Assembly (NCBI RefSeq): GCF_020171625.1
Contig: NZ_JAIUZY010000005.1
Span: 248,001-312,000 of the forward strand
Length of the DNA: 64,000 nucleotides
Direction: 5' to 3'
DNA from: Salipiger bermudensis
GTDB lineage: Bacteria > Pseudomonadota > Alphaproteobacteria > Rhodobacterales > Rhodobacteraceae
The translations under genes and the position numbers were made by a program. This document shows positions 1-64,000 of the stretch, in pieces (the first letter of the stretch is position 1; every line of letters starts with the position of its first letter). Under the pieces are notes generated by a model. The model searched no databases. It worked only from the letters and a program-made list of their open reading frames with translations, and was not told the DNA's origin.

Positions 1-1
1 G

Positions 2-295
2 CATCTGGTGCTCTCCGGCCATCTGCACCGCTGGCGGGCCGAGCCGTTCCTGTCGCGCAAGCATGGGGCGCGGGTGCTGCAGATCCATGTCGGCACCGGG
101 CTTTCGACACGGCTGCGCGGGCAGGAGAATGATTTCGCCGTGCTCGACCTTTCCGGGGATGAGGCCAAGGTCACGCGCATGGTGGCGCGCAACGAAGGGT
201 TCGTCTCTGACGGCGCGCGCAGCTTCCGCTACGGCGAAGATGGCTGGCGCGAGAGAAGCGACGCAGGGTCACTTGGAACCGGCACGGCTCTCTAG
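2..295 (+). CDS. Metallophosphoesterase, C-terminal part (cut by window start)
   Basis: The reading frame is already open at the left edge, so only the last 97 codons are present. The first visible residues read HLVLSGHLHRW, which is the GHxH metal-binding block near the C-terminus of calcineurin-like metallophosphoesterases, followed by QIHVGTGLSTR, also usual in that family. The enzyme would use two metal ions to hydrolyse a phosphomonoester or diester; the substrate cannot be told from this fragment. The upstream metal ligands (DxH, GDxxD, GNHE) lie outside the window. The gene ends 36 bp before the next plus-strand gene. Confidence 0.75.
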   Translation, partial: HLVLSGHLHRWRAEPFLSRKHGARVLQIHVGTGLSTRLRGQENDFAVLDLSGDEAKVTRMVARNEGFVSDGARSFRYGEDGWRERSDAGSLGTGTAL

Positions 296-331
296 AGGCT
301 TTGTCTTTGCACTGTCAGAGGAGGCCATCGC

Positions 332-547
332 ATGAACACGCCCGACAGCGAGCACAAACACAGCGACCCCGAGGCGCGCGACGTCCGGGCCGGACCGGGG
401 GATGCCGGCGCCAGTGACCGCCCCGTTCACCGCGAAGAGACTCCCCGCGATCGCCGCGAGGGTCGCAAGGCAACCAACCTTCTTCTGTGGCTGGTGGGGA
501 TCGGCTTCGTGATCGTGTTCGTCCTGAACATGGTAGCCCTGCTCTGA
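332..547 (+). CDS. Small single-pass membrane protein, function unknown
   Basis: This 71-residue protein has a charged, Asp/Arg/Glu-rich first 45 residues and then one hydrophobic segment of about 20 residues (LLLWLVGIGFVIVFVLNMVA) that ends almost at the C-terminus. It therefore looks like a tail-anchored inner-membrane protein with its soluble part in the cytoplasm. A GAGGAGG-like ribosome binding site sits 7 to 8 bases before the ATG. I do not recognise a family. It lies downstream of the metallophosphoesterase on the same strand and could be cotranscribed. The next gene converges on it. Confidence 0.6.
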   Translation: MNTPDSEHKHSDPEARDVRAGPGDAGASDRPVHREETPRDRREGRKATNLLLWLVGIGFVIVFVLNMVALL

Positions 548-588
548 ACGGGCCCAAGGGCATGTCGGGCTGGGCCGCAAACCGGTCT

Positions 589-1185
589 CTAGATGACCCC
601 CATCACGCCCATCGGGACAAGCACCCCAGCAGCGACGATGGCGATGCTGCCGAGCAGCGCGAACAGCCCGTCGCGCGCCAGCATCGACGTCGCAAGCAGG
701 GTGACCGCGCCGCCAAGCAGAGACGAAGAGAACGGCACAATCTCGAGGAACGGCATCGCAAGGCCGCACAGCAGGCACAGGAGCTGCAGCCATTTGCGCA
801 CCGGTCTGGCGACGAACACCGACAGGCGGTTGCGGCTGTGCCGGTCGATCCAGGCGCCGACGCCGCGCATCTTCTTCACCGCCTTGCGGGCCTTCGGGCC
901 GTCGATCTTCATCTTCATCAGGAAGTCGGGCAGCCACAGGTGTTTGCGCGAAAACAGCATCTGGGCCGAGATGAAGGCAATGGTCAGGCCGCAGGCAGAG
1001 GAAAAAAGCGGGATCCCAGAAAGCGGAGAGACCACGAGCAAAGAGGGCACCATCAGCGCGGGAAGGAAGGAGCTTTCGCCGAATTCCTCGAACAGATCCC
1101 GCAACGAGATATTGTCCCGCTGCACCACGTCTTCGAGCCGGTCGACGATATCGCCCACCGGCTGGTGTCCACTCTGCGCAGTCAT
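589..1185 (-). CDS. ExoD-family membrane protein
   Basis: The 198-residue product has a soluble N-terminus (about residues 1-35, including a DNISLRDLFEEFGE block) followed by several hydrophobic segments, notably LPALMVPSLLVVSPLSGIPL and two C-terminal helices. This is the layout of the ExoD family, named after a Sinorhizobium protein affecting exopolysaccharide production and alkali tolerance. Its molecular activity is not established. The ATG at 1185 gives the usual family length of about 200 residues. The gene converges with the small plus-strand membrane gene. It is 7 kb away from the polysaccharide cluster, so a functional link is only a guess. Confidence 0.75.
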   Translation of the reverse strand: MTAQSGHQPVGDIVDRLEDVVQRDNISLRDLFEEFGESSFLPALMVPSLLVVSPLSGIPLFSSACGLTIAFISAQMLFSRKHLWLPDFLMKMKIDGPKARKAVKKMRGVGAWIDRHSRNRLSVFVARPVRKWLQLLCLLCGLAMPFLEIVPFSSSLLGGAVTLLATSMLARDGLFALLGSIAIVAAGVLVPMGVMGVI

Positions 1186-1386
1186 GCGGTCTGGCCCTTC
1201 CTGTTGCTGCCCTTAACGCTTCGGACCTGCCCGCGGTTCCGTGTGGCCGGCGATTAACCCGCATTTTTCTGAGATTCCGGCGGTTCCGTCCTCCCCCGTG
1301 GCAGCGGTAATGCCATTCGCCGACGGGCCGAGCGAAATATAGTTGTGGGCAAGGAACAAAGGGCTCTCAGCCAAGGTTGCTCTTGT

Positions 1387-2439
1387 ATGAAAAAGCCAGC
1401 CATCGTCTCCGACACCGTGCTGCGCGCCTCGTCGGTGATTATCGCGGCAGGTGTGCTGCTATTTGGGCTCAAAGTCGCCCAAGACATCTTTGCGCCGCTG
1501 ACGCTGGCCGTGGTGACCGGGGTGATCTTTGCCCCGCTTGCAGACCGGCTCGAGCGTCTGGGGTTGCCACGCGGGGTGGTGGCGATGTTGCTCATCATCG
1601 GCATGTTCTTCGCCATAGGTGCGCTCGCCTACATGGTCGAGCCCTACATCACCACGCTGATCGACCGGTTGCCGTCGATCAAGTACGAGGTTCGGAAGCT
1701 GTTCATCGAGTATCAGAGTCTGATCCGGGGCTTCGATGAGATGAACCGGGAGGTTGAGGCGGCGCTCGGCAGCGGCAGCGCCGACAAGGAGGCCACGGAT
1801 ATTCCGGGTCTGACGGACGCGATCTTCCTAGCGCCGCAGATCCTCGCGCAGCTGCTGATCTTCCTCGGCGGGCTGTTCTTCTTCCTGCTGACCCGCAACG
1901 GGATCTATCGCTACATCTCGTCCAAGATCGGCACCGGCATGGACACGCCCAAGCTGCTCGAGCGCTTCTGCGATGCCGAGAAGATGGTGTCGAAGTACTT
2001 CGCGGCCATCTCGGTGGTCAACGCGGGCCTCGGCTTCGCCGTCGGCGCGGCGCTGATGCTGCTTGGCCTGCCTGGGGCCGTGGTCTGGGGCATCGCGGCG
2101 ATGCTGCTGAACTACGTGCTCTATCTCGGGCCGGTGGTGCTGGCGGCGGGTCTGCTGCTGGCGGGCGTGGTCAATTACGACGGGCTGATGACCTTCGCAC
2201 CGATGGCCATCTACCTGTGCTGCAACATGACGGAGGCTCAGTTCGTGACCCCGTCGCTCGTCGGCCGGCACGTGCAGATCAACCCGTTCCTGATCTTCGT
2301 CTCGCTGATCTTCTGGCTCTGGTTCTGGGGGCCGCTGGGCGGCATCGTGGCGATCCCGGTCACGCTGATCCTGCTGCGCCTGTTCGACATCCTCGGAGAC
2401 TCCGCGGCGTCGGCCAAGCCGATCTTCGGGCAGGCCTGA
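1387..2439 (+). CDS. AI-2E family transporter (PerM/TqsA-like)
   Basis: The 350-residue protein has about seven to eight membrane segments in the pattern of the AI-2E/PerM family: two N-terminal helices, a soluble stretch with amphipathic helices (residues about 75-135), then a C-terminal bundle with a FLIFVSLIFWLWFWGPLGGI-type block. Members are proposed to act as secondary exporters of autoinducer-2 or as Na+/H+-coupled antiporters, and the substrate here is unknown. I chose the ATG at 1387. A GTG at 1345 in the same frame would add 14 residues, and neither has a strong ribosome binding site. A hairpin terminator follows at 2462. Confidence 0.85.
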   Translation: MKKPAIVSDTVLRASSVIIAAGVLLFGLKVAQDIFAPLTLAVVTGVIFAPLADRLERLGLPRGVVAMLLIIGMFFAIGALAYMVEPYITTLIDRLPSIKYEVRKLFIEYQSLIRGFDEMNREVEAALGSGSADKEATDIPGLTDAIFLAPQILAQLLIFLGGLFFFLLTRNGIYRYISSKIGTGMDTPKLLERFCDAEKMVSKYFAAISVVNAGLGFAVGAALMLLGLPGAVVWGIAAMLLNYVLYLGPVVLAAGLLLAGVVNYDGLMTFAPMAIYLCCNMTEAQFVTPSLVGRHVQINPFLIFVSLIFWLWFWGPLGGIVAIPVTLILLRLFDILGDSAASAKPIFGQA

Positions 2440-2461
2440 TCCCAATCGCTCCATGTTAAAC

Positions 2462-2496
2462 AAACACCCGTCGGGCGAAGGCCCGGCGGGTGTTTT
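2462..2496 (+). terminator. Rho-independent terminator after the AI-2E gene
   Basis: A 15-bp stem (one G-U pair) runs from 2462 to 2476 and 2481 to 2495 around a GAAG loop and ends in TTTT. It lies 22 bases after the stop codon at 2439. Confidence 0.85.
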
Positions 2497-2513
2497 CGTG
2501 TCTGACATGCGGG

Positions 2514-2550
2514 AAAAAGTAACCCCGCTCTCCGGGCAGAGAGCGGGGTT
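2514..2550 (-). terminator. Terminator of the YihY-family gene
   Basis: A perfect 12-bp stem (2521-2532 with 2539-2550, six-base loop) is followed on the minus strand by ACTTTTT (2514-2520). It faces the preceding plus-strand terminator, as expected between convergent genes, and lies about 120 bp past the stop at 2669. Confidence 0.75.
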
Positions 2551-2668
2551 GGGGACAGGTGCGGGCCGCTTGGGATAGTCGGGACAGGGACACGGCCCGC
2601 GAAGGGACAGGACGAAACAGGCGTCCTTGGGAACAGAACGCCGACCCGCGGGCCTTGTTCCACCCGAG

Positions 2669-3568
2669 TTAAGAATTTTCCGCGATTTTCTTGCGGCGCT
2701 TGTCGAGCTCACCGTTCAGCTGCGCCCCAAGCAATGTGACCAGCGCGCTGACATAGAACCACAGCAGCAGCGCCACCACCGCGCCGAGCGAGCCGTAGAC
2801 TTCGTTCAGACGGTCGACGTTGCGGATGTAGGTCGTCAGCGCGACGGACCCTGCCGCCCAGGACAGCAGCGCCAGCAGCGCGCCGGGGGTGAACCAGCGC
2901 ATCCGCGAGCGACGCCGGTTGGGGCCGTACCGGTAGAGCAGGGCGATGGCGAAGAACACCACCGCAAGCAGGATTAGCCACTTCACCACGCTCACCGCGA
3001 TCTCCACGTGCACCGGAAGCCCGATGAAGGCGATGGCGGCGGGCAGGATCACCACCGCGGCAAAGGCGACCAGCGCGGTGAAGATCAGCAGCACGGTCAG
3101 CAGGAAGGCCACTGCGAGGCGGCGGATGGCGTTCTCGCGATGGGGCGCTCCGCTGGCCGCGTTCAGGCCGCGGATCAGCGCCGCGATCGAGGCCCGCGTC
3201 GACCAGAGCGCCACCACGATCGAGATGATAGAGGCCCATTGCAGGGTCGAGCGGTTGGCCGAGATGAGCTGGGTGATCTGGGTTTCGAGCAGGGCATAGG
3301 CCTCTTCGGGCATCATCTCGCGCAACAGTTCCATCTGCTCCGAAATCGCCACCGGATCGGCCCAGTAGCCCCAGATCGCGATCACCGCCGAAATCGCGGG
3401 AAACAGCGACAGGAAGGCATAGAAGGCTACGCCGGCCGCGATCAGGCCGAGATTGCGCTCGTCCATGCGCAGCCAAGTGCCCCAGAGCGCGTGCAACCAG
3501 TCTTGCAGGCTGAGTTTCTCCCGATGCGAAGGCGCCGCGGGAGCGGTGTCTGACAGTGTCTCGCTCAT
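2669..3568 (-). CDS. YihY/BrkB-type inner-membrane protein
   Basis: The 299-residue protein carries six hydrophobic segments and the family signatures AAGVAFYAFLSLFPAISAVI near the N-terminus and YGSLGAVVALLLWFYVSALV near the C-terminus. It belongs to the YihY/virulence factor BrkB family, often mislabelled ribonuclease BN; its role is not firmly known, and it is not a nuclease. I placed the start at MSETLSD (3568) because the 27 codons upstream are proline/arginine-rich and unlike the family N-terminus, although the ribosome binding site is weak. The last residues (DKRRKKIAENS) form a basic cytoplasmic tail. Confidence 0.85.
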   Translation of the reverse strand: MSETLSDTAPAAPSHREKLSLQDWLHALWGTWLRMDERNLGLIAAGVAFYAFLSLFPAISAVIAIWGYWADPVAISEQMELLREMMPEEAYALLETQITQLISANRSTLQWASIISIVVALWSTRASIAALIRGLNAASGAPHRENAIRRLAVAFLLTVLLIFTALVAFAAVVILPAAIAFIGLPVHVEIAVSVVKWLILLAVVFFAIALLYRYGPNRRRSRMRWFTPGALLALLSWAAGSVALTTYIRNVDRLNEVYGSLGAVVALLLWFYVSALVTLLGAQLNGELDKRRKKIAENS

Positions 3569-3721
3569 GCGCGCAGCTTGTGCGCGTTGCACGGGGATCG
3601 TCAACGTGCGCGGGGGCGCAGCCGGGCTTTCCTTAACAAAGCGCGGCAAAATCGTCTCTCAACCGGTTCTTAAAGCGAATCCGCGAGACCTCTGGCGTTC
3701 CCAACCAGAGGTTCCGCTGCC

Positions 3722-4198
3722 ATGACAGGACGATCCCGCCCGCTGCAGTTCGCACTCCTGCTCTTGGTGCTTGGTCTGGTTCTGCCGACGCCTGGACGTG
3801 CCGCCACCCCGCAATACGAACCAGTCTTTGCACGGGTGCAGATCGTGGGCAATGACGGCGGCGGCCGGTTGCGGCCCCGCCTTGCCGAGGTGCAACAGCT
3901 GCGCGACCGCGGCGTGCGGGTCGAAATCCGGGGCACCTACTGCCTGTCGTCCTGCACGCTCTACCTTGGCGCCGGGAATGTCTGCGTCCGGTCGGACACG
4001 GCGTTCGGGTTCCACGGCCCAAGCTATCTCGACCGGCCGATCCGATCCGAGCGCTTCGATTACTGGTCGCGGCGGATGGCGGCGCATTACCCGCCGCCGC
4101 TGCGCCGCTGGTTCCTGACCAGCGCACGCTTCGTCACCAGAGGCTATGTCACCGTCAGCGGGGCGGACCTCATCGAGATGGGCGTGCCGCGCTGCTGA
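3722..4198 (+). CDS. Secreted COG3904-like protein
   Basis: The 158-residue product begins with a clear signal peptide (FALLLLVLGLVLPTPGRAA). The mature part contains YCLSSCTLYLGAGNVCV followed shortly by FGFHGP. That pattern of CxSSC, a Leu/Ala-rich strand, two more spaced Cys positions and a GFHG block matches a group of predicted periplasmic proteins (COG3904) with a ClpP/crotonase-like fold. In those proteins the SS/SAC serine lies where the ClpP nucleophile sits. Peptidase activity has not, as far as I know, been shown. Four cysteines suggest disulfides in the periplasm. The neighbours give no further clue. Confidence 0.6.
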   Translation: MTGRSRPLQFALLLLVLGLVLPTPGRAATPQYEPVFARVQIVGNDGGGRLRPRLAEVQQLRDRGVRVEIRGTYCLSSCTLYLGAGNVCVRSDTAFGFHGPSYLDRPIRSERFDYWSRRMAAHYPPPLRRWFLTSARFVTRGYVTVSGADLIEMGVPRC

Positions 4199-4219
4199 CG
4201 CTCGGGCTGCGGCGGAGCA

Positions 4220-5776
4220 TCAGTCTTCGGCGGGGGGCGCCGTCTCGGTTTCGCTCGCGTCCGTCTCGCTGCCGTCACTCCCGTCGCTTTCGCTCTCGGC
4301 CTCACCGGTGTCAGCGGAGTTGGTCTCACCGGGGTCGGTCTCGGTGGCGTCCTCAGGTGAATCCGTCTGCACCGGGGTCTCCGTGGTCAGCACCCCGTTG
4401 ATCCAGTTGCCCTCGGCCTGATCGCCGGTGGCATAGCGCAGGGTGCCTTCGCCCTGTCGCTTGCCGTCCTTGAACATGCCCTCGTAGACATCGCCGTTGG
4501 CATAGGTCGCGATGCCCTTGCCCTCGAAGCTGCCATTCATCCACTGGCCTTCGTAGCGGAAGCCGTCGGGCATCACGATGGTGCCCTGCCCGTGGCGCTG
4601 ATCCTCGCGGAAATCGCCGGTATAGACTGCGCCGTCGGCATAGGACGCTTTGCCCGCGCCGTGGCGCTGGTTGTCCTGCCAGTCGCCTTCGTAGGTGTAG
4701 CCGTCGGGATAGGTGATCTTGCCCGTGCCGTTGTAGCGCGCGTTGCTGAAGCCCCCCTCGTAGACCACGCCGTTGGGATAGGTGGCCCGACCACTGCCCT
4801 CGATCACGCCGTCTACCCAGTCGCCCTCGTAGGTCGAGCCGTCGGGATAGGTGGTCTTGCCGCGTCCGTTGGCGAGGTCGCCGCTGATCTCGCCCTCGTA
4901 GACCGAGCCGTCGGGATAGGTCACGCGGCCCTCGCCCTCGATCTGGCCCGCCACCCAGTTGCCCTCGAGCCGGTAGCCGTCGGCCCCGGTGAAGCTGCCA
5001 TAGCCCTGCCGCTGGTCGTTGTTGAACTCGCCCTCGTAGACGTCGCCGTTGGCATAGGTCTCCTTGCCCTGCCCCTCGCGGCGGCCATCGACCAGCTCGC
5101 CCTCGTAGACATCGCCATTGGGCAGGCTGAGCTTGCCGCGACCGTCCTGCTGGCCGTCGCGCCACATGCCCTCGTAGACCAGCCCGTCGGCCATGGTCAG
5201 CGTGCCCTCACCGGAGCGCTTGCCGTTGGCCACCCGGCCCTCGTAGACCGAGCCGTCGGGATAGGTGATCGAGGCGTTGCCTTCCTCGATCCCGTTCACC
5301 CAGTCGCCCTCGTAGCGATAGCCGTCCGGCGTGGTCATCACGCCGCGCCCGTGGTGCAGCGCGTTGCGGAACGCGCCCTCGTACCGGGCGCCGTTGGCGT
5401 AGCGGATCACGCCCTTGCCGGTGATCTTGCCGTCGACCCACGAGCCCTCGTAGACGCTGCCGTCGGCCAGCACGATGCGCCCCACGCCCTCGGGCTTGCC
5501 CTTGGCGAACTGGCCCTCGTAGACCGCGCCGCTGGGATAGCGCGCGGTGCCTTCGCCGACGATCTCGCCGTCGACCCAGTCGCCCGAATACTCGAACCCG
5601 TTGGGCAGGCGGTAGGTGCCGGTGCCGTCGCGCAGCCCGTCGCGGAAGGTGCCCTCGTAGACCCCGCCATCGTCGAACTGCTTGGTGATGATCTCGTCGC
5701 CGTCCTGCGCCAGCGCGGTTCCGGCGAACGCCAGAATGGCGGCGACGGCAGCGAATTTTCTGCCTGCGCGTGTCAT
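4220..5776 (-). CDS. Exported protein with nineteen MORN repeats
   Basis: The 518-residue product starts with a signal peptide (RKFAAVAAILAFAGTALAQ). From about residue 32 it consists of eighteen complete 23-residue MORN units with the core GxxYEGxWxxGxxxGxGxxxYxD, plus a degenerate nineteenth (GDQAEGNWINGVLT). The unit length never varies, which implies a long uninterrupted beta-meander. The last 50 residues are almost only Glu, Asp, Ser and Thr. MORN repeats often mediate lipid or protein contacts or multimerisation, and here they would act in the periplasm or at the surface. The ATG at 5776 was chosen because it starts the signal peptide. The gene is divergent from nadE. Confidence 0.85.
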   Translation of the reverse strand: MTRAGRKFAAVAAILAFAGTALAQDGDEIITKQFDDGGVYEGTFRDGLRDGTGTYRLPNGFEYSGDWVDGEIVGEGTARYPSGAVYEGQFAKGKPEGVGRIVLADGSVYEGSWVDGKITGKGVIRYANGARYEGAFRNALHHGRGVMTTPDGYRYEGDWVNGIEEGNASITYPDGSVYEGRVANGKRSGEGTLTMADGLVYEGMWRDGQQDGRGKLSLPNGDVYEGELVDGRREGQGKETYANGDVYEGEFNNDQRQGYGSFTGADGYRLEGNWVAGQIEGEGRVTYPDGSVYEGEISGDLANGRGKTTYPDGSTYEGDWVDGVIEGSGRATYPNGVVYEGGFSNARYNGTGKITYPDGYTYEGDWQDNQRHGAGKASYADGAVYTGDFREDQRHGQGTIVMPDGFRYEGQWMNGSFEGKGIATYANGDVYEGMFKDGKRQGEGTLRYATGDQAEGNWINGVLTTETPVQTDSPEDATETDPGETNSADTGEAESESDGSDGSETDASETETAPPAED

Positions 5777-5815
5777 GTGTCGTACCCTGCCGGATGGCCC
5801 CCTTGATGTTCCCGA

Positions 5816-5844
5816 ACCGTATCCAAGCCCCCGCAACGTGACAA
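5816..5844 (-). promoter_or_regulatory. Possible promoter for the MORN-repeat gene
   Basis: On the minus strand TTGTCA (5844-5839) and TACGGT (5821-5816) are separated by 17 bases, about 40 bases before the start codon. The -10 match is weak, so this is tentative. Confidence 0.3.
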
Positions 5845-5924
5845 TCTCTTTTGCCCGGGCCGCTTTTCCTCCGGCGTGGTTCTGCTATGTCGGCACGAAG
5901 ATGTGACTGAAAGGAACAGGGCAC

Positions 5925-7583
5925 ATGGCCGATCGCTTCCGCCTCACCATCGCGCAGCTGAACCCCACCATGGGGGATCTCGCGGGCAATGCCGCACAGG
6001 CCAAGGACGCCTGGGACCAGGGCAAGGCCGCGGGCGCCGACATGGTGGCGCTGCCCGAGATGTTCATCGCCGGCTACAACGCGCAGGACCTGCCGATGAA
6101 GCACGCCTTCACGCTGGACTGCATGGCGGCGGTCAAGGCGCTGGCGGAAGACTGCGCCGACGGCCCGAGCCTCGGCATCGGGTGCCCGTGGATCGAGGGC
6201 ACCGAGCTCTTCAACGCCTATATCATCTGCCGGGGCGGCAAGATGGTGACGCAGGTCTTCAAGCATCACCTGCCGAACTACAACGTGTTCGACGAGCTGC
6301 GGATCTTCGACAGCGGCCCGATCGGCGGGCCCTACGCGGTCGGCAACACCCGCATCGGATCGCCGATCTGCGAGGATGCGTGGTACGAGGACGTGGCCGA
6401 GACGCTGGCCGAGACCGGGGCCGAGTTCCTGCTGGTCCCCAACGGCTCGCCCTATTTCCGCAACAAGTACGAGACCCGGCTCAACAAGATGGTCGCCCGC
6501 GTGGTCGAGACCGGCCTGCCGCTGATCTACCTCAACATGGTGGGCGGTCAGGACGACCAGATCTTCGACGGCGGCTCCTTCGTGCTCAATCCGCACGGCG
6601 CGGTGGCGCTGCAGCTTCCGGTCTTCGAAGAGGCCATCGCGCATGTCGATCTCGAGCGCACCGAGGAGGGCTGGCGCGCGCTTCAGGGAGATTTCACGAA
6701 ACACCCCGACGCGATGGAGCAGGATTACCACGCCATGGTGCTGGCCCTGCGCGACTATTGCCGCAAGACTGGCTTCGGTAAGGTGCTGCTGGGCATGTCG
6801 GGCGGGGTCGACTCGGCGCTGGTCGCGACCATCGCGGTGGATGCGCTGGGCGCCGGGAACGTGCGCTGCGTGATGCTGCCCTCGGAATACACCTCCGAGC
6901 ATTCGCTCGAGGATGCCAAGGCCTGTGCACAAAACCTTGGGTGTCACTACGACTTCGTGCCGATCACCCCGGGCCGCGATGCCATCACCGAGACGCTGGC
7001 GCCGCTCTTCGAGGGCCGCGATCCGGACCTCACCGAGGAGAACATTCAATCGCGCCTGCGCGGCCTGCTGCTGATGGCGATGTCGAACAAGTTCGGTGAG
7101 ATGCTGCTGACCACCGGCAACAAGTCCGAGGTCGCGGTGGGCTATGCCACGATCTACGGCGACATGGCGGGCGGCTACAATCCGATCAAGGATCTCTACA
7201 AGACCCGCGTCTTCGATATCTGCCGCTGGCGCAACGCCAATGCGCGCCCGTGGATGAGGGGCCCCGAGACGGCGCCGATCCCCGAGCGGATCATCACCAA
7301 GCCGCCCTCGGCCGAGCTGCGCGACGATCAGAAGGACAGCGACTCGCTGCCCGACTACCCGGTGCTCGACGGCATCTTGCAGATCCTTGTCGACGATGAC
7401 GGCTCGATCGCCGATTGCGTCGCGGCGGGCTATGACCGGGCCGATGCCAAGAAGGTCGAACACCTGCTCTACATCTCGGAATACAAGCGCTTCCAGTCGG
7501 CCCCCGGCGCGCGCCTGTCGAAACGCGCGTTCTGGCTCGACAGGCGCTACCCCATCGTCAACCGCTGGCGCGATCCGAGCTGA
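5925..7583 (+). CDS. nadE: Glutamine-dependent NAD+ synthetase
   Basis: The 552-residue enzyme amidates nicotinic acid adenine dinucleotide to NAD+ with ATP, taking ammonia from glutamine, as the last step of NAD synthesis. The N-terminal nitrilase-type glutaminase domain (about 1-265) shows its triad: Glu45 in LPEMF, Lys113 in FKHHLPNY and Cys149 in GSPICEDAW. The C-terminal synthetase domain has the ATP-pyrophosphatase P-loop SGGVDS (292-297) and TTGNKSE. Length and both domains agree with the fused bacterial NadE. An AAAGGAA ribosome binding site precedes the ATG. The gene is monocistronic and divergent from the MORN gene. Confidence 0.95.
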   Translation: MADRFRLTIAQLNPTMGDLAGNAAQAKDAWDQGKAAGADMVALPEMFIAGYNAQDLPMKHAFTLDCMAAVKALAEDCADGPSLGIGCPWIEGTELFNAYIICRGGKMVTQVFKHHLPNYNVFDELRIFDSGPIGGPYAVGNTRIGSPICEDAWYEDVAETLAETGAEFLLVPNGSPYFRNKYETRLNKMVARVVETGLPLIYLNMVGGQDDQIFDGGSFVLNPHGAVALQLPVFEEAIAHVDLERTEEGWRALQGDFTKHPDAMEQDYHAMVLALRDYCRKTGFGKVLLGMSGGVDSALVATIAVDALGAGNVRCVMLPSEYTSEHSLEDAKACAQNLGCHYDFVPITPGRDAITETLAPLFEGRDPDLTEENIQSRLRGLLLMAMSNKFGEMLLTTGNKSEVAVGYATIYGDMAGGYNPIKDLYKTRVFDICRWRNANARPWMRGPETAPIPERIITKPPSAELRDDQKDSDSLPDYPVLDGILQILVDDDGSIADCVAAGYDRADAKKVEHLLYISEYKRFQSAPGARLSKRAFWLDRRYPIVNRWRDPS

Positions 7584-7760
7584 GCTGGCCGGTCTTGGCG
7601 ACGGTTAAGCCAAGGTTAAAGTTTCACGAGGGTTAAAGGGTGGGGCGCTGGCGGTGTGCGTGTCCGGACTGGGCAGTGAGTGCCGCGGTTGGGGTCATGC
7701 ACCGGGCATGGCCACCGGGTGACGCGGTCGGGATCGCTGCGCGACCCAACCCTGCGCACG

Positions 7761-7788
7761 GCGCGCCCGCGCTGGGACGCGGGCGCGC
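7761..7788. other. GC-rich perfect hairpin next to a stop codon
   Basis: An 11-bp perfect inverted repeat (7761-7771 with 7778-7788, loop CTGGGA) abuts the stop codon of the minus-strand metallopeptidase. There is no T-run on either strand, so it is not a standard terminator, but it could stabilise the mRNA end. Confidence 0.4.
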
Positions 7789-8177
7789 TACTCCCACCAC
7801 CTGTCGATTGTGGCGATGTCGTCGTCGGACCAGCCGAAATGATGCGCGAATTCGTGCACGGTGACGTGGATCACCAGATCCTCGAGCGCGATGTCGCCGC
7901 GGTCGCGCCATTCGGCGAGGATCGGCTCGCGGAACAGCCAGATGCGGTCCGGCCAGGGCGAGGGGGCGCTGATCGCGCGCTCGGTCAGCGGGATGCCCTC
8001 GTAAAGCCCCGTGAGTTCGAGCGGATCGTCGATCTCCATCTCGGCCAGCACGTCCTGCGGCGGCCAGTCGACGACCTCCACGAGCACCTCTGCCGCGCTC
8101 CTGCGGAACGGGTCGGGGAAGCTGTCGATGGCGCGCCGGGCCATCTCTTCGAAGGCGGCAAGGTCGGTTCTGCTCAT
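7788..8177 (-). CDS. Small zincin-type metallopeptidase family protein
   Basis: The 129-residue protein carries HEFAHHFG at 108-115, an HExxH-type zinc site, in the context IHVTVHEFAHHFGWSDDDI typical of the minimal metallopeptidase family once called DUF1025. The Asp residues after the motif fit the family. The N-terminal part begins AFEEMARRAIDSFPDPF, also family-like. No signal peptide is seen, so it is cytoplasmic; substrates are unknown. I set the start at the MSRTDL Met (8177), because 28 extra upstream codons have no homologous look. It is divergent from the oxygenase gene. Confidence 0.8.
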   Translation of the reverse strand: MSRTDLAAFEEMARRAIDSFPDPFRRSAAEVLVEVVDWPPQDVLAEMEIDDPLELTGLYEGIPLTERAISAPSPWPDRIWLFREPILAEWRDRGDIALEDLVIHVTVHEFAHHFGWSDDDIATIDRWWE

Positions 8178-8303
8178 GCCCTTCGATATGGCCCCGCGCC
8201 GGGCGAAGGAAAAGGTCGCATTTTGACCGTTCTGTCGCGAATGGCGCAGATCGCGGTGCACGGCGCGCTAGAGCAGGCGCTTGTTCAGCCAAAGGCCCCG
8301 CCC

Positions 8304-8855
8304 ATGCTCACCGTTCACCGGATCCCCGCCGCCTTTTCCGAGATCGACTGCGATCGCATCATCGACCTGTCCCGCGCCGCGGACAGCGCCGACGCGCGGC
8401 TCGTGGGCCGCAATCAGGATCACAACCTGCGCCGCGCCGATCTGGTCTGGCTCGACGATGTCGCGGGGGCGGAGTGGGTGATGGAAAGGATCATCGAACT
8501 GGTGCGGCAGGCCAACCGCGCGGTCTATGGCTTCGACCTCGATGCCTTCGACGAGAGCGCGCAGGTGGCGCGCTACGGGGCCGAGCGGCAGGGCCATTTC
8601 AGCTGGCATTCCGATGTCGGCGACGGCCGGCTCGCGGCGCGCCGCAAGCTGACCATGGTGGTACAGCTCTCCGAGCCCGGGGCCTATCGCGGCGGCGCGC
8701 TCGAGGTCATGCCCTCGGCGCATACGGTCGAGGCCGAGCGCGCGCGCGGCAGCGCCACGCTGTTTCCCTCCTACCTGCTGCACCGGGTCACCCCGGTCGA
8801 GGAAGGAGAGCGCCATTCGATGACGATCTGGGCGCATGGCCCGGCCTTCCGATAG
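8304..8855 (+). CDS. 2OG-Fe(II) oxygenase
   Basis: This 183-residue protein looks like a 2-oxoglutarate- and Fe(II)-dependent dioxygenase of the prolyl-4-hydroxylase-like superfamily. The facial triad can be read as His102 and Asp104 in SWHSDVG and His160 in LLHRVTPV. Arg170 in GERHSM is the likely 2-oxoglutarate ligand. The strand GALEVMPS between them is also typical. The substrate is unknown. The ATG at 8304 gives the complete fold, whereas the frame remains open far upstream without coding character. The minus-strand metallopeptidase starts 126 bp away and diverges from it. Confidence 0.8.
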   Translation: MLTVHRIPAAFSEIDCDRIIDLSRAADSADARLVGRNQDHNLRRADLVWLDDVAGAEWVMERIIELVRQANRAVYGFDLDAFDESAQVARYGAERQGHFSWHSDVGDGRLAARRKLTMVVQLSEPGAYRGGALEVMPSAHTVEAERARGSATLFPSYLLHRVTPVEEGERHSMTIWAHGPAFR

Positions 8856-8909
8856 GCCCGCGACACGCCCGGCGTGACCGGCCACGGGGCGTCGCAGCCG
8901 GACCGAGGC

Positions 8910-11009
8910 CTAGAATCCGAACAGGTTCGCCTCGGTGATCGCCTTGCGGACAAAGGTGGCGCGGTCGGTCTCGGGCGCCCAGTCGAGTTTGGCCTTGGGC
9001 TTGGCATTCTCGAAAGGCGAGAAATGCGCCCGGCTCTTCCAGTCGGCCAGCGAGGGGCGCACCACGCCGCGCTTGCGCAGGGCGTATTTCTTCAGCCCGT
9101 ACTTCACCGCGTCCGACAGGTAGAAGGCGGTGAGGTTGCCGCTGCTGACCCGGATGCGCGCGCCGAGCGCCTCGTGGATCGCGTTGAAATAGCCGCGGGC
9201 CGAGAACATCGGTTCGCCGATCAGGTTGAAGCTTTCGCCCACCGCCGAGGGGCGCGCCGCCATGCGCACCAGCCCGTCGGCCACGTCGTCGATCAGCACG
9301 AAGGGCAGGATGTTGTCGCCCGGCCCCCAGATCCGCACCGCGCCGGCGCCGTGCCAGCGCCCGATCCCCCAGTGCTGCAGCGGGCCGCCATGGCCCACGA
9401 CGATGCCGGGCCGCGCGATGGTCAGCGGCAGGCCGCGCTCGCGATGCAGCTTCATCAGCTGGCGCTCGCACTCGGCCTTGGAGCGGGCATAGAGGTTGCG
9501 GTCGCTCATGTCGCCGGGGAAGGGTGTGTCCTCGGTGATGGTCCGGCTGCGATCCGCCATGTCGTAGCTGGCGATAGTGCCGGTATAGACCAGCCGTTTC
9601 ACACCGGCCTTCTCGCAGGCCATGCCAATGCGCGTGGCGACGCCCACGTCGTTGATCAGCGCGTCGGACCACGTCTTGTCCATCGACTTGGCGAGGTTGA
9701 AGACCACGTCGATGCCCTGCATCGCCTGTGTCAGTCCGTCGAGGTCGTGCAGCGATACGCCCACCGTCTCGACCTGATCGGGCAGGTCGGGGAAGGGGCC
9801 GGAGCGGCCTCGGGAGAGCACCCGCACGTCGTGCCCGTCGGCCACCAGCCGCCGGGTCAGCGCCCGCCCGATGAAGCCGGTGCCGCCGATCACCATGGCG
9901 GTGGGCTTGGGGCTCCGCGTCTGCACCGCCGGCGCCTTCACCGCCAGCGTGTCGGGGGGCAGCAGCGCCAGCGCGTCGTCGAGCGCCTGCATCACCGTCA
10001 CCGCGCTCTCGCCGCTGAACCGGGCGTCCTGCGCCTTGCTCATGTCCTGATAGAGCGCCGCGTCCATGCCGCGGAAGCTCAGCGCGTAGGGGCCTTTCCG
10101 GTTCAGCGAGACCGCCTGCCGCCACGCGTTGACGCTGCCCTCGCGCAGGTGCTGCCAGCCCAGCCCAAGCTGCTTACGCAGCGGGTTCACGATCAGGTCC
10201 GAGCTGTTCTCCCGCTCGAGGATCAGCACGTCCGAGGCGAAATCGAGCCGCGCCCGACCCGACGAGCCCCGCACCGTCACCGAGCGGTCGTCCTGGGTTT
10301 CTACCAGAGAGATGGTGAAGGTGATCTCGACCTCTCCGGCGCGGGCGAGGATGCGGAAGGCCTGCGGACGCGGATCGCCGCCGGGCAGATCGACCGGCTT
10401 GCTGGCCTCGGCGAAGGTGATCTCGGGCGTGCCGAAGAGGTCGACGGCAAACGCCATCAGGTGCGGCCCGACCTCGAGCAGAAGGTTCTTCGGCTCGCGC
10501 AGGAGCCACAGGTTGAACGGCCCCGAGCGCAGCGGCGAGAGCGGCAGCGCGTAGCTGATTTCGCAGGCCGACACCCGGCCCAGATCGCCGTGCAGCATCA
10601 TCTCCTTGAGCCGCACGTAGGACGGCAGCCCGAGGAAGTTGTGCCCGGCATGGAAGCGCTTGCCCGCCGCCTGCGCGGCGGCGAGGATCTCGCGCGTGTC
10701 GGCGGCGCTTTCCGCCACCGGCTTCTCGACCAGCACGTGCAGGCCGGCCTCGAGGCACTGGATCGCCAGCGGCTTGTGAAGCTGCGGCGGGGTGAGAATG
10801 TGCACCGCGTCGCACAGCCCGCTCTCGATCAGCGCCTCGACGCTGGTGAAGGGCTGGGCGCCGTAGGCCTCGGCCATGCCGCGGGCGGCGGCCTCTGAGA
10901 GGTCGCAGACCGCTGCGACGGTCGCGGCGGGCGTCGCGGCAAGCGCATCGGCGTGCCAAGTGGCGATGTATCCGGCCCCGATCAGGCCGACGCGGAGAAG
11001 TTCGGACAT
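8910..11009 (-). CDS. Gfo/Idh/MocA dehydrogenase fused to NAD-dependent epimerase
   Basis: The 699-residue protein joins two nucleotide-sugar or sugar-modifying modules. Residues 1 to about 350 form a Gfo/Idh/MocA oxidoreductase: GLIGAGYIATWH at 8-19 binds NAD(P) and VEKPVAE at 94-100 holds the catalytic-lysine motif. After a linker, residues about 368-695 form an extended SDR/epimerase domain with GGTGFIG (375-381) and YARSKAE (YxxxK). I see no frameshift at the join (near 9914). The start at MSELL follows a GAGG site. It is the last gene of the minus-strand polysaccharide operon, 11 bp after the GT2 gene. The operon also carries separate genes for the same two domain types. Confidence 0.85.
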   Translation of the reverse strand: MSELLRVGLIGAGYIATWHADALAATPAATVAAVCDLSEAAARGMAEAYGAQPFTSVEALIESGLCDAVHILTPPQLHKPLAIQCLEAGLHVLVEKPVAESAADTREILAAAQAAGKRFHAGHNFLGLPSYVRLKEMMLHGDLGRVSACEISYALPLSPLRSGPFNLWLLREPKNLLLEVGPHLMAFAVDLFGTPEITFAEASKPVDLPGGDPRPQAFRILARAGEVEITFTISLVETQDDRSVTVRGSSGRARLDFASDVLILERENSSDLIVNPLRKQLGLGWQHLREGSVNAWRQAVSLNRKGPYALSFRGMDAALYQDMSKAQDARFSGESAVTVMQALDDALALLPPDTLAVKAPAVQTRSPKPTAMVIGGTGFIGRALTRRLVADGHDVRVLSRGRSGPFPDLPDQVETVGVSLHDLDGLTQAMQGIDVVFNLAKSMDKTWSDALINDVGVATRIGMACEKAGVKRLVYTGTIASYDMADRSRTITEDTPFPGDMSDRNLYARSKAECERQLMKLHRERGLPLTIARPGIVVGHGGPLQHWGIGRWHGAGAVRIWGPGDNILPFVLIDDVADGLVRMAARPSAVGESFNLIGEPMFSARGYFNAIHEALGARIRVSSGNLTAFYLSDAVKYGLKKYALRKRGVVRPSLADWKSRAHFSPFENAKPKAKLDWAPETDRATFVRKAITEANLFGF

Positions 11010-11020
11010 GGAAACGTGCC

Positions 11021-11992
11021 TCACTTGTACTCGATGATGCGCATCTGCGCGTTGCGGCGGCGGCGCCAGTGGTAGGTCGCCATGCCGATCACGTTCGGAA
11101 TCTTCGACAGCGTCAGCAGGAGGCTGTGCCGGTAGGCCTCACGCCGTGGCAGTCTCTCGCGGATCAGGCCCTGCGCGGTGCGATGATAGTTCAGAGCGTA
11201 GACGCAGAGCCCGGCCACCGCAAAGCCCCACCAGACCAGCCCGCCCAGCAAGATGAAGAGCGGCAGCGCAAGCCCATAGACCAGCGCCCGCTGACGCTCG
11301 CGCCGGAAATACTCGGGATGGAGGTGGCCCACCTGCGCAAAGCCGTGGCCGGTGCGCACGGCGCGGGTCCACCATTGGCCGAAGCGGTGGGTGTCGGCGT
11401 CGTGGCGGGTCATCTCCGCGGCGATGCGCTCGAGCCGCCAGCCGGCCTTGCGCAGCCGGGTGCAGAACTCGTCATCCTCGGCGGCGATCACGGTCGGGTC
11501 GAAGCCGCCCACGGCGCGGAAGGCCTCGGCCCGGACCAGCATGTCGCCGCCACAGGCGAGGATCTCGCCTGCCGGGCGGCGCCATTCGAAATCGGCCAGC
11601 TGGTTGTAGAGCGAGGCGTCGCGGTGGATCTCGGAGCGCCAGCCAGTGACCATGCCGAGCCGGGGATCGGAGGCGAGACGTGCGCAGGCGCGGTCGAGAT
11701 AGCCCGCCACCAGCGTGCAGTCGCCATCGATGAACTGCACGAATTGCGGGTCTTCCAACGCCGCGAACCCGGCATTGCGGGCGCGGGCGGCGGTGAAGGG
11801 CGTGGTTAGGTCGAGTTCGACCACCGTGGCGCCGGACCTGCGCGCCTCGGCAACGCTGTCATCGGTGGAGCCGCTGTCGACATAGACCACCTGCCGCGCC
11901 TGCCCGGTCACGGAGGCCAGCGCCGCCACCAGACGCGCGCCCTCGTTGCGCCCGATCAGCACCACATCGACGGGCGGGGCGTCCGGGGTCAT
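11021..11992 (-). CDS. Glycosyltransferase family 2 membrane protein
   Basis: The 323-residue protein has a GT-A nucleotide-sugar-binding domain: VVLIGRNEGARL at the start, YVDSGSTDDS, then FIDGDCTL, the DxD-like metal site. EDDEFCTRLRKAGW (ED...) provides the likely catalytic base. Two to three hydrophobic segments follow (about residues 238-275), anchoring it in the inner membrane. It would add one sugar from a nucleotide or polyprenyl donor to a growing glycan. The start ATG at 11992 overlaps the stop of the upstream GT4 gene by 4 bp, which suggests coupled translation. Confidence 0.88.
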   Translation of the reverse strand: MTPDAPPVDVVLIGRNEGARLVAALASVTGQARQVVYVDSGSTDDSVAEARRSGATVVELDLTTPFTAARARNAGFAALEDPQFVQFIDGDCTLVAGYLDRACARLASDPRLGMVTGWRSEIHRDASLYNQLADFEWRRPAGEILACGGDMLVRAEAFRAVGGFDPTVIAAEDDEFCTRLRKAGWRLERIAAEMTRHDADTHRFGQWWTRAVRTGHGFAQVGHLHPEYFRRERQRALVYGLALPLFILLGGLVWWGFAVAGLCVYALNYHRTAQGLIRERLPRREAYRHSLLLTLSKIPNVIGMATYHWRRRRNAQMRIIEYK

Positions 11993-13224
11993 GGCAGCGC
12001 CTCGCGCTTGGCCGGGCTGTCGCCCTCGGCATAGGCGGTGAAGAGATGCGACAGCCGCGCCGCCTCGATATGGATGTTGAACTCGGCCTCGACGGTGGCC
12101 CGGCCCGCCGCGCCCATCTCCCGGCGCTGGTCGGGGCTGGCAAGGAGCTGCTCGATGGCCTGTGTCAGGGCGGCCGCATCGCCCGGGGGCACAAGCACGC
12201 CGTTCTCCCATTGCGAGACCAGCTCGGGGATGCCGGCGATCTGCGTGGCGACCACCGGCACGCCCGCCGCCATCGCCTCCATCAGCACCACGGGCACGCC
12301 TTCGGCAAAGCTCGGCAGCACGAAGACATCGCTCTGCGCCAGCGCCTCGGCCACCTCGGACTGGCCTTGGTAGCCGAGGAATTCCGCCGTCTCGCCCAGC
12401 GGCCTGGCCCGTTCTTCCAGCGCCGCGCGCTCCGGCCCGTCCCCGATCAGCGCCAGCCGAAGCTGCGGGTGGCGGGCCTTGAGCGCCGCCACCGCGTCGA
12501 GCAGGATCGGCACGCCCTTTACGCCCGCCAGCCGGCCCACGAAGAGCAGCCTCTGGCCCGTGTGCGGCGCGGTGTCGTAGCGCACCGGGTCGATGCCGCA
12601 ATGCACGATGTGCAGCTTGTCCCAATGCGCCGCGTCGGCAAAGCACATGAGCTGCGAGCGGCAGTATTCCGAGATGCAGGCGACGAAACGCGCCCGCGCG
12701 GTCTTTTCGTCGATGCGCCAGTGATGCGGCTCGAAGAAGATGTCGGGGCCGTGGATGGTGAAGCTGTAGGGAATTCCCGAGAGCTCGCTGGCCAGCATCG
12801 CCACGGTGCAGGAGGCCTTTGCGATGTGGTTGTGCAGATGTGCGACACCTTCGCGCCTGAGATGGTCGGCCAGCACCGCCGCCTCGAGGAAGTAGAGCAG
12901 GTTGTAGAGCCGGCCCCGGAAGCCCTTGGGCGCGGTCCGCCACGCCAGCCGCAGCGCGCCGAGGTAGCGCCCGGGGCGGCGGGCAAAGCCCAGATGCGCC
13001 TTGAGCAGGCGCAGCGGGTTCTTCGCGGCGGCAAGGACCTTGAAGGTGCGGGCATGTTCGGCGCGCTGCTCGGGGCCGACCAGATGCTCGGCTCCAGTGG
13101 TGCGGATCGAGCAGGTCAGCACCTCGTGGCCAAGATCGCGCAGCGCCGCCACCTCGCGCTGGATGAAGGTATCCGACGCGCGGGGATATTCTCCGGTCAG
13201 GTAGGCGAGCTTGGGCAGGCTCAT
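11989..13224 (-). CDS. Glycosyltransferase family 4
   Basis: The 411-residue protein is a GT-B glycosyltransferase. The N-terminal Rossmann half begins with KLAYLTGEYPRASDTFIQREV, the acceptor-loop signature of many exopolysaccharide GT4 enzymes, and contains HLHNHIAKA. The C-terminal half has FVGRLAGVKG and the donor-binding EX7E region (PSFAEGVPVVLMEAMAAGVP). It would transfer a sugar from NDP- or GDP-sugar to a lipid-linked oligosaccharide at the cytoplasmic face. Its start at 13224 overlaps the epimerase gene upstream by 4 bp, and its end overlaps the GT2 gene by 4 bp. Confidence 0.9.
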   Translation of the reverse strand: MSLPKLAYLTGEYPRASDTFIQREVAALRDLGHEVLTCSIRTTGAEHLVGPEQRAEHARTFKVLAAAKNPLRLLKAHLGFARRPGRYLGALRLAWRTAPKGFRGRLYNLLYFLEAAVLADHLRREGVAHLHNHIAKASCTVAMLASELSGIPYSFTIHGPDIFFEPHHWRIDEKTARARFVACISEYCRSQLMCFADAAHWDKLHIVHCGIDPVRYDTAPHTGQRLLFVGRLAGVKGVPILLDAVAALKARHPQLRLALIGDGPERAALEERARPLGETAEFLGYQGQSEVAEALAQSDVFVLPSFAEGVPVVLMEAMAAGVPVVATQIAGIPELVSQWENGVLVPPGDAAALTQAIEQLLASPDQRREMGAAGRATVEAEFNIHIEAARLSHLFTAYAEGDSPAKREALP

Positions 13225-14204
13225 GTCTCGGTCTCCAGCGTCCGCTCCAGCAGCGGTTCGAAGGCGGCATCGTCGCTGCCGCCAAGGCTCGCACGTAGCG
13301 CGGTGTTGGGCCAGCGCAGTGGCATGATCCGGGCGCGCAGCACCGGCTCGCGCAGCAGGCCGGGCAGGCGGCTTTCGAAGCGTCCGAGCGCCCGCGTGAG
13401 CGCCAGCCAGCGCGTCCACGGCACGGTGAGGGCGGCCTTTGGCCAGCCCGCCGCCTTGCGGTGCGCGGCGACGTAGCGCGTCCGCGTCGGCAGGTCGTCG
13501 TCGATCACGTTGAGCGCGGTCATGCCCTGCGGCTCGGTGAGGCTGGCCGAGACCAGCGCGCGGGCCAGGTGTTTCACGTGAACCATGGGCAGCGCGCCAT
13601 CGGAGGCGAGCGTGATCTGCAGCGGCCCGGCCCAGAAGCCGTTGAGCGCGTGCCACGTCCGCCCCGGCCCCCAGACCGCGCCGGGGCGCATCAGCCAGAG
13701 CGGCTGCAGGGCGCCCTGACAGAGCACCTCCTGCGCCAGCTTCGACTCGGCATAGGCGTCCTGGGCGTGGCCGGGTCGGTTGAGCGGGCTGCGCTCGGTC
13801 ACCGCGTCGCCCGGGGCAAGCTTGCTCAGGTCATAGACCGCGATGGAGCTGACCAGCACCAGCCGGATCTCCTTGGGAAGTGCTGCGAGCAGATGGCGCG
13901 TGGCGGCCAGCGTGTCGGCCTCGATCGCCGCGCCGTCGCCGCCCAGATGCGCCGCCGCGTGAATCACCGCGCCGCAGCCCCTGAGCGCGCGGCGCAGCGG
14001 GAGCAGCGACGACGGCTCCGACAGATCCGCCTGCACCACGGTCACGCCGTCATCGTCGGCCCATTCGGGGGCGACGCTCTTGCGCACCAGTGCCATCACA
14101 TCGAGGCCGCGGGCGCGGGCCTCGGCCACGGTGGCGCGCCCGATGAAGCCGCCGGCGCCGGTGATCAGGATGCGGCCCGCCTCGGGACTCATATCGCCAC
14201 TCAT
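13221..14204 (-). CDS. NAD-dependent epimerase/dehydratase family protein
   Basis: The 327-residue extended SDR has ITGAGGFIGRATV near its start (NAD-binding GxxGxxG) and the catalytic YAESK motif (YxxxK) near the middle, with SSIAVYD as the serine strand. It would epimerise, dehydrate or reduce a nucleotide-activated sugar, but the exact substrate cannot be read from sequence. The ATG at 14204 was preferred over ATGs at 14213 and 14192 because it overlaps the upstream stop codon by 4 bp, like its neighbours. It resembles the C-terminal half of the fusion protein encoded three genes downstream. Confidence 0.85.
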   Translation of the reverse strand: MSGDMSPEAGRILITGAGGFIGRATVAEARARGLDVMALVRKSVAPEWADDDGVTVVQADLSEPSSLLPLRRALRGCGAVIHAAAHLGGDGAAIEADTLAATRHLLAALPKEIRLVLVSSIAVYDLSKLAPGDAVTERSPLNRPGHAQDAYAESKLAQEVLCQGALQPLWLMRPGAVWGPGRTWHALNGFWAGPLQITLASDGALPMVHVKHLARALVSASLTEPQGMTALNVIDDDLPTRTRYVAAHRKAAGWPKAALTVPWTRWLALTRALGRFESRLPGLLREPVLRARIMPLRWPNTALRASLGGSDDAAFEPLLERTLETET

Positions 14205-15328
14205 TTCGCCCATGGCATCGGCTCCATCGGATCGCAGCGCGTGGTCATGCGCTGGGCGCCGCTCGTCTCGCCGGCGTTCTGCATCGCCAGCGTGACCTCG
14301 GTCATGTGCAGGGCGAACGCGGTCGACAGCCGGCAGGGGCGGTCCTGCTCCAGCGCCTCGAGCATCTCGGCCGGGCCCAGCATGAAGTTCATCGCCGCCG
14401 CGCCCCAGAGTTTCACCTTGGGATGGGTCGTCCGCCCCAGTTTCACCCGGCGGGGGAAGGGGCTTTCGACCAGTTTGCGGCGCAGGTTCGTGCGCTTGGC
14501 ATAGGTCACCTTGGCGCTGTTGTCCCACGCGGCATCGCAGCGCAGCACGCCGCTGTCGCCGACCACGCGGATCGAGTGGTCGTGCGGCGCGACGATCGAG
14601 CAGGTCAGCCGCGTGACGGGGCCGTTTTCGAAGAACAGCGTGGCGATGCTCAGGTCGGGCGCCATCGGGCCGGAGCCGGTTTTGTCGGGAATGGTCTCGG
14701 CGCTGGCCGCGACCACCGTGCGCACGGAGCCGAACCACGAGATCAGCCAGCTCAGGTAGTAGCCCGCGTGTTCGAGCGTGCAGCCGGTGCGGAACTCGTC
14801 TTCATAGGGCCAAGGCGCCCCGGTCTCGGAGAGCCACTTGCGGTAGGCGGCCTGCGGCACGAAGCCGTCGTCGAGCTCGGCATAGATCGCGCGCGGCGTG
14901 CCGGCGATGCCCGTGCGCAGCGCGTGGCCGAGGGTCTGCGCCGTCTCGCCCAGAACCGAGCAGGGCGCCGAGGCCAGCAGCAGGCCGCGCTCCTGGGCCA
15001 GCGCACAGAGCGCCTTGGCGTCCTCCAGGTCCGTCGCCAGCGGCTTTTCCGAGTACACGTGATGCCCGGCCTCTAGACAGGCCCGGTTCAGTTCGTAATG
15101 CGCTGCCGGATTGGTGAGGTTGAGAATCACCCCGCCGTCTGGCGCATCGGCAAGAAACTCGGACAGGGTTGTCTTCTTCGGCAGGCCCCAATGGGCGCAG
15201 AAATGATCCAGCCGGCCGGCATCGCGGTCATAGACCCCGGCGACCTCGATCCCGTCCATCGCCTGCAGGGAGCGGAGGTAGAGGTCGGCCACGAAGCCGC
15301 AGCCGAGGATCGAGATCCGGCGACTCAT
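14201..15328 (-). CDS. Gfo/Idh/MocA family oxidoreductase
   Basis: The 375-residue protein starts with RRISILGCGFVADLYL, an NAD(P)-binding GxGxxA variant. It has YSEKPLATD, the EKP motif with the catalytic lysine, and a C-terminal beta-sheet domain containing TGCTLEHAGYYLSWLISWFG. Family members oxidise or reduce sugars, inositols or nucleotide sugars. It is the first gene of the run that continues through the epimerase, GT4, GT2 and fusion genes, and it faces the divergent WecG-type gene across 280 bp. It also resembles the N-terminal half of the fusion protein at the far end of that operon. Confidence 0.87.
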   Translation of the reverse strand: MSRRISILGCGFVADLYLRSLQAMDGIEVAGVYDRDAGRLDHFCAHWGLPKKTTLSEFLADAPDGGVILNLTNPAAHYELNRACLEAGHHVYSEKPLATDLEDAKALCALAQERGLLLASAPCSVLGETAQTLGHALRTGIAGTPRAIYAELDDGFVPQAAYRKWLSETGAPWPYEDEFRTGCTLEHAGYYLSWLISWFGSVRTVVAASAETIPDKTGSGPMAPDLSIATLFFENGPVTRLTCSIVAPHDHSIRVVGDSGVLRCDAAWDNSAKVTYAKRTNLRRKLVESPFPRRVKLGRTTHPKVKLWGAAAMNFMLGPAEMLEALEQDRPCRLSTAFALHMTEVTLAMQNAGETSGAQRMTTRCDPMEPMPWAK

Positions 15329-15608
15329 GACGCGCGCCCGCAATCGGGCGCACTCCGGGCGGGGGTGCCGGGTAAGGGCGGAAAAGAAAGAGACATCAAA
15401 ATAATACTCACGACTCCTGAACAGGCCGGGTGTTTCCGTCGAACAGACGGATTTGATGATAATTCGGCATGTCCCGCGGATATGCAGGCAAAGCGCGAGT
15501 CCTCGGCAAAACCTCGCCGCGTGCGTCCCATGAGACACGGTTCTGGCAGGTCGCCACGATTCAGGCCTCCGCTCGGCTCGAATATGAGATATATAGGGGG
15601 CGTGTGAT
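15329..15608. promoter_or_regulatory. Divergent AT-richer intergenic region of the polysaccharide cluster
   Basis: This 280-bp gap separates two outward-reading gene groups and is clearly less GC-rich than the surroundings, for example around 15390-15470 and 15585-15600. It should hold promoters for both. A TATTAT box on the minus strand near 15400 is a possible -10 element, but no good -35 partner was found. Confidence 0.4.
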
Positions 15609-16394
15609 GTGTATTGGATGCGACGTTTTATGGATTTCAAAGTGTCCGGCCAGCGGATTTCGGTCAATGTTCCGACCTGGGCCGTTTTACAGGCGCGCGT
15701 GACCGAACGGCTGGCCCAGCGTCAGGGGTTTGCCCTTGCGACGATCAATCTCGACCATCTCGTGAAGCTGCGGCACTCTCCGCAGTTCCGGCGGGCCTAC
15801 GCGGCGCAGGATTTCGTCACCGCCGACGGCAATCCGATCGTCTGGATGTCGTGGCTGGCCAAGCGCCCGGTCGATCTGATCCCCGGCTCGGATGCGGTGC
15901 TGCCGATCGCCCGCATCGCCGCGACTCAGGGGGTGACCCTGGCGTTGGTGGGCAGCACGCGGCCGGCGCTCTCCGCCGCAAAGAGCTATCTCGAGCGCGA
16001 GGTGCGCGACCTCGTGGTCTCGGTGACCGTGGCGCCGCCGATGGGCTTCGATCCGACCGGCCCGCAGGCCGACGCGATCTTCGAGGAGATCGGTGCCTCC
16101 GGGGCGGGGCTGTGCTTCATCGCGCTGGGCGCCCCAAAGCAGGAGATCTTTGCCGCTGCCGGACGCCGCAAGCTGCCGCATATGGGCTTCGCCTCGGTGG
16201 GCGCGGGGCTCGACTTCCTTGCCGGCACCCAGACGCGGGCGCCGGACTGGGCGCGGCGCTACGCGGTGGAGTGGGTGTGGCGCGCGCTTGGCAGCCCGAA
16301 ACGGCTGCTGCCGCGCTACGTGCGGTGCCTCGCGATCCTGCCGGGACAGATGCTCGCGGCGATGCTGCAGCGCTTTCGCACGCCGCAGCACTGA
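15609..16394 (+). CDS. WecG/TagA/CpsF family glycosyltransferase
   Basis: The 261-residue protein shows the family blocks TINLDHLVKLR, VTADGNPIVW (with the acidic catalytic position), GSDAVL, and CFIALGAPKQEIF followed by GVGAG-like SVGAGLDFLAG. These enzymes (GT26) add N-acetylmannosamine(-uronate), glucose or similar residues to a polyprenyl-linked sugar, usually as the second step of repeat-unit assembly. A GTG at 15609 lies 8 bases after AGGGGG and is taken as the start. ATGs at 15618 and 15630 are alternatives that would lose the ribosome binding site spacing. It converges with the SDR gene, only 6 bp apart. Confidence 0.88.
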   Translation: MYWMRRFMDFKVSGQRISVNVPTWAVLQARVTERLAQRQGFALATINLDHLVKLRHSPQFRRAYAAQDFVTADGNPIVWMSWLAKRPVDLIPGSDAVLPIARIAATQGVTLALVGSTRPALSAAKSYLEREVRDLVVSVTVAPPMGFDPTGPQADAIFEEIGASGAGLCFIALGAPKQEIFAAAGRRKLPHMGFASVGAGLDFLAGTQTRAPDWARRYAVEWVWRALGSPKRLLPRYVRCLAILPGQMLAAMLQRFRTPQH

Positions 16395-16400
16395 CGCGCC

Positions 16401-17168
16401 TCAGCTCAGGCGGCGCGGCCTGCGCCGCCGCAGCAAGAGCAGATCCTTCAGTTTGCCCCTGAGCCCGCGCGGCGGCAGCACCTCGGTGTCCTGCTCGAAC
16501 ACCGCTCCGGTCAGCGCGGGGTCGCAGCGCAGCGCCAGTTCGACCCCCCAGTTCGCAGACGCCTCGGGCGCGAGACCGTCGGGCGCGCCCATCGGGGTCT
16601 GCAACATGCCGGGCATCCAGTCGCCGATGACGATGCCGGGAAAGCGGTCGGCGATGTCGGCGATCAGCGCCCGGGTAAAGATCCGCGCCGCCCCCTTCGA
16701 CACCGAATAGGCCGAGGACGCCGGGAGCGGATTCAGGTCGGCAAAGGTCGCCACGTTGAGGATCCGCCCGCGCCCGGTCTCGCACATCTGGCCCAAAGCC
16801 GCGTGCGTGCAGGCCACCACGCCGCCGAGATTGATCGCGATGGTGTCGAGGAAGCTCTCGGCGCTTTCCTCGAGGACGTCGCGGCGCGGATAGTCGGCGG
16901 CGTTGTTGATCAGCAGCGCGACAGGCCCGTGCGTGGTCTTGATCCGTGCGAAAGCGGCGCGCACCGCTTTCGGATCGGACACATCCAGCGTTAGCGGATG
17001 ACAGGTCGGGCCGGCCTGCGCGGCGGTCTCTGCCAGCGCCTCGGGGCGGCGGCCGGTGCCGATCACGGTGAAGCCCTGTCGCGCCAGCTCGACCGACAGC
17101 GCCCGGCCAAGGCCCGAGCCTGCGCCGGTGACGACGGCGGGACCGTCCTGCGGGGTGAGGCGGGTCAT
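16401..17168 (-). CDS. Short-chain dehydrogenase/reductase
   Basis: The 255-residue classical SDR has TGAGSGLG at 15-22 (cofactor binding), LINNAAD (the NNAG-type motif) and the catalytic YSVSK. TGRR after the second strand suggests NADP(H) preference. The C-terminus is unusually basic (LLLRRRRPRRLS), which might attach it to the membrane surface. Substrate unknown; its setting implies a sugar, lipid or polyol step in glycan synthesis. The start overlaps the stop of the upstream GMC oxidoreductase by 4 bp, so the two probably act in the same step or successive steps. Confidence 0.85.
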   Translation of the reverse strand: MTRLTPQDGPAVVTGAGSGLGRALSVELARQGFTVIGTGRRPEALAETAAQAGPTCHPLTLDVSDPKAVRAAFARIKTTHGPVALLINNAADYPRRDVLEESAESFLDTIAINLGGVVACTHAALGQMCETGRGRILNVATFADLNPLPASSAYSVSKGAARIFTRALIADIADRFPGIVIGDWMPGMLQTPMGAPDGLAPEASANWGVELALRCDPALTGAVFEQDTEVLPPRGLRGKLKDLLLLRRRRPRRLS

Positions 17169-18724
17169 GGCGTCTCCTTCAGGATGGCATCGGCGACGCG
17201 CAGCGCGTTGGCGGCGATGGTCAGGCTCGGATTCACCCCCATGGAGGTCGGCATGAAGGACGCGTCCGCGACCCAGAGGTTGCGCAGCTCATGTGCCCGG
17301 CAGTCGCGGTTCAGCACCGAACGGGCGGCATCGTCGCCGAAGCGCAGCGTGCCGCTCGGATGGCCGAAGTTCAGCTCGGGGCCGACGCCGAGGAACACCC
17401 GGCGCTGCCCTTTGAAGGCGCGCGCGATGGCGCGGCGGAAGGCGCGGCGCCGGTCCAGAAGCTCGGGGTGGCAGGTGTAGGCGACCGACAGGCGTTCGGG
17501 ATGGGCGGGGTCATAGGTCACGCGGTTCTCGGCATAGGGCAGGTCCTCCATCAGCCCGACGAAGATCTGCGCGTGGCCGAAGAGCTTTGCCGCGATGGCG
17601 GCGGGAATGCGGGTGAGCTGCGACAGCCCCGGCACGCGGGCGAGGGAGGAGCGGGCCAGCATCAGGTTCAGGTAATGCACGATCTCGCCATAGGAGGCGC
17701 GGATGCCCATGGCCTGGATCATCCCCAACCGCGCGCCGTCGCGCAGGTAGAGGTCGCGAAGCGCGATGGCCTTGGTGGCGCCCTCGTCGGGGGTGCCCCG
17801 GGGCGGCCAGAGCGCGAACATCTCGTTGAGATGGAACATCAGGTTGCGCCCGACGAGGTCCGAGCCGTTGGCCGCCCCGCGGGGCCAGGCCTCGCAGGCC
17901 GAGGCCAGCAGCAGCCGCGGCGAGCCGAGCGCGCCGCCCGTCAGCACGATGCGCGGGGCGGTGAGGATGCGCGTCTCGCCGTCGATGCGGGTTTCCACGC
18001 CGATGACCCGGTCGCCCGCGCCCAGAAGCCGCGTGACCTCGGCGCGGTCGAGCAGGGTGGCGTTGCCGGTCGCCAGCGCCGGCTCGACACCCGCCGAGCG
18101 GCCATCCATCTTGCAGGGGTTGGGACACTTGCTGCCAAGGCAGTTGAGGCAGCCCTCGACTCGCCGGATGGCGGTATGGGCGTGATAGGGGTGCAGCCCG
18201 CCCCGCTCGAGCGCCCGCATCAGCGCGGTCTCGGTCCCGGTGAGCGGCGGGGGCGGGGAGAGCGGCAGCGGCGGCTCGGGTGAGAGCGGGTCGGGTGTGC
18301 CGTGCAGGTGGTAGAGCCGGGCCGCGCGGTCGTACCACGGGCGCATGGTGTCATAGTCGACGGGCCAACCGCCGGTGGGGTGCGGGCAGCCCTCGGTGGG
18401 CTCGAGGTCGTGGCGCTCGGGGCGTTCCAGCGTGGCGGCATAGAACACCGACGAGCCGCCCAGCCCGGCGCCGAGCGGGGCGTAGAACCGGCTTTCTCGC
18501 CCGTCGAGCGTGGCGTGCAGCGGCTCGGGCCAGAGGCCGCGCGCGCGCCGCGCCTCGGGCACGAACACCTCCGACAGGCCGTTGCGCTCGGCCCGGTGGC
18601 CGGCGGCGCCCTGCTCGAGGAACAGCACCTTCTGCCCGGCCTCGGCCAGCGCCCGCCCCACCGTTCCGCCACCGATGCCGGTGCCGATAACGATGACGTC
18701 CCACTCTTGGTCCAGCGCACTCAT
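17165..18724 (-). CDS. GMC-type FAD oxidoreductase with four-cysteine motif
   Basis: The 519-residue flavoprotein begins with VIVIGTGIGGGTVGRAL (FAD-binding GxGxxG, 14-19) and LEQG. It ends with NLWVADASFMPTSMGVNPSLT, the C-terminal block that closes the FAD site in the glucose-methanol-choline family. Such enzymes oxidise alcohols or sugars. Residues 192-204 read CLNCLGSKCPNPC (C-x2-C-x4-C-x3-C), which may bind an Fe-S cluster as in some membrane-linked sugar dehydrogenases. It has no signal peptide. It overlaps the acyltransferase gene upstream and the SDR gene downstream by 4 bp each. Confidence 0.85.
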   Translation of the reverse strand: MSALDQEWDVIVIGTGIGGGTVGRALAEAGQKVLFLEQGAAGHRAERNGLSEVFVPEARRARGLWPEPLHATLDGRESRFYAPLGAGLGGSSVFYAATLERPERHDLEPTEGCPHPTGGWPVDYDTMRPWYDRAARLYHLHGTPDPLSPEPPLPLSPPPPLTGTETALMRALERGGLHPYHAHTAIRRVEGCLNCLGSKCPNPCKMDGRSAGVEPALATGNATLLDRAEVTRLLGAGDRVIGVETRIDGETRILTAPRIVLTGGALGSPRLLLASACEAWPRGAANGSDLVGRNLMFHLNEMFALWPPRGTPDEGATKAIALRDLYLRDGARLGMIQAMGIRASYGEIVHYLNLMLARSSLARVPGLSQLTRIPAAIAAKLFGHAQIFVGLMEDLPYAENRVTYDPAHPERLSVAYTCHPELLDRRRAFRRAIARAFKGQRRVFLGVGPELNFGHPSGTLRFGDDAARSVLNRDCRAHELRNLWVADASFMPTSMGVNPSLTIAANALRVADAILKETP

Positions 18725-20790
18725 GAGCCGGTGCCGCCGTCGCCGGCAAATACCGGCGCGAAGAGGTCGCGCAGGGTCAGTGCGGCGGAGTTGGTAAGGT
18801 GGTTGTTGTCGAAATAATACCCGGTGTCACCGTGCAGCGCGTGGCAGGCCTCTGCATCGCAAATACGCGGCCACGGATCAATCCAGCGCAGCGCGCCTTC
18901 ATCGGCCATGGCGCGCCACGGCGCCTCGGCGGGGTCTGTGCGCTGGGCGAGGGCGCTGCGCGCAATGCTGGGCTCGGTCACCGGCTGGCGCGCCAGAGGC
19001 CAGCCCTCATGCGCCGCCTCGCGCGCGGCGATGCGGCTGTCATACTGCGCGATCTCGGGCGGCTGGCGCAGCACCACCACCTCACCGACCGTATCGCGCA
19101 GGCGGGCCACGGTGGCGCGGGCCGCCTCGGCGATGACGTCCGATTGCCGCATGTCGCGCCGGGTGGGCGCATCGAGCGGGTGCACGGCGATGGTGTTTTC
19201 GGCGTCGAGCCCGACGCCGGTGCCACTGGCGTAGTAGCTCCAGCGGCCGATCAGCAGCACGGTCTCGAGGCTCGGCAGGTGCTGGACGCTCTCAGCGATC
19301 TGCAGGTTGGCGTCGGTGCAGGCGGTGTCCTGCGCGAGCGTCGCCGTGCTCTCGACCTTGCGGACGCCGAAGAGCGGCGGACAGCCGGCGCGCCAGATGA
19401 TCAGTCCGGGGCGCCCCGCCTCGTGGGCGGCTAAGTCGAGCCCCTCCTTCATCGCCCGCACATGGCTGTCGCCCCAGACCAGCACTTCCGGCTCGCCCTC
19501 GGGGCCGATGGGGCAGATCTCGATCCCCATGAGCGGGCCTTCGGAGGGGGTGCGGCAGCGGCTCCAGTCCTGCAGGAAATCGCCCGAGGCCGCGATGTGG
19601 ATCCGCGCCTCGGGGCCGAAGCGGGCGGGTAGGCCGTCGTTGACGTAGAGCCACGCCCCAAGCGCCAGCGTGGCGGCGGAGGCACTCACGGTGCCGGCGA
19701 AGATCACGGCGCCAGGTACCCGCGCGCGGCGCACCGGCGTTTCGACATAGCGCCACGACAGCCACGCCAGCGCGACCGTGAGCGCCATCCACAGCGCCGC
19801 CTCCCACAGACCGGCATACGCGCCGCGCAGGTAGAGCGACAGCACCAGAACCGGCCAGTGCCAGAGGTAGAGCGAATACGAAATCTTGCCGAACCACACC
19901 GCCCCGCGCGCCGAGAGCATCCGGTTGACCGGGTTCTGCCCGCGGCCATTGGCCAGCAGCAGCACTGCGCCCAGCACCGGGCACAGCGCCATAAGGCCGG
20001 GAAACAGCGGCCCGGCGGGGATCAGCAGGATCGACCCCGCGACCAGCGCCAGCCCGGCCACGCTCAGCGCCGCGTGGCCGCGCCAGAGACGGCCGGTCTC
20101 ATGCCCCCAGATCGCCAGCAGCACGCCGCTCAGCAGCTCCCATGCGCGGAACGGGAAAAGGTAGAAGGTGGCCGACTGGTAGGGCGCGGTGAGCCAGACG
20201 CAGGCGATCAGCGAGGCCAGCCAGCAGCCCGCCAGCGCCGCCAGAAGGGCGCGGCGGTTGCGCGACAGCAGCAGGATGAACAGCGGCAGGAAGATGTAGA
20301 ACTGTTCCTCGACCGCGAGCGACCATGTGTGCAGCAGCACCTTTTCGTCCGAGGCGGTGTCGAAATAGCCGGCCTGCCCGAAGAACAGCACGTTCGAGAG
20401 GTAGACCGTCGCTGCGATGATCTGCTTGCCGAGCTCGCGGAATTCGAACGGCAGCAGCAGCGCCCAGCTCAGCGCGGTGGTGACCAGCACTATGGCGAAG
20501 AAGGCCGGGGCGAGGCGGCGGAAGCGGCGGAGGTAGAAATGGCCCAGCCGGATCCGCCCGGTGGCGTCGTACTCGCGCCAGAGGATGCCGCCGATCAGGA
20601 AGCCGGAGATCACGAAGAAGATGTCGACGCCGACGAAGCCGCCCTCGAGGCCCGGAACGCCGAAGTGGTAGAGCACCACGGCCAGCACGGCGATGGCGCG
20701 CAGCCCGTCGATGTCGCTGCGATAGGGCAGCACGCCGTGGCTGCGGACAGCGCGGTCCGAGGCGTCTTGCATGGGTGCGGGCTGTTTCAT
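18721..20790 (-). CDS. OafA/YrhL-type acyltransferase with C-terminal SGNH domain
   Basis: The 689-residue protein has an N-terminal acyltransferase-3 domain of about ten membrane helices: YRSDIDGLRAIAVLAVVLYHFG with the catalytic His, FFVISGFLIGGI, and FYLRRFRRLAPAFF. It continues into a periplasmic SGNH hydrolase-like domain with VLVWGDSHVRAM (Ser nucleophile) and a late DNNHLTNS (Asp/His pair). Proteins of this build move acetyl groups across the membrane and O-acetylate a sugar. The start at MKQPAP (20790) is chosen over longer frames without coding character. It heads the 4-bp-overlap chain with the GMC and SDR genes. Confidence 0.88.
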   Translation of the reverse strand: MKQPAPMQDASDRAVRSHGVLPYRSDIDGLRAIAVLAVVLYHFGVPGLEGGFVGVDIFFVISGFLIGGILWREYDATGRIRLGHFYLRRFRRLAPAFFAIVLVTTALSWALLLPFEFRELGKQIIAATVYLSNVLFFGQAGYFDTASDEKVLLHTWSLAVEEQFYIFLPLFILLLSRNRRALLAALAGCWLASLIACVWLTAPYQSATFYLFPFRAWELLSGVLLAIWGHETGRLWRGHAALSVAGLALVAGSILLIPAGPLFPGLMALCPVLGAVLLLANGRGQNPVNRMLSARGAVWFGKISYSLYLWHWPVLVLSLYLRGAYAGLWEAALWMALTVALAWLSWRYVETPVRRARVPGAVIFAGTVSASAATLALGAWLYVNDGLPARFGPEARIHIAASGDFLQDWSRCRTPSEGPLMGIEICPIGPEGEPEVLVWGDSHVRAMKEGLDLAAHEAGRPGLIIWRAGCPPLFGVRKVESTATLAQDTACTDANLQIAESVQHLPSLETVLLIGRWSYYASGTGVGLDAENTIAVHPLDAPTRRDMRQSDVIAEAARATVARLRDTVGEVVVLRQPPEIAQYDSRIAAREAAHEGWPLARQPVTEPSIARSALAQRTDPAEAPWRAMADEGALRWIDPWPRICDAEACHALHGDTGYYFDNNHLTNSAALTLRDLFAPVFAGDGGTGS

Positions 20791-20951
20791 CACTCGAAAT
20801 CCGGATTCTCCGGGAACACACTGGCACAACAAAACGATCGGGTCGCGCCCTTGCCTGTCTATCAAGGGCAACTCGGGCGAAATCAAGGCCGGGCTGCAGC
20901 GGGAGGGACGCTAGAACGCAAAGGTTGCGCTTAGGTCAACGTGCGCTGGCG

Positions 20952-22247
20952 CTAGAAAACCTGCGGCGCCGGGGCGGGGCGCCCGTGGCGCACCCAGTCA
21001 TAGACCCGGGCCACCTGCGCGGCCTTTTGTGCCCATGTGAAGTGGCTCGCGACGCGCGCCTGCGCCGCCGCGGCCATCGCCGGCAGGCCGGAGGGATCCT
21101 CTGCCAGTCCTGTCATGGCGGCGGCAAAGCCCGCGACGATCTCGTCACGGGTGCCGCAGGCGACCTTGAGGCCGGTGCCCGGCACCACCAGCTCTGCCGG
21201 CCCGGCATAGTCGACGATCAGCGGCACCACCCCCAGCGCCATCGCCTCGAGCACGACGCCGCCGCCGAACTCGCGGATCGACGGGAAGGAGAGCAGATGG
21301 CAGCCGGCCATGATGTCCTGCACCGCCTCGTGCGGCTTCCAGCCGTGGAAGGTGACGGCGCCAGCGGCCCCGAGCGCCTCGGCCTGCGCCACGAGGTCGG
21401 GCATCATCGGGCCGTCGCCGATGATCTCGAGCGTCATCCGACCGTCGCGAAGCAGCGGTGCCGCGGCCTCGAGCAGCATGTCCGGCCCCTTGTAGGGCAC
21501 CAGCCGCCCGACAAAGCAGGCCCGCAGGGGGCCGGGCGCGGGCGTGGCGGTCCGGTTGAAGCGCGCCGGGTCGATGCCGTTCTCGGGAAGATAGAGCGTC
21601 TTGGCGCGGTGCTTCGCCGGGATTTCGCTCTCGGTGTGGCGCGAGCCCACAAGAATGGCGGCGGCGTGCTCGAGCGTCGCCCCGCGGCCCGGCATCAGCT
21701 TGTAGGCCGAGCGCAGGTAGCTCAGCCATTCCTTCTCGCGCCGGCGCTCGGCCTCGAAGCCCCGGGGCCACGGCACGCCGCCGTTCAGCGGACCGAGCAC
21801 GAACGGTACATCGGCGCGCGCGCAGCGTCGCGCGAGCGAGGACGAGATCGTCGGCGACAGCGGCGTGATGCGGTGCACGATGTCCCAGTCGCCGGCGCGG
21901 ATCCCGGGGCCGAAGCGCTGCCAGACGAGGCGCTCGAAATGCGGATAACTGATCGCGTTGATCGCCTGCACCATGGTCCAGCCCTTGCCCTCGCCCATGC
22001 GGAGCCTTTCGGCGAGCTGCCACATCGGGCGGGCGAAAGCCTCGGAATCGATGGCGGTGAAGTCGCTGCCCTCGGTCAGCCCGGCGCGCAGAAAGGCGTC
22101 GCGGTTGCGGATCTGGGTGACGATATGCACATCGGCCACCGCGCGCAGCGCCGAGGCAAGAGACCAGCCGACCAGCGGAACGCTGACCCATTCGGGATTG
22201 GCCGCCTCGGCGATGGCGAGGACGCGGCGGCGGAGGGGCTCAGCCAT
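20952..22247 (-). CDS. Glycosyltransferase family 4
   Basis: The 431-residue GT-B enzyme has an N-terminal acceptor half with DIVHRITPLSPTI and GPLNGGVPWP, and a C-terminal donor half with ACFVGRLVPYKGPDMLLEAA, IIGDGPMM and the EX7E block FGGGVVLEAMALGVVPL. It would add a sugar to the lipid-linked repeat unit in the cytoplasm. The gene follows the O-antigen-ligase-like gene by only 9 bp, so they are cotranscribed. A 161-bp gap separates it from the downstream acyltransferase, which may have its own promoter. Confidence 0.88.
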   Translation of the reverse strand: MAEPLRRRVLAIAEAANPEWVSVPLVGWSLASALRAVADVHIVTQIRNRDAFLRAGLTEGSDFTAIDSEAFARPMWQLAERLRMGEGKGWTMVQAINAISYPHFERLVWQRFGPGIRAGDWDIVHRITPLSPTISSSLARRCARADVPFVLGPLNGGVPWPRGFEAERRREKEWLSYLRSAYKLMPGRGATLEHAAAILVGSRHTESEIPAKHRAKTLYLPENGIDPARFNRTATPAPGPLRACFVGRLVPYKGPDMLLEAAAPLLRDGRMTLEIIGDGPMMPDLVAQAEALGAAGAVTFHGWKPHEAVQDIMAGCHLLSFPSIREFGGGVVLEAMALGVVPLIVDYAGPAELVVPGTGLKVACGTRDEIVAGFAAAMTGLAEDPSGLPAMAAAAQARVASHFTWAQKAAQVARVYDWVRHGRPAPAPQVF

Positions 22248-22256
22248 GCGGGGGCC

Positions 22257-23675
22257 TCACATGATGGATTGCCATTCGACCTCGCGCTTCGCTGTGCTGG
22301 GCGTGCCCGGCGCGACCTGCGACAGGCTCGGGGCGACCTTCATGCGCTCGGCATAGCCAGTCAGCGCCCCGGCCAGCAGCCATGTCAGCGGGGTCAGGGT
22401 GGCATTGGGGATCAGGTCGGCCACGTTCACCGCGAGGATCAGCGACATCGGCGCGATGTAGGGAGAGAGACGGTCGGCGCCGAGCTCGCGGCTGCCGCGC
22501 CACAGCAGAAAGAACGGTGTCACGAGTAGCCCGAACTCAGCCAGGAAGCCGATCCAGCCATAGACCCCGATGGCGATGATCCAGCGCCCGTCGGTGACCG
22601 TGAGGATGGCGCCCGAGACCGGATCGAGGATGTGGTTGCGCCCCCAGCTGCCCCAACCGAAGACCGGTTTCCGGTTGGCGCGGTCGAGCAGGATACGCTC
22701 CTGCTGGAAGCGGAAATCGAGCGAGCGCGAGCGTTCGTCCTCGATGCTGGCGGCGGCGGCGAGGATGCGGTCCTCGGGGATGATGTTGGCGCCTTTCATC
22801 ATCGGATAGGCGATGGCCAGAAGGCCGATCAGCAGCGCGATGCGGATCTGCATCATCCGGCTCAGGAACAGCAGGCAGGGTAGGGCGACCGCCGCGAGGA
22901 TCAGCGCGCCCAGCGATTTCGAGGCCACCAGCACGAGCAGCAGGTAGAGCGCGCAGAGCAGGGTCTTGGGGGTGTTCAGGCGGCTGTCCTGCCGCCAGAG
23001 GGCGAAGGCCGCGACCGCCGCGGTCATGATGAAGAACGAGACCCAGAGCCCGTGGTAGAGGAACACCACCGGGCGGTAGCCGCCGCCGCGGACCGATTGC
23101 GCGAAGGAGTGCTGGTAGTAGCCGTAGATCCAGTTGTTGAGCTGCGGCGACAGCCTGAGCTCGACCAGCATGGGCAGCGAATAGATCAGCCCGAAGACCA
23201 TCAGCGCCTGCAGGAAATAGCGTTGCGAGCCCGGATCGGCGAGGTACTGACGCGCCAGCAGGAAGGGCATCACCAGCATGACCTGTTGCAGCATCAGCGC
23301 GATGGCGTCCTTGATGCCAAGCCCCGGCAGGCCGACCTGGCCGTAATACACCGGCTCGGTGTTGGTCACGGTGGTCACGAGGGGAACGAAGATGAACACG
23401 GCCAGCAGGACCCGCGCCAGCGGCGACTGGGGCACCAGCAGGCCCTGCGGTCCGAACTTGACCAGGCAGACCGCGAAGGCGGCCAGCGCGGGAATGGTGT
23501 GCTTGGAGATCGGCGGCAGCAGCGGCAGGTCGAAGGCCGCAGGAAATTCCGGCAGGAACAGGTAGCCCACCATCAGCGACAGGATCAGCGCCCGATCTGC
23601 CGGCTGGCGTCGGAACAGGACGATCGTCACCACCGGCCAGAGGGCCAGCATGAGGTAGGCGAGAGGATTCGGCAT
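22257..23675 (-). CDS. O-antigen ligase/polymerase-like membrane protein
   Basis: The 472-residue protein has about ten to twelve hydrophobic segments and one large periplasmic loop (about residues 300-390, with RSLDFRFQQERILLDRANRKPVFGWGSWGR-like spacing of Arg and Gly). This is the topology of WaaL/Wzy proteins, and FGWGSWGRN is the loop motif seen in many of them. It would either polymerise repeat units or ligate finished glycan to an acceptor. I cannot separate ligase from polymerase. The start is the Met of MPNPLAYL at 23675. It is the first gene of a minus-strand pair with the GT4. Confidence 0.8.
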   Translation of the reverse strand: MPNPLAYLMLALWPVVTIVLFRRQPADRALILSLMVGYLFLPEFPAAFDLPLLPPISKHTIPALAAFAVCLVKFGPQGLLVPQSPLARVLLAVFIFVPLVTTVTNTEPVYYGQVGLPGLGIKDAIALMLQQVMLVMPFLLARQYLADPGSQRYFLQALMVFGLIYSLPMLVELRLSPQLNNWIYGYYQHSFAQSVRGGGYRPVVFLYHGLWVSFFIMTAAVAAFALWRQDSRLNTPKTLLCALYLLLVLVASKSLGALILAAVALPCLLFLSRMMQIRIALLIGLLAIAYPMMKGANIIPEDRILAAAASIEDERSRSLDFRFQQERILLDRANRKPVFGWGSWGRNHILDPVSGAILTVTDGRWIIAIGVYGWIGFLAEFGLLVTPFFLLWRGSRELGADRLSPYIAPMSLILAVNVADLIPNATLTPLTWLLAGALTGYAERMKVAPSLSQVAPGTPSTAKREVEWQSIM

Positions 23676-23911
23676 ACTCGTGCTTCGCAGATCGTTACGC
23701 GGCGCTCCGAGACCCCCACACGCCCCGGATAGCAGGACGACCATAGCAGCGGGGCCGGGGCTTGTCGCCCTTCGGGATGTCGCCGGGACAGCGGGCTGGC
23801 AGATATGGCACAGGCGGGCCCGGGCGTTGCGCTCTCCCTCCGCACGACACGCATCGGCAAGATTGCGCCGACGCCCGCCGGGTTGTATACCGGATGTCCG
23901 GGAGGTGAGTG

Positions 23912-25159
23912 GTGAGTGAACAGCGTTTGAAAATCGCCTACCTTTGCGACTTTTCCCCGCTCGACCGGTTCATGTACTCGGGCGGCAACGCCCACATGTA
24001 CCGGGCGCTGCAGCGCCATGCGGGCGAGGTGACGATCCTCTCCAGAAGCTGGGGACTGGCCGAGCCGGTGCGGCGCGGGATCGCCCGCCTCTCCGACCCG
24101 ATGCAGATGCGGCTGCGCTGGCGCGCGCATCTGGCGCTGGCCCCGGTGATCGCCCGCAAGGTCCGCGCCGAGCTGTCGCACGCGCGTTACGACGTGCTGT
24201 TCGGCACCTATGCCTTCCACGCGTTGCACCGGGTGACACCGCCCTATCCTCTGGTCACGGCGTTTTCCTCGGACGCGACGCAGACGATCTACCGCAACTC
24301 CGAGATCGGGTCGCAATTCGGGTCAAAGTACCCGGGCGGGCGCGCCTTCGACGCCTGGGTCGAGCGCTGCGAGGCCGAGGTGTTCAACAGCACCGATCTG
24401 ATGTTCTGGCCGTCTGAGTGGCTCAAGAGCGGCGCCGACGCGCGCTACGGGCTCGACCCCGAGCGATCGCTCATGGTGCCGTGGGGGGCGGGGATCAGGA
24501 CCGCGCCGGAGGTCAGCCCGGCGCCGTTCGGCCGCGGCCTGCCGGTCCGGTTGCTGCTGATCGGTCGCGACTGGTTCGCCAAGGGCGGGCCGACCGCCTT
24601 CGACACGATGACGCTCCTTCGCGCGCGCGGGGTCGACGCGCGCCTGACGGTGATCGGCTGCCAGCCGCCGGAGTGCCATCGCAACGAGTGGGTGACGGTG
24701 CATCCGCAGCTCGACAAAGGGATGCCGGACGAGATGGCGGTGTTCGAACGGGTCTTTGCCGAGGCGCATTTTCTCGTCCAGCCGTCCTACGAGAGCTACG
24801 GCTTCGCCTTCTGCGAGGCCTCGGCCTACAAGCTGCCGTCGCTGTGTCTCAACGTCGGCGGCGTGCCGGTGCGCGACGGGGTCAACGGCCACGCGCTGCC
24901 GCCCGAGAGCGGCCCGCCGGACTTCGCCGCGATGATCGAGCGCTATCTGGAGGCGCCGGACGAGTACTTGGCGCTGGCGCGAAGCGCGCGGCAGGAATTC
25001 GAGGACCATCTCAACTGGGACGCGTGGGGCCGGACCGTGGCTGCCCATCTGCGCGCCGGCGTCGCGCGGCTGCACGGAAAGGGCGCGGAGCGCGATGCGG
25101 AGGGCGACATCGCAAGCGGTGCCGGTGACCGCAGGGCGCACGGCGCGCGCCGGGGGTGA
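23912..25159 (+). CDS. Glycosyltransferase family 4
   Basis: The 415-residue protein begins LKIAYLCDFSPLDRFMYSGGNAHMYRAL, a GT-B acceptor-side start. Its C-terminal half contains LLLIGRDWFAKGG, VHPQLDK and the EX7E-type block PSYESYGFAFCEASAYKLPSL, which binds the nucleotide-sugar. It would take part in building the glycan of the adjacent cluster. Two GTG codons in a row occur at 23909 and 23912, and the second is better spaced (7 bases) from GGGAGG. The last 25 residues are low-complexity Gly/Ala/Arg/Asp and look disordered. It is divergent from the ligase-like gene. Confidence 0.87.
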   Translation: MSEQRLKIAYLCDFSPLDRFMYSGGNAHMYRALQRHAGEVTILSRSWGLAEPVRRGIARLSDPMQMRLRWRAHLALAPVIARKVRAELSHARYDVLFGTYAFHALHRVTPPYPLVTAFSSDATQTIYRNSEIGSQFGSKYPGGRAFDAWVERCEAEVFNSTDLMFWPSEWLKSGADARYGLDPERSLMVPWGAGIRTAPEVSPAPFGRGLPVRLLLIGRDWFAKGGPTAFDTMTLLRARGVDARLTVIGCQPPECHRNEWVTVHPQLDKGMPDEMAVFERVFAEAHFLVQPSYESYGFAFCEASAYKLPSLCLNVGGVPVRDGVNGHALPPESGPPDFAAMIERYLEAPDEYLALARSARQEFEDHLNWDAWGRTVAAHLRAGVARLHGKGAERDAEGDIASGAGDRRAHGARRG

Positions 25160-25252
25160 CACCGGCGCTGCGTGCGGCATCGGACAGCGCAGTCGCGCGA
25201 TCCCACCGGTGGGGCGAGCACCTCGGTGCGAAGACGTGGCGCGTGGCCGGGC

Positions 25253-25870
25253 TCAGCGCTTGCGGCGGAACCAGCCCCTGACACGACCACCCGCCTGGTC
25301 GAGATTGTCACCCATGTCATCGAACATCGGGTCGATGCGCGCCTGCCGGAAACGCCGCCAGCGCACGTAGATGGCCCAGACCACGGCGGCGAGCACGGTC
25401 AGGAGGACGATATTGAGCCACGGGATGATGCGCACGTCCGGGCCGTCCACCGGGCGCAGGCTCACGACGTTGGGGTAGATCGAGAGGAACTCGTTGCGCC
25501 AGCCGTAGTGGCGGATCACCACCCATTGCGGCGCGGCGGAGGTCGAGCGCAGATCGGCGGCCTCGGCCTGCAGGTTCGCGGTGTCGAACTTGAAATAGGG
25601 CGGCCAGCCCCAGCCGGTATCCTCGTTGCGATAGACCATCACGTCATCATCGTTCAGCCGGGTCTGGATGAAGAACACGTCGCGCCCGGTGACGTTGAGG
25701 CTCTCGCCGGTGGCCGCGTTCGCCCAGAACAGACTGTTCTCGCCCGGATCGATGCGCTTTTCGTAGGTGTCGCTGATCCGCGCGATGTCGTGCTGCGGCA
25801 GGGTGTAGTGCAGGAAGGCCGCAACCAGCGCCCAGAACAGCACGATGATGGACCATTTCACGTAGCGCAT
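25253..25870 (-). CDS. DUF1523-type membrane protein
   Basis: The 205-residue protein has an N-terminal membrane helix (residues 6-24) and a second one near residue 150 (IIPWLNIVLLTVLAAVVWAIYV). Between them lies an extracytoplasmic region with TGRDVFFIQTR, DDDVMVYRNEDTGWGWPPYFKFDT and VIRHYGWRNEFLSIYPN. These blocks match my memory of the DUF1523 family, common in Rhodobacteraceae and of unknown function. The C-terminus is basic and cytoplasmic. It sits 9 bp downstream of another small membrane protein gene and is probably cotranscribed with it. Confidence 0.75.
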   Translation of the reverse strand: MRYVKWSIIVLFWALVAAFLHYTLPQHDIARISDTYEKRIDPGENSLFWANAATGESLNVTGRDVFFIQTRLNDDDVMVYRNEDTGWGWPPYFKFDTANLQAEAADLRSTSAAPQWVVIRHYGWRNEFLSIYPNVVSLRPVDGPDVRIIPWLNIVLLTVLAAVVWAIYVRWRRFRQARIDPMFDDMGDNLDQAGGRVRGWFRRKR

Positions 25871-25879
25871 GACGACCTC

Positions 25880-26146
25880 CTAGTGGAAATTGGTCAGATA
25901 GACGATCAGTCCAATAAGGCAAAGCGGGAGGACATACACCCCCAGGATCAGCTTGCGTCGCAGGGAACGGTCGTACTCCGCCAGTCCCTCCGCCACGTAG
26001 GCGTCGCGCCCGCCCGGACCCTGCGCCGCGTCCCATGCGGCCTCGAGCCTCCGCCGCCGCACCCGGCGCGACCAGATCGACAGCGCGGCATAGATCGGCG
26101 TCAGCACGACGGCGCCGATCGCCAGCAGTCTCAGCAGTGCCAGCAT
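25880..26146 (-). CDS. Small two-helix membrane protein, function unknown
   Basis: The 88-residue product has one hydrophobic segment at each end (MLALLRLLAIGAVVLTPIY and LILGVYVLPLCLIGLIVYL) with a charged middle part (RRVRRRRLEAAW ... LAEYDRSLRRK). The start at 26146 is fixed by GGAGG eight bases upstream; a longer frame has no such site. It lies directly upstream of the DUF1523-type gene with a 9-bp gap, so the two may act together in the inner membrane. I do not recognise a named family. Confidence 0.65.
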   Translation of the reverse strand: MLALLRLLAIGAVVLTPIYAALSIWSRRVRRRRLEAAWDAAQGPGGRDAYVAEGLAEYDRSLRRKLILGVYVLPLCLIGLIVYLTNFH

Positions 26147-26304
26147 GGCAGGATCCTCCATCAGGTGGGGCGCGGCCCGCCCCACCTGACCCGTCGGGCG
26201 CGCGAAGATCAAGCGCCGCCGCATCGGATCGGCGGTGTCCGAAGGCGCCCGGCCCCCGGCGTTCGCGATACCCGGGCGGCGTGCCCGGTCGCAGGGGCCG
26301 GCCT

Positions 26305-26339
26305 GCCTCCGGCGGGAGTATTTTTGACGAAGAGAAGCC
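26305..26339 (+). repeat. Dispersed intergenic repeat, copy B
   Basis: The core runs from CCTCCGGCGGGAG through TATTTTTGACG to AAGAGAAG. It resembles copies at 26361-26423 (opposite strand) and 55071-55122. Short elements with a GC-rich part followed by TATTT and AGA-rich DNA recur between genes in this bacterial family, to my memory. Confidence 0.55.
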
Positions 26340-26360
26340 AGGGGCGCAGTCCCCCGGGGT

Positions 26361-26423
26361 TTCTTCTGGCCGAAAATATCCCGGGGGACGCCGCGCGCCC
26401 GCGCGGCGGGGGGCAGCGCCCCC
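26361..26423 (-). repeat. Dispersed intergenic repeat, copy A, with two GC hairpins
   Basis: On the minus strand, just after the creatinase stop, come two perfect hairpins (26409-26423 with a 6-bp stem, 26389-26408 with a 9-bp stem). The core follows: CCCCCGGGATATTTTCGGCC then AGAAGAAA (26387-26361). It faces copy B, and the pair may also end transcription of the creatinase gene. Confidence 0.55.
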
Positions 26424-26432
26424 GATGCGGCC

Positions 26433-27635
26433 TCAGCCGACCACGTTGAACGCCGGCCCGTAGGGGTAGCCGGTGATGTTGTCGTTGCCGTCCTCGGTGA
26501 TCACGAGGATATCGTGCTCGCGGTAGCCGCCGGCGCCGGGGCGGCCTTCGGGAATGGTCAGCATCGGCTCCATCGAGATCACCATGCCCGGCTCGAGCAC
26601 CGTGTCGATGTCCTCGCGCAGCTCGAGGCCAGCCTCGCGGCCGTAGTAATGCGACAGCAGCCCGAACGAGTGGCCATAGCCGAAGCTGCGGTATTGCAGC
26701 AGGTCGCGCTCCGCGAAGAAGGCGTTGATCGCCTCGGTGATCTCGGCGCAGTTTGCCCCCGGCTTCAGCAGCGACATGCCGTATTCGTGCGCCGCCACGT
26801 TGGCCTCCCAGATCTCGCGCGAGGCGTCGTCCACCTCGCCCAGAAACATCGTCCGCTCCAGCGCCGTGTAGTAGCCCGAGATCATCGGGAAGGTGTTGAG
26901 CGACAGGATATCGCCGCGCCTCAGCACCCGCGAGGTCACCGGGTTGTGCGCGCCGTCGGTGTTGATGCCCGACTGGAACCAGACCCAGGTGTCGCGGTAC
27001 TCGGCGTCGGGGAAGCGGCTGGCGATTTCGAGCTCCATCGCGTCGCGCCCGGCCATCGCCACGTCGATCTCGCGCGCGCCCTCGCGGATCGCGTCGCGGA
27101 TGGCGTAGCCGCCGACATCGGCCACCTGCGCGCCCTGCCGGATCAGGGCGATCTCGGCGGGGGATTTGTGCAACCGCTGGCGCATCGTCGCGGGCGCGAT
27201 ATCGTGCAACGCGGAGGGCTTGAGAAACGCGTCCAGCAGGTCGCGCTGCACCAGCGTCAGATGATCGCCCTCGTAGCCGATGGCGGCGCCTTCCCCGGTC
27301 ACCGAGCGGATCGCGCGCCAGTAGTTGTCCCGCGCCCAGTCGGTGTAGGTGATGTTGTCGCCATGGCAGCGCCGCCACGGCTGCGCGGCGTCGATGCCGG
27401 CGCTGATCGTGACGCTCTCGGTCCCGGTCACCACCAGCGCGTAGGGGCGGCCGAAGCTGCAATAGAGAAAGCCCGAGTAGTAGGCGATGTTGTGCATCGA
27501 GGTGAAGACGCAGGCGGTGACGCCGGCGGCCACCATGCTGGCGCGCAGCCCCCTGAGGCGCGCGTCATACTCCTCGGACGCGAATGGCAGGACGCGGTCG
27601 CCCTGATGGAAACGGTAGAATGCGGGGCGGTCCAT
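26433..27635 (-). CDS. Creatinase (creatine amidinohydrolase)
   Basis: The 400-residue enzyme hydrolyses creatine to sarcosine and urea. It has the pita-bread fold of the M24 family without being a metallopeptidase. Large blocks agree with Pseudomonas creatinase as I recall it: FLYCSFGRPYALVVT, FQSGINTDGAHNPVT, LSLNTFPMISGYYTALERT and GYGHSFGLLSHYYGREAGLE. His230 in the second block matches the catalytic histidine, and the length is typical (about 403). GGAGG seven bases before 27635 fixes the start. No sarcosine oxidase, creatininase or urease gene is nearby, so products must be handled by genes elsewhere. Confidence 0.9.
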   Translation of the reverse strand: MDRPAFYRFHQGDRVLPFASEEYDARLRGLRASMVAAGVTACVFTSMHNIAYYSGFLYCSFGRPYALVVTGTESVTISAGIDAAQPWRRCHGDNITYTDWARDNYWRAIRSVTGEGAAIGYEGDHLTLVQRDLLDAFLKPSALHDIAPATMRQRLHKSPAEIALIRQGAQVADVGGYAIRDAIREGAREIDVAMAGRDAMELEIASRFPDAEYRDTWVWFQSGINTDGAHNPVTSRVLRRGDILSLNTFPMISGYYTALERTMFLGEVDDASREIWEANVAAHEYGMSLLKPGANCAEITEAINAFFAERDLLQYRSFGYGHSFGLLSHYYGREAGLELREDIDTVLEPGMVISMEPMLTIPEGRPGAGGYREHDILVITEDGNDNITGYPYGPAFNVVG

Positions 27636-27842
27636 GTGAGGCCCTCCTTTGAAGTCGCGGAGGGTCGGACCCGACCCTGCCGCGGTGGCAAAGCAAGGTC
27701 CCGGCGTGCAGGACGGGTGAGGATAAGGGCGTGCCTCGGCGGCACCGGCGACGCCATCGCCTGCCCGTGGGGCAAGATGGTGCCCGGCCCGGCGTTTGGC
27801 AAGCAGAATTCTGCGAGCTCCGGGGGGCTCTGGCGCGGGCAC

Positions 27843-27869
27843 GAAAAAGGGCGCCCGAAGGCGCCCTTT
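27843..27869 (-). terminator. Rho-independent terminator of aspS
   Basis: On the minus strand a 10-bp stem (27869-27860 with 27855-27846) closes a TTCG tetraloop and ends in TTTTTCG. It begins 23 bases after the aspS stop. Confidence 0.88.
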
Positions 27870-27891
27870 CGTCAGGTCGAAGCGTGCGGCC

Positions 27892-29673
27892 TCACTCCTG
27901 CGGGATCACCCGCAGCGACAGCTCCATGAGCTGATCCGAGCTGGGCTTGGAAGGGGCCTGCATCATCAGGTCCTCGGCGCGCTGGTTCATCGGGAACATG
28001 ATGACCTCGCGGATGTTCGAGGTCCCGGCCAGCAGCATCACGATACGGTCGATGCCGGCCGCGCAGCCACCGTGCGGCGGAGCGCCGTACTGGAACGCCG
28101 TGTAGAGGCCGGCGAAGCGCTTCTTGACCTCGTCCTCGCCGTAGCCGGCGATTTCGAAGGCCTTCAGCATGACCTCGGGCTTGTGGTTCCGGATCGCGCC
28201 CGAGACCAGCTCGTAGCCGTTGCAGGCGAGGTCGTACTGGAAGCCCTTGACCGCCAGCGGATCGCCCTCGAGCGCCTCGGCCCCACCCTGCGGCATCGAG
28301 AACGGGTTGTGCTCGAAATCTATCGCGCCGGTTTCCTCGTCCTTCTCGTAGATCGGGAAGTCGACGATCCACGCGAAGGCGAAGCGGTTCTTGTCGGTGA
28401 GGTTCAGCTCTTCGCCGATCACGTCGCGGGCCTTGCCGGCCACGCGCTGGAAGCCCGAGGGCTTGCCGCCGAGGAAGAACGCCGCGTCGCCGACGCCAAG
28501 GCCCAGCTGCTGGCGGATCGCCTCGGTGCGCTCGGGGCCGATGTTCTTGGCCAGCGGGCCGGCGGCCTCGATGCCGTCGCCCTGATCGCGCCAGAAGATG
28601 TAGCCCATGCCGGGCAGACCCTCTTTCTGGGCGAAGGCGTTCATCCGGTCGCAGAACTTGCGCGAGCCGCCGGTGGGGGCGGGGATGGCGCGGATCTCGG
28701 TGCCGTCCTGCTCGAGCAGCTTGGCGAAGATCGCGAAGCCCGAGCCGCGGAAATGCTCGGAGACGTCCTGCATCTCGATCGGGTTGCGCAGGTCCGGCTT
28801 GTCGGTGCCGTATTTCAGCGCCGCCTCGTTATAGGGGATCTGCGGCCAGCTTGCCGGGTCGTCGACCGTCGCGCCTTCGCCGAACTCCTCGAAGATGCCC
28901 GCGATCACCGGCGAGATCGTGTCGAACACGTCCTGCTGCGACACGAAGCTCATCTCCATGTCGAGCTGGTAGAAGTCGGTGGGCGAGCGGTCGGCGCGCG
29001 GGTCCTCGTCGCGGAAGCAGGGCGCGATCTGGAAATACTTGTCGAAGCCCGACACCATGATGAGCTGCTTGAACAGCTGCGGCGCCTGCGGCAGCGCGTA
29101 GAACTTGCCCGGGTGCAGACGCGAGGGCACGAGGAAGTCGCGTGCGCCCTCGGGCGAGGAGGCGGTGATGATCGGGGTCTGGTACTCGCGGAAGCCCTTG
29201 TCCCACATGCGGCGGCGCATCGACGAGACCACGTCCGAGCGCAGCGTCATGGCGCGCTGCATCTCTTCGCGGCGCAGGTCGAGGTAGCGATAGCGCAGGC
29301 GGGTTTCCTCGGGGTATTCCTGCTCGCCGAAGACCATCAGCGGCAGTTCCTTCGCGGTGCCGAGCACCTCGATGTCGCGCACGAAGACCTCGATTTCGCC
29401 GGTGGGCAGCTTCGGGTTGACCAGATCGGCGTCGCGCGCCTTCACCACGCCGTCGATGCGGATGCACCACTCCGCGCGCACCTTCTCGACCTCGGCGAAG
29501 GCCGGGCTGTCGGGATCGCAGAGAACCTGCGTCATGCCGTAATGGTCGCGCAGGTCGATGAACAGGATGCCGCCGTGATCGCGGATGCGGTGGACCCATC
29601 CCGAGAGACGGACGGTCTCGCCGACGTTCTCCTTGGTCAGCGCGGCGCAGGTGTGCGTGCGGTAGGCGTGCAT
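27892..29673 (-). CDS. aspS: Aspartate--tRNA ligase
   Basis: The 593-residue class II synthetase charges tRNA-Asp with aspartate, possibly also tRNA-Asn as in many alphaproteobacteria. The N-terminal OB-fold (about 1-105) holds [23 protein letters not shown]. The catalytic core follows with motif 2 [10 protein letters not shown] (after QIAPC) and motif 3 [19 protein letters not shown] insertion domain (about 285-420) marks the bacterial-type AspRS. Start at MHAYRTHTC is standard. It is a single-gene unit, with a terminator after it and cfa divergent from it. Confidence 0.95.
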
Positions 29674-29795
29674 ATCGGGAGCCCTTTGGAAGCTGCTGGA
29701 AAGTTAGGCGCCGATACACCGCGCGAAGGGCCGGAAGTCAAGCGACTGGGGCCGGTATCTTGCCGAAAAGGCTGCATGCGTTAACCTTAGTTAAT

Positions 29796-29820
29796 CCCCG
29801 CGCCGCATATGCGCGCGGGG
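29796..29820. other. GC hairpin upstream of cfa
   Basis: An 8-bp inverted repeat (29796-29803 with 29813-29820) lies in the aspS-cfa divergent gap. A smaller TTAAC/GTTAA repeat (29781-29785 and 29790-29794) stands just before it. Either could be part of the cfa leader or an operator. Confidence 0.35.
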
Positions 29821-29858
29821 GTCTTGGCTGAATTCATTGCGAAAACAGGGGGTCCGGC

Positions 29859-31091
29859 ATGTGGAAAACCGTCCTCGACAAGATGTTGGCGAAACTCGTT
29901 GTGACAGGCCGTCTCGGCGTCACGTGGCCCGATGGAAGCAGGACCGGCTACGGGCCGGGCGGCGATCTCGAGGCCGAGGTGCGGCTCACCGATGAAAGCA
30001 TCGTGCGTGAGCTGAGCCAGCGCCCGGTGCTGGCGCTCGGGGAGGGCTACATGGATGGCCGCATCGAGGTGGCACCGGAACAGATTTATCCCTTCATGGC
30101 GCTGCTGATCCGCAACCAGCAATCGGGCAAGATGCCAAAGTGGTTCGACATGGTGCAGGCGCTGCGTGGCTGGACCCGCGGCATCGAACAGCGCAACAAT
30201 CCGCTGCGGTCGCAGAAGAACGTGCAGCATCACTACGATATCTCCGACGAGCTTTACCGCCTCTTCCTAGACGAGGACATGCAGTACAGCTGCGCCTATT
30301 TCGCCCGCCCGGACATGACGCTCGAGCAGGCGCAGGTGGCGAAGAAGGACCTCATCGCGCGCAAACTGCGGATCTCGCCGGGGATGCGGGTGCTCGATAT
30401 CGGCTGCGGCTGGGGCGGCATGGCGCTGACGCTGGCGCGCGATTACGGCGCCCGGGTGGTCGGGGTGACGCTGTCGGAGAACCAGCTTGCCACGGCGCGG
30501 GCCAGGGCCGAGGAGGCGGGGCTTTCGGACCGGGTCGAGTTCCGGCTGCTCGATTATCGAAAGGTTGATGAAACCTTCGACCGGATCGTCAGCGTGGGGA
30601 TGCTCGAGCATGTCGGCTTCCCGCATCTCGATGCCTATTTCGAGAAGGTCGACACCTTGCTCGCCGAGGATGGAATCGCGCTGATTCACACCATCGGCCA
30701 TCTGTCGGAGCCGCAGCCCACCTCGAAGTGGCTCGACAAGTACATCTTCCCGGGCGGCTATGTCCCCTCGCTCTCCGAGGTCTCGGCCTCGGTCGAGAAG
30801 ACCGCGCTCTGGGCCACCGATGTCGAGGTGCTGCGCGGCCATTACGGCCCGACGCTGCACCATTGGCGAGAGCGGTTCGAGGCGGCGCTGCCCAAGGTGC
30901 GCGAGATGTACGACGAGACCTTCGTGCGCATGTGGCGCTTCTATCTCGTTGCTTGTGAAGCGACTTTCGAGGAGATGTATCAGGGCGTCTTCCACTTCCA
31001 GCTCGCGCATCGGCAATACGCGGTGCCGGTGACCCGGGACTACCTCTATCAGCACGAAGGCAGGGACCGGATGATGCACGCCGCCCAATAA
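29859..31091 (+). CDS. cfa: Cyclopropane-fatty-acyl-phospholipid synthase family methyltransferase
   Basis: The 410-residue enzyme should add a methylene group from S-adenosylmethionine across the double bond of membrane phospholipid acyl chains. The N-terminal lipid-binding part (1-115) is followed by NVQHHYDISDELYRLFLDEDM and SCAYF. The SAM site reads VLDIGCGWGGMAL (178-190), with GITLSENQ-like GVTLSENQ, and EHVG and the C-terminal HYGPTLHHWRERF are family hallmarks. A related family acts on other lipids or forms furan fatty acids, so the exact product is uncertain. AGGGGG precedes the ATG. Confidence 0.88.
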   Translation: MWKTVLDKMLAKLVVTGRLGVTWPDGSRTGYGPGGDLEAEVRLTDESIVRELSQRPVLALGEGYMDGRIEVAPEQIYPFMALLIRNQQSGKMPKWFDMVQALRGWTRGIEQRNNPLRSQKNVQHHYDISDELYRLFLDEDMQYSCAYFARPDMTLEQAQVAKKDLIARKLRISPGMRVLDIGCGWGGMALTLARDYGARVVGVTLSENQLATARARAEEAGLSDRVEFRLLDYRKVDETFDRIVSVGMLEHVGFPHLDAYFEKVDTLLAEDGIALIHTIGHLSEPQPTSKWLDKYIFPGGYVPSLSEVSASVEKTALWATDVEVLRGHYGPTLHHWRERFEAALPKVREMYDETFVRMWRFYLVACEATFEEMYQGVFHFQLAHRQYAVPVTRDYLYQHEGRDRMMHAAQ

Positions 31092-31181
31092 CACCGGGCG
31101 TGCCGGCCCCGACGTCAGGCAGCAGGAATTTTCGTCCGAGAATTCTTCGCCCGAAGCCGTCTCGGCGCGGTCGGTATGGGG

Positions 31182-31209
31182 TTGCAGCGCGCCTTCCGAT
31201 GTCTATAAC
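31182..31209 (+). promoter_or_regulatory. Likely carB promoter
   Basis: TTGCAG (31182-31187) and TATAAC (31204-31209) are 16 bases apart, leaving a leader of roughly 90 bases before the carB ATG. No pyrimidine-responsive hairpin is evident in that leader. Confidence 0.45.
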
Positions 31210-31302
31210 GCACGACAATTTGCGGGCAGCTGCGACTCCTCCGCACGTCGTCGCACGCCTGCATGAAATGCCCGGAACACGCCCCAAGTCAGAGGTCGAG
31301 AC

Positions 31303-34300
31303 ATGCCCAAGAGAACCGATATCAAATCCATCATGATCATCGGCGCAGGGCCCATCATCATCGGCCAGGCCTGCGAGTTCGACTATTCCGGCGCACAGGC
31401 CTGCAAAGCCCTGCGCGAGGAAGGCTACCGGGTCATTCTGGTGAACTCGAACCCGGCCACGATCATGACCGACCCCGAGCTCGCCGACGCCACCTATATC
31501 GAGCCGATCACCCCCGAGATCGTCGCCAAGATCATCGAGAAGGAGCGCCCCGACGCGCTGCTGCCGACGATGGGCGGGCAGACCGGTCTCAACACCTCGC
31601 TCAAGCTCGAGGAAATGGGCGTGCTCGAGAAGTTCGGCGTGGAGATGATCGGCGCCAAGCGCGAGGCCATCGAGATGGCCGAGGACCGGGCGCTGTTCCG
31701 CGAGGCGATGGATCGCATCGGCCTCGAGAACCCGGCCGCCACCATCGTCACCGCCCCCACCAAGCCCAACGGCAAGGCCGATCTCGATGCCGGCGTCGCG
31801 ATCGCGCTCGAGGCGCTCGAGACCGTCGGCCTGCCGGCGATCATCCGCCCCGCCTTCACCCTCGGCGGCACCGGCGGCGGCGTGGCCTACAACCGCGAGG
31901 ACTATATCCACTACTGCCGCTCGGGCATGGATGCCTCGCCGGTCAACCAGATCCTCGTCGACGAGTCGCTGCTCGGCTGGAAGGAATTCGAGATGGAGGT
32001 GGTCCGCGACAAGGCGGACAACGCGATCATCGTCTGCGCCATCGAGAACGTCGACCCGATGGGCGTGCATACCGGTGACTCGATCACCGTGGCCCCGGCG
32101 CTGACCCTGACCGACAAGGAATACCAGATCATGCGCAACGGCTCGATCGCCGTGCTGCGCGAGATCGGCGTCGAGACCGGCGGCTCGAACGTGCAGTGGG
32201 CGGTGAACCCCGAGAACGGCCGCATGGTGGTGATCGAGATGAACCCGCGGGTGTCGCGCTCTTCGGCGCTGGCCTCCAAGGCCACCGGCTTCCCGATCGC
32301 CAAGATCGCCGCCAAGCTCGCCGTGGGCTACACGCTCGACGAGCTCGACAACGACATCACCAAGGTCACCCCGGCGAGCTTCGAGCCGACCATCGACTAC
32401 GTCGTCACCAAGATCCCGAAATTCGCCTTCGAGAAGTTCGCGGGCTCGGAGCCCTACCTCACCACCGCGATGAAGTCGGTGGGCGAGGCGATGTCGATCG
32501 GCCGCACGATCCACGAGTCGATGCAGAAGGCGCTGGCGTCGATGGAATCCGGCCTCACCGGCTTTGACGAGATCGAGATCGAGGGCGCGCCGGAGAAGTC
32601 CGCCGTCATCAAGGCGATCAGCCAGCAGACCCCGGACCGGCTCCGCACCATCGCGCAGGCCATGCGTCACGGGCTCTCGAACGACGAGATCCACGGCGTC
32701 ACCATGTTCGACCCGTGGTTCCTCGACCGCATCCGCGAGATCGTCGAGGCCGAGGAAGAGGTGCGCGCCAACGGTCTGCCGCAGACCGAAGAGGGGATGC
32801 GCCAGCTCAAGATGATGGGCTTCACCGATGCCCGGCTCGCCAAGCTCACCGGCTTCTCCGAGAAGGACGTGCGCGGCCGCCGCACCGCGCTTGGCGTCAC
32901 CGCCGTGTTCAAGCGCATCGACACCTGCGCCGCCGAGTTCGAGGCCCAGACGCCCTACATGTACTCTACCTACGAAGAGCCGATGATGGGCGAGGTGGAA
33001 TGCGAGGCGCGGCCCTCCGACAAGAAGAAGGTCGTCATCCTCGGCGGTGGTCCGAACCGGATCGGCCAGGGCATCGAGTTCGATTACTGCTGCTGCCACG
33101 CCTGCTTCGCGCTCACCGCCGCGGGCTACGAGACCATCATGATCAACTGCAACCCCGAGACCGTGTCGACCGACTACGACACCTCGGACCGGCTGTATTT
33201 CGAACCGCTCACCTTCGAGCACGTGATGGAGATCCTGCGGGTCGAGCGCTCGAACGGCACCCTGCACGGCGTGATCGTGCAATTCGGCGGGCAGACGCCG
33301 CTGAAACTGGCCAACGCGCTCGAGGCCGAGGGCATCCCGATCCTCGGCACCACGCCGGACGCCATCGACCTCGCCGAGGACCGCGAGCGCTTCCAGGCGC
33401 TGGTGAACCAGCTCGAGCTCAAGCAGCCGCGGAACGGCATCGCCTCGACCGACGCGCAGGCGCTGGCCATCGCCGACAGCATCGGCTTCCCGCTGGTGAT
33501 CCGCCCGTCCTACGTGCTGGGCGGCCGGGCGATGGAGATCGTCCGCGACATGGCCCATCTCGAGCGCTACATCAAAGAGGCGGTGGTGGTCTCGGGCGAC
33601 AGCCCGGTGCTGCTCGACAGCTATCTCGACGGTGCGGTCGAGCTTGACGTGGACGCGCTCTGCGACGGCGAGGCGGTGCACGTGGCGGGCATCATGCAGC
33701 ACATCGAGGAAGCCGGCGTGCACTCGGGCGACAGCGCCTGCTCGCTGCCGCCCTATTCGCTCTCGGACGACGTGATCGCCCGGGTCAAGGTGCAGACCGA
33801 GGCGCTGGCCAAGGCGCTCAACGTGGTCGGCCTGATGAACGTGCAGTTCGCTGTCAAGGATGACGAGATCTACCTCATCGAGGTCAACCCGCGCGCCTCG
33901 CGCACCGTGCCCTTCGTCGCCAAGGCCACCGACTCTGCCATCGCCTCGATCGCCGCACGCATCATGGCCGGCGAGAAGCTCTCGGCCTTCCCGATGCGCG
34001 AGGGCTACGCCGCCGACACCGACTATAACAGCGACGTGCCGATCGCCGACCAGATGACCCTGGCAGACCCGAACATGCCGTGGTTCTCGGTGAAGGAGGC
34101 GGTGCTGCCCTTCGCCCGCTTCCCCGGCGTCGACACCATCCTCGGACCCGAGATGCGCTCGACCGGCGAGGTCATGGGCTGGGACCGCTCCTTCCCGCGC
34201 GCCTTCCTCAAGGCGCAGATGGGCGCCGGCATCCATCTCCCGACCGAGGGCGCGGTGTTCGTGTCGATCAAGGACGCGGACAAGACCGAGCAGATGCTCG

Positions 34301-34635
34301 AGGCCGCCCGCGTTCTGGTCGAGATGGGCTTCACCCTGATCGCCACCGGTGGCACGGCGACCTTCCTCGAGGCGGCGGGCATCACCTGCGAGCGCGTCAA
34401 GAAGGTCTACGAGGGCCGTCCGAACGTGGTCGACCTGATGAAGGACGGTGGCATCCAGCTGGTGTTGAACACCACCGAGGGCACCGCCGCGGTCGAGGAC
34501 AGCCGCGAGATCCGCTCGGTCGCGCTCTACGACAAGATCCCCTACTTCACCACCGCCGCCGGCGCCCACGCCGCGGTGATGGCGATGAAGGCCCGCGAGG
34601 AGGGGGAGATCGTGGTGAAGTCGCTGCAGGGGTGA
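31303..34635 (+). CDS. carB: Carbamoyl-phosphate synthase large subunit
   Basis: The 1110-residue subunit makes carbamoyl phosphate from ammonia (supplied by the CarA glutaminase), bicarbonate and two ATP, for pyrimidine and arginine synthesis. It shows the internal duplication: two ATP-grasp halves with [21 protein letters not shown] near residue 10 and [20 protein letters not shown] near residue 575. A C-terminal allosteric MGS-like domain (from about 960) contains [16 protein letters not shown]. Length is normal for the group. carA is not in the window. The gene is followed by a strong hairpin and then the repeat-rich gap. Confidence 0.97.
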
Positions 34636-34737
34636 GGCTCTGAATGCAAACTGGATGAAGCGCGACACCAAGACGGCGCGCTTTCTGGTCCAGAAGGCTT
34701 CGAGCAAGGCGCTCGAGGGCATCTACAAAAGACATTC

Positions 34738-34771
34738 AGATAAGGCGGGGCGGAAACGTCCCGCCTTATCT
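34738..34771. terminator. Strong GAAA-loop hairpin after carB
   Basis: A 15-bp stem with one G-U pair (34738-34752 with 34757-34771) closes a GAAA tetraloop about 100 bases after the carB stop. It lacks a T-run, so it may be a Rho-assisted terminator or an mRNA-stabilising end. Confidence 0.6.
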
Positions 34772-34782
34772 GCGTCTGAACA

Positions 34783-34963
34783 ACGCCCCGGCGCGGAATC
34801 AAGCCCGAAGGGCGCCGCGCAAGCGCCGGACCGTCCCTGCGGTTTGGCGTTTTGGTGACGTCAGCGCCGCGTGTCGAGGTCTTTTGGACTTGGCCGGGAT
34901 AAATCGAGAGGTTCGACGGGATGAGCGCCAGCCCACGGTCCGGCGCTTGCGCGGCTTGCTCTG
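34783..34963. repeat. 181-bp direct repeat, copy 1
   Basis: It matches 35113-35293 at a constant 330-bp offset with 13 differences and no gaps (168 of 181 identical by my count). Inside it, 34814-34834 and 34935-34955 form a perfect 21-bp inverted repeat around a core holding the palindrome TGACGTCA (34856-34863). Confidence 0.85.
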
Positions 34964-35028
34964 TTGAGCGGGCCTCAAGGTCAGTGCGTGAGCGCGAGGT
35001 GCGAACCCATGACTGCGCTGGCTGACGC

Positions 35029-35108
35029 TTTGGTGACGTCAGCGCGGCGTGTCGAGGTCCTTCGGATCTGGCCGGGATACATCGAGAGGTTTTACGGGAC
35101 GAGCGCCC
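35029..35108. repeat. Partial copy of the same repeat (80 bp)
   Basis: It matches the core of the 181-bp unit (35181-35260) with 7 differences, starting just before TGACGTCA (35034-35041). It lacks both inverted-repeat arms. Confidence 0.8.
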
Positions 35109-35112
35109 AACC

Positions 35113-35293
35113 ACGCCCCAGCGCGGAATCAAGCCCGAAGGGCGCCGCGCCAGCGCCGGACCGTCCCGGCGGTCTGGCGCTTTGGTGACGTCAGCGCCGC
35201 ATGTCGAGGTCCTTCGGATCTGGCCGGGATAAATCGAGAGGTTCGGCGGGACGAGCGCCAGCCCACGGTCCGGCGCTTGCCCGGCTTGCTCTG
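35113..35293. repeat. 181-bp direct repeat, copy 3
   Basis: It is the second full copy, with TGACGTCA at 35186-35193. Its flanking inverted-repeat arms (35144-35164 and 35265-35285) differ from each other at two positions. Confidence 0.85.
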
Positions 35294-35418
35294 CCGACCC
35301 GCCCTTGGATAAACGTCAGCGCCGGAAAGACCATCCCGACCGCGCGATTCCGCGCGCTCTCCACATCCCTCCTCAACCCTGCTAAGCCTGCCCTGACCGC
35401 ATCAGGAGGGCCTCCCAC

Positions 35419-36933
35419 ATGACCACGCCGAAACCCGTTGTCCTGACCATTCTCGACGGCTGGGGCCTGCGCGAGGAGGAGGCGTTCAACGCGCCGAAGC
35501 TCGCCCGCACGCCCACCATGGACAAGCTCTATGCCAGCTGCCCGCACGCCACGCTGGTGACCTTCGGGCCGGATGTGGGGCTGCCGTCGGGGCAGATGGG
35601 CAACTCGGAAGTGGGCCACACCAATATCGGCGCGGGCCGGGTCGTGGCGATGGATCTCGGCCAGATCGACCTCGCCATCGAGGACGGCTCCTTCTTCGAC
35701 AACGACGCGATCAAGAGCTTCGCCGCCAAGGTCCTCGACGCGGGCGGCACGGCCCATGTCATGGGCGTGGTCTCGGATGGCGGCGTGCATGGCCATATCG
35801 AGCACCTCAAGGCCGGCGTGGAGATGCTCACTGATCTTGGCTGCAACGTCATCGTCCACGCCATCACCGACGGTCGCGACGTGGCACCGAAATCCGGCGA
35901 GGCCTTCGTGAAGGACCTGTCCGACAGCCTGCCGGACGGCGCCTCGATCGGCACCGTCATCGGGCGCTACTACGCCATGGACCGCGACAATCGCTGGGAG
36001 CGGGTCGCACAGGCCTATGACGCGATGATCCTCGCCAAGGGCGAGACCGCGCCGGACCCGGTCACGGCGGTCAGCCAGAGCTACGCCAACGGCAAGACCG
36101 ACGAGTTCATCCCCGCCACGGTGATCGACGGCTACGCGGGGCTGGCCGCGGGCGATGGCTTTTTCTGCATGAACTTCCGCGCCGACCGCGCCCGCGAGAT
36201 CCTGCGCGCCATCGGCGAGCCGGGATTCGACGGGTTCGAGCGCGAGAAGCCCGAGCTCTCGGCGCTGCTGGGCATGGTCGAGTATTCCGACGATCACAAC
36301 GCCTACATGGCCACCGCCTATCCCAAGCGCGAGATCGTCAACACGCTGGGCGAGTGGGTGGCCAAGCACGGACGGCGGCAGTTCCGCCTCGCCGAAACCG
36401 AGAAATACCCGCATGTCACCTTCTTCCTCAACGGCGGCAAGGAGACCCCGGAGGAGGGTGAGGACCGGTTCATGCCGAAATCGCCCAAGGTGGCGACCTA
36501 CGACCTGCAGCCCGAGATGTCCGAGCCCGAGGTGGCCGAGAAGTTCGTCGAGGCCATCGAGGCCGGCTACGACTTGATTGTCACCAACTTCGCCAATCCC
36601 GACATGGTCGGTCATACCGGCGATCTCGAGGCCGCGATCAAGGCCTGCGAGGCGGTCGATGACGGCCTCGGGAAGGTCGTCGCGGCGCTTGAAAAGGCGG
36701 GCGGTGCGATGGTCGTGATCGCCGATCACGGCAATTGCGAGACCATGTGGGACGCGGCCACCGACGGCCCGCACACTGCCCACACCACCAATCTGGTGCC
36801 GGTGATCCTGTTCGGCGGCCCCGAGGGCGCAACGCTGCATGACGGCCGGCTGGCAGACGTGGCGCCGACGCTGCTGCAGCTCATGGGGCTCGACCAGCCC
36901 GAAGAGATGACCGGGTCGAGCCTGATCGACTGA
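35419..36933 (+). CDS. gpmI: 2,3-bisphosphoglycerate-independent phosphoglycerate mutase
   Basis: The 504-residue enzyme interconverts 3- and 2-phosphoglycerate in glycolysis and gluconeogenesis with two Mn2+ ions. The alkaline-phosphatase-type metal site is visible: LTILDGWG (Asp13), GNSEVGHTNIGAG with the nucleophile Ser63, and late DMVGHTGD and IADHGNCE blocks. The central phosphotransferase insertion (about 80-300) includes TDGRDVAP. AGGAGGG precedes the ATG. It leads an apparent operon with the EnvC-type gene, whose ATG overlaps the gpmI stop by one base, and ctpA. Confidence 0.96.
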   Translation: MTTPKPVVLTILDGWGLREEEAFNAPKLARTPTMDKLYASCPHATLVTFGPDVGLPSGQMGNSEVGHTNIGAGRVVAMDLGQIDLAIEDGSFFDNDAIKSFAAKVLDAGGTAHVMGVVSDGGVHGHIEHLKAGVEMLTDLGCNVIVHAITDGRDVAPKSGEAFVKDLSDSLPDGASIGTVIGRYYAMDRDNRWERVAQAYDAMILAKGETAPDPVTAVSQSYANGKTDEFIPATVIDGYAGLAAGDGFFCMNFRADRAREILRAIGEPGFDGFEREKPELSALLGMVEYSDDHNAYMATAYPKREIVNTLGEWVAKHGRRQFRLAETEKYPHVTFFLNGGKETPEEGEDRFMPKSPKVATYDLQPEMSEPEVAEKFVEAIEAGYDLIVTNFANPDMVGHTGDLEAAIKACEAVDDGLGKVVAALEKAGGAMVVIADHGNCETMWDAATDGPHTAHTTNLVPVILFGGPEGATLHDGRLADVAPTLLQLMGLDQPEEMTGSSLID

Positions 36934-38048
36934 TGCTGCGGCTCACCCTGATCCTGTCGCTGCTCGCCGCCCCGGTCCTGGCGCAGGATCCGGGGGACGC
37001 CGCGCGCGAGGCGGCGCGAGCGCTGGAAGAGGCCTCGCTGCAGCTCGACCGGGCCGAAAGCGCGCGCGACCGGGTGCGGGCGCTCACCGCCACGGTTAAG
37101 GCCTACGAGGACGGGCTCACCGCGATGCGCGACGGCCTGCGCGAGGCGGCGATCCGCGAGACCGAGCTGAGCCGCCGCCTGCAGGGGCAGGAGGCCGAGA
37201 TTGCCCAGCTTCTGGGCGTGCTGTCGAGCATGGGCGGACGCGCCGCCCCGGGCGCCATGCTGCACCCCGACGGCCCCGTGGGCGCGGCGCGCGCGGGCAT
37301 GATGCTGGCAGCGGTGACGCCGGGGCTGACCGCGCAGGCCGAGGCGCTGCGCGGCGATCTCGAGGAGGTCACCGCGCTGCGCTCGCTCCAGCAGCGCGCC
37401 TCCGAGACGCTCCAGCGCGGCCTCACCGGCGCGCAGGAGGCCCGCACCGAGCTCAGCCAAGCGGTGGCTGACCGCACCGACCTGCCCAAGCGCTTCACCG
37501 AGGACCCGATCCGCACCGCGATCCTGATCTCCTCGACCGAGACGCTGCAGGGCTTTGCCAGCGGGCTGTCGCAGATCACCGAGGACGAAAGCGCGAGCCA
37601 GCTGCCGCCGATCGACGACCGCAAGGGCGCGCTCGAGATGCCGGTGCAGGGCGAGATCCTGCGCCGTGCCGGAGAGGCGGATGCCGCCGGCGTAACCCGC
37701 CCCGGCATCGTGGTCGCGACCCTGTCCGAGGCGCTCGTCACCACGCCCACCGCCGCCACCGTGCGCTACAGCGGTCCGCTGCTCGACTATGGACTGGTGA
37801 CGATCCTCGAGCCGCAGCCCGACCTGCTCTTCGTTCTGGCCGGGCTCGACGTGGTCTTCGGCCAGACCGGCGAGGTGCTGCCCGCCGGCAGCCCGGTGGG
37901 CCTGATGGGCGGGTCCGCGGAGTCGGACGATCCGTCACCATCTGTTGAAGGGGCTGGCGCTGGACGCACGGAAACGCTCTATATAGAGGTCAGACAGGGC
38001 GACAGGCCCGTGGACCCGCTCACGTGGTTCGCAAGCGACAAGGGATGA
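36933..38048 (+). CDS. EnvC-type murein hydrolase activator (degenerate LytM)
   Basis: The 371-residue protein has a signal peptide (LTLILSLLAAPVLAQ), a long coiled-coil region (about residues 20-170, rich in Ala, Glu, Arg and Leu) and a C-terminal LytM/M23-like domain (about 235-365). That domain lacks histidines entirely, so the zinc ligands HxxxD and HxH are missing, as in EnvC, which activates amidases rather than cutting peptidoglycan itself. It would act in the periplasm at division or cell separation. Its position between gpmI (one-base overlap) and ctpA is a common alphaproteobacterial order. Confidence 0.83.
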   Translation: MLRLTLILSLLAAPVLAQDPGDAAREAARALEEASLQLDRAESARDRVRALTATVKAYEDGLTAMRDGLREAAIRETELSRRLQGQEAEIAQLLGVLSSMGGRAAPGAMLHPDGPVGAARAGMMLAAVTPGLTAQAEALRGDLEEVTALRSLQQRASETLQRGLTGAQEARTELSQAVADRTDLPKRFTEDPIRTAILISSTETLQGFASGLSQITEDESASQLPPIDDRKGALEMPVQGEILRRAGEADAAGVTRPGIVVATLSEALVTTPTAATVRYSGPLLDYGLVTILEPQPDLLFVLAGLDVVFGQTGEVLPAGSPVGLMGGSAESDDPSPSVEGAGAGRTETLYIEVRQGDRPVDPLTWFASDKG

Positions 38049-38049
38049 T

Positions 38050-39396
38050 ATGGGCATGAACAAGTTTCTGATGGCCGCGCTCGGTGGCACGGTCGCCGGC
38101 GTCGTCGCGACAACGCAGTTTGTCGGGCCGCTCCTGGCGCAGGAGAGCGAGAAGTCCGGCAGCGTCTACGAACAGCTCGACCTGTTCGGCGACATCTTCG
38201 AGCGCATCCGCGCACAGTATGTCGAAGAGGTCGACGAGGGCGAGCTGATCGAGGCTGCGATCAACGGGATGCTGACCTCGCTCGACCCGCATTCGAGCTA
38301 CCTCCCCCCCGACGATGCCGAGGACATGCGGGTGCAGACCCGCGGCGAGTTCGGCGGTCTCGGCATCGAGGTGACGCAGGAAGACGGCTTCGTGAAGGTG
38401 GTCTCGCCGATCGACGACACGCCCGCCTTCGAGGCCGGCATCGAGGCCGGTGACTTCATCACCCATGTCGATGGCGAAAGCGTTCTGGGCATGACCCTCG
38501 ACGAGGCGGTCGACCTGATGCGCGGCCCGGTGGGCTCCGACATCGTGATCACCGTCGCGCGCGAGGGCGAGGAAGAGCCCTTCGACGTGACCATCACCCG
38601 CGACACCATCACGCTCACCGCCGTGCGCACCCGTCTCGAGGGCGACACCGTGGTGCTGCGCGTCACCACCTTCAACGACCAGACCTTCCCGAACCTCGAG
38701 GAGGGGCTTGCCGAGCGCATCGAAGAGGCCGGCGGCCTCGACGAGGTCAACGGCGTGGTGCTCGACCTGCGCAACAACCCCGGCGGCCTGCTGACCCAGG
38801 CGATCAAGGTCTCGGACGCCTTCCTCCACAAGGGCGAGATCGTGTCGACCCGCGGCCGCGACCCGCAGGACGGAGAGCGCTACAACGCCAGCGAGGGCGA
38901 TCTGGCCAGCGGCAAGCCGATGGTCGTGCTGATCAACGGAGGGTCCGCCTCGGCCTCCGAGATCGTCGCCGGCGCGCTGCAGGATCACCGCCGCGCGGTG
39001 GTGGTGGGCACCAAGAGCTTCGGCAAGGGCTCGGTCCAGACCGTGATGCCGGTGCGCGGCGATGGCGCCATGCGCCTGACCACAGCGCGCTACTACACGC
39101 CGTCGGGCCGCTCGATCCAGGCGCTTGGCGTGTCGCCCGACATCGTCGTCGAGCAGCCGCGCCCGCGCCCCGAGGAGGACGAGGAGGAGGCGGTGAATCC
39201 GTTCAGCCGCTCCGAGGCCGACCTGCGGGGCCGTCTCGACAACGACAGCCTCAGCGAAGAGGAAATCCGTCAGATCGAGGAAGAGCGCGAGCAGGCCGAG
39301 CAGGCCGCCGCCCTGCGCGAAGAGGATTACCAGCTCGCCTACGCGATCGACATCCTCAAGGGGCTGACGGTGCTCGAAACCGAGAACCTCGAGTGA
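38050..39396 (+). CDS. ctpA: Carboxyl-terminal processing protease (S41)
   Basis: The 448-residue protease trims or degrades periplasmic substrates; in relatives it turns over cell-wall hydrolases. It starts with a membrane anchor or signal sequence (residues 4-30). It then has a PDZ domain (about 100-170, FGGLGIEV ... GDFITHVDG) and the S41 core, with the catalytic serine region [14 protein letters not shown] (298-310) and Lys326 in SFGKGSVQ. The C-terminal 70 residues are acidic and helical. It lies two bases after the EnvC-type gene, which fits a shared role in peptidoglycan turnover. A terminator follows. Confidence 0.93.
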
Positions 39397-39403
39397 TACG
39401 GAC

Positions 39404-39435
39404 AAGGGCGGGGACTTCCCCGCCCTTCTTCTTTC
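39404..39435 (+). terminator. Terminator after ctpA
   Basis: A perfect 10-bp stem (39404-39413 with 39418-39427, loop ACTT) is followed by CTTCTTTC. The rppH start is only 25 bases past the stem, so readthrough or a separate promoter must supply rppH. Confidence 0.75.
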
Positions 39436-39451
39436 TGCACAAGGCCGCCAA

Positions 39452-39934
39452 ATGACTCCCGAAGACATCGCCAAGCTGCCCTACCGCCCCTGCGTCGGCG
39501 TCATGCTCGTGAATGCCGACAACGAGGTCTTCGTCGGCCAGCGCATCGACAGCGAGATCCCGGCCTGGCAGATGCCGCAGGGCGGTGTCGACAAGGGCGA
39601 GGCGCCGCGCGACGCGGCCCTGCGCGAGCTCTGGGAAGAGACCGGCGTCTCGCCCGAGCTGGTGAGCGTCGAGGCGGAAACCGAGGCATGGCTGCCCTAC
39701 GATCTGCCGCATGACATCGTGCCGCGGATCTGGAAGGGGCGCTATCGCGGGCAGGAGCAGAAATGGTTCCTGCTGCGCTTCCACGGCAGCGACGATCAGG
39801 TGAACATCGCCACCGAGCATCCCGAGTTCTCGACCTGGCGCTGGCTGGCGGCGGACGAGGTCGTGGGCCAGATCGTGCCGTTCAAGCGCGAGGTCTACGA
39901 GAAGGTGCTGACCGCGTTCCGCGCGCACCTCTGA
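39452..39934 (+). CDS. rppH: RNA pyrophosphohydrolase
   Basis: The 160-residue Nudix enzyme removes pyrophosphate from the 5' end of mRNAs and so opens them to RNase E decay; the same family also cleaves dinucleoside polyphosphates. The Nudix box spans residues 44-66 with [15 protein letters not shown] in its centre. [11 protein letters not shown] at the start and [11 protein letters not shown] are specific to the RppH/YgdP group. Length is typical. A terminator-like hairpin separates it from ctpA and a strong terminator follows. Confidence 0.92.
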
Positions 39935-40004
39935 CGCGGGCCACCTCCGGCCCTGTCACCTAACGGGCCGAGCTTGCGGCGTGCCACCGAGCGTCTCTAA
40001 CCAC

Positions 40005-40042
40005 AAAGACCCCGCGAGCGATCTCGCGGGGTCTTTCTTTTT
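40005..40042 (+). terminator. Terminator after rppH
   Basis: A perfect 14-bp stem (40005-40018 with 40023-40036, loop CGAT) ends in CTTTTT. The left arm starts with AAAGA, so it can also work for the converging gloA gene. Confidence 0.9.
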
Positions 40043-40080
40043 CAAGGGCCTCGACCGAGGCCCCAGCTCTGCGGGCCGCC

Positions 40081-40476
40081 TCAGGCGAAGCGCCCTTCGC
40101 GGGCCAGCACCTCGATTTGGTAGCCGTCGGGATCGGCCACGAAGAAGAACTTCGCCACCACCTCGCCCGCCGGGGCGAACTCGACCAGCTTGCGCGGATT
40201 GAGACCCTCGGCGGTGAAACGCGCGTGCTCGGCTTCGAGATCGTCGACCGACATCGCGAGGTGGCCGTAGCCGTCGCCGAGATCGTAGGGCTCGGTGCGG
40301 TCCTTGTTCACCGTGAGCTCAAGCTCGAACCCGGTTTCGGCGTTCGAGAGATAAACCAGCGTGAATTCGGGGAAATCGAGCCGGTCGGCCACGGTGAGGC
40401 CGAAGGCGGTCTCGTAGAAGGCCAGCGAGCGCGCTTCGTCGAGCACCCGGATCATGCTGTGGATTGCCTTGGCCAT
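40081..40476 (-). CDS. gloA: Lactoylglutathione lyase (glyoxalase I)
   Basis: The 131-residue enzyme converts the methylglyoxal-glutathione hemithioacetal to S-lactoylglutathione. Metal ligands line up with the known enzymes: His6 (AIHSMIRV), Glu53 (FELELTV), His72 (GYGHLAMSV) and Glu122 (YQIEVLA). The YLS and DPDGYQIE blocks are standard. The start at 40476 follows AAAGGA and gives the usual length; the frame is open further upstream without similarity. It is divergent from dapD (100 bp between starts) and converges on rppH. Confidence 0.92.
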   Translation of the reverse strand: MAKAIHSMIRVLDEARSLAFYETAFGLTVADRLDFPEFTLVYLSNAETGFELELTVNKDRTEPYDLGDGYGHLAMSVDDLEAEHARFTAEGLNPRKLVEFAPAGEVVAKFFFVADPDGYQIEVLAREGRFA

Positions 40477-40576
40477 GCGTCTCGTCCTTTCCTGCAGGGG
40501 GCGACCTCGGGATGCGTTGCCGTAAGGCGGGCCGCCCGGTATAGGGCTTGGAACCGGATTGCACGAGGAGACGCAG

Positions 40577-41404
40577 ATGTCCAACGCACAGCTCGAAGCC
40601 GCCATCGAAGCCGCCTGGGAGGCGCGCGACACCATCACCCCGTCGACCGGGGGCGAAACCCGCGAGGCCATCGAGGACACGCTCGACGCGCTCGATTCGG
40701 GCAGGCTGCGCGTCGCCGAGAAGCAGGCGGACGGCAACTGGCAGGTCAACCAGTGGGCCAAGAAGGCGGTGCTGCTCGGCTTCCGCATCAAGGACATGGA
40801 GATGCATGACGGCGGCCCGCAGGGCGCCGGCTGGTGGGACAAGGTCGACAGCAAGTTCAAGGGCTGGGGCGACAGTGAATGGAAGGCCGCGGGCTTCCGC
40901 GCGGTGCCGAACTGCGTTGTGCGCAAGTCGGCCTATATCGCGCCGGGCGTGGTGCTGATGCCGTCCTTCGTGAACCTCGGCGCCTATGTCGACGAGGGCA
41001 CCATGGTCGACACCTGGGCCACCGTCGGCTCCTGCGCGCAGATCGGCAAGGGCGTGCACCTGTCCGGCGGCGTCGGCATCGGTGGCGTGCTCGAGCCCAT
41101 GCAGGCCGGGCCGACCATCATCGAGGACAACTGCTTCATCGGCGCGCGCTCCGAGGTCGTCGAGGGCGTGATCGTGCGCGAGGGCTCGGTGCTCGGCATG
41201 GGCGTCTTCCTCGGCCAGTCGACCAAGATCGTCGACCGCGAGACCGGCGAAGTGTTCTACGGCGAAGTGCCGCCCTACTCGGTGGTCGTCGCCGGCACCA
41301 TGCCGTCGAAGAACGGCGTGAACCTCTATTGCGCGGTGATCGTCAAGCGCGTCGACGAAAAGACCCGCTCCAAGACCGGCATCAACGAACTGCTGCGCGA
41401 CTGA
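40577..41404 (+). CDS. dapD: Tetrahydrodipicolinate N-succinyltransferase
   Basis: The 275-residue enzyme succinylates 2,3,4,5-tetrahydropyridine-2,6-dicarboxylate with succinyl-CoA in the diaminopimelate/lysine pathway. It has the left-handed beta-helix built from hexapeptides, seen between about residues 110 and 230 ([38 protein letters not shown]). The N-terminal helical domain starts [21 protein letters not shown] six bases before the ATG fixes the start. dapE of the same pathway lies 2 kb further on the same strand, with four unrelated genes between. Confidence 0.96.
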
Positions 41405-41432
41405 ACGCGTCGCTCGAAGCTCCAGAGCCCTG

Positions 41433-41469
41433 ACACGGCGGTCCTTCGGGGCCGCCGTGTTGCATTTTT
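41433..41469 (+). terminator. Terminator after dapD
   Basis: A 12-bp stem with one G-U pair (41433-41444 with 41449-41460) closes a TTCG tetraloop and leads into TGCATTTTT. Confidence 0.85.
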
Positions 41470-41573
41470 GCAGAGCTTTCAGCCGCACAGCGGCCCTTGG
41501 CGCGTCGCTGCGGAACCTTCCGGCCTGCCGGATGTTCCATTTCTGTTAACTGGAACTGACAGGGATATTTCTC

Positions 41574-41819
41574 ATGGGTCTTGGCCTGATTGCATCCATC
41601 ATCGTCGGCGGGCTGGCCGGCTGGATCGCCAGCATGATCATGAAGGCCGATACCGGCATTCTGATGAACATCATTCTCGGCATCATCGGCGCGGTCGCGC
41701 TGAACTTCGTTCTCTCGCTGCTCGGCATCTACGCTGCCAACACCTGGGTGCCGCAGCTGATCGTGGGCATCATCGGCGCCAGCGCGCTGATCTGGATCGT
41801 GCGCAAAGTCCGAAGCTGA
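41574..41819 (+). CDS. GlsB/YeaQ/YmgE family membrane protein
   Basis: The 81-residue protein consists of three hydrophobic helices with the glycine-rich family pattern: LIASIIVGGLAGWIASMIMK, then MNIILGIIGAVALNFVL, and LIVGIIGASALIWIV. The family is also called transglycosylase-associated protein, but no enzyme activity is known; members are often stress-induced. An AGGGATATTTCT stretch precedes the ATG. It lies 7 bp upstream of the exchanger gene, so the two are probably cotranscribed. Confidence 0.85.
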   Translation: MGLGLIASIIVGGLAGWIASMIMKADTGILMNIILGIIGAVALNFVLSLLGIYAANTWVPQLIVGIIGASALIWIVRKVRS

Positions 41820-41826
41820 CCTGCTG

Positions 41827-42855
41827 ATGCAGGACCTATCGCTTCCGCTCCTGCTGGGGATTTTCGCCTTGGCAGGAGCCATTGTCGTTGCCGCCTCCAT
41901 CCGCGCCACGGCGCTGGCCGACCTGATCGCCGACCGCACCAAGCTCGGTGAGGCCATGGTCGGGGGCATCCTGCTTGGCGGCGCGACCTCGCTCTCGGGC
42001 GTGGTGGTGTCTGTCACCGCGGCCTATGGCGGCGACGCCAGTTTCGCGGTGTCGAACGCCGTCGGCGGCATCGCGGCCCAGACGCTGTTCCTCGGGCTGG
42101 CGGACCTCTTCTACAAACGCGTGAACCTCGAACATGCCGCGGCAGAGCCCGCGAACCTGTTCCAGGCGGTCATGCTGCTCATCTTGCTGTCGATGCCGAT
42201 CGCCGCCATGGCCGGGCCGGACATCGCCTATTTCGGCGTCTCGCCGGTCTCGGTGGTGATGTTCCTCGGCTATCTCTGGGGCGTGCGCCTGTCCTCGATC
42301 GTCGGCGAGCGCCCGATGTGGCGCCCGGTCGAGACCTCGGACACCCGTCGCGACGAACCGGACGAAGACAACGATCCCCATGCCCCGGTCCTGCGTCCGG
42401 CACTGATCTTTGTCGGTCTGGTCGCGATCATGGGCCTGTCGGGCTGGGTCATCAGCCAGGTCGCGGGGGTCTTCATCACCCGTTACGAGCTGTCCTCGAG
42501 CCTCGTGGGGGCGCTGATCACCGCGATCATCACCTCTTTGCCCGAGCTGGTCACCACCCTCGTCGCGGTGCGCCGTGGCGCCTTGCAGCTTGCGGTGGGC
42601 GGGATCATCGGCGGCAACACCTTCGACACGCTGTTTCTGGTGTTCTCGGATGTGGCCTATCGCGAAGGCTCGATCTTTCAGGCGGTTGGCGAGACCGATC
42701 TCTACTGGCTGGCGACGGGCATGCTGATGACCGCCATCCTGCTTGGCGGGCTAATCCTGCGTCAGCGCGAGGGGCCGGCGCGGATCGGCATCGAGTCGGT
42801 GCTTCTCATCGTGATCTACTGCTGTGCCGTGGCGGTCGAACTCTTCGCGCCCTGA
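41827..42855 (+). CDS. Sodium/calcium exchanger-like (CaCA) membrane protein
   Basis: The 342-residue protein has about ten membrane helices in two halves, each carrying an alpha-repeat: LLGGATSLSGVVVSVTAA with AVSNAVGGIAAQTLFLGLAD in the first, and ALITAITSLPELVTTLVAV-like residues with IIGGNTFDTLFLVFSD in the second. The central loop (about 155-185) is acidic and cytoplasmic. This is the CaCA exchanger build. The first repeat lacks the usual acidic residue (GGATSLSG instead of a T-S-x-PE form), so ion choice may differ from Na+/Ca2+. It follows the GlsB-type gene by 7 bp. Confidence 0.83.
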   Translation: MQDLSLPLLLGIFALAGAIVVAASIRATALADLIADRTKLGEAMVGGILLGGATSLSGVVVSVTAAYGGDASFAVSNAVGGIAAQTLFLGLADLFYKRVNLEHAAAEPANLFQAVMLLILLSMPIAAMAGPDIAYFGVSPVSVVMFLGYLWGVRLSSIVGERPMWRPVETSDTRRDEPDEDNDPHAPVLRPALIFVGLVAIMGLSGWVISQVAGVFITRYELSSSLVGALITAIITSLPELVTTLVAVRRGALQLAVGGIIGGNTFDTLFLVFSDVAYREGSIFQAVGETDLYWLATGMLMTAILLGGLILRQREGPARIGIESVLLIVIYCCAVAVELFAP

Positions 42856-42928
42856 GGGCTGGGCGGAGCAGGGCTTGACTCGCGGCCATGGCTGACGCAT
42901 CCCGCCCGAAACGCGGGAGACGGCAGGC

Positions 42929-43261
42929 ATGGCCAGCAAGAAACCATCACGGCAGCAGGTCTACACCCTTTTGGTCGAGGTCGGCCGCAAGGCGGGCGAC
43001 GGCTTGCCGGAGAATTCCACCGGGGCGGCGCTGATGTGCTATGCCAGCGGAGTCGACGAGGCCGAAGCGGTGCGCGAGACCGTGGCGATCCTCAAGCAGG
43101 CCGAGCTGGCGCCGCTCGACGTGACCGGCTACGGCACCGAGGACGAGCGCCGCGCCCAGGGCCACGAGATCGAGGCCGACGAGCAGGAGCTCATGGCCCG
43201 TGCGCTCGAGGAAAACTCCGTCATCGTCGCGCAGGTCACGCCGTTCTTCGACAAGAACTGA
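42929..43261 (+). CDS. Conserved-looking 110-residue protein, function unknown
   Basis: The product is soluble, acidic and mainly helical, starting SKKPSRQQVYTLLVEVGRKAG and containing ALMCYASGVDEAEAVRETVAILKQAELAPLDVTGYGT in separate stretches. There are no membrane segments, no metal motif and a single cysteine. Codon use matches its neighbours, and a YASGVDEAEA/ETV pattern looks like a small alpha-beta domain. I do not recognise the family. It stands alone between the exchanger gene and the double palindrome. Confidence 0.65.
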   Translation: MASKKPSRQQVYTLLVEVGRKAGDGLPENSTGAALMCYASGVDEAEAVRETVAILKQAELAPLDVTGYGTEDERRAQGHEIEADEQELMARALEENSVIVAQVTPFFDKN

Positions 43262-43274
43262 GGCGGGCGGACCC

Positions 43275-43304
43275 GGCCAAGAAAATTAGCTAATTTTCTT
43301 GGCC
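43275..43304. repeat. Perfect 30-bp palindrome
   Basis: Every base from 43275 to 43304 pairs with its mirror partner around a central AGCT; the arms read GGCCAAGAAAATTAG. It stands 14 bases after the stop at 43261. Confidence 0.95.
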
Positions 43305-43306
43305 CC

Positions 43307-43330
43307 AAGATTTTTCGTACGAAAAATCTT
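43307..43330. repeat. Perfect 24-bp palindrome
   Basis: The arms AAGATTTTTCGT mirror exactly around the centre. Only two bases separate it from the preceding 30-bp palindrome. After it, TTCCC continues a short pyrimidine run, so on the plus strand it could act as a terminator tail. Confidence 0.95.
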
Positions 43331-43452
43331 TTCCCTGCACCCGGTCCGGCTGGATCCCCGCGACTGGATCGGTCCGCTCTGCCAACATGCGGGGTTTGCC
43401 CTTGCGCGCGCGTCGCGGTAGCCAAAGCGCAGACACAGCAAGGAACCGTGCC

Positions 43453-44598
43453 ATGACGACCGATCCCGTCGCCCTCACCGCCGATCTCATCCGCTGCCCC
43501 TCTGTCACGCCCGAGGAGGGCGGGGCGCTGGTGCTGCTGCAGCGACTGTTCGAGGAGGCGGGGTTTACCTGCACCCGGGTGGACCGGAACGGCACCGCGA
43601 ACCTTTTTGCCCGCTGGGGTGACAAGGGGCACGCGCGCAGCTTCGGATTCAACGGCCATACCGACGTGGTGCCGGTGGGCGATGAAGCGGCCTGGAGCTG
43701 CGATCCCTTCGGGGCCGAGATCCGCGACGGCGTGATGTACGGACGCGGCGCGACCGACATGAAATCCGGCGTTGCGGCCTTCGCCGCCGCCGCGGTGGAT
43801 TTCGTCAGGGAGACCCCGCCGGAGGGCGCCATCGTACTCGCGATCACCGGTGACGAGGAGGGCGACGCCACCGACGGCACCGTGGCGCTGCTCGACTGGA
43901 TGGCGGAGCAGGACGAGCGCATGTCGGTCTGCCTCGTGGGCGAGCCGACCTGCCCGTCGGAGATGGGCGACATGATGAAGATCGGCCGTCGCGGCTCGCT
44001 CTCGGCGTGGTTCACGGTGACCGGCACGCAGGGCCATGCCGCCTATCCGCACCGGGCGCTGAACCCGATGCCGGCGATGGCACGGCTGATGGACCGGCTC
44101 TCCGCGCACGAGCTCGACACCGGCACCGATCATTTCGACGCCTCGACGCTCGCCGTGGTGTCCATCGATACCGGCAACCCGGCGACCAACGTGATCCCGG
44201 CGCAGAGCCGCGGCACCGTCAACATCCGCTTCAACGACACCCACACCGGCGCCGCGCTGTCGGACTGGCTGCGCGAGGAGGCCGCAGCGGTCGATGCCGC
44301 GTTCGGCACCACCACAGAGGTCCGGATCCAGATCTCGGGCGAGAGCTTCCTGACCCCGCCGGGGCCGCTTTCGGATCTGGTCGCCGCGGCGGTCGAGGCC
44401 GAGACCGGGCGCAAGCCGGAGCTTTCGACCTCGGGCGGCACCTCGGACGCGCGCTTCGTCAAGGATCACTGCCCGGTGGTCGAATTCGGGCTGGTGGGCA
44501 AGACAATGCATCAGGTCGACGAGAACGTGCCGGTGGACCAGATTGTGCGCCTCAAGGAGATCTACACCCGCATCCTCCGCGACTATTTCGCCGACTGA
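43453..44598 (+). CDS. dapE: Succinyl-diaminopimelate desuccinylase
   Basis: The 381-residue dinuclear zinc hydrolase removes succinate from N-succinyl-LL-diaminopimelate in the lysine/peptidoglycan precursor pathway. Metal-site blocks are [20 protein letters not shown], and [11 protein letters not shown] with the catalytic Glu, plus VGEPT. The dimerisation lid (about 180-295) includes [13 protein letters not shown], and the last ligand lies in [10 protein letters not shown]. The start at MTTDPVAL follows AAGGAA. The upstream double palindrome separates it from the previous gene; two hairpins follow. Confidence 0.95.
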
Positions 44599-44614
44599 TG
44601 GCTGTTTCGTGACG

Positions 44615-44662
44615 CCGGGCGGGGAACCTCTCTTCTCCCCGCCCGGTTGGTCCTGCGACCAA
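44615..44662 (+). terminator. Two adjacent hairpins after dapE
   Basis: An 11-bp perfect stem (44615-44625 with 44636-44646) is directly followed by a 6-bp stem TTGGTC/GACCAA (44647-44652 with 44657-44662). No T-run follows, so termination is possible but not certain. Confidence 0.5.
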
Positions 44663-44684
44663 GGAACGACCGAAGGGCAGGACA

Positions 44685-46085
44685 ATGGCGGATCTGACAT
44701 GCGACGTGGCCATCATCGGGGCCGGCACCGCCGGTCTTGCGGCGGAGCGGAACGCCCGCAAGCACGGGGCCAGCACGCTGCTGATCGACCCGGAATTCGC
44801 TGGCACGACCTGCGCCACGGTGGGCTGTATGCCCTCCAAGCTGCTGATCGCCGCCGCCCGGAGCGCGCACGGCGCGCGGCAGGCGGGGGTCTTCGGCGTC
44901 GAGACCGGCGAGGTCAGGATTGATGGCCCCGCCGTGCTGCGCCGGGTCTGCGAGCATCGCGACCGCTTTGCGCAGGCCACCCGCGACGGGATCATGGACC
45001 TGCCCGAAGAAATCCGGGTGCAGGCCCGCGCCCGCTTCACTTCCGCCACGACGCTCGAGCTCGATGACGGGCGGACGGTGGCCGCGAAGGCGGTGATCAT
45101 CGCCACGGGCTCGAGCCCGATGGTGCCGGGGCCTTACGCTGATCTTGGCGATCTGGCGCTGACCAACGAAACGGTGTTCGAGGAGGCCGACCTGCCCGAG
45201 AGCCTCGCGGTGATCGGCGGCGGCGTGATCGGCCTCGAGTTGGCGCAGGCCATGGCGCGGCTCGGCGTCCGCGTGGCGCTCTTCGACCGGGAGGAGATGC
45301 TGGGACAGGTCCGCTGCAAGAAGGTCCACGCGGCGCTGGAAGAGGCGATGGGGCGCGAGATGGCGCTTCATCTCGGCACCGACCCGCAGCCCTCCGAGCA
45401 GGACGGACGCGTGCGCATCGACTGGGACGGCGAGAGCGACACCTTCGACAAGGTGCTTGTCGCCACCGGGCGCCCGCCCAACGTCAAGGGTCTCGGACTC
45501 GAGACCACCGGCCTCGCGCTCGACGACAAGGGAATGCCCGAGATCGACCCCGAGACCCTGCAATGCGGCGAGGCGCCGATCTTCATGGTGGGCGACTCGA
45601 ATGCCGGGCGCCCGGTGCTGCACGAAGCCTCGGACGAAGGCGCGATTGCCGGGCGCAATGCCGTGGCCTACCCGGCGCTGGTGCGCTCCGAGCGCAAGGT
45701 CAACTTTGCCATCACCTTCACCGAGCCGCCGCTCGTGGCGATCGGCGACAGTCCCGATGACAGCGCCAAGATCGGCAGCGCCGATTACACCGATCAGGGC
45801 CGCGCGAAGGTCGATGCCCAGAACACCGGCCTTGCCCGGCTCTATGCCGCTGCGCCCGAGGGTCGACTGATCGGGGCGGATCTGTTCTGCCCGGGCGCCG
45901 ATCACATGGGCCACCTGCTGGTGCTGGCCATCGGCCAGAAGATGACCGCCGGGGACCTGCTCGACATGCCGTTCTACCACCCGACGCTCGAGGAAGGGCT
46001 CAAGGGCGCGCTGCGCGAGATCTGCCATGCCGTGCCGCTGAAGGTGCCGGGCGATCACGACACCGGCAATCCGCCGGGCGTCTAG
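44685..46085 (+). CDS. Dihydrolipoamide dehydrogenase-like flavoprotein
   Basis: The 466-residue protein is a pyridine nucleotide-disulfide oxidoreductase. It has VAIIGAGTAGLAAERNA (FAD) near the start, the redox-active disulfide in GTTCATVGCMPSK, and GGGVIGLELAQAM (NAD) near 185. FMVGDSNAGRPVLHEASDEG binds the second FAD part, and YHPTLEEGL carries the C-terminal His-Glu dyad. It resembles lipoamide dehydrogenase but is not next to any 2-oxoacid dehydrogenase gene, and the disulfide block differs from the usual GGTCLNVGCIPSK. It may serve another disulfide substrate. It lies between dapE and rnr. Confidence 0.82.
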   Translation: MADLTCDVAIIGAGTAGLAAERNARKHGASTLLIDPEFAGTTCATVGCMPSKLLIAAARSAHGARQAGVFGVETGEVRIDGPAVLRRVCEHRDRFAQATRDGIMDLPEEIRVQARARFTSATTLELDDGRTVAAKAVIIATGSSPMVPGPYADLGDLALTNETVFEEADLPESLAVIGGGVIGLELAQAMARLGVRVALFDREEMLGQVRCKKVHAALEEAMGREMALHLGTDPQPSEQDGRVRIDWDGESDTFDKVLVATGRPPNVKGLGLETTGLALDDKGMPEIDPETLQCGEAPIFMVGDSNAGRPVLHEASDEGAIAGRNAVAYPALVRSERKVNFAITFTEPPLVAIGDSPDDSAKIGSADYTDQGRAKVDAQNTGLARLYAAAPEGRLIGADLFCPGADHMGHLLVLAIGQKMTAGDLLDMPFYHPTLEEGLKGALREICHAVPLKVPGDHDTGNPPGV

Positions 46086-46176
46086 AGTGCGCAATCGCGG
46101 TGGGGTGCGGCAGCGGGCGGAGAAATCCGCCAGAATCGCCATGACGAGCCCCCCGCGCCGTGCTAGCTCAGGGCCC

Positions 46177-48489
46177 ATGAGCAAACTGCCGACCAAAGCG
46201 GATATCCTCGACTGGATTGCCGCGAACCCGACCCTCACCTCCAAGCGCGACATTGCCAAGGCTTTCGGCATCAAGGGCGCGGCGCGGATCGACCTCAAGC
46301 GCCTGCTTAAGGAGCTCGAGCAAGAGGGCCATCTGGAAAAGCGCAAGAAGACCTATCGCGACCCGGACCGCCTACCGCCCGTCACGGTGCTGCAGATGAA
46401 GGCCGCCGACGAGAATGGCGACCAGTTCGCGCAGCCCCTCGAATGGCATGGCGAAGGGGTCGAGCCGACCGTGCTCTTCGTGCCGCGCGCGACCGATCCG
46501 GCGCTAGGGGAGGGGGAGCGCATCCTCGCGCGGCTTCAGGTCGTGCAGGAGGCCGATCACAATTACGAGGCGCGGCTGATCCGTCGCATCGGGGCCAGCC
46601 CGCTCAAGGTTGTGGGCATCTTCCGCAAGGGCGCCGAGGGCGGGCGCATCCTGCCGATCGACAAGGGTTCGGACAAGGAATGGACGGTGGCGCCCGACGC
46701 CACCCACGGGGCGCAGGACGGCGAGCTGGTCGAGGCCGAGCAGGCCGGGCCGCGCGCCACCCGCATGGGCCTGCCGCGGGCGCGCATCGTGATGCGCCTC
46801 GGGGATCCCACGGCGCCGAGGGCGGTGTCGCTTATCGCCATCCACCAGCACGGCATCCCCGACGATTTCCCCGAGAAGGTACTGGCCGAGGCCGACGCGA
46901 TGAAGCCCGCCGGGCTCAAGGGCCGCACGGATCTGCGCGAGCTGCCGCTGGTCACCATCGACCCGCATGACGCGCGCGACCACGACGATGCCTGCTTCGC
47001 CGAACCCGACGACAATCCCAAGAACGAAGGCGGCCACGTGATCTGGGTCGCCATCGCCGACGTGGCGCATTACGTGCGCCCCGGCTCGGAGCTGGATCGC
47101 GAGGCCAAGAAGCGCGGCAATTCGAGCTATTTCCCCGACCGCGTCGTGCCGATGCTGCCCGACCGGCTGTCGGGCGATCTGTGCTCGCTGCACGAGGGCG
47201 TGCCGCGCGCCTGCCTCGCGGTGCGGATGGTGATCGATGCCGAGGGCAACAAGACATCGCACAAGTTCGTGCGCGGCCTGATGCGCTCGCCCGCCTCGTT
47301 GAACTACCAGGAGGTGCAGGCGGCGATCGACGGCGCGCCCAACGACAAGACCGGCCCGCTGCTCGAGCCGGTGCTCCAGCCGCTCTACGCCGCATATGCG
47401 GCGCTGCGCGAGGCCCGCGCCCGGCGCGAGCCGCTGGATCTCGACCTGCCCGAGCGCAAGGTGGTGCTGAGCGACGAGGGCAAGGTCACCTCGGTGAACT
47501 TCGTCGAGCGGCTCGATGCGCACAAGCTGATCGAGGAGTTCATGATCCTCGCCAACGTCTGCGCCGCCGAGACCCTGATCGCCAAGCGCACGCCGCTGCT
47601 GTTCCGCGTCCACGAGGAGCCGCCTGCGGACAAGCTCGAGAGCCTGCGCGAGACCGCTGACGCGGCGGGGCTGACGCTGGCCAAGGGGCAGGTGCTGAAG
47701 ACCGCGCATCTCAACAAGCTGCTGCACGACGCCGCCGGCAAGGAAGAGGCCGAGCTGATCAACATCGCCACCCTGCGCAGCATGACGCAGGCCTATTACA
47801 GCCCGAAGAATTTCGGCCATTTCGGCCTCGCGCTGCAGAACTACGCGCATTTCACCTCGCCGATCCGGCGCTATTCCGACCTGATCGTGCATCGCGGCCT
47901 GATCAAGGCGCATGGCTGGGGCGATGACGGGCTGAGCGAACACGAGATCGAGACGCTCGAGACCACCGCGCAGCACATCTCGGATACCGAGCGGCGCTCG
48001 ATGATGGCCGAGCGCGACACCAACGACCGCTACCTCGCGGCGTTCCTCTCGGACCGGATCGGGGCGGAGTTCGGTGGTCGGATCAGCGGCATCGCCAAGT
48101 TCGGCATCTTCGTGAAGCTCGACGAGACCGGCGCCGACGGGCTGGTGCCGATGCGCAATATCGGCAACGAGTATTTCCACTTCGACCGCGAGACCGGGAC
48201 ACTGATGGGGGCCGACACCGGCACCATCATCACGCTCGGCCAGCGGGTCCGGGTGAAGCTCGTCGAGGCGGCGCCGGTCACCGGCGGCATCGCGCTGGAT
48301 CTCCTTGAGCTCGAGAATGCCGAGATGCCGCGGGGCCGTGGCGCCGGCCGGCCCGGACGGGGCCGCGGGCGTGGCCCCGGTGGCGGCGGACGCCCGGGCG
48401 GGCCGCCGCGCCGCAAGGAGGCGAAGGCCAAGCGCAAGGACGCCAAGGTCAAGCGCAAGGTCACGCGGCGGCGCAACACCAAGAGCTGA
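46177..48489 (+). CDS. rnr: Ribonuclease R
   Basis: The 770-residue 3'-5' exoribonuclease degrades structured RNA. The N-terminal winged-helix part (1-75) begins KADILDWIAANPTLTSKRDIA. Cold-shock-type domains follow, and then the RNB catalytic domain with VTIDPHDARDHDDACFAEP, whose clustered Asp residues hold Mg2+. An S1 domain lies near 620-705 (GRISGIAKFGIFVKLDETGADG). The last 60 residues are a Gly/Arg/Lys-rich basic tail that likely binds RNA. I chose the ATG at 46177 because it opens the family domain; the frame is open 30 codons further upstream. Confidence 0.94.
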   Translation: MSKLPTKADILDWIAANPTLTSKRDIAKAFGIKGAARIDLKRLLKELEQEGHLEKRKKTYRDPDRLPPVTVLQMKAADENGDQFAQPLEWHGEGVEPTVLFVPRATDPALGEGERILARLQVVQEADHNYEARLIRRIGASPLKVVGIFRKGAEGGRILPIDKGSDKEWTVAPDATHGAQDGELVEAEQAGPRATRMGLPRARIVMRLGDPTAPRAVSLIAIHQHGIPDDFPEKVLAEADAMKPAGLKGRTDLRELPLVTIDPHDARDHDDACFAEPDDNPKNEGGHVIWVAIADVAHYVRPGSELDREAKKRGNSSYFPDRVVPMLPDRLSGDLCSLHEGVPRACLAVRMVIDAEGNKTSHKFVRGLMRSPASLNYQEVQAAIDGAPNDKTGPLLEPVLQPLYAAYAALREARARREPLDLDLPERKVVLSDEGKVTSVNFVERLDAHKLIEEFMILANVCAAETLIAKRTPLLFRVHEEPPADKLESLRETADAAGLTLAKGQVLKTAHLNKLLHDAAGKEEAELINIATLRSMTQAYYSPKNFGHFGLALQNYAHFTSPIRRYSDLIVHRGLIKAHGWGDDGLSEHEIETLETTAQHISDTERRSMMAERDTNDRYLAAFLSDRIGAEFGGRISGIAKFGIFVKLDETGADGLVPMRNIGNEYFHFDRETGTLMGADTGTIITLGQRVRVKLVEAAPVTGGIALDLLELENAEMPRGRGAGRPGRGRGRGPGGGGRPGGPPRRKEAKAKRKDAKVKRKVTRRRNTKS

Positions 48490-48629
48490 AGCCGGCCCGT
48501 CCGTGCCTCCCGGCAGTGCCGGGATGCGCGGGGCGGGCCTGCGGGCAGGGCGCCCTGCGGCGGTGGGCAACCGTTGTCGCGGGCGCCGGGTGCGCCGGCT
48601 TGTTTCGGCCTCGAACACCGTCGCCTCTT

Positions 48630-48658
48630 GCGGAATCGAATCGTGGAGCGTATATGCC
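48630..48658 (+). promoter_or_regulatory. Possible promoter of the rimP-nusA-infB operon
   Basis: TTGCGG and TATATG are 17 bases apart, roughly 100 bases before rimP and upstream of the attenuator-like hairpin. The match to the consensus is moderate. Confidence 0.4.
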
Positions 48659-48710
48659 CTTTTAACAGCGGCGCGTCGGGTCTCTCCCGAGGTTCCACCG
48701 GGAAAGATCG

Positions 48711-48733
48711 ACGGGCCGCGCGCCCGTTTTTTT
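48711..48733 (+). terminator. Attenuator-like terminator just before rimP
   Basis: A 6-bp GC-rich stem (48711-48716 with 48722-48727) runs into seven T residues and ends only 22 bases before the rimP ATG. A second weak stem (TCCCG/CGGGA, about 48685-48703) lies just upstream. Since it is inside the leader, it may regulate the operon rather than end rnr transcripts. Confidence 0.65.
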
Positions 48734-48755
48734 ATGCTCAATCGGACCCGGACTC

Positions 48756-49343
48756 ATGACCGACCTGATCGCCAAATCCGCCATCGACCGGCGCCTCGCC
48801 GAGATCGTCACCCCGGTCATCGAAGACCTCGGGTTCGAACTCGTGCGCCTGCGCCTGATGAGCGGCAAGACCGCAACGCTGCAGATCATGGCCGAACGCC
48901 CCGAGGGCGGCATCGAGGTCGATGAATGCGCCGACATCTCGACCGCCGTTTCGGCAGTGCTCGACGTCGAGGACCCGATTATCGATGCCTATGCGCTCGA
49001 GGTCTCGAGCCCCGGCATCGACCGCCCGCTGACCCGGCTCAAGGATTTCGACACCTACGAGGGCTACGAGGCCAAGATCGAGACTCAGGAGATGATCGAC
49101 GGCCGCAAGCGCTGGCGCGGTATTCTCGCCGGGGTCGAGGGCAGCGAAGTTCTCTTCAACATCGAGGGCGAGGGCGGCGAAGAGCAGACCATCGGCCTGC
49201 AATTCGACTGGCTCAGCGACGCCAAGCTGATCCTCACCGACGACCTGATCCGCGACATGCTGCGTGCCCGCAAGGCGCAGGAAGTGGACGAAGACCAATT
49301 CGACGAAATCCAGGCCGACGACGCGGCCGCTCAGGAGGAGTAA
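48756..49343 (+). CDS. rimP: Ribosome maturation factor RimP
   Basis: The 195-residue protein helps assemble the 30S subunit. The N-terminal domain has [18 protein letters not shown] and a D-E-C-A-D-I-S block. The hinge [20 protein letters not shown] is the clearest family signature, and the C-terminal SH3-like part ends in an acidic tail ([20 protein letters not shown]). It heads the operon rimP-nusA-ylxR-infB with a 7-bp gap to nusA, the usual bacterial order. A terminator-like leader hairpin precedes it. Confidence 0.94.
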
Positions 49344-49350
49344 GAAGAAA

Positions 49351-50979
<1,629 letters not shown>

Positions 50980-50983
50980 TCCG

Positions 50984-51637
50984 ATGAGCAGGGGCGGCCA
51001 GGACAAGGACCGGGCCGATGGCCCGGAGCGGCGCTGCATCGCCACAGGCGAGACGCAGCCCGCCAGCGGTCTGATCCGCTTCGTGATCGGGCCGGACAAT
51101 CAGGTCGTGCCCGATCTCGCAGGCAAGCTGCCCGGGCGCGGCATCTGGGTGACGTCTGACAAGGCGGCCCTCGAGAAAGCCGCGAGCAAGGGCCTTTTCG
51201 CCCGCGCCGCACGGGCACCGGTGACGGTGCCCGACGACCTGCCCACCCTGGTCGAGCAGATGCTCGCCCGCCGGGTGGTCGAGCTGCTGAGCCTCGCCCG
51301 CAAGTCCGGGCGCGCGGTGTCGGGCTACGAAAAGGTCAAGGGTATGCTTGGCAAGGAAGAAGCCGATGTGCTGCTTCAGGCCGAGGACGGATCGGCCAGG
51401 GGCAAGACCAAGCTGTCCACCCCGCAATGGGGATCCTATATCGGCTGGCTCACGGCGGACGAGCTGGGGCTGGCCTTCGGACGGGAAAAGGTGATACACG
51501 CGGCGCTTGGCGCTGGTGGACTCACGAAACGTGTTGTAGAGGAAGCCCAACGACTGAAGGGGCTGCGCGTCGGAAGGGCCGACGCGGCGACGGCAGCAGG
51601 GGCTGCCGGGGGCGGCAGGGGCCGCCGGAAAGGATAA
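50984..51637 (+). CDS. YlxR (DUF448)/L7Ae-type RNA-binding protein
   Basis: The 217-residue protein joins a YlxR-type domain (about 10-90, ERRCIATGETQPASGLIRF and LPGRGIWVTSD) with an L7Ae-like RNA-binding domain (about 95-185, VVELLSLARKSGRAVSGYEKV). This fusion is usual between nusA and infB in alphaproteobacteria. It probably binds RNA in transcription or translation; YlxR in other bacteria has been linked to gene regulation and RNase P. The tail is Gly/Arg-rich and basic. It starts 4 bases after nusA and ends 7 bases before infB. Confidence 0.88.
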   Translation: MSRGGQDKDRADGPERRCIATGETQPASGLIRFVIGPDNQVVPDLAGKLPGRGIWVTSDKAALEKAASKGLFARAARAPVTVPDDLPTLVEQMLARRVVELLSLARKSGRAVSGYEKVKGMLGKEEADVLLQAEDGSARGKTKLSTPQWGSYIGWLTADELGLAFGREKVIHAALGAGGLTKRVVEEAQRLKGLRVGRADAATAAGAAGGGRGRRKG

Positions 51638-51644
51638 GAGCTGA

Positions 51645-54170
51645 ATGAGCGATAACGACGGCAAGAAGACTTTGGGTGTTCGTGGCGGGGGTCCCCGTTC
51701 GGGATCCGTGAAGCAGAGCTTCAGCCACGGACGGACCAAGAACGTCGTGGTGGAGACCAAGCGCAAGCGCGTGGTTGTGCCCAAGCCCGGCGCCGGTGGC
51801 GCCAAGGGCTCCGGCGGCGTGCCGGGCGGGTCGGGTGGCAAGCGCCCGGCCGGGATCTCCGACGCGGAGATGGAACGTCGCCTGAAGGCGCTGAAGGCCG
51901 CCAAGGCCCGCGAAGCCGACGAACAGGCGGAACGCGAGGCCGTGGAAAAGGCCCGCGCCGAAGAGCGCGAGCGTATGCGCGCCGAGAAGGAACAGAAAGA
52001 GCGCGAGCAGCGCGAGGCCGAAGAGCGCGCCAAGGCGAAAGCCGAGGAAGAAGAGCGCAAGGCCCGCGAAGCCGCGGAAGCGGCCAAGAAGGCCGAAGCC
52101 GCAGCGTCGGCCCCGGCGGCCGATCCGGCCGGTGGTGCGGCCCGTGGCGGCGCCAAGCCGGCGGCAGGCGCCCCGGCAGGTGGCCCCGCAGGCCAGGCGC
52201 AGCAGCGCAAGGCCGACCGCGAGCGTGAAGAGCGCGGTCGTGGCGGTCGTGGTCGCGGTGGCGATGCCGGCAACCGTCGGTCCGGCAAGCTGACCCTGAA
52301 CCAGGCGCTTGGCGGCGAAGGCGGCCGGCAGAAATCCATGGCCGCGATGAAGCGCAAGCAAGAGCGTGCGCGTCAGAAGGCGATGGGTGGCAGCCAGCAG
52401 CGCGAGAAGGTCGTGCGCGACGTGCAGCTTCCCGAGGCGATCACTGTGGCCGAGCTGGCCAACCGGATGGCTGAGCGTGTGGCAGACGTGGTCAAGTCGC
52501 TGATGCAGAGTGGCATCATGGCGACCCAGAACCAGTCGATCGACGCCGACACCGCCGAACTGATCATCGAGGAATTCGGCCACCGCGTGACCCGCGTGTC
52601 CGCAGCCGACGTCGAGGACGTGATCAAGACCGTCGAGGACAAGCCGGAAGATCTCCTGCCGCGTCCGCCGGTCATCACGATCATGGGTCACGTCGACCAC
52701 GGCAAGACCTCGCTGCTCGACAAGATCCGCGAAGCCAACGTCACTTCCGGCGAGGCCGGCGGCATCACCCAGCATATCGGCGCCTACCAGGTGACGACCA
52801 AGGGTGGCGACGTGCTGACCTTCCTCGACACGCCCGGCCACGCGGCGTTCACCTCGATGCGCTCGCGTGGTGCTCAGGTGACCGACATCGTGGTGCTCGT
52901 GGTGGCGGCGGATGACGCGGTGATGCCGCAGACCGTCGAAGCCATCAGCCACGCGAAGGCGGCCGGCGTTCCGATGATCGTCGCGATCAACAAGGTCGAT
53001 AAGCCCGAGGCGAACCCGACCAAGGTGCGCACCGACCTGCTGCAGCACGAGGTGATCGTGGAGCAGATGTCCGGCGACGTGCAGGATGTCGAAGTGTCGG
53101 CCTATACCGGGCAGGGGCTCGACGAACTGCTCGAAGCCATCGCGCTGCAGGCCGAGGTTCTCGAACTGAACGCCAACCCGAACCGGGCCGCCGAAGGCGC
53201 CGTGATCGAAGCCCAGCTCGACGTGGGCCGTGGCCCGGTCGCGACGGTTCTGGTGCAGAACGGCACCCTGAAGCAGGGCGACATCTTCGTCGTGGGCGAG
53301 CAGTACGGCAAGGTCCGTGCGCTGATCAACGACAAGGGCGAGCGCGTCAGCGAAGCCGGTCCGTCGGTGCCCGTCGAGGTGCTTGGTCTCAACGGCACGC
53401 CCGAGGCCGGTGACGTTCTCAACGTGACCGCCACCGAGGCACAGGCCCGCGAGATCGCCGAGTACCGCGAACACGCCGCCAAGGAGAAGCGCGCCGCCGC
53501 CGGTGCCGCGACCACCCTTGAGCAGCTGATGATGAAGGCGAAGGACGACGAGAACGTCTCTGAGCTACCCATCGTGGTGAAGGCCGACGTGCAGGGGTCT
53601 GCCGAGGCCATCGTTCAGGCGCTCGAGAAGGTCGGCAACGACGAGGTCCGCGTGCGGGTCATCCACTACGGTGTGGGTGCCATCACCGAGACCGACATCG
53701 GCCTTGCCGAAGCGTCGGGTTGCCCGGTCATCGGCTTCAACGTCCGTGCCAACGCACCGGCCCGCAACAGCGCCAACCAGAAGGGCGTGGAGATCCGCTA
53801 CTACTCGGTGATCTACGACCTCGTGGACGACGTGAAGGCGGCGGCCTCCGGCCTGCTGTCGAACGAGATCCGCGAGAACTTCATAGGCTACGCCGAGATC
53901 CGGGAGGTCTTCAAGGTCTCCAACGTCGGCAAGGTCGCCGGCTGTCTCGTCACCGAGGGCGTTGCCCGCCGCTCCGCAGGTGTCCGCCTGCTGCGCGACA
54001 ACGTGGTGATCCACGAAGGCACGCTGAAGACGCTCAAGCGCTTCAAGGACGAGGTCTCCGAGGTCCAGTCGGGCCAGGAATGCGGTATGGCCTTCGAAAA
54101 CTACGACGACGTTCGCCCGAAGGATGTCATCGAGATCTTCGAGCGCGAGGAGATCGAGCGCTCGCTCTGA
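51645..54170 (+). CDS. infB: Translation initiation factor IF-2
   Basis: The 841-residue GTPase brings fMet-tRNA to the 30S start complex and promotes subunit joining. The first 250 residues are a charged Glu/Lys/Ala-rich helical and Gly/Arg-rich linker. The G domain shows [16 protein letters not shown] (G1), [10 protein letters not shown] (G2), [12 protein letters not shown] (G3) and NKVDKP (G4). Domains II to IV follow, ending in the initiator-tRNA-binding part ([20 protein letters not shown]). It closes the rimP operon and is followed by a terminator. Confidence 0.97.
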
Positions 54171-54196
54171 TCGCTGCCGCATCGACGAAAAACAGG

Positions 54197-54230
54197 AACA
54201 CCCGGAGGGAAACCTCCGGGTGTTTTCATT
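54197..54230 (+). terminator. Terminator after infB
   Basis: A perfect 12-bp stem (54197-54208 with 54213-54224) around a GAAA loop is followed by TTCATT. It starts 26 bases after the infB stop. Confidence 0.88.
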
Positions 54231-54290
54231 TTCGTGAAACTGTCGTTCCTGCGGGCGTTGAATTGACGCTCGGCATTCCACCAGAAATGG

Positions 54291-54320
54291 AAAAGCCCGG
54301 AGCAGGCGCTCCGGGCTTTT
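54291..54320 (-). terminator. Terminator of the 42-residue gene
   Basis: A perfect 13-bp stem (54291-54303 with 54308-54320, loop AGGC) has AAAA on the left and TTTT on the right, so it works on both strands. It lies 28 bases after the stop of the small minus-strand gene. Confidence 0.82.
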
Positions 54321-54348
54321 CGCGAGAAATCAGAACTTGTCGTTCGGT

Positions 54349-54477
54349 TCAGGCGGCAACCGGGTTGCCGGTAAAGACCTGATTTCCGACGCGAACGGCA
54401 ATGCGACCGTCAGGGAGACTCTTTTCGAGAATGCCCTGAACCGAGACGCAGCTGCCAAGGATGATGGTACGCAGCAT
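54349..54477 (-). CDS. 42-residue small protein, function unknown
   Basis: The frame encodes 42 residues starting MLRTIILGSCVSVQGIL, continuing with RIAVRVGNQVF and ending in NPVAA. Its composition is strand-rich with one cysteine, and codon use is like that of the neighbours. A dedicated terminator follows and an AT-rich promoter-like region precedes it. I recall very similar small proteins in other Rhodobacteraceae without a function. No classic ribosome binding site is seen (GGGGAACCTAGAA before ATG). It converges with infB and lies about 160 bp downstream of mutT on the same strand. Confidence 0.65.
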   Translation of the reverse strand: MLRTIILGSCVSVQGILEKSLPDGRIAVRVGNQVFTGNPVAA

Positions 54478-54638
54478 TTCTAGGTTCCCCGATACGGATA
54501 TTACAGAAATATGAATACCGGCGAATCCTTAATCGAACCAGAAGAAATTTTGACATTTGCGCCTAATGACCTAGCGTCAGAGGCTTTTGAGACGCTTTTT
54601 CGTCGCCGCAGTGCAGAAATTTCTGGACTTTTCGTGCC

Positions 54639-55040
54639 TCAGAGCCAGTCGCGCAGGATCGGGATCAGGGGCACGTCGGCCGGGGGCATCGGGTAGGATT
54701 TCAGGTCGCGGGCGTGCACCCACTTCAGCGCCTGTCCCTCCTTCGACTGCGGCGTGCCCTGCCATTTGCGGCAGGCGAAGAGCGGCATCAGCAGGTGAAA
54801 GCTCTCGTAGGCATGGGAGGCGAAGGTCAGCGGCGCGAGGCAGCTTTCCCACGTGTCGATGCCAAGCTCTTCCTGCAATTCGCGGATCAGCGCCACCTCG
54901 GGGCTTTCGCCGGGCTCAACCTTACCGCCGGGAAACTCCCAGAGCCCCGCCATCGATTTGCCCTCGGGGCGCTGCGCCAGAAGGATGCGGCCGTCGGTGT
55001 CGATGAGCGCGACGGCGGAAACGAGGATGATCTTCGACAT
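54639..55040 (-). CDS. mutT: MutT-type 8-oxo-dGTP diphosphatase
   Basis: The 133-residue Nudix hydrolase would clean the nucleotide pool of 8-oxo-dGTP. The Nudix box spans residues 39-61 around GESPEVALIRELQEEL. The LLAQRPEGKSMAGLWEFPGGK start and the late SKEGQALKWVHARDLKSYPMPPAD part match the MutT group, not RppH. Start at MSKIILVS is clear. It is downstream of argJ on the same strand, separated by a 90-bp gap that contains an intergenic repeat copy. Confidence 0.88.
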   Translation of the reverse strand: MSKIILVSAVALIDTDGRILLAQRPEGKSMAGLWEFPGGKVEPGESPEVALIRELQEELGIDTWESCLAPLTFASHAYESFHLLMPLFACRKWQGTPQSKEGQALKWVHARDLKSYPMPPADVPLIPILRDWL

Positions 55041-55070
55041 AAGGGGCCTCCCGGCCCCGGGGTCAGGCCG

Positions 55071-55122
55071 GCGAGGGGCGCTGCCCCTCGCGCTCCCCGA
55101 GGTATTTCAGAACCAGAGAAAA
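55071..55122 (+). repeat. Dispersed intergenic repeat, copy C
   Basis: A perfect hairpin (GCGAGGGGC, loop GCT, GCCCCTCGC; 55071-55091) is followed by the core CTCCCCGAGGTATTTCAGAA then CCAGAGAAA (55093-55121). The same order of GC hairpin, TATTT core and AGA-rich end is seen at copy A (26361-26423). Confidence 0.55.
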
Positions 55123-55129
55123 GGTGGTG

Positions 55130-56359
55130 TCAGGACCGGTAATCGGCGTTGATCGAGATATAGCCGTGGGTCAGGTCGCAGGTCCAGACGGTGGCCTTGC
55201 CGGCCCCGAGGCCGAGGTCGACGTTCACCGCGATCTCTGGCTGTTTCATCAGTGCCGCGCCGTCTTCTTCCTTGTAGGACGGGGCGACCCAGCCGTTCTC
55301 GGCAACCAGAACGTCGCCGAAGCGGATGGTGAGCCTGTCGCGGTCGGCGGCGGCGCCGGACTTGCCCACCGCCATGACGATGCGGCCCCAGTTCGGATCC
55401 TCGCCGGCGATGGCGGTCTTGACCAGCGGCGAGTTGGCGATGGCGAGCGCATGGGTTCGGGCGTCGGCGTCGGTCTTCGCGCCGGTGACGTTCACGGTGA
55501 CGAACTTGGTCGCCCCCTCGCCATCGCGGACCACCTGGTGCGCGAGATCGAAGAACACGCCCTCGAGCGCCTGGGCGAAATCGCTGTCAGCCTGCGTGAC
55601 CTCGACGTTGGAGGCGCCGGTGGCGCCCATCAGCAGCGTGTCCGAGGTCGAGGTGTCGCTGTCGACGGTGATGCAGTTGAAGCTGCGGTCGTTGATCTCG
55701 GAGACCATGCTCTGCAGGTCGCCGCGCGACACCTTGGCGTCGGTAAAGATGTAGACCAGCATCGTCGCCATGTCGGGGGCGATCATCCCCGAGCCCTTGG
55801 CGAAGCCGGCGATCTTCACCTCGCCGTCGGGCAGCGCCACGGTGGCGCAGGCGCCCTTGGGGAAGGTGTCGGTGGTCATGATGGCGCGCGCCGCCTCGGC
55901 GCCCTTGCCGGGCGCCAGCGCCGTGACCAGCTCATCGACCTTGGCGGTGATGCGGTCATGCGGCAGGCGCTCGCCGATCACGCCGGTGGAGCTGGTGAAG
56001 ACCCTCGCCTCGGGCAGGCCGGTGGCCTTGGCCACGGCGGCGCAGATCGCCGCCACCGACTCGTCGCCGGCCTTGCCGGTAAACGCGTTGGAGTTGCCCG
56101 AGTTGACGATGATCGCCGCGCCCTCGTCGCTGTCGCCGCCGATCTTCGACTGGCAGTCGAGCACGTTGGCCGAGCGGGTGGCGGAGCGGGTGAAGACCCC
56201 GGCAACGGTGCTGCCGGGATCGAGCAGGGTCAGCATCACGTCGGTTCGCCCGGCATATCGGACCCCCGCGGAGACCGAAGCGAAGCGGACCCCGTCGATC
56301 ACCGGAAGCTCCGGGAAGGCGGCAGGGGCGAGGGGCGAAACGGACGTGATCTTGGCCAA
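55130..56359 (-). CDS. argJ: Bifunctional ornithine acetyltransferase/N-acetylglutamate synthase
   Basis: The 409-residue precursor self-cleaves into two chains and recycles acetyl groups between N-acetylornithine and glutamate in arginine synthesis. The cleavage site is KGSGMIAPDMATMLV-like: the Thr of MATML (residue about 198) becomes the N-terminal nucleophile. TSSTGVIGE and the C-terminal GEDPNWGRI are further signatures. The start codon is TTG (56359-56357), five bases after GGAGG, and directly follows the parvulin stop codon. I see no ATG that would give the family N-terminus. Confidence 0.94.
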   Translation of the reverse strand: MAKITSVSPLAPAAFPELPVIDGVRFASVSAGVRYAGRTDVMLTLLDPGSTVAGVFTRSATRSANVLDCQSKIGGDSDEGAAIIVNSGNSNAFTGKAGDESVAAICAAVAKATGLPEARVFTSSTGVIGERLPHDRITAKVDELVTALAPGKGAEAARAIMTTDTFPKGACATVALPDGEVKIAGFAKGSGMIAPDMATMLVYIFTDAKVSRGDLQSMVSEINDRSFNCITVDSDTSTSDTLLMGATGASNVEVTQADSDFAQALEGVFFDLAHQVVRDGEGATKFVTVNVTGAKTDADARTHALAIANSPLVKTAIAGEDPNWGRIVMAVGKSGAAADRDRLTIRFGDVLVAENGWVAPSYKEEDGAALMKQPEIAVNVDLGLGAGKATVWTCDLTHGYISINADYRS

Positions 56360-57268
56360 TTAGTCCTCCAGGAGCTGCATGTTCGAAAGCGCCGAGACGT
56401 CGGCCTCGGACTTGTCCATGCGGGTGACTTCCGCCGATGCGAGGGTTTCGTCAATATATTTCTCGACCGCCTGCTGCTGCAGCGACATCTCGATCTCGCC
56501 GCGCACTTCGTCCAGCGTCGGGGCTTCCTTGGCGCGGGTCTCGTTGAGCTTGATCACGTGCCAGCCGAACTGGGTCTGCACCGGCTCGGAGACCGCGCCG
56601 TCCTCGAGCGCCTCGACGGCCTCCTGGAACGGCTCGACCATCATGCCGGCCGAGAACCAGCCAAGCTCGCCACCGTTGGGGCCGGAGGGGCCGGTGGACT
56701 TCTCGCGCGCGAGCTCAGCGAAATCGGCGCCGCCGTTCAGCTCTTCGACCAGCGCCTGCGCTTCTTCCTCGGTCTCCACGAGAATGTGCGAGGCGTTGAA
56801 CTCCTTGCCCATGTCTTCGCCGGTGTAGTCGGCCTCGTAGGCCTCCTGGACCGCCTCGTCGGTGACGGCGTCCTCGGCCACCGCCTTGACGACCTCTCCG
56901 GCCAGCAGGGCGCGGCGCTCGTTGTCGATCGACAGCGTCACGCGCTTGGTCTCGACGGCGTTCTCGTCCTGTGCGAGGGCGGCCTGACGCACCAGCTGGT
57001 CGAGGATGCCATCCCAGAGCGCCTCATCGCCAAGCTGTTGATATTGCTCGGGCAGCGTGGCCCGGACCATCAGCATGTGGCCGAGGGTGATGTCTTCGCC
57101 GTTGACCGTGGCCACGACGGTGTCGAGATCCATGGACTGGGTCTGACCCTGGGCCTGATCCGCGGTCTGGTCCTGAGACTGGTCTTGGGCCTGATCCTGG
57201 GCCTGCGCCGGCATCGCCATGGTGAAGGCCAGGGCGGCGGCGGAGAGCGTGGTGAGTGTTTTGCGCAT
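56360..57268 (-). CDS. Parvulin-type peptidyl-prolyl isomerase, exported
   Basis: The 302-residue protein has a signal peptide (LTTLSAAALAFTMAMPAQAQ) followed by a Gln/Asp tract of QDQ repeats (about residues 24-44). A SurA-like N-terminal helical part follows. The parvulin domain (about 150-250) contains FNASHILVETEEEAQ, FAELAREKSTGPSGPNGGEL and VQTQFGWHVIKL. It would assist folding of envelope proteins in the periplasm. AAAGGA nine bases before 57268 supports the start. The argJ start codon follows its stop codon with no gap, and secA is divergent upstream. Confidence 0.9.
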   Translation of the reverse strand: MRKTLTTLSAAALAFTMAMPAQAQDQAQDQSQDQTADQAQGQTQSMDLDTVVATVNGEDITLGHMLMVRATLPEQYQQLGDEALWDGILDQLVRQAALAQDENAVETKRVTLSIDNERRALLAGEVVKAVAEDAVTDEAVQEAYEADYTGEDMGKEFNASHILVETEEEAQALVEELNGGADFAELAREKSTGPSGPNGGELGWFSAGMMVEPFQEAVEALEDGAVSEPVQTQFGWHVIKLNETRAKEAPTLDEVRGEIEMSLQQQAVEKYIDETLASAEVTRMDKSEADVSALSNMQLLED

Positions 57269-57316
57269 CGAATAAGGTCCTTTCGGGTCCTTCGTGGTCT
57301 GCCCGCGAGGGCAACG

Positions 57317-57345
57317 TTGACACTTTCTGGGGCGCGCCTTACATG
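57317..57345 (+). promoter_or_regulatory. Likely secA promoter
   Basis: A perfect TTGACA (57317-57322) is followed after 17 bases by TACATG (57340-57345), leaving a leader of about 105 bases before the secA ATG. No SecM-like reading frame was recognised in that leader. Confidence 0.5.
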
Positions 57346-57458
57346 CCCATAAGGCTCTGCAAGGCCGACCGTTCCCCTGTGTCATATGGGCTGTGTTCGA
57401 GGCGGGCAAGCGGATGCCACGACGAAAACACGACTTTGTCAGACAGGAACGGGCAGGT

Positions 57459-60206
<2,748 letters not shown>

Positions 60207-60218
60207 CCACACCATCTC

Positions 60219-60252
60219 CGTCAGGTCCGGCAAACCCGTGCCGGACCTGACG
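60219..60252 (+). terminator. Hairpin after secA
   Basis: A perfect 14-bp stem (60219-60232 with 60239-60252, six-base loop) lies 12 bases after the secA stop. Only AATTG follows instead of a T-run, so termination may be partial. Confidence 0.6.
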
Positions 60253-60301
60253 AATTGACTCCTTCCTTACGCCCAACCGGCGCCTTATTTCAGCGCGATT
60301 G

Positions 60302-60318
60302 GTTTACCGTTGGTAAAC
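60302..60318. promoter_or_regulatory. Short inverted repeat before the secreted protein gene
   Basis: GTTTACC and GGTAAAC flank a GTT spacer, about 24 bases before the ATG at 60343. It could be an operator or simply chance. Confidence 0.25.
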
Positions 60319-60342
60319 GGTGGAACACGAGCGGAGGGTGCA

Positions 60343-61332
60343 ATGGCACGGCTCAACAGCACATATCTCCTTGCGGCAGCGACCGCCGGCGCCGCGCTGG
60401 CGATCGTCTTCTTCACGCAGGGCGAGGAGATCACCGTGTCGGCGGAACGTGCGCCCGAGCGCCGGGTCGTGGTCAGCGACATCACCGACACCTCCTCCGC
60501 CGTGCCGCTGCGAGTGCCGCCTGACGCCCTCAACCGCGTCGGCGGGATCGACCCGATCAACACCGCCGCCACCGCACCCGGTGCGGACTTCGCGGCGAAC
60601 ATCGTGACCGCGCGGTCCGAGGCGCAGCCGGAGCGGCGCGCTGCCGCGCCGGACTGCCATGTGCAGTTCAGCGCCGAGCCCCGCGCCGGGGCCATGGTGG
60701 CGCTGTCGCTGAAGGCACCGTGCTACGGCTCCGAGCAGGTCACCATCCATCATCAGGGCCTCATGTTCACCGAGATCACCGGCCCGGAGGGGCAGTTGTC
60801 GGTCGACGTGCCGGCGCTGGCGCAGAAGGCGATCTTCATCGCGGCCTTCGACAATGACGACGGCGCCACCGCCGTGGCCGAGGTGCCGGCCCTGCCGTTC
60901 TACGACCGGGTCGCCCTGCAATGGCGCGGCGACAGCGGCCTGCAACTGCACGCCCGCGAGTTCGGCGCCGACTATTTCTCGGAAGGCCACGTCTGGGCCG
61001 GCGCAACCGGGGACATGGGCCGTACCGCCAAAGGGGTGGGCGGCTTCCTGACGCGGCTCGGAAACCCCGATACGCCGACCCCGCGGATCGCCGAGATCTA
61101 CAGCTTCCCCGCCGGCGCCGCCCGAAAGACCGGAGAGGTCGCCATCACCGTCGAGGCCGAGCTGAGCGATGGCAACTGCGGCAAACCCGTCGAGGCCCAG
61201 ACCCTCGAGCTGCGCGGCGAGGACGGGCTGCGGGTGCATGACCTCGACCTCGATCTGCCAGCCTGCGACAGTGTCGGCGACTTTCTGGTGTTGAAAAACC
61301 TCATCGAAAACCTGAAGATCGCCGGCAACTGA
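60343..61332 (+). CDS. Secreted or anchored envelope protein, function unknown
   Basis: The 329-residue protein starts with a signal or anchor helix (STYLLAAATAGAALAIVFF). A Pro/Ala-rich stretch (about 25-95) follows, then a beta-rich region with CHVQFSAEPRAGAMVALSLKAPC, HHQGLMFTEITGPEG, and FYDRVALQWRGDSGLQLHA in separate parts. Four cysteines in the exported part could form disulfides. GGAGG six bases before the ATG fixes the start. Similar genes next to secA in related genomes are sometimes called translocase, to my memory, but I see nothing enzymatic. It is 20 bp upstream of the OmpA-family gene. Confidence 0.7.
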   Translation: MARLNSTYLLAAATAGAALAIVFFTQGEEITVSAERAPERRVVVSDITDTSSAVPLRVPPDALNRVGGIDPINTAATAPGADFAANIVTARSEAQPERRAAAPDCHVQFSAEPRAGAMVALSLKAPCYGSEQVTIHHQGLMFTEITGPEGQLSVDVPALAQKAIFIAAFDNDDGATAVAEVPALPFYDRVALQWRGDSGLQLHAREFGADYFSEGHVWAGATGDMGRTAKGVGGFLTRLGNPDTPTPRIAEIYSFPAGAARKTGEVAITVEAELSDGNCGKPVEAQTLELRGEDGLRVHDLDLDLPACDSVGDFLVLKNLIENLKIAGN

Positions 61333-61352
61333 AGGGCGATCGGGAACATCTC

Positions 61353-62906
61353 ATGAGACTGCTTCGTGCGGCGATCTTCGCCGCACTTTTCATTGCCGGC
61401 GCGCCCCTCTGGGCCCAGGACATCGCGCTGCGCTCGCGCGATGGCGGGATCGAGCTGAGCGGCACGCTGCTTGGGTTCGACGGAGAGTTCTACCGCATCG
61501 AGACCCGCTACGGCGAGCTGACCGTCGACGCCTCGGGTGTGCTCTGCGACGGCCCGGGCTGCCCGTCTCTTACCGATTTCGTCGCCGAGATGCGGGTCTC
61601 GGGCTCGGCCACCATCGGCGACGTGCTGATGCCCGCCCTGATCGAGGGCTTTGCCCTGCGCAACGGCCTGACCGCCGAGCGCGAGCCGCTCGGAGAGGGG
61701 CGGTTCCGCTACCTCCTCAGCGATCCGGACGAGGCGCGCGTGGTCGGACGGTTCCAATTCCACCTGACCAGCACCGATGGCGGGTTCGCCGACCTGCTCG
61801 CCGACGAGGCCGATATGGTCATGGCGCTGCGCGAGATCCGGCCCGAAGAGCGCAGCGCCGCGCAGGAGGCCGGGCTGGGCGACCTGTCGGAGGTCAATCG
61901 CAGCCGGGTGCTGGCGCTCGACGCGATGATCCCGGTGGTGGCGCAGACCAACCCGGTCGACGCGATTTCGCTGGCGGTGCTGGCCGAGGTGCTCTCGGGC
62001 CAGGCCGACAACTGGCGCGCGCTCGGCGGTCCGGATGCGCCAGTGGTCCTGCACCTGCGCAATGCCAGCTCGGGGCTGTCGCAGGGCATCGAGGACCGGC
62101 TGCTGCGGCCCTCGGGGCTGGTGCTCGGGGGCGAGATCAAGCGCCACGGCGGCAATGCCGCGCTGTCCGAGGCGGTTTCCCGCGATCCGCTGGGCATCGG
62201 ACTGGCAAGCTATTCCGAGATCGGCAACACCAAGCCGCTGCGCCTCACCGGCAGTTGCGGGTTCGAGCTGCGCGGACAACGCGCGGCGATCAAGACCGAG
62301 GACTACCCGCTCACGGCGCCGATGTTTCTCTACCTGCCCGCGCGGCGTCTGCCCGCGCTGGCGCGGGAGTTCCTCGCCTACACCCGCAGCGCCGCGGCGC
62401 AGATCGTGATCCGCCGCGCCGGGTTCGTGGACCAGATGCCCGAGGAGATCGCGCTGGCGCAACAGGGCGACCGGCTTGCCAACGCCATCGTCGTAGCCGA
62501 GGGCGATCAGGGTCTGGCGGGGCTGCAGCGTCTGGTCGCGACGCTCGCGCCGATGCGGCGGCTGACCACCTCGTTCCGGTTCGAGGAGGGCGAAACCGCG
62601 CTCGATGCGCAGTCGCGCTCGAACGTGCAGCAACTGGCGCGGGCGCTCGAGGCGGGCGAGTATGACGGGCGCGAACTGGTCTTCGTGGGCTTTTCCGACG
62701 CGCAGGGGGAGGCCGAGGCCAATCTCGAGATCGCCTATGATCGGGCCGAGGCGGTGCGCGCGGCGGTGCTGAACGCGGCCGAGGCGGCGGATCTCCGGCG
62801 CCTCGAGCTTGGGGTGGAGGCCTTTGGCGAGGCCATGCCCATGGCCTGCGACGACACGGTCTGGGGCCGGCAGGTGAACCGGCGCGTCGAGGTCTGGCTG
62901 CGCTGA
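61353..62906 (+). CDS. OmpA-family protein with substrate-binding-like domain
   Basis: The 517-residue exported protein (signal peptide RAAIFAALFIAGAPLWAQ) joins two modules. Residues about 80-390 look like a PstS-type periplasmic binding domain (SGSATIGDVLMPALIEGFA near the start, and LSGQADNWRALGGPDAPVVLH). The C-terminal part (about 400-517) is OmpA-like, with FEEGETALDAQSRSNVQQLA and DRAEAVRAAVL, and would bind peptidoglycan. It may hold a ligand-sensing domain at the cell wall. The ligand is unknown. It follows the unknown secreted gene by 20 bp and converges with radC. Confidence 0.8.
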   Translation: MRLLRAAIFAALFIAGAPLWAQDIALRSRDGGIELSGTLLGFDGEFYRIETRYGELTVDASGVLCDGPGCPSLTDFVAEMRVSGSATIGDVLMPALIEGFALRNGLTAEREPLGEGRFRYLLSDPDEARVVGRFQFHLTSTDGGFADLLADEADMVMALREIRPEERSAAQEAGLGDLSEVNRSRVLALDAMIPVVAQTNPVDAISLAVLAEVLSGQADNWRALGGPDAPVVLHLRNASSGLSQGIEDRLLRPSGLVLGGEIKRHGGNAALSEAVSRDPLGIGLASYSEIGNTKPLRLTGSCGFELRGQRAAIKTEDYPLTAPMFLYLPARRLPALAREFLAYTRSAAAQIVIRRAGFVDQMPEEIALAQQGDRLANAIVVAEGDQGLAGLQRLVATLAPMRRLTTSFRFEEGETALDAQSRSNVQQLARALEAGEYDGRELVFVGFSDAQGEAEANLEIAYDRAEAVRAAVLNAAEAADLRRLELGVEAFGEAMPMACDDTVWGRQVNRRVEVWLR

Positions 62907-62960
62907 CCTCGGGCGCGGGGCGGTGGCGTTGCCTGGCCCTCGAGCGTGTGTCTCGAGACA

Positions 62961-63716
62961 TCAAAGCAGCCCCTCGGCGCGAAAGCTGAGCTCACGCGAC
63001 CGGCCGATCACGAGGTGATCGTACAGGGTGATCCCGAGCGCCTCGGCGGCGATGCGGATCTGCTCGGTCATCTCGATATCGGCACCGCTCGGGGTCGGGT
63101 TGCCGGAGGGATGGTTGTGCACGAGGATCAGCGCCGAGGCGTTGAGTTCGAGCGCGCGTTTCACCACCTCGCGGGGATAGACCGGCACGTGATCCACCGT
63201 GCCCCGTGCCTGCGCCTCGTCGGCGATCAGCACGTTCTTGCGGTCGAGAAACAGGATGCGGAACTGCTCCGTCTCGCGGTGCGCCATCGTGGTCTGACAG
63301 TAAGTGAGCAAGGCATTCCAAGAGCTGACCACCGGGCGTTGCAACACCCGTGAGCGCGCCAGCCTGTGCGCCGCCGCCTCGACGAGCTTAAGCTCGGTGA
63401 TCACGGACTCCCCCACACCCGCGACAGCTCCCAGACGGTGTTCCGGGGCGGAAACCACGGCGTTGAAATCGCCGAAGGTCTCGAGCAGGACGCGCACCAA
63501 CGGCTTCACATCGCGCCGCGGAATGGCGCGGAATAGCAGCAGTTCGAGCATCTCGTAATCCGGCAGGGCATCGGCGCCGCCCTCTCGGAACCTTTGACGC
63601 AGGCGCGCGCGGTGGTCGCTCAGGTAGGAGGGCGCGGGTGCGTCGGGCGGCACCAGCGTTTCGTCCCCGCCGAACAGCGAGGCCTGACCATCGGCGAATT
63701 GCGAACCCTTTGCCAT
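62961..63716 (-). CDS. radC: RadC/JAB-domain protein
   Basis: The 251-residue protein has an N-terminal helix-hairpin-helix part (about 35-115, DYEMLELLLFRAIPRRDV) and a C-terminal JAB/MPN metal domain. The latter carries the signature ILVHNHPSGNPTPSGADIEMT (H-x-H...D) with an upstream catalytic Glu in REVVKRAL. RadC was named for DNA repair, but its activity is not settled. Length is typical. The start at 63716 is the natural one. It converges with the OmpA-family gene, and the DedA-like gene lies upstream on the same strand. Confidence 0.9.
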   Translation of the reverse strand: MAKGSQFADGQASLFGGDETLVPPDAPAPSYLSDHRARLRQRFREGGADALPDYEMLELLLFRAIPRRDVKPLVRVLLETFGDFNAVVSAPEHRLGAVAGVGESVITELKLVEAAAHRLARSRVLQRPVVSSWNALLTYCQTTMAHRETEQFRILFLDRKNVLIADEAQARGTVDHVPVYPREVVKRALELNASALILVHNHPSGNPTPSGADIEMTEQIRIAAEALGITLYDHLVIGRSRELSFRAEGLL

Positions 63717-63794
63717 GGCCGTCAGGGTGACGGATTTCAGGTTACAGAAAGGTTAAAGCTGGAGCGGTTCCGCCGGACAGGGGGAGGGACACGC

Positions 63795-64000
63795 TTATTC
63801 GCGGCTCTCGCTGCCTTCGCTGTCCTCGTGGCCCTCGCGGCGCACCCGGCGGCCATAGGTCGCTACGCGCCAGAGGTAGGTGCCGACCAGCGCCACCACC
63901 ACGAGGGTCGACAGCGGGTTGAGCCATTCGCTGACCGCCTCGTAGCTGCCCTCGAGCAAGTACCCGGCGAGCGTGAGAAGCGACGTCCAGATCACGGTGC
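63795..64000 (-). CDS. DedA-family membrane protein, C-terminal part (cut by window end)
   Basis: The frame is open through the right edge, and 67 residues are visible. They read WTSLLTLAGYLLEGSYEAVSE, then a membrane helix (LSTLVVVALVGTYLWRVATY) and a charged tail. The layout matches the end of DedA/SNARE-associated (VTT) inner-membrane proteins, in which WT..L..AGY-LG..Y is conserved. These proteins are thought to flip or recycle lipids such as undecaprenyl phosphate. The rest of the gene, including its acidic and arginine residues, lies outside the window. Confidence 0.75.
   Translation of the reverse strand, partial: TVIWTSLLTLAGYLLEGSYEAVSEWLNPLSTLVVVALVGTYLWRVATYGRRVRREGHEDSEGSESRE

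Follow-up and report, generated by a model that had tools for sequence, protein, structure and literature searches.

The 64-kb stretch of Salipiger bermudensis DNA analysed here (64,000 nucleotides, called the window below; all positions refer to it) contains carB and gpmI, and a codon-usage gene caller placed no gene between the end of carB (34635) and the start of gpmI (35419), in agreement with the initial annotation. The gap holds a 165-bp element, twice in full and once in part, and a separate hairpin next to carB. The features of the locus are as follows:

31303-34635: carB.
34737-34772, forward strand: separate 16-bp hairpin (inverted repeat) directly 3' of carB, outside the element.
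34791-34955, forward strand: full copy 1 of the 165-bp element (model match of 180.1 bits; included in alignments of 28 and 108 copies).
34791-34820, forward strand: head hairpin of copy 1 (covariation count), with GAATC, a GANTC site, on its loop side (GANTC counts); its 3' strand overlaps arm A.
34814-34834, forward strand: arm A of copy 1, the left arm of the long stem (complementarity to 34935-34955; covariation).
34841-34851, forward strand: inner arm A' of copy 1, pairing with inner arm B (covariation, helix 2).
34852-34923, forward strand: core of copy 1, enclosed by the stems and containing GGGATAAATCGAG and the invariant ATAAA.
34924-34934, forward strand: inner arm B of copy 1 (covariation).
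34935-34955, forward strand: arm B' of copy 1, the right arm of the long stem (complementarity to arm A; covariation).
35017-35113, forward strand: partial middle copy (62.1 bits; model positions 49-144).
35121-35285, forward strand: full copy 2 of the 165-bp element (model match of 171 bits).
35419-36933: gpmI.

The initial annotation had described a 181-bp repeat unit, and the repetition is real: positions 34783-34963 and 35113-35293 are identical at 168 of 181 positions at an offset of 330, and repeat finding returned a 197-nt repeat with 90% identity at the same offset. The element proper, however, is the 165 bp at 34791-34955; in alignments of copies from this and related genomes, similarity fades outside this unit, which in copy 1 runs from GCGCGGAATC to GCGCGGC. 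The counts given for the inverted arms were exact, with 21 of 21 complementary positions in copy 1 (34814-34834 and 34935-34955) and 19 of 21 in full copy 2 (35144-35164 and 35265-35285). A partial copy does lie between the full ones, but it is nearer 97 bp than the 80 bp originally given (35017-35113 by the covariance model, 35017-35124 by repeat finding), and comprises an inner arm and the core, the head and outer arms being missing. A palindrome in the core, TGACGTCA, was confirmed at 34856, 35034 and 35186, each inside the repeat and nowhere else in the window, but it is absent from the consensus and is thus not a feature of the family. The core motif ATAAA was found in all 28 of the aligned full copies, and the partial middle copy has ATACA at this position. 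An IHF site in the core was considered and dropped, the match being partial when judged by eye.

A copy was present at the carB-gpmI site in four of eight genomes compared, and the three copies in this genome correspond to a single one in the relative G019, so that the extra copies would have arisen here by tandem duplication of a resident one. A simple scan of the gap found neither a promoter nor a T-run terminator, and did not flag the 16-bp hairpin at 34737-34772, which is perhaps the carB transcription terminator. Rfam gave no matches at gathering score in the 64-kb window, on which basis a known RNA family was rejected; one sub-threshold match (E 0.15) covered the carB-side hairpin. Positions 34641-34740, just 3' of carB, resemble by eye the 3' end of the small open reading frame (...GNWVKRDAKTGRF...) that G001 has at this place. 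The gap measures 1.0-1.4 kb in G006, G012 and G001, with different content as judged by eye, which makes it look like an insertion hotspot.

The repeat is not confined to this locus. A covariance model search of the same genome returned 58 rows at E<=1, among them opposite-strand echoes of copies already counted; the best 30 loci occupy approximately 24 sites, and in a chance control of 320 kb of other stretches of this genome the best score was 18.5 bits, versus 180 at carB-gpmI. Within Salipiger, 17 of 20 genomes matched, with 0 to 70 matches per genome when opposite-strand echoes are included (0 in G002, G011 and G016; 70 in G006), and many of the matches in relatives were full length. In a sample of Rhodobacteraceae, 66 of 149 genomes matched the model, and in a class-wide sample searched with strict filters two of 289 genomes did so, namely this genome and G207, both Rhodobacteraceae. 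Searching named genomes with the head sequence yielded at least 80 loci, in genomes that we take from their names to be Rhodobacterales (one was verified). A model match at E<=1e-5, in a few cases short, was obtained at 41 of 43 tested loci from the 80 listed, which, having been chosen by their heads, provide no estimate of prevalence; one viral locus was tested in addition. Two copies inspected on S. abyssi plasmids both lie between convergent genes, and a match on a Pseudosulfitobacter plasmid lies between codirectional genes. One contig of a viral collection (L421) carries a full element at 1829-1993, between genes that on our own reading are presumably terminase-like and portal-like; the gene order suggests that this contig is part of a gene transfer agent cluster from Rhodobacterales. 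The carB-gpmI element is a member of a dispersed non-coding hairpin family of Rhodobacterales. The initial annotation had seen in it a non-coding mobile or structural element that was duplicated locally, and both the dispersed copies and the local duplication support this; a duplication restricted to carB-gpmI is ruled out by the copies elsewhere in this genome and in relatives.

The structural part of that proposal was supported by covariation. The long stem (model positions 24-44:145-165) and the inner stem (51-61:134-144) together comprise 31 pairs, and across 28 copies 93.6% of the cells were paired, with double changes in 11 of the 31 pairs. The covariation score for these pairs was 0.237, compared with 0.080 after shuffling and at most 0.076 when the pairing was slid. 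A head hairpin (1-6:25-30, with an inner stem at 13-16:20-23) is present on one side of the unit only, and the local hairpin of the left arm pairs as well; position 38 of the left arm, however, covaries with the far arm rather than the near one. In this genome, arms of the long stem fitted their own partner better (0.872) than the arms of other copies (0.795; z 7.5, such z values being inflated by subfamily relatedness). The same preference was repeated in all four other genomes tested (G018, G006, G019 and, least clearly, G014), with the best of 1,000 shuffles equalling the observed value in G006 and G014; no own-partner preference was seen in G014 for the inner stem or for the A:A' and B:B' hairpins. 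Since arms fit the partner of their own copy best, either pairing or correction within the copy keeps them matched, and a shared binding sequence is not the whole cause.

Correction within the copy could be achieved by template switching inside hairpins, a process that corrects imperfect inverted repeats, and it would produce arm matching within but not across copies, as observed, with the pairing itself unselected. The arms are, however, approximately 100 nt apart, which is long for quasi-palindrome correction, and most differences between copies at shared sites are one-sided changes rather than repair (see below); we consider this explanation quite improbable.

Wobble pairs were counted to 18 GT and 64 AC in A:B', 16 and 19 in A':B, 29 and 7 in A:A' (position 38 omitted), 9 and 43 in B:B' (positions 140-141 omitted) and 11 and 11 in the head. 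The long stem and B:B' thus favour the minus strand and A:A' the plus strand, so that wobble pairs decide no folding strand. Copy 1 gave stable folds for either strand (z -3.75 and -3.46).

The element is preferentially located behind genes. Out of 97 classified sites (the window, L134 and one edge-case site being omitted), 63 were between convergent, 32 between codirectional and 2 between divergent genes, compared with 23, 69 and 27, respectively, for 119 background gaps of at least 100 bp (Fisher p 8e-12 for convergent and 4e-6 for divergent positions, with the qualification that G000, G019 and G018 share sites, which are therefore not independent). Genes for this count were called by a codon-usage script trained on the 64-kb window. 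The strong bias towards convergent and 3'-end positions, together with the stable folds on both strands, speaks for the main rival to a mobile element, a resident functional RNA or DNA element (a bidirectional terminator, a 3'-end mRNA stabiliser or a protein-binding unit) that is selected at gene ends and is chiefly non-mobile. Against such a role, 42 of 136 gene ends already carry a terminator-like hairpin between the stop codon and the element, versus 2 after shuffling (22 ends with less than 35 bp to the element being skipped), which argues against the element as the main terminator there; in addition, the gap in the window is without a T-run terminator, wobble pairs indicate no single strand, and match counts ranging from 0 to 70 within one genus are at odds with a resident function.

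Comparison of the same sites between relatives bears on both explanations. Of 13 sites of this genome that were tested, 11 had a copy in G019; in G018, 10 of the 12 that are syntenic had one. Most of the Salipiger sites tested are thus old, with little sign of present movement in this genus. According to strand reading, the strongest copy kept its orientation at 10 of 11 sites shared with G019 and 8 of 10 shared with G018, the orientation being reversed at S122 and, in G018, at S008. One G018 site, an 85-bp gap, is empty in a near-precise manner, with junctions near the consensus ends, and at S116 in G019, which also lacks a copy, a deletion may be the cause. In 36 same-site copy pairs of agreeing orientation, 123 one-sided changes made or broke a long-stem pair, versus 5 double changes that kept one (159 versus 10 when S122, S008 in G018 and two second copies, left out here, are counted). 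Mostly one-sided changes at shared sites indicate that individual copies decay, and the loss of pairs mostly without compensation weighs against a resident functional element. On the other side, elements were 86.5% identical at 10 sites, versus 79.8% for intergenic flanks and 94% for genes, and exceeded their flanks at all eight single-copy sites with G019 and at seven of eight sites with G018, which hints at weak constraint on resident copies and would favour a function at gene ends. This comparison covered 10 of 13 sites (excluding two without a model copy in G019 and one that was not compared); at the two multi-copy sites, most of the alignment is to the other copy, and the rows for S122 and for S008 in G018 are doubtful because of their orientation.

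Evidence for recent spread came from a metagenome-assembled genome (MAG), G184, in which 18 copies at different loci had a mean pairwise identity of 92%, with a best of 98% (19 copies were fetched, one at a contig edge being excluded). These near-identical copies indicate a recent burst, and their presence at many loci is a further point against an element resident at gene ends. Copies in G184 form a longer unit, the outer inverted ends of which are TTTTGGCCTGGAGCGGACGTT; a weaker similarity continues for approximately 75 bp further out on each side. With up to three mismatches, the outer end pattern occurred 197 times, versus 9 for the reversed pattern. Among 30 of the 197 end matches that were inspected, 22 were full copies, 3 were cut by contig ends and 5 were short, deleted or degenerate, and none enclosed a gene that could be an autonomous partner; internal deletions were seen in some copies. 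Outer ends of the element lie within approximately 200 bp of the contig end in G184 contigs C3, C5, C7, C35, C42 and C55, which suggests that the repeat breaks the assembly of this MAG. No target duplication above chance was found at the 165-bp ends (108 copies versus re-paired flanks), a negative result that is qualified by the possibility, raised by the similarity in G184, that the true ends extend further out.

Taken together, the element is probably a non-autonomous mobile DNA hairpin that is copied or moved in trans and survives at gene ends, and a functional, chiefly non-mobile element at gene ends is unlikely. The mobile DNA would spread as a unit through a putative nuclease or transposase acting in trans. 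The enzyme or copying process would require the ends to be paired, their sequence not being enough, because copies in the same genome differ in arm sequence yet match within each copy. Insertions would persist mostly behind genes, where they would do least harm.

Of 108 copies, 53 have a GANTC site in the head hairpin, and so do 13 of the 17 genera tested (one of 18 loci, at a contig edge, was skipped). GANTC density was 4.0 per kb in the 108 copies versus 0.81 per kb over a 320-kb background, and 5.4 versus 0.76 per kb in the 17 genera, an approximately five- to seven-fold enrichment. A more specific form of the mobile explanation is a self-contained class of hairpin mobile DNA, the copying of which would require paired single-stranded ends, be tied to the cell cycle by the CcrM (GANTC) methylation site in the head loop and depend on a non-RAYT enzyme of the host or of a transposon; we regard this as improbable. 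To the right of the element at L116 lies a lone head hairpin without a body, and several head sequences in this genome are 50-110 bp from a body or without one. At L120 and L470 (G184), other palindromic pieces of approximately 45-60 bp lie, by eye, inside the head hairpin of unrelated copies at about the same position, as if the head hairpin were itself an insertion target. The Salipiger copies L035 and L036 are flanked by TGCCCACCCTACA-type inverted sequences, which may belong to a further family of short palindromic repeats or mark an outer end.

With matches in 66 of the 149 genomes sampled from a large and mostly marine family, and no Rfam match in the window, the repeat would explain many unexplained intergenic hairpins, would account for possible false small RNA calls, and perhaps causes some of the breaks between contigs in MAGs of this group. 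The G184 copies, being near-identical, are a place to seek the mobilising enzyme, and arm covariation within genomes leads to a testable proposition, that of a mobile element recognised by its fold and not by sequence alone. Among the matches listed in the literature searched, no description of the repeat was present in the portions consulted, which included parts of PMC12306157, PMC4809877, PMC5107571 and PMC10969869.

Several known repeat families resemble the element. REP, BIME and REPIN sequences (GTAG and CGTC families) are, in the part of PMC3733652 consulted, likewise inverted imperfect palindromes in extragenic positions at convergent or codirectional gene ends, and the two inverted imperfect palindromes around a spacer, as well as a location resembling that reported for REPs (PMC3733652 and PMC3116915, both in part), would fit mobilisation by a RAYT (Y1 tyrosine transposase), as in elements of the REP/REPIN type. 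The element is longer, however, and no GTAG or CGTC tag was recognised by eye at the arm borders of its consensus. Pfam Y1_Tnp had no match in this genome, and thus no Y1/RAYT transposase was found; it matched 3 of 20 Salipiger genomes, of which two lack any copy of the element and the third has 11 matches, leaving 17 of 20 without it. RAYT-driven movement was rejected on these searches and is very improbable. MITEs (RUP, NEMIS, ERIC and the 168-bp YPAL) share with the element, according to the part of PMC2229807 available, a length below 200 bp, the lack of coding sequence, inverted arms, a long stem-loop and many copies. The element is accordingly short and non-coding, with many dispersed copies, common ends and terminal inverted repeats (the 21-bp covarying arms, and the outer inverted ends in G184), but differs in being GC-rich, without TA ends, and in that neither a target duplication nor a parent insertion sequence was found.

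Br-REP1 and Br-REP2 of Bradyrhizobium are, in the part of PMC5082802 consulted, also intergenic repeats of Alphaproteobacteria that form several hairpins and lie at the 3' ends of genes, where cDNA reads occur; they belong to another order, and by eye the consensus printed in that part is unlike the element. The nearest known kind appears to be the CIR (Caulobacter CcrM-associated intergenic repeat), likened here through the description in part of a review (PMC2229807), in which CIRs are alphaproteobacterial intergenic repeats with inverted-repeat arms and GANTC at or in the stem loop, associated with CcrM. The 165-bp repeat is likewise an intergenic inverted repeat with GANTC in a hairpin loop, though not in every copy. 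According to the same partial source, CIRs are approximately 110 bp long with two separate arms joined by a linker, whereas the element is 165 bp long with a long, covarying stem closing its 5' and 3' ends; its model, moreover, matched Rhodobacteraceae only in the 289-genome class sample under strict filters, CIRs being known here by description. On the best reading, the repeat is a new family of a known kind (MITE/BIME/CIR).
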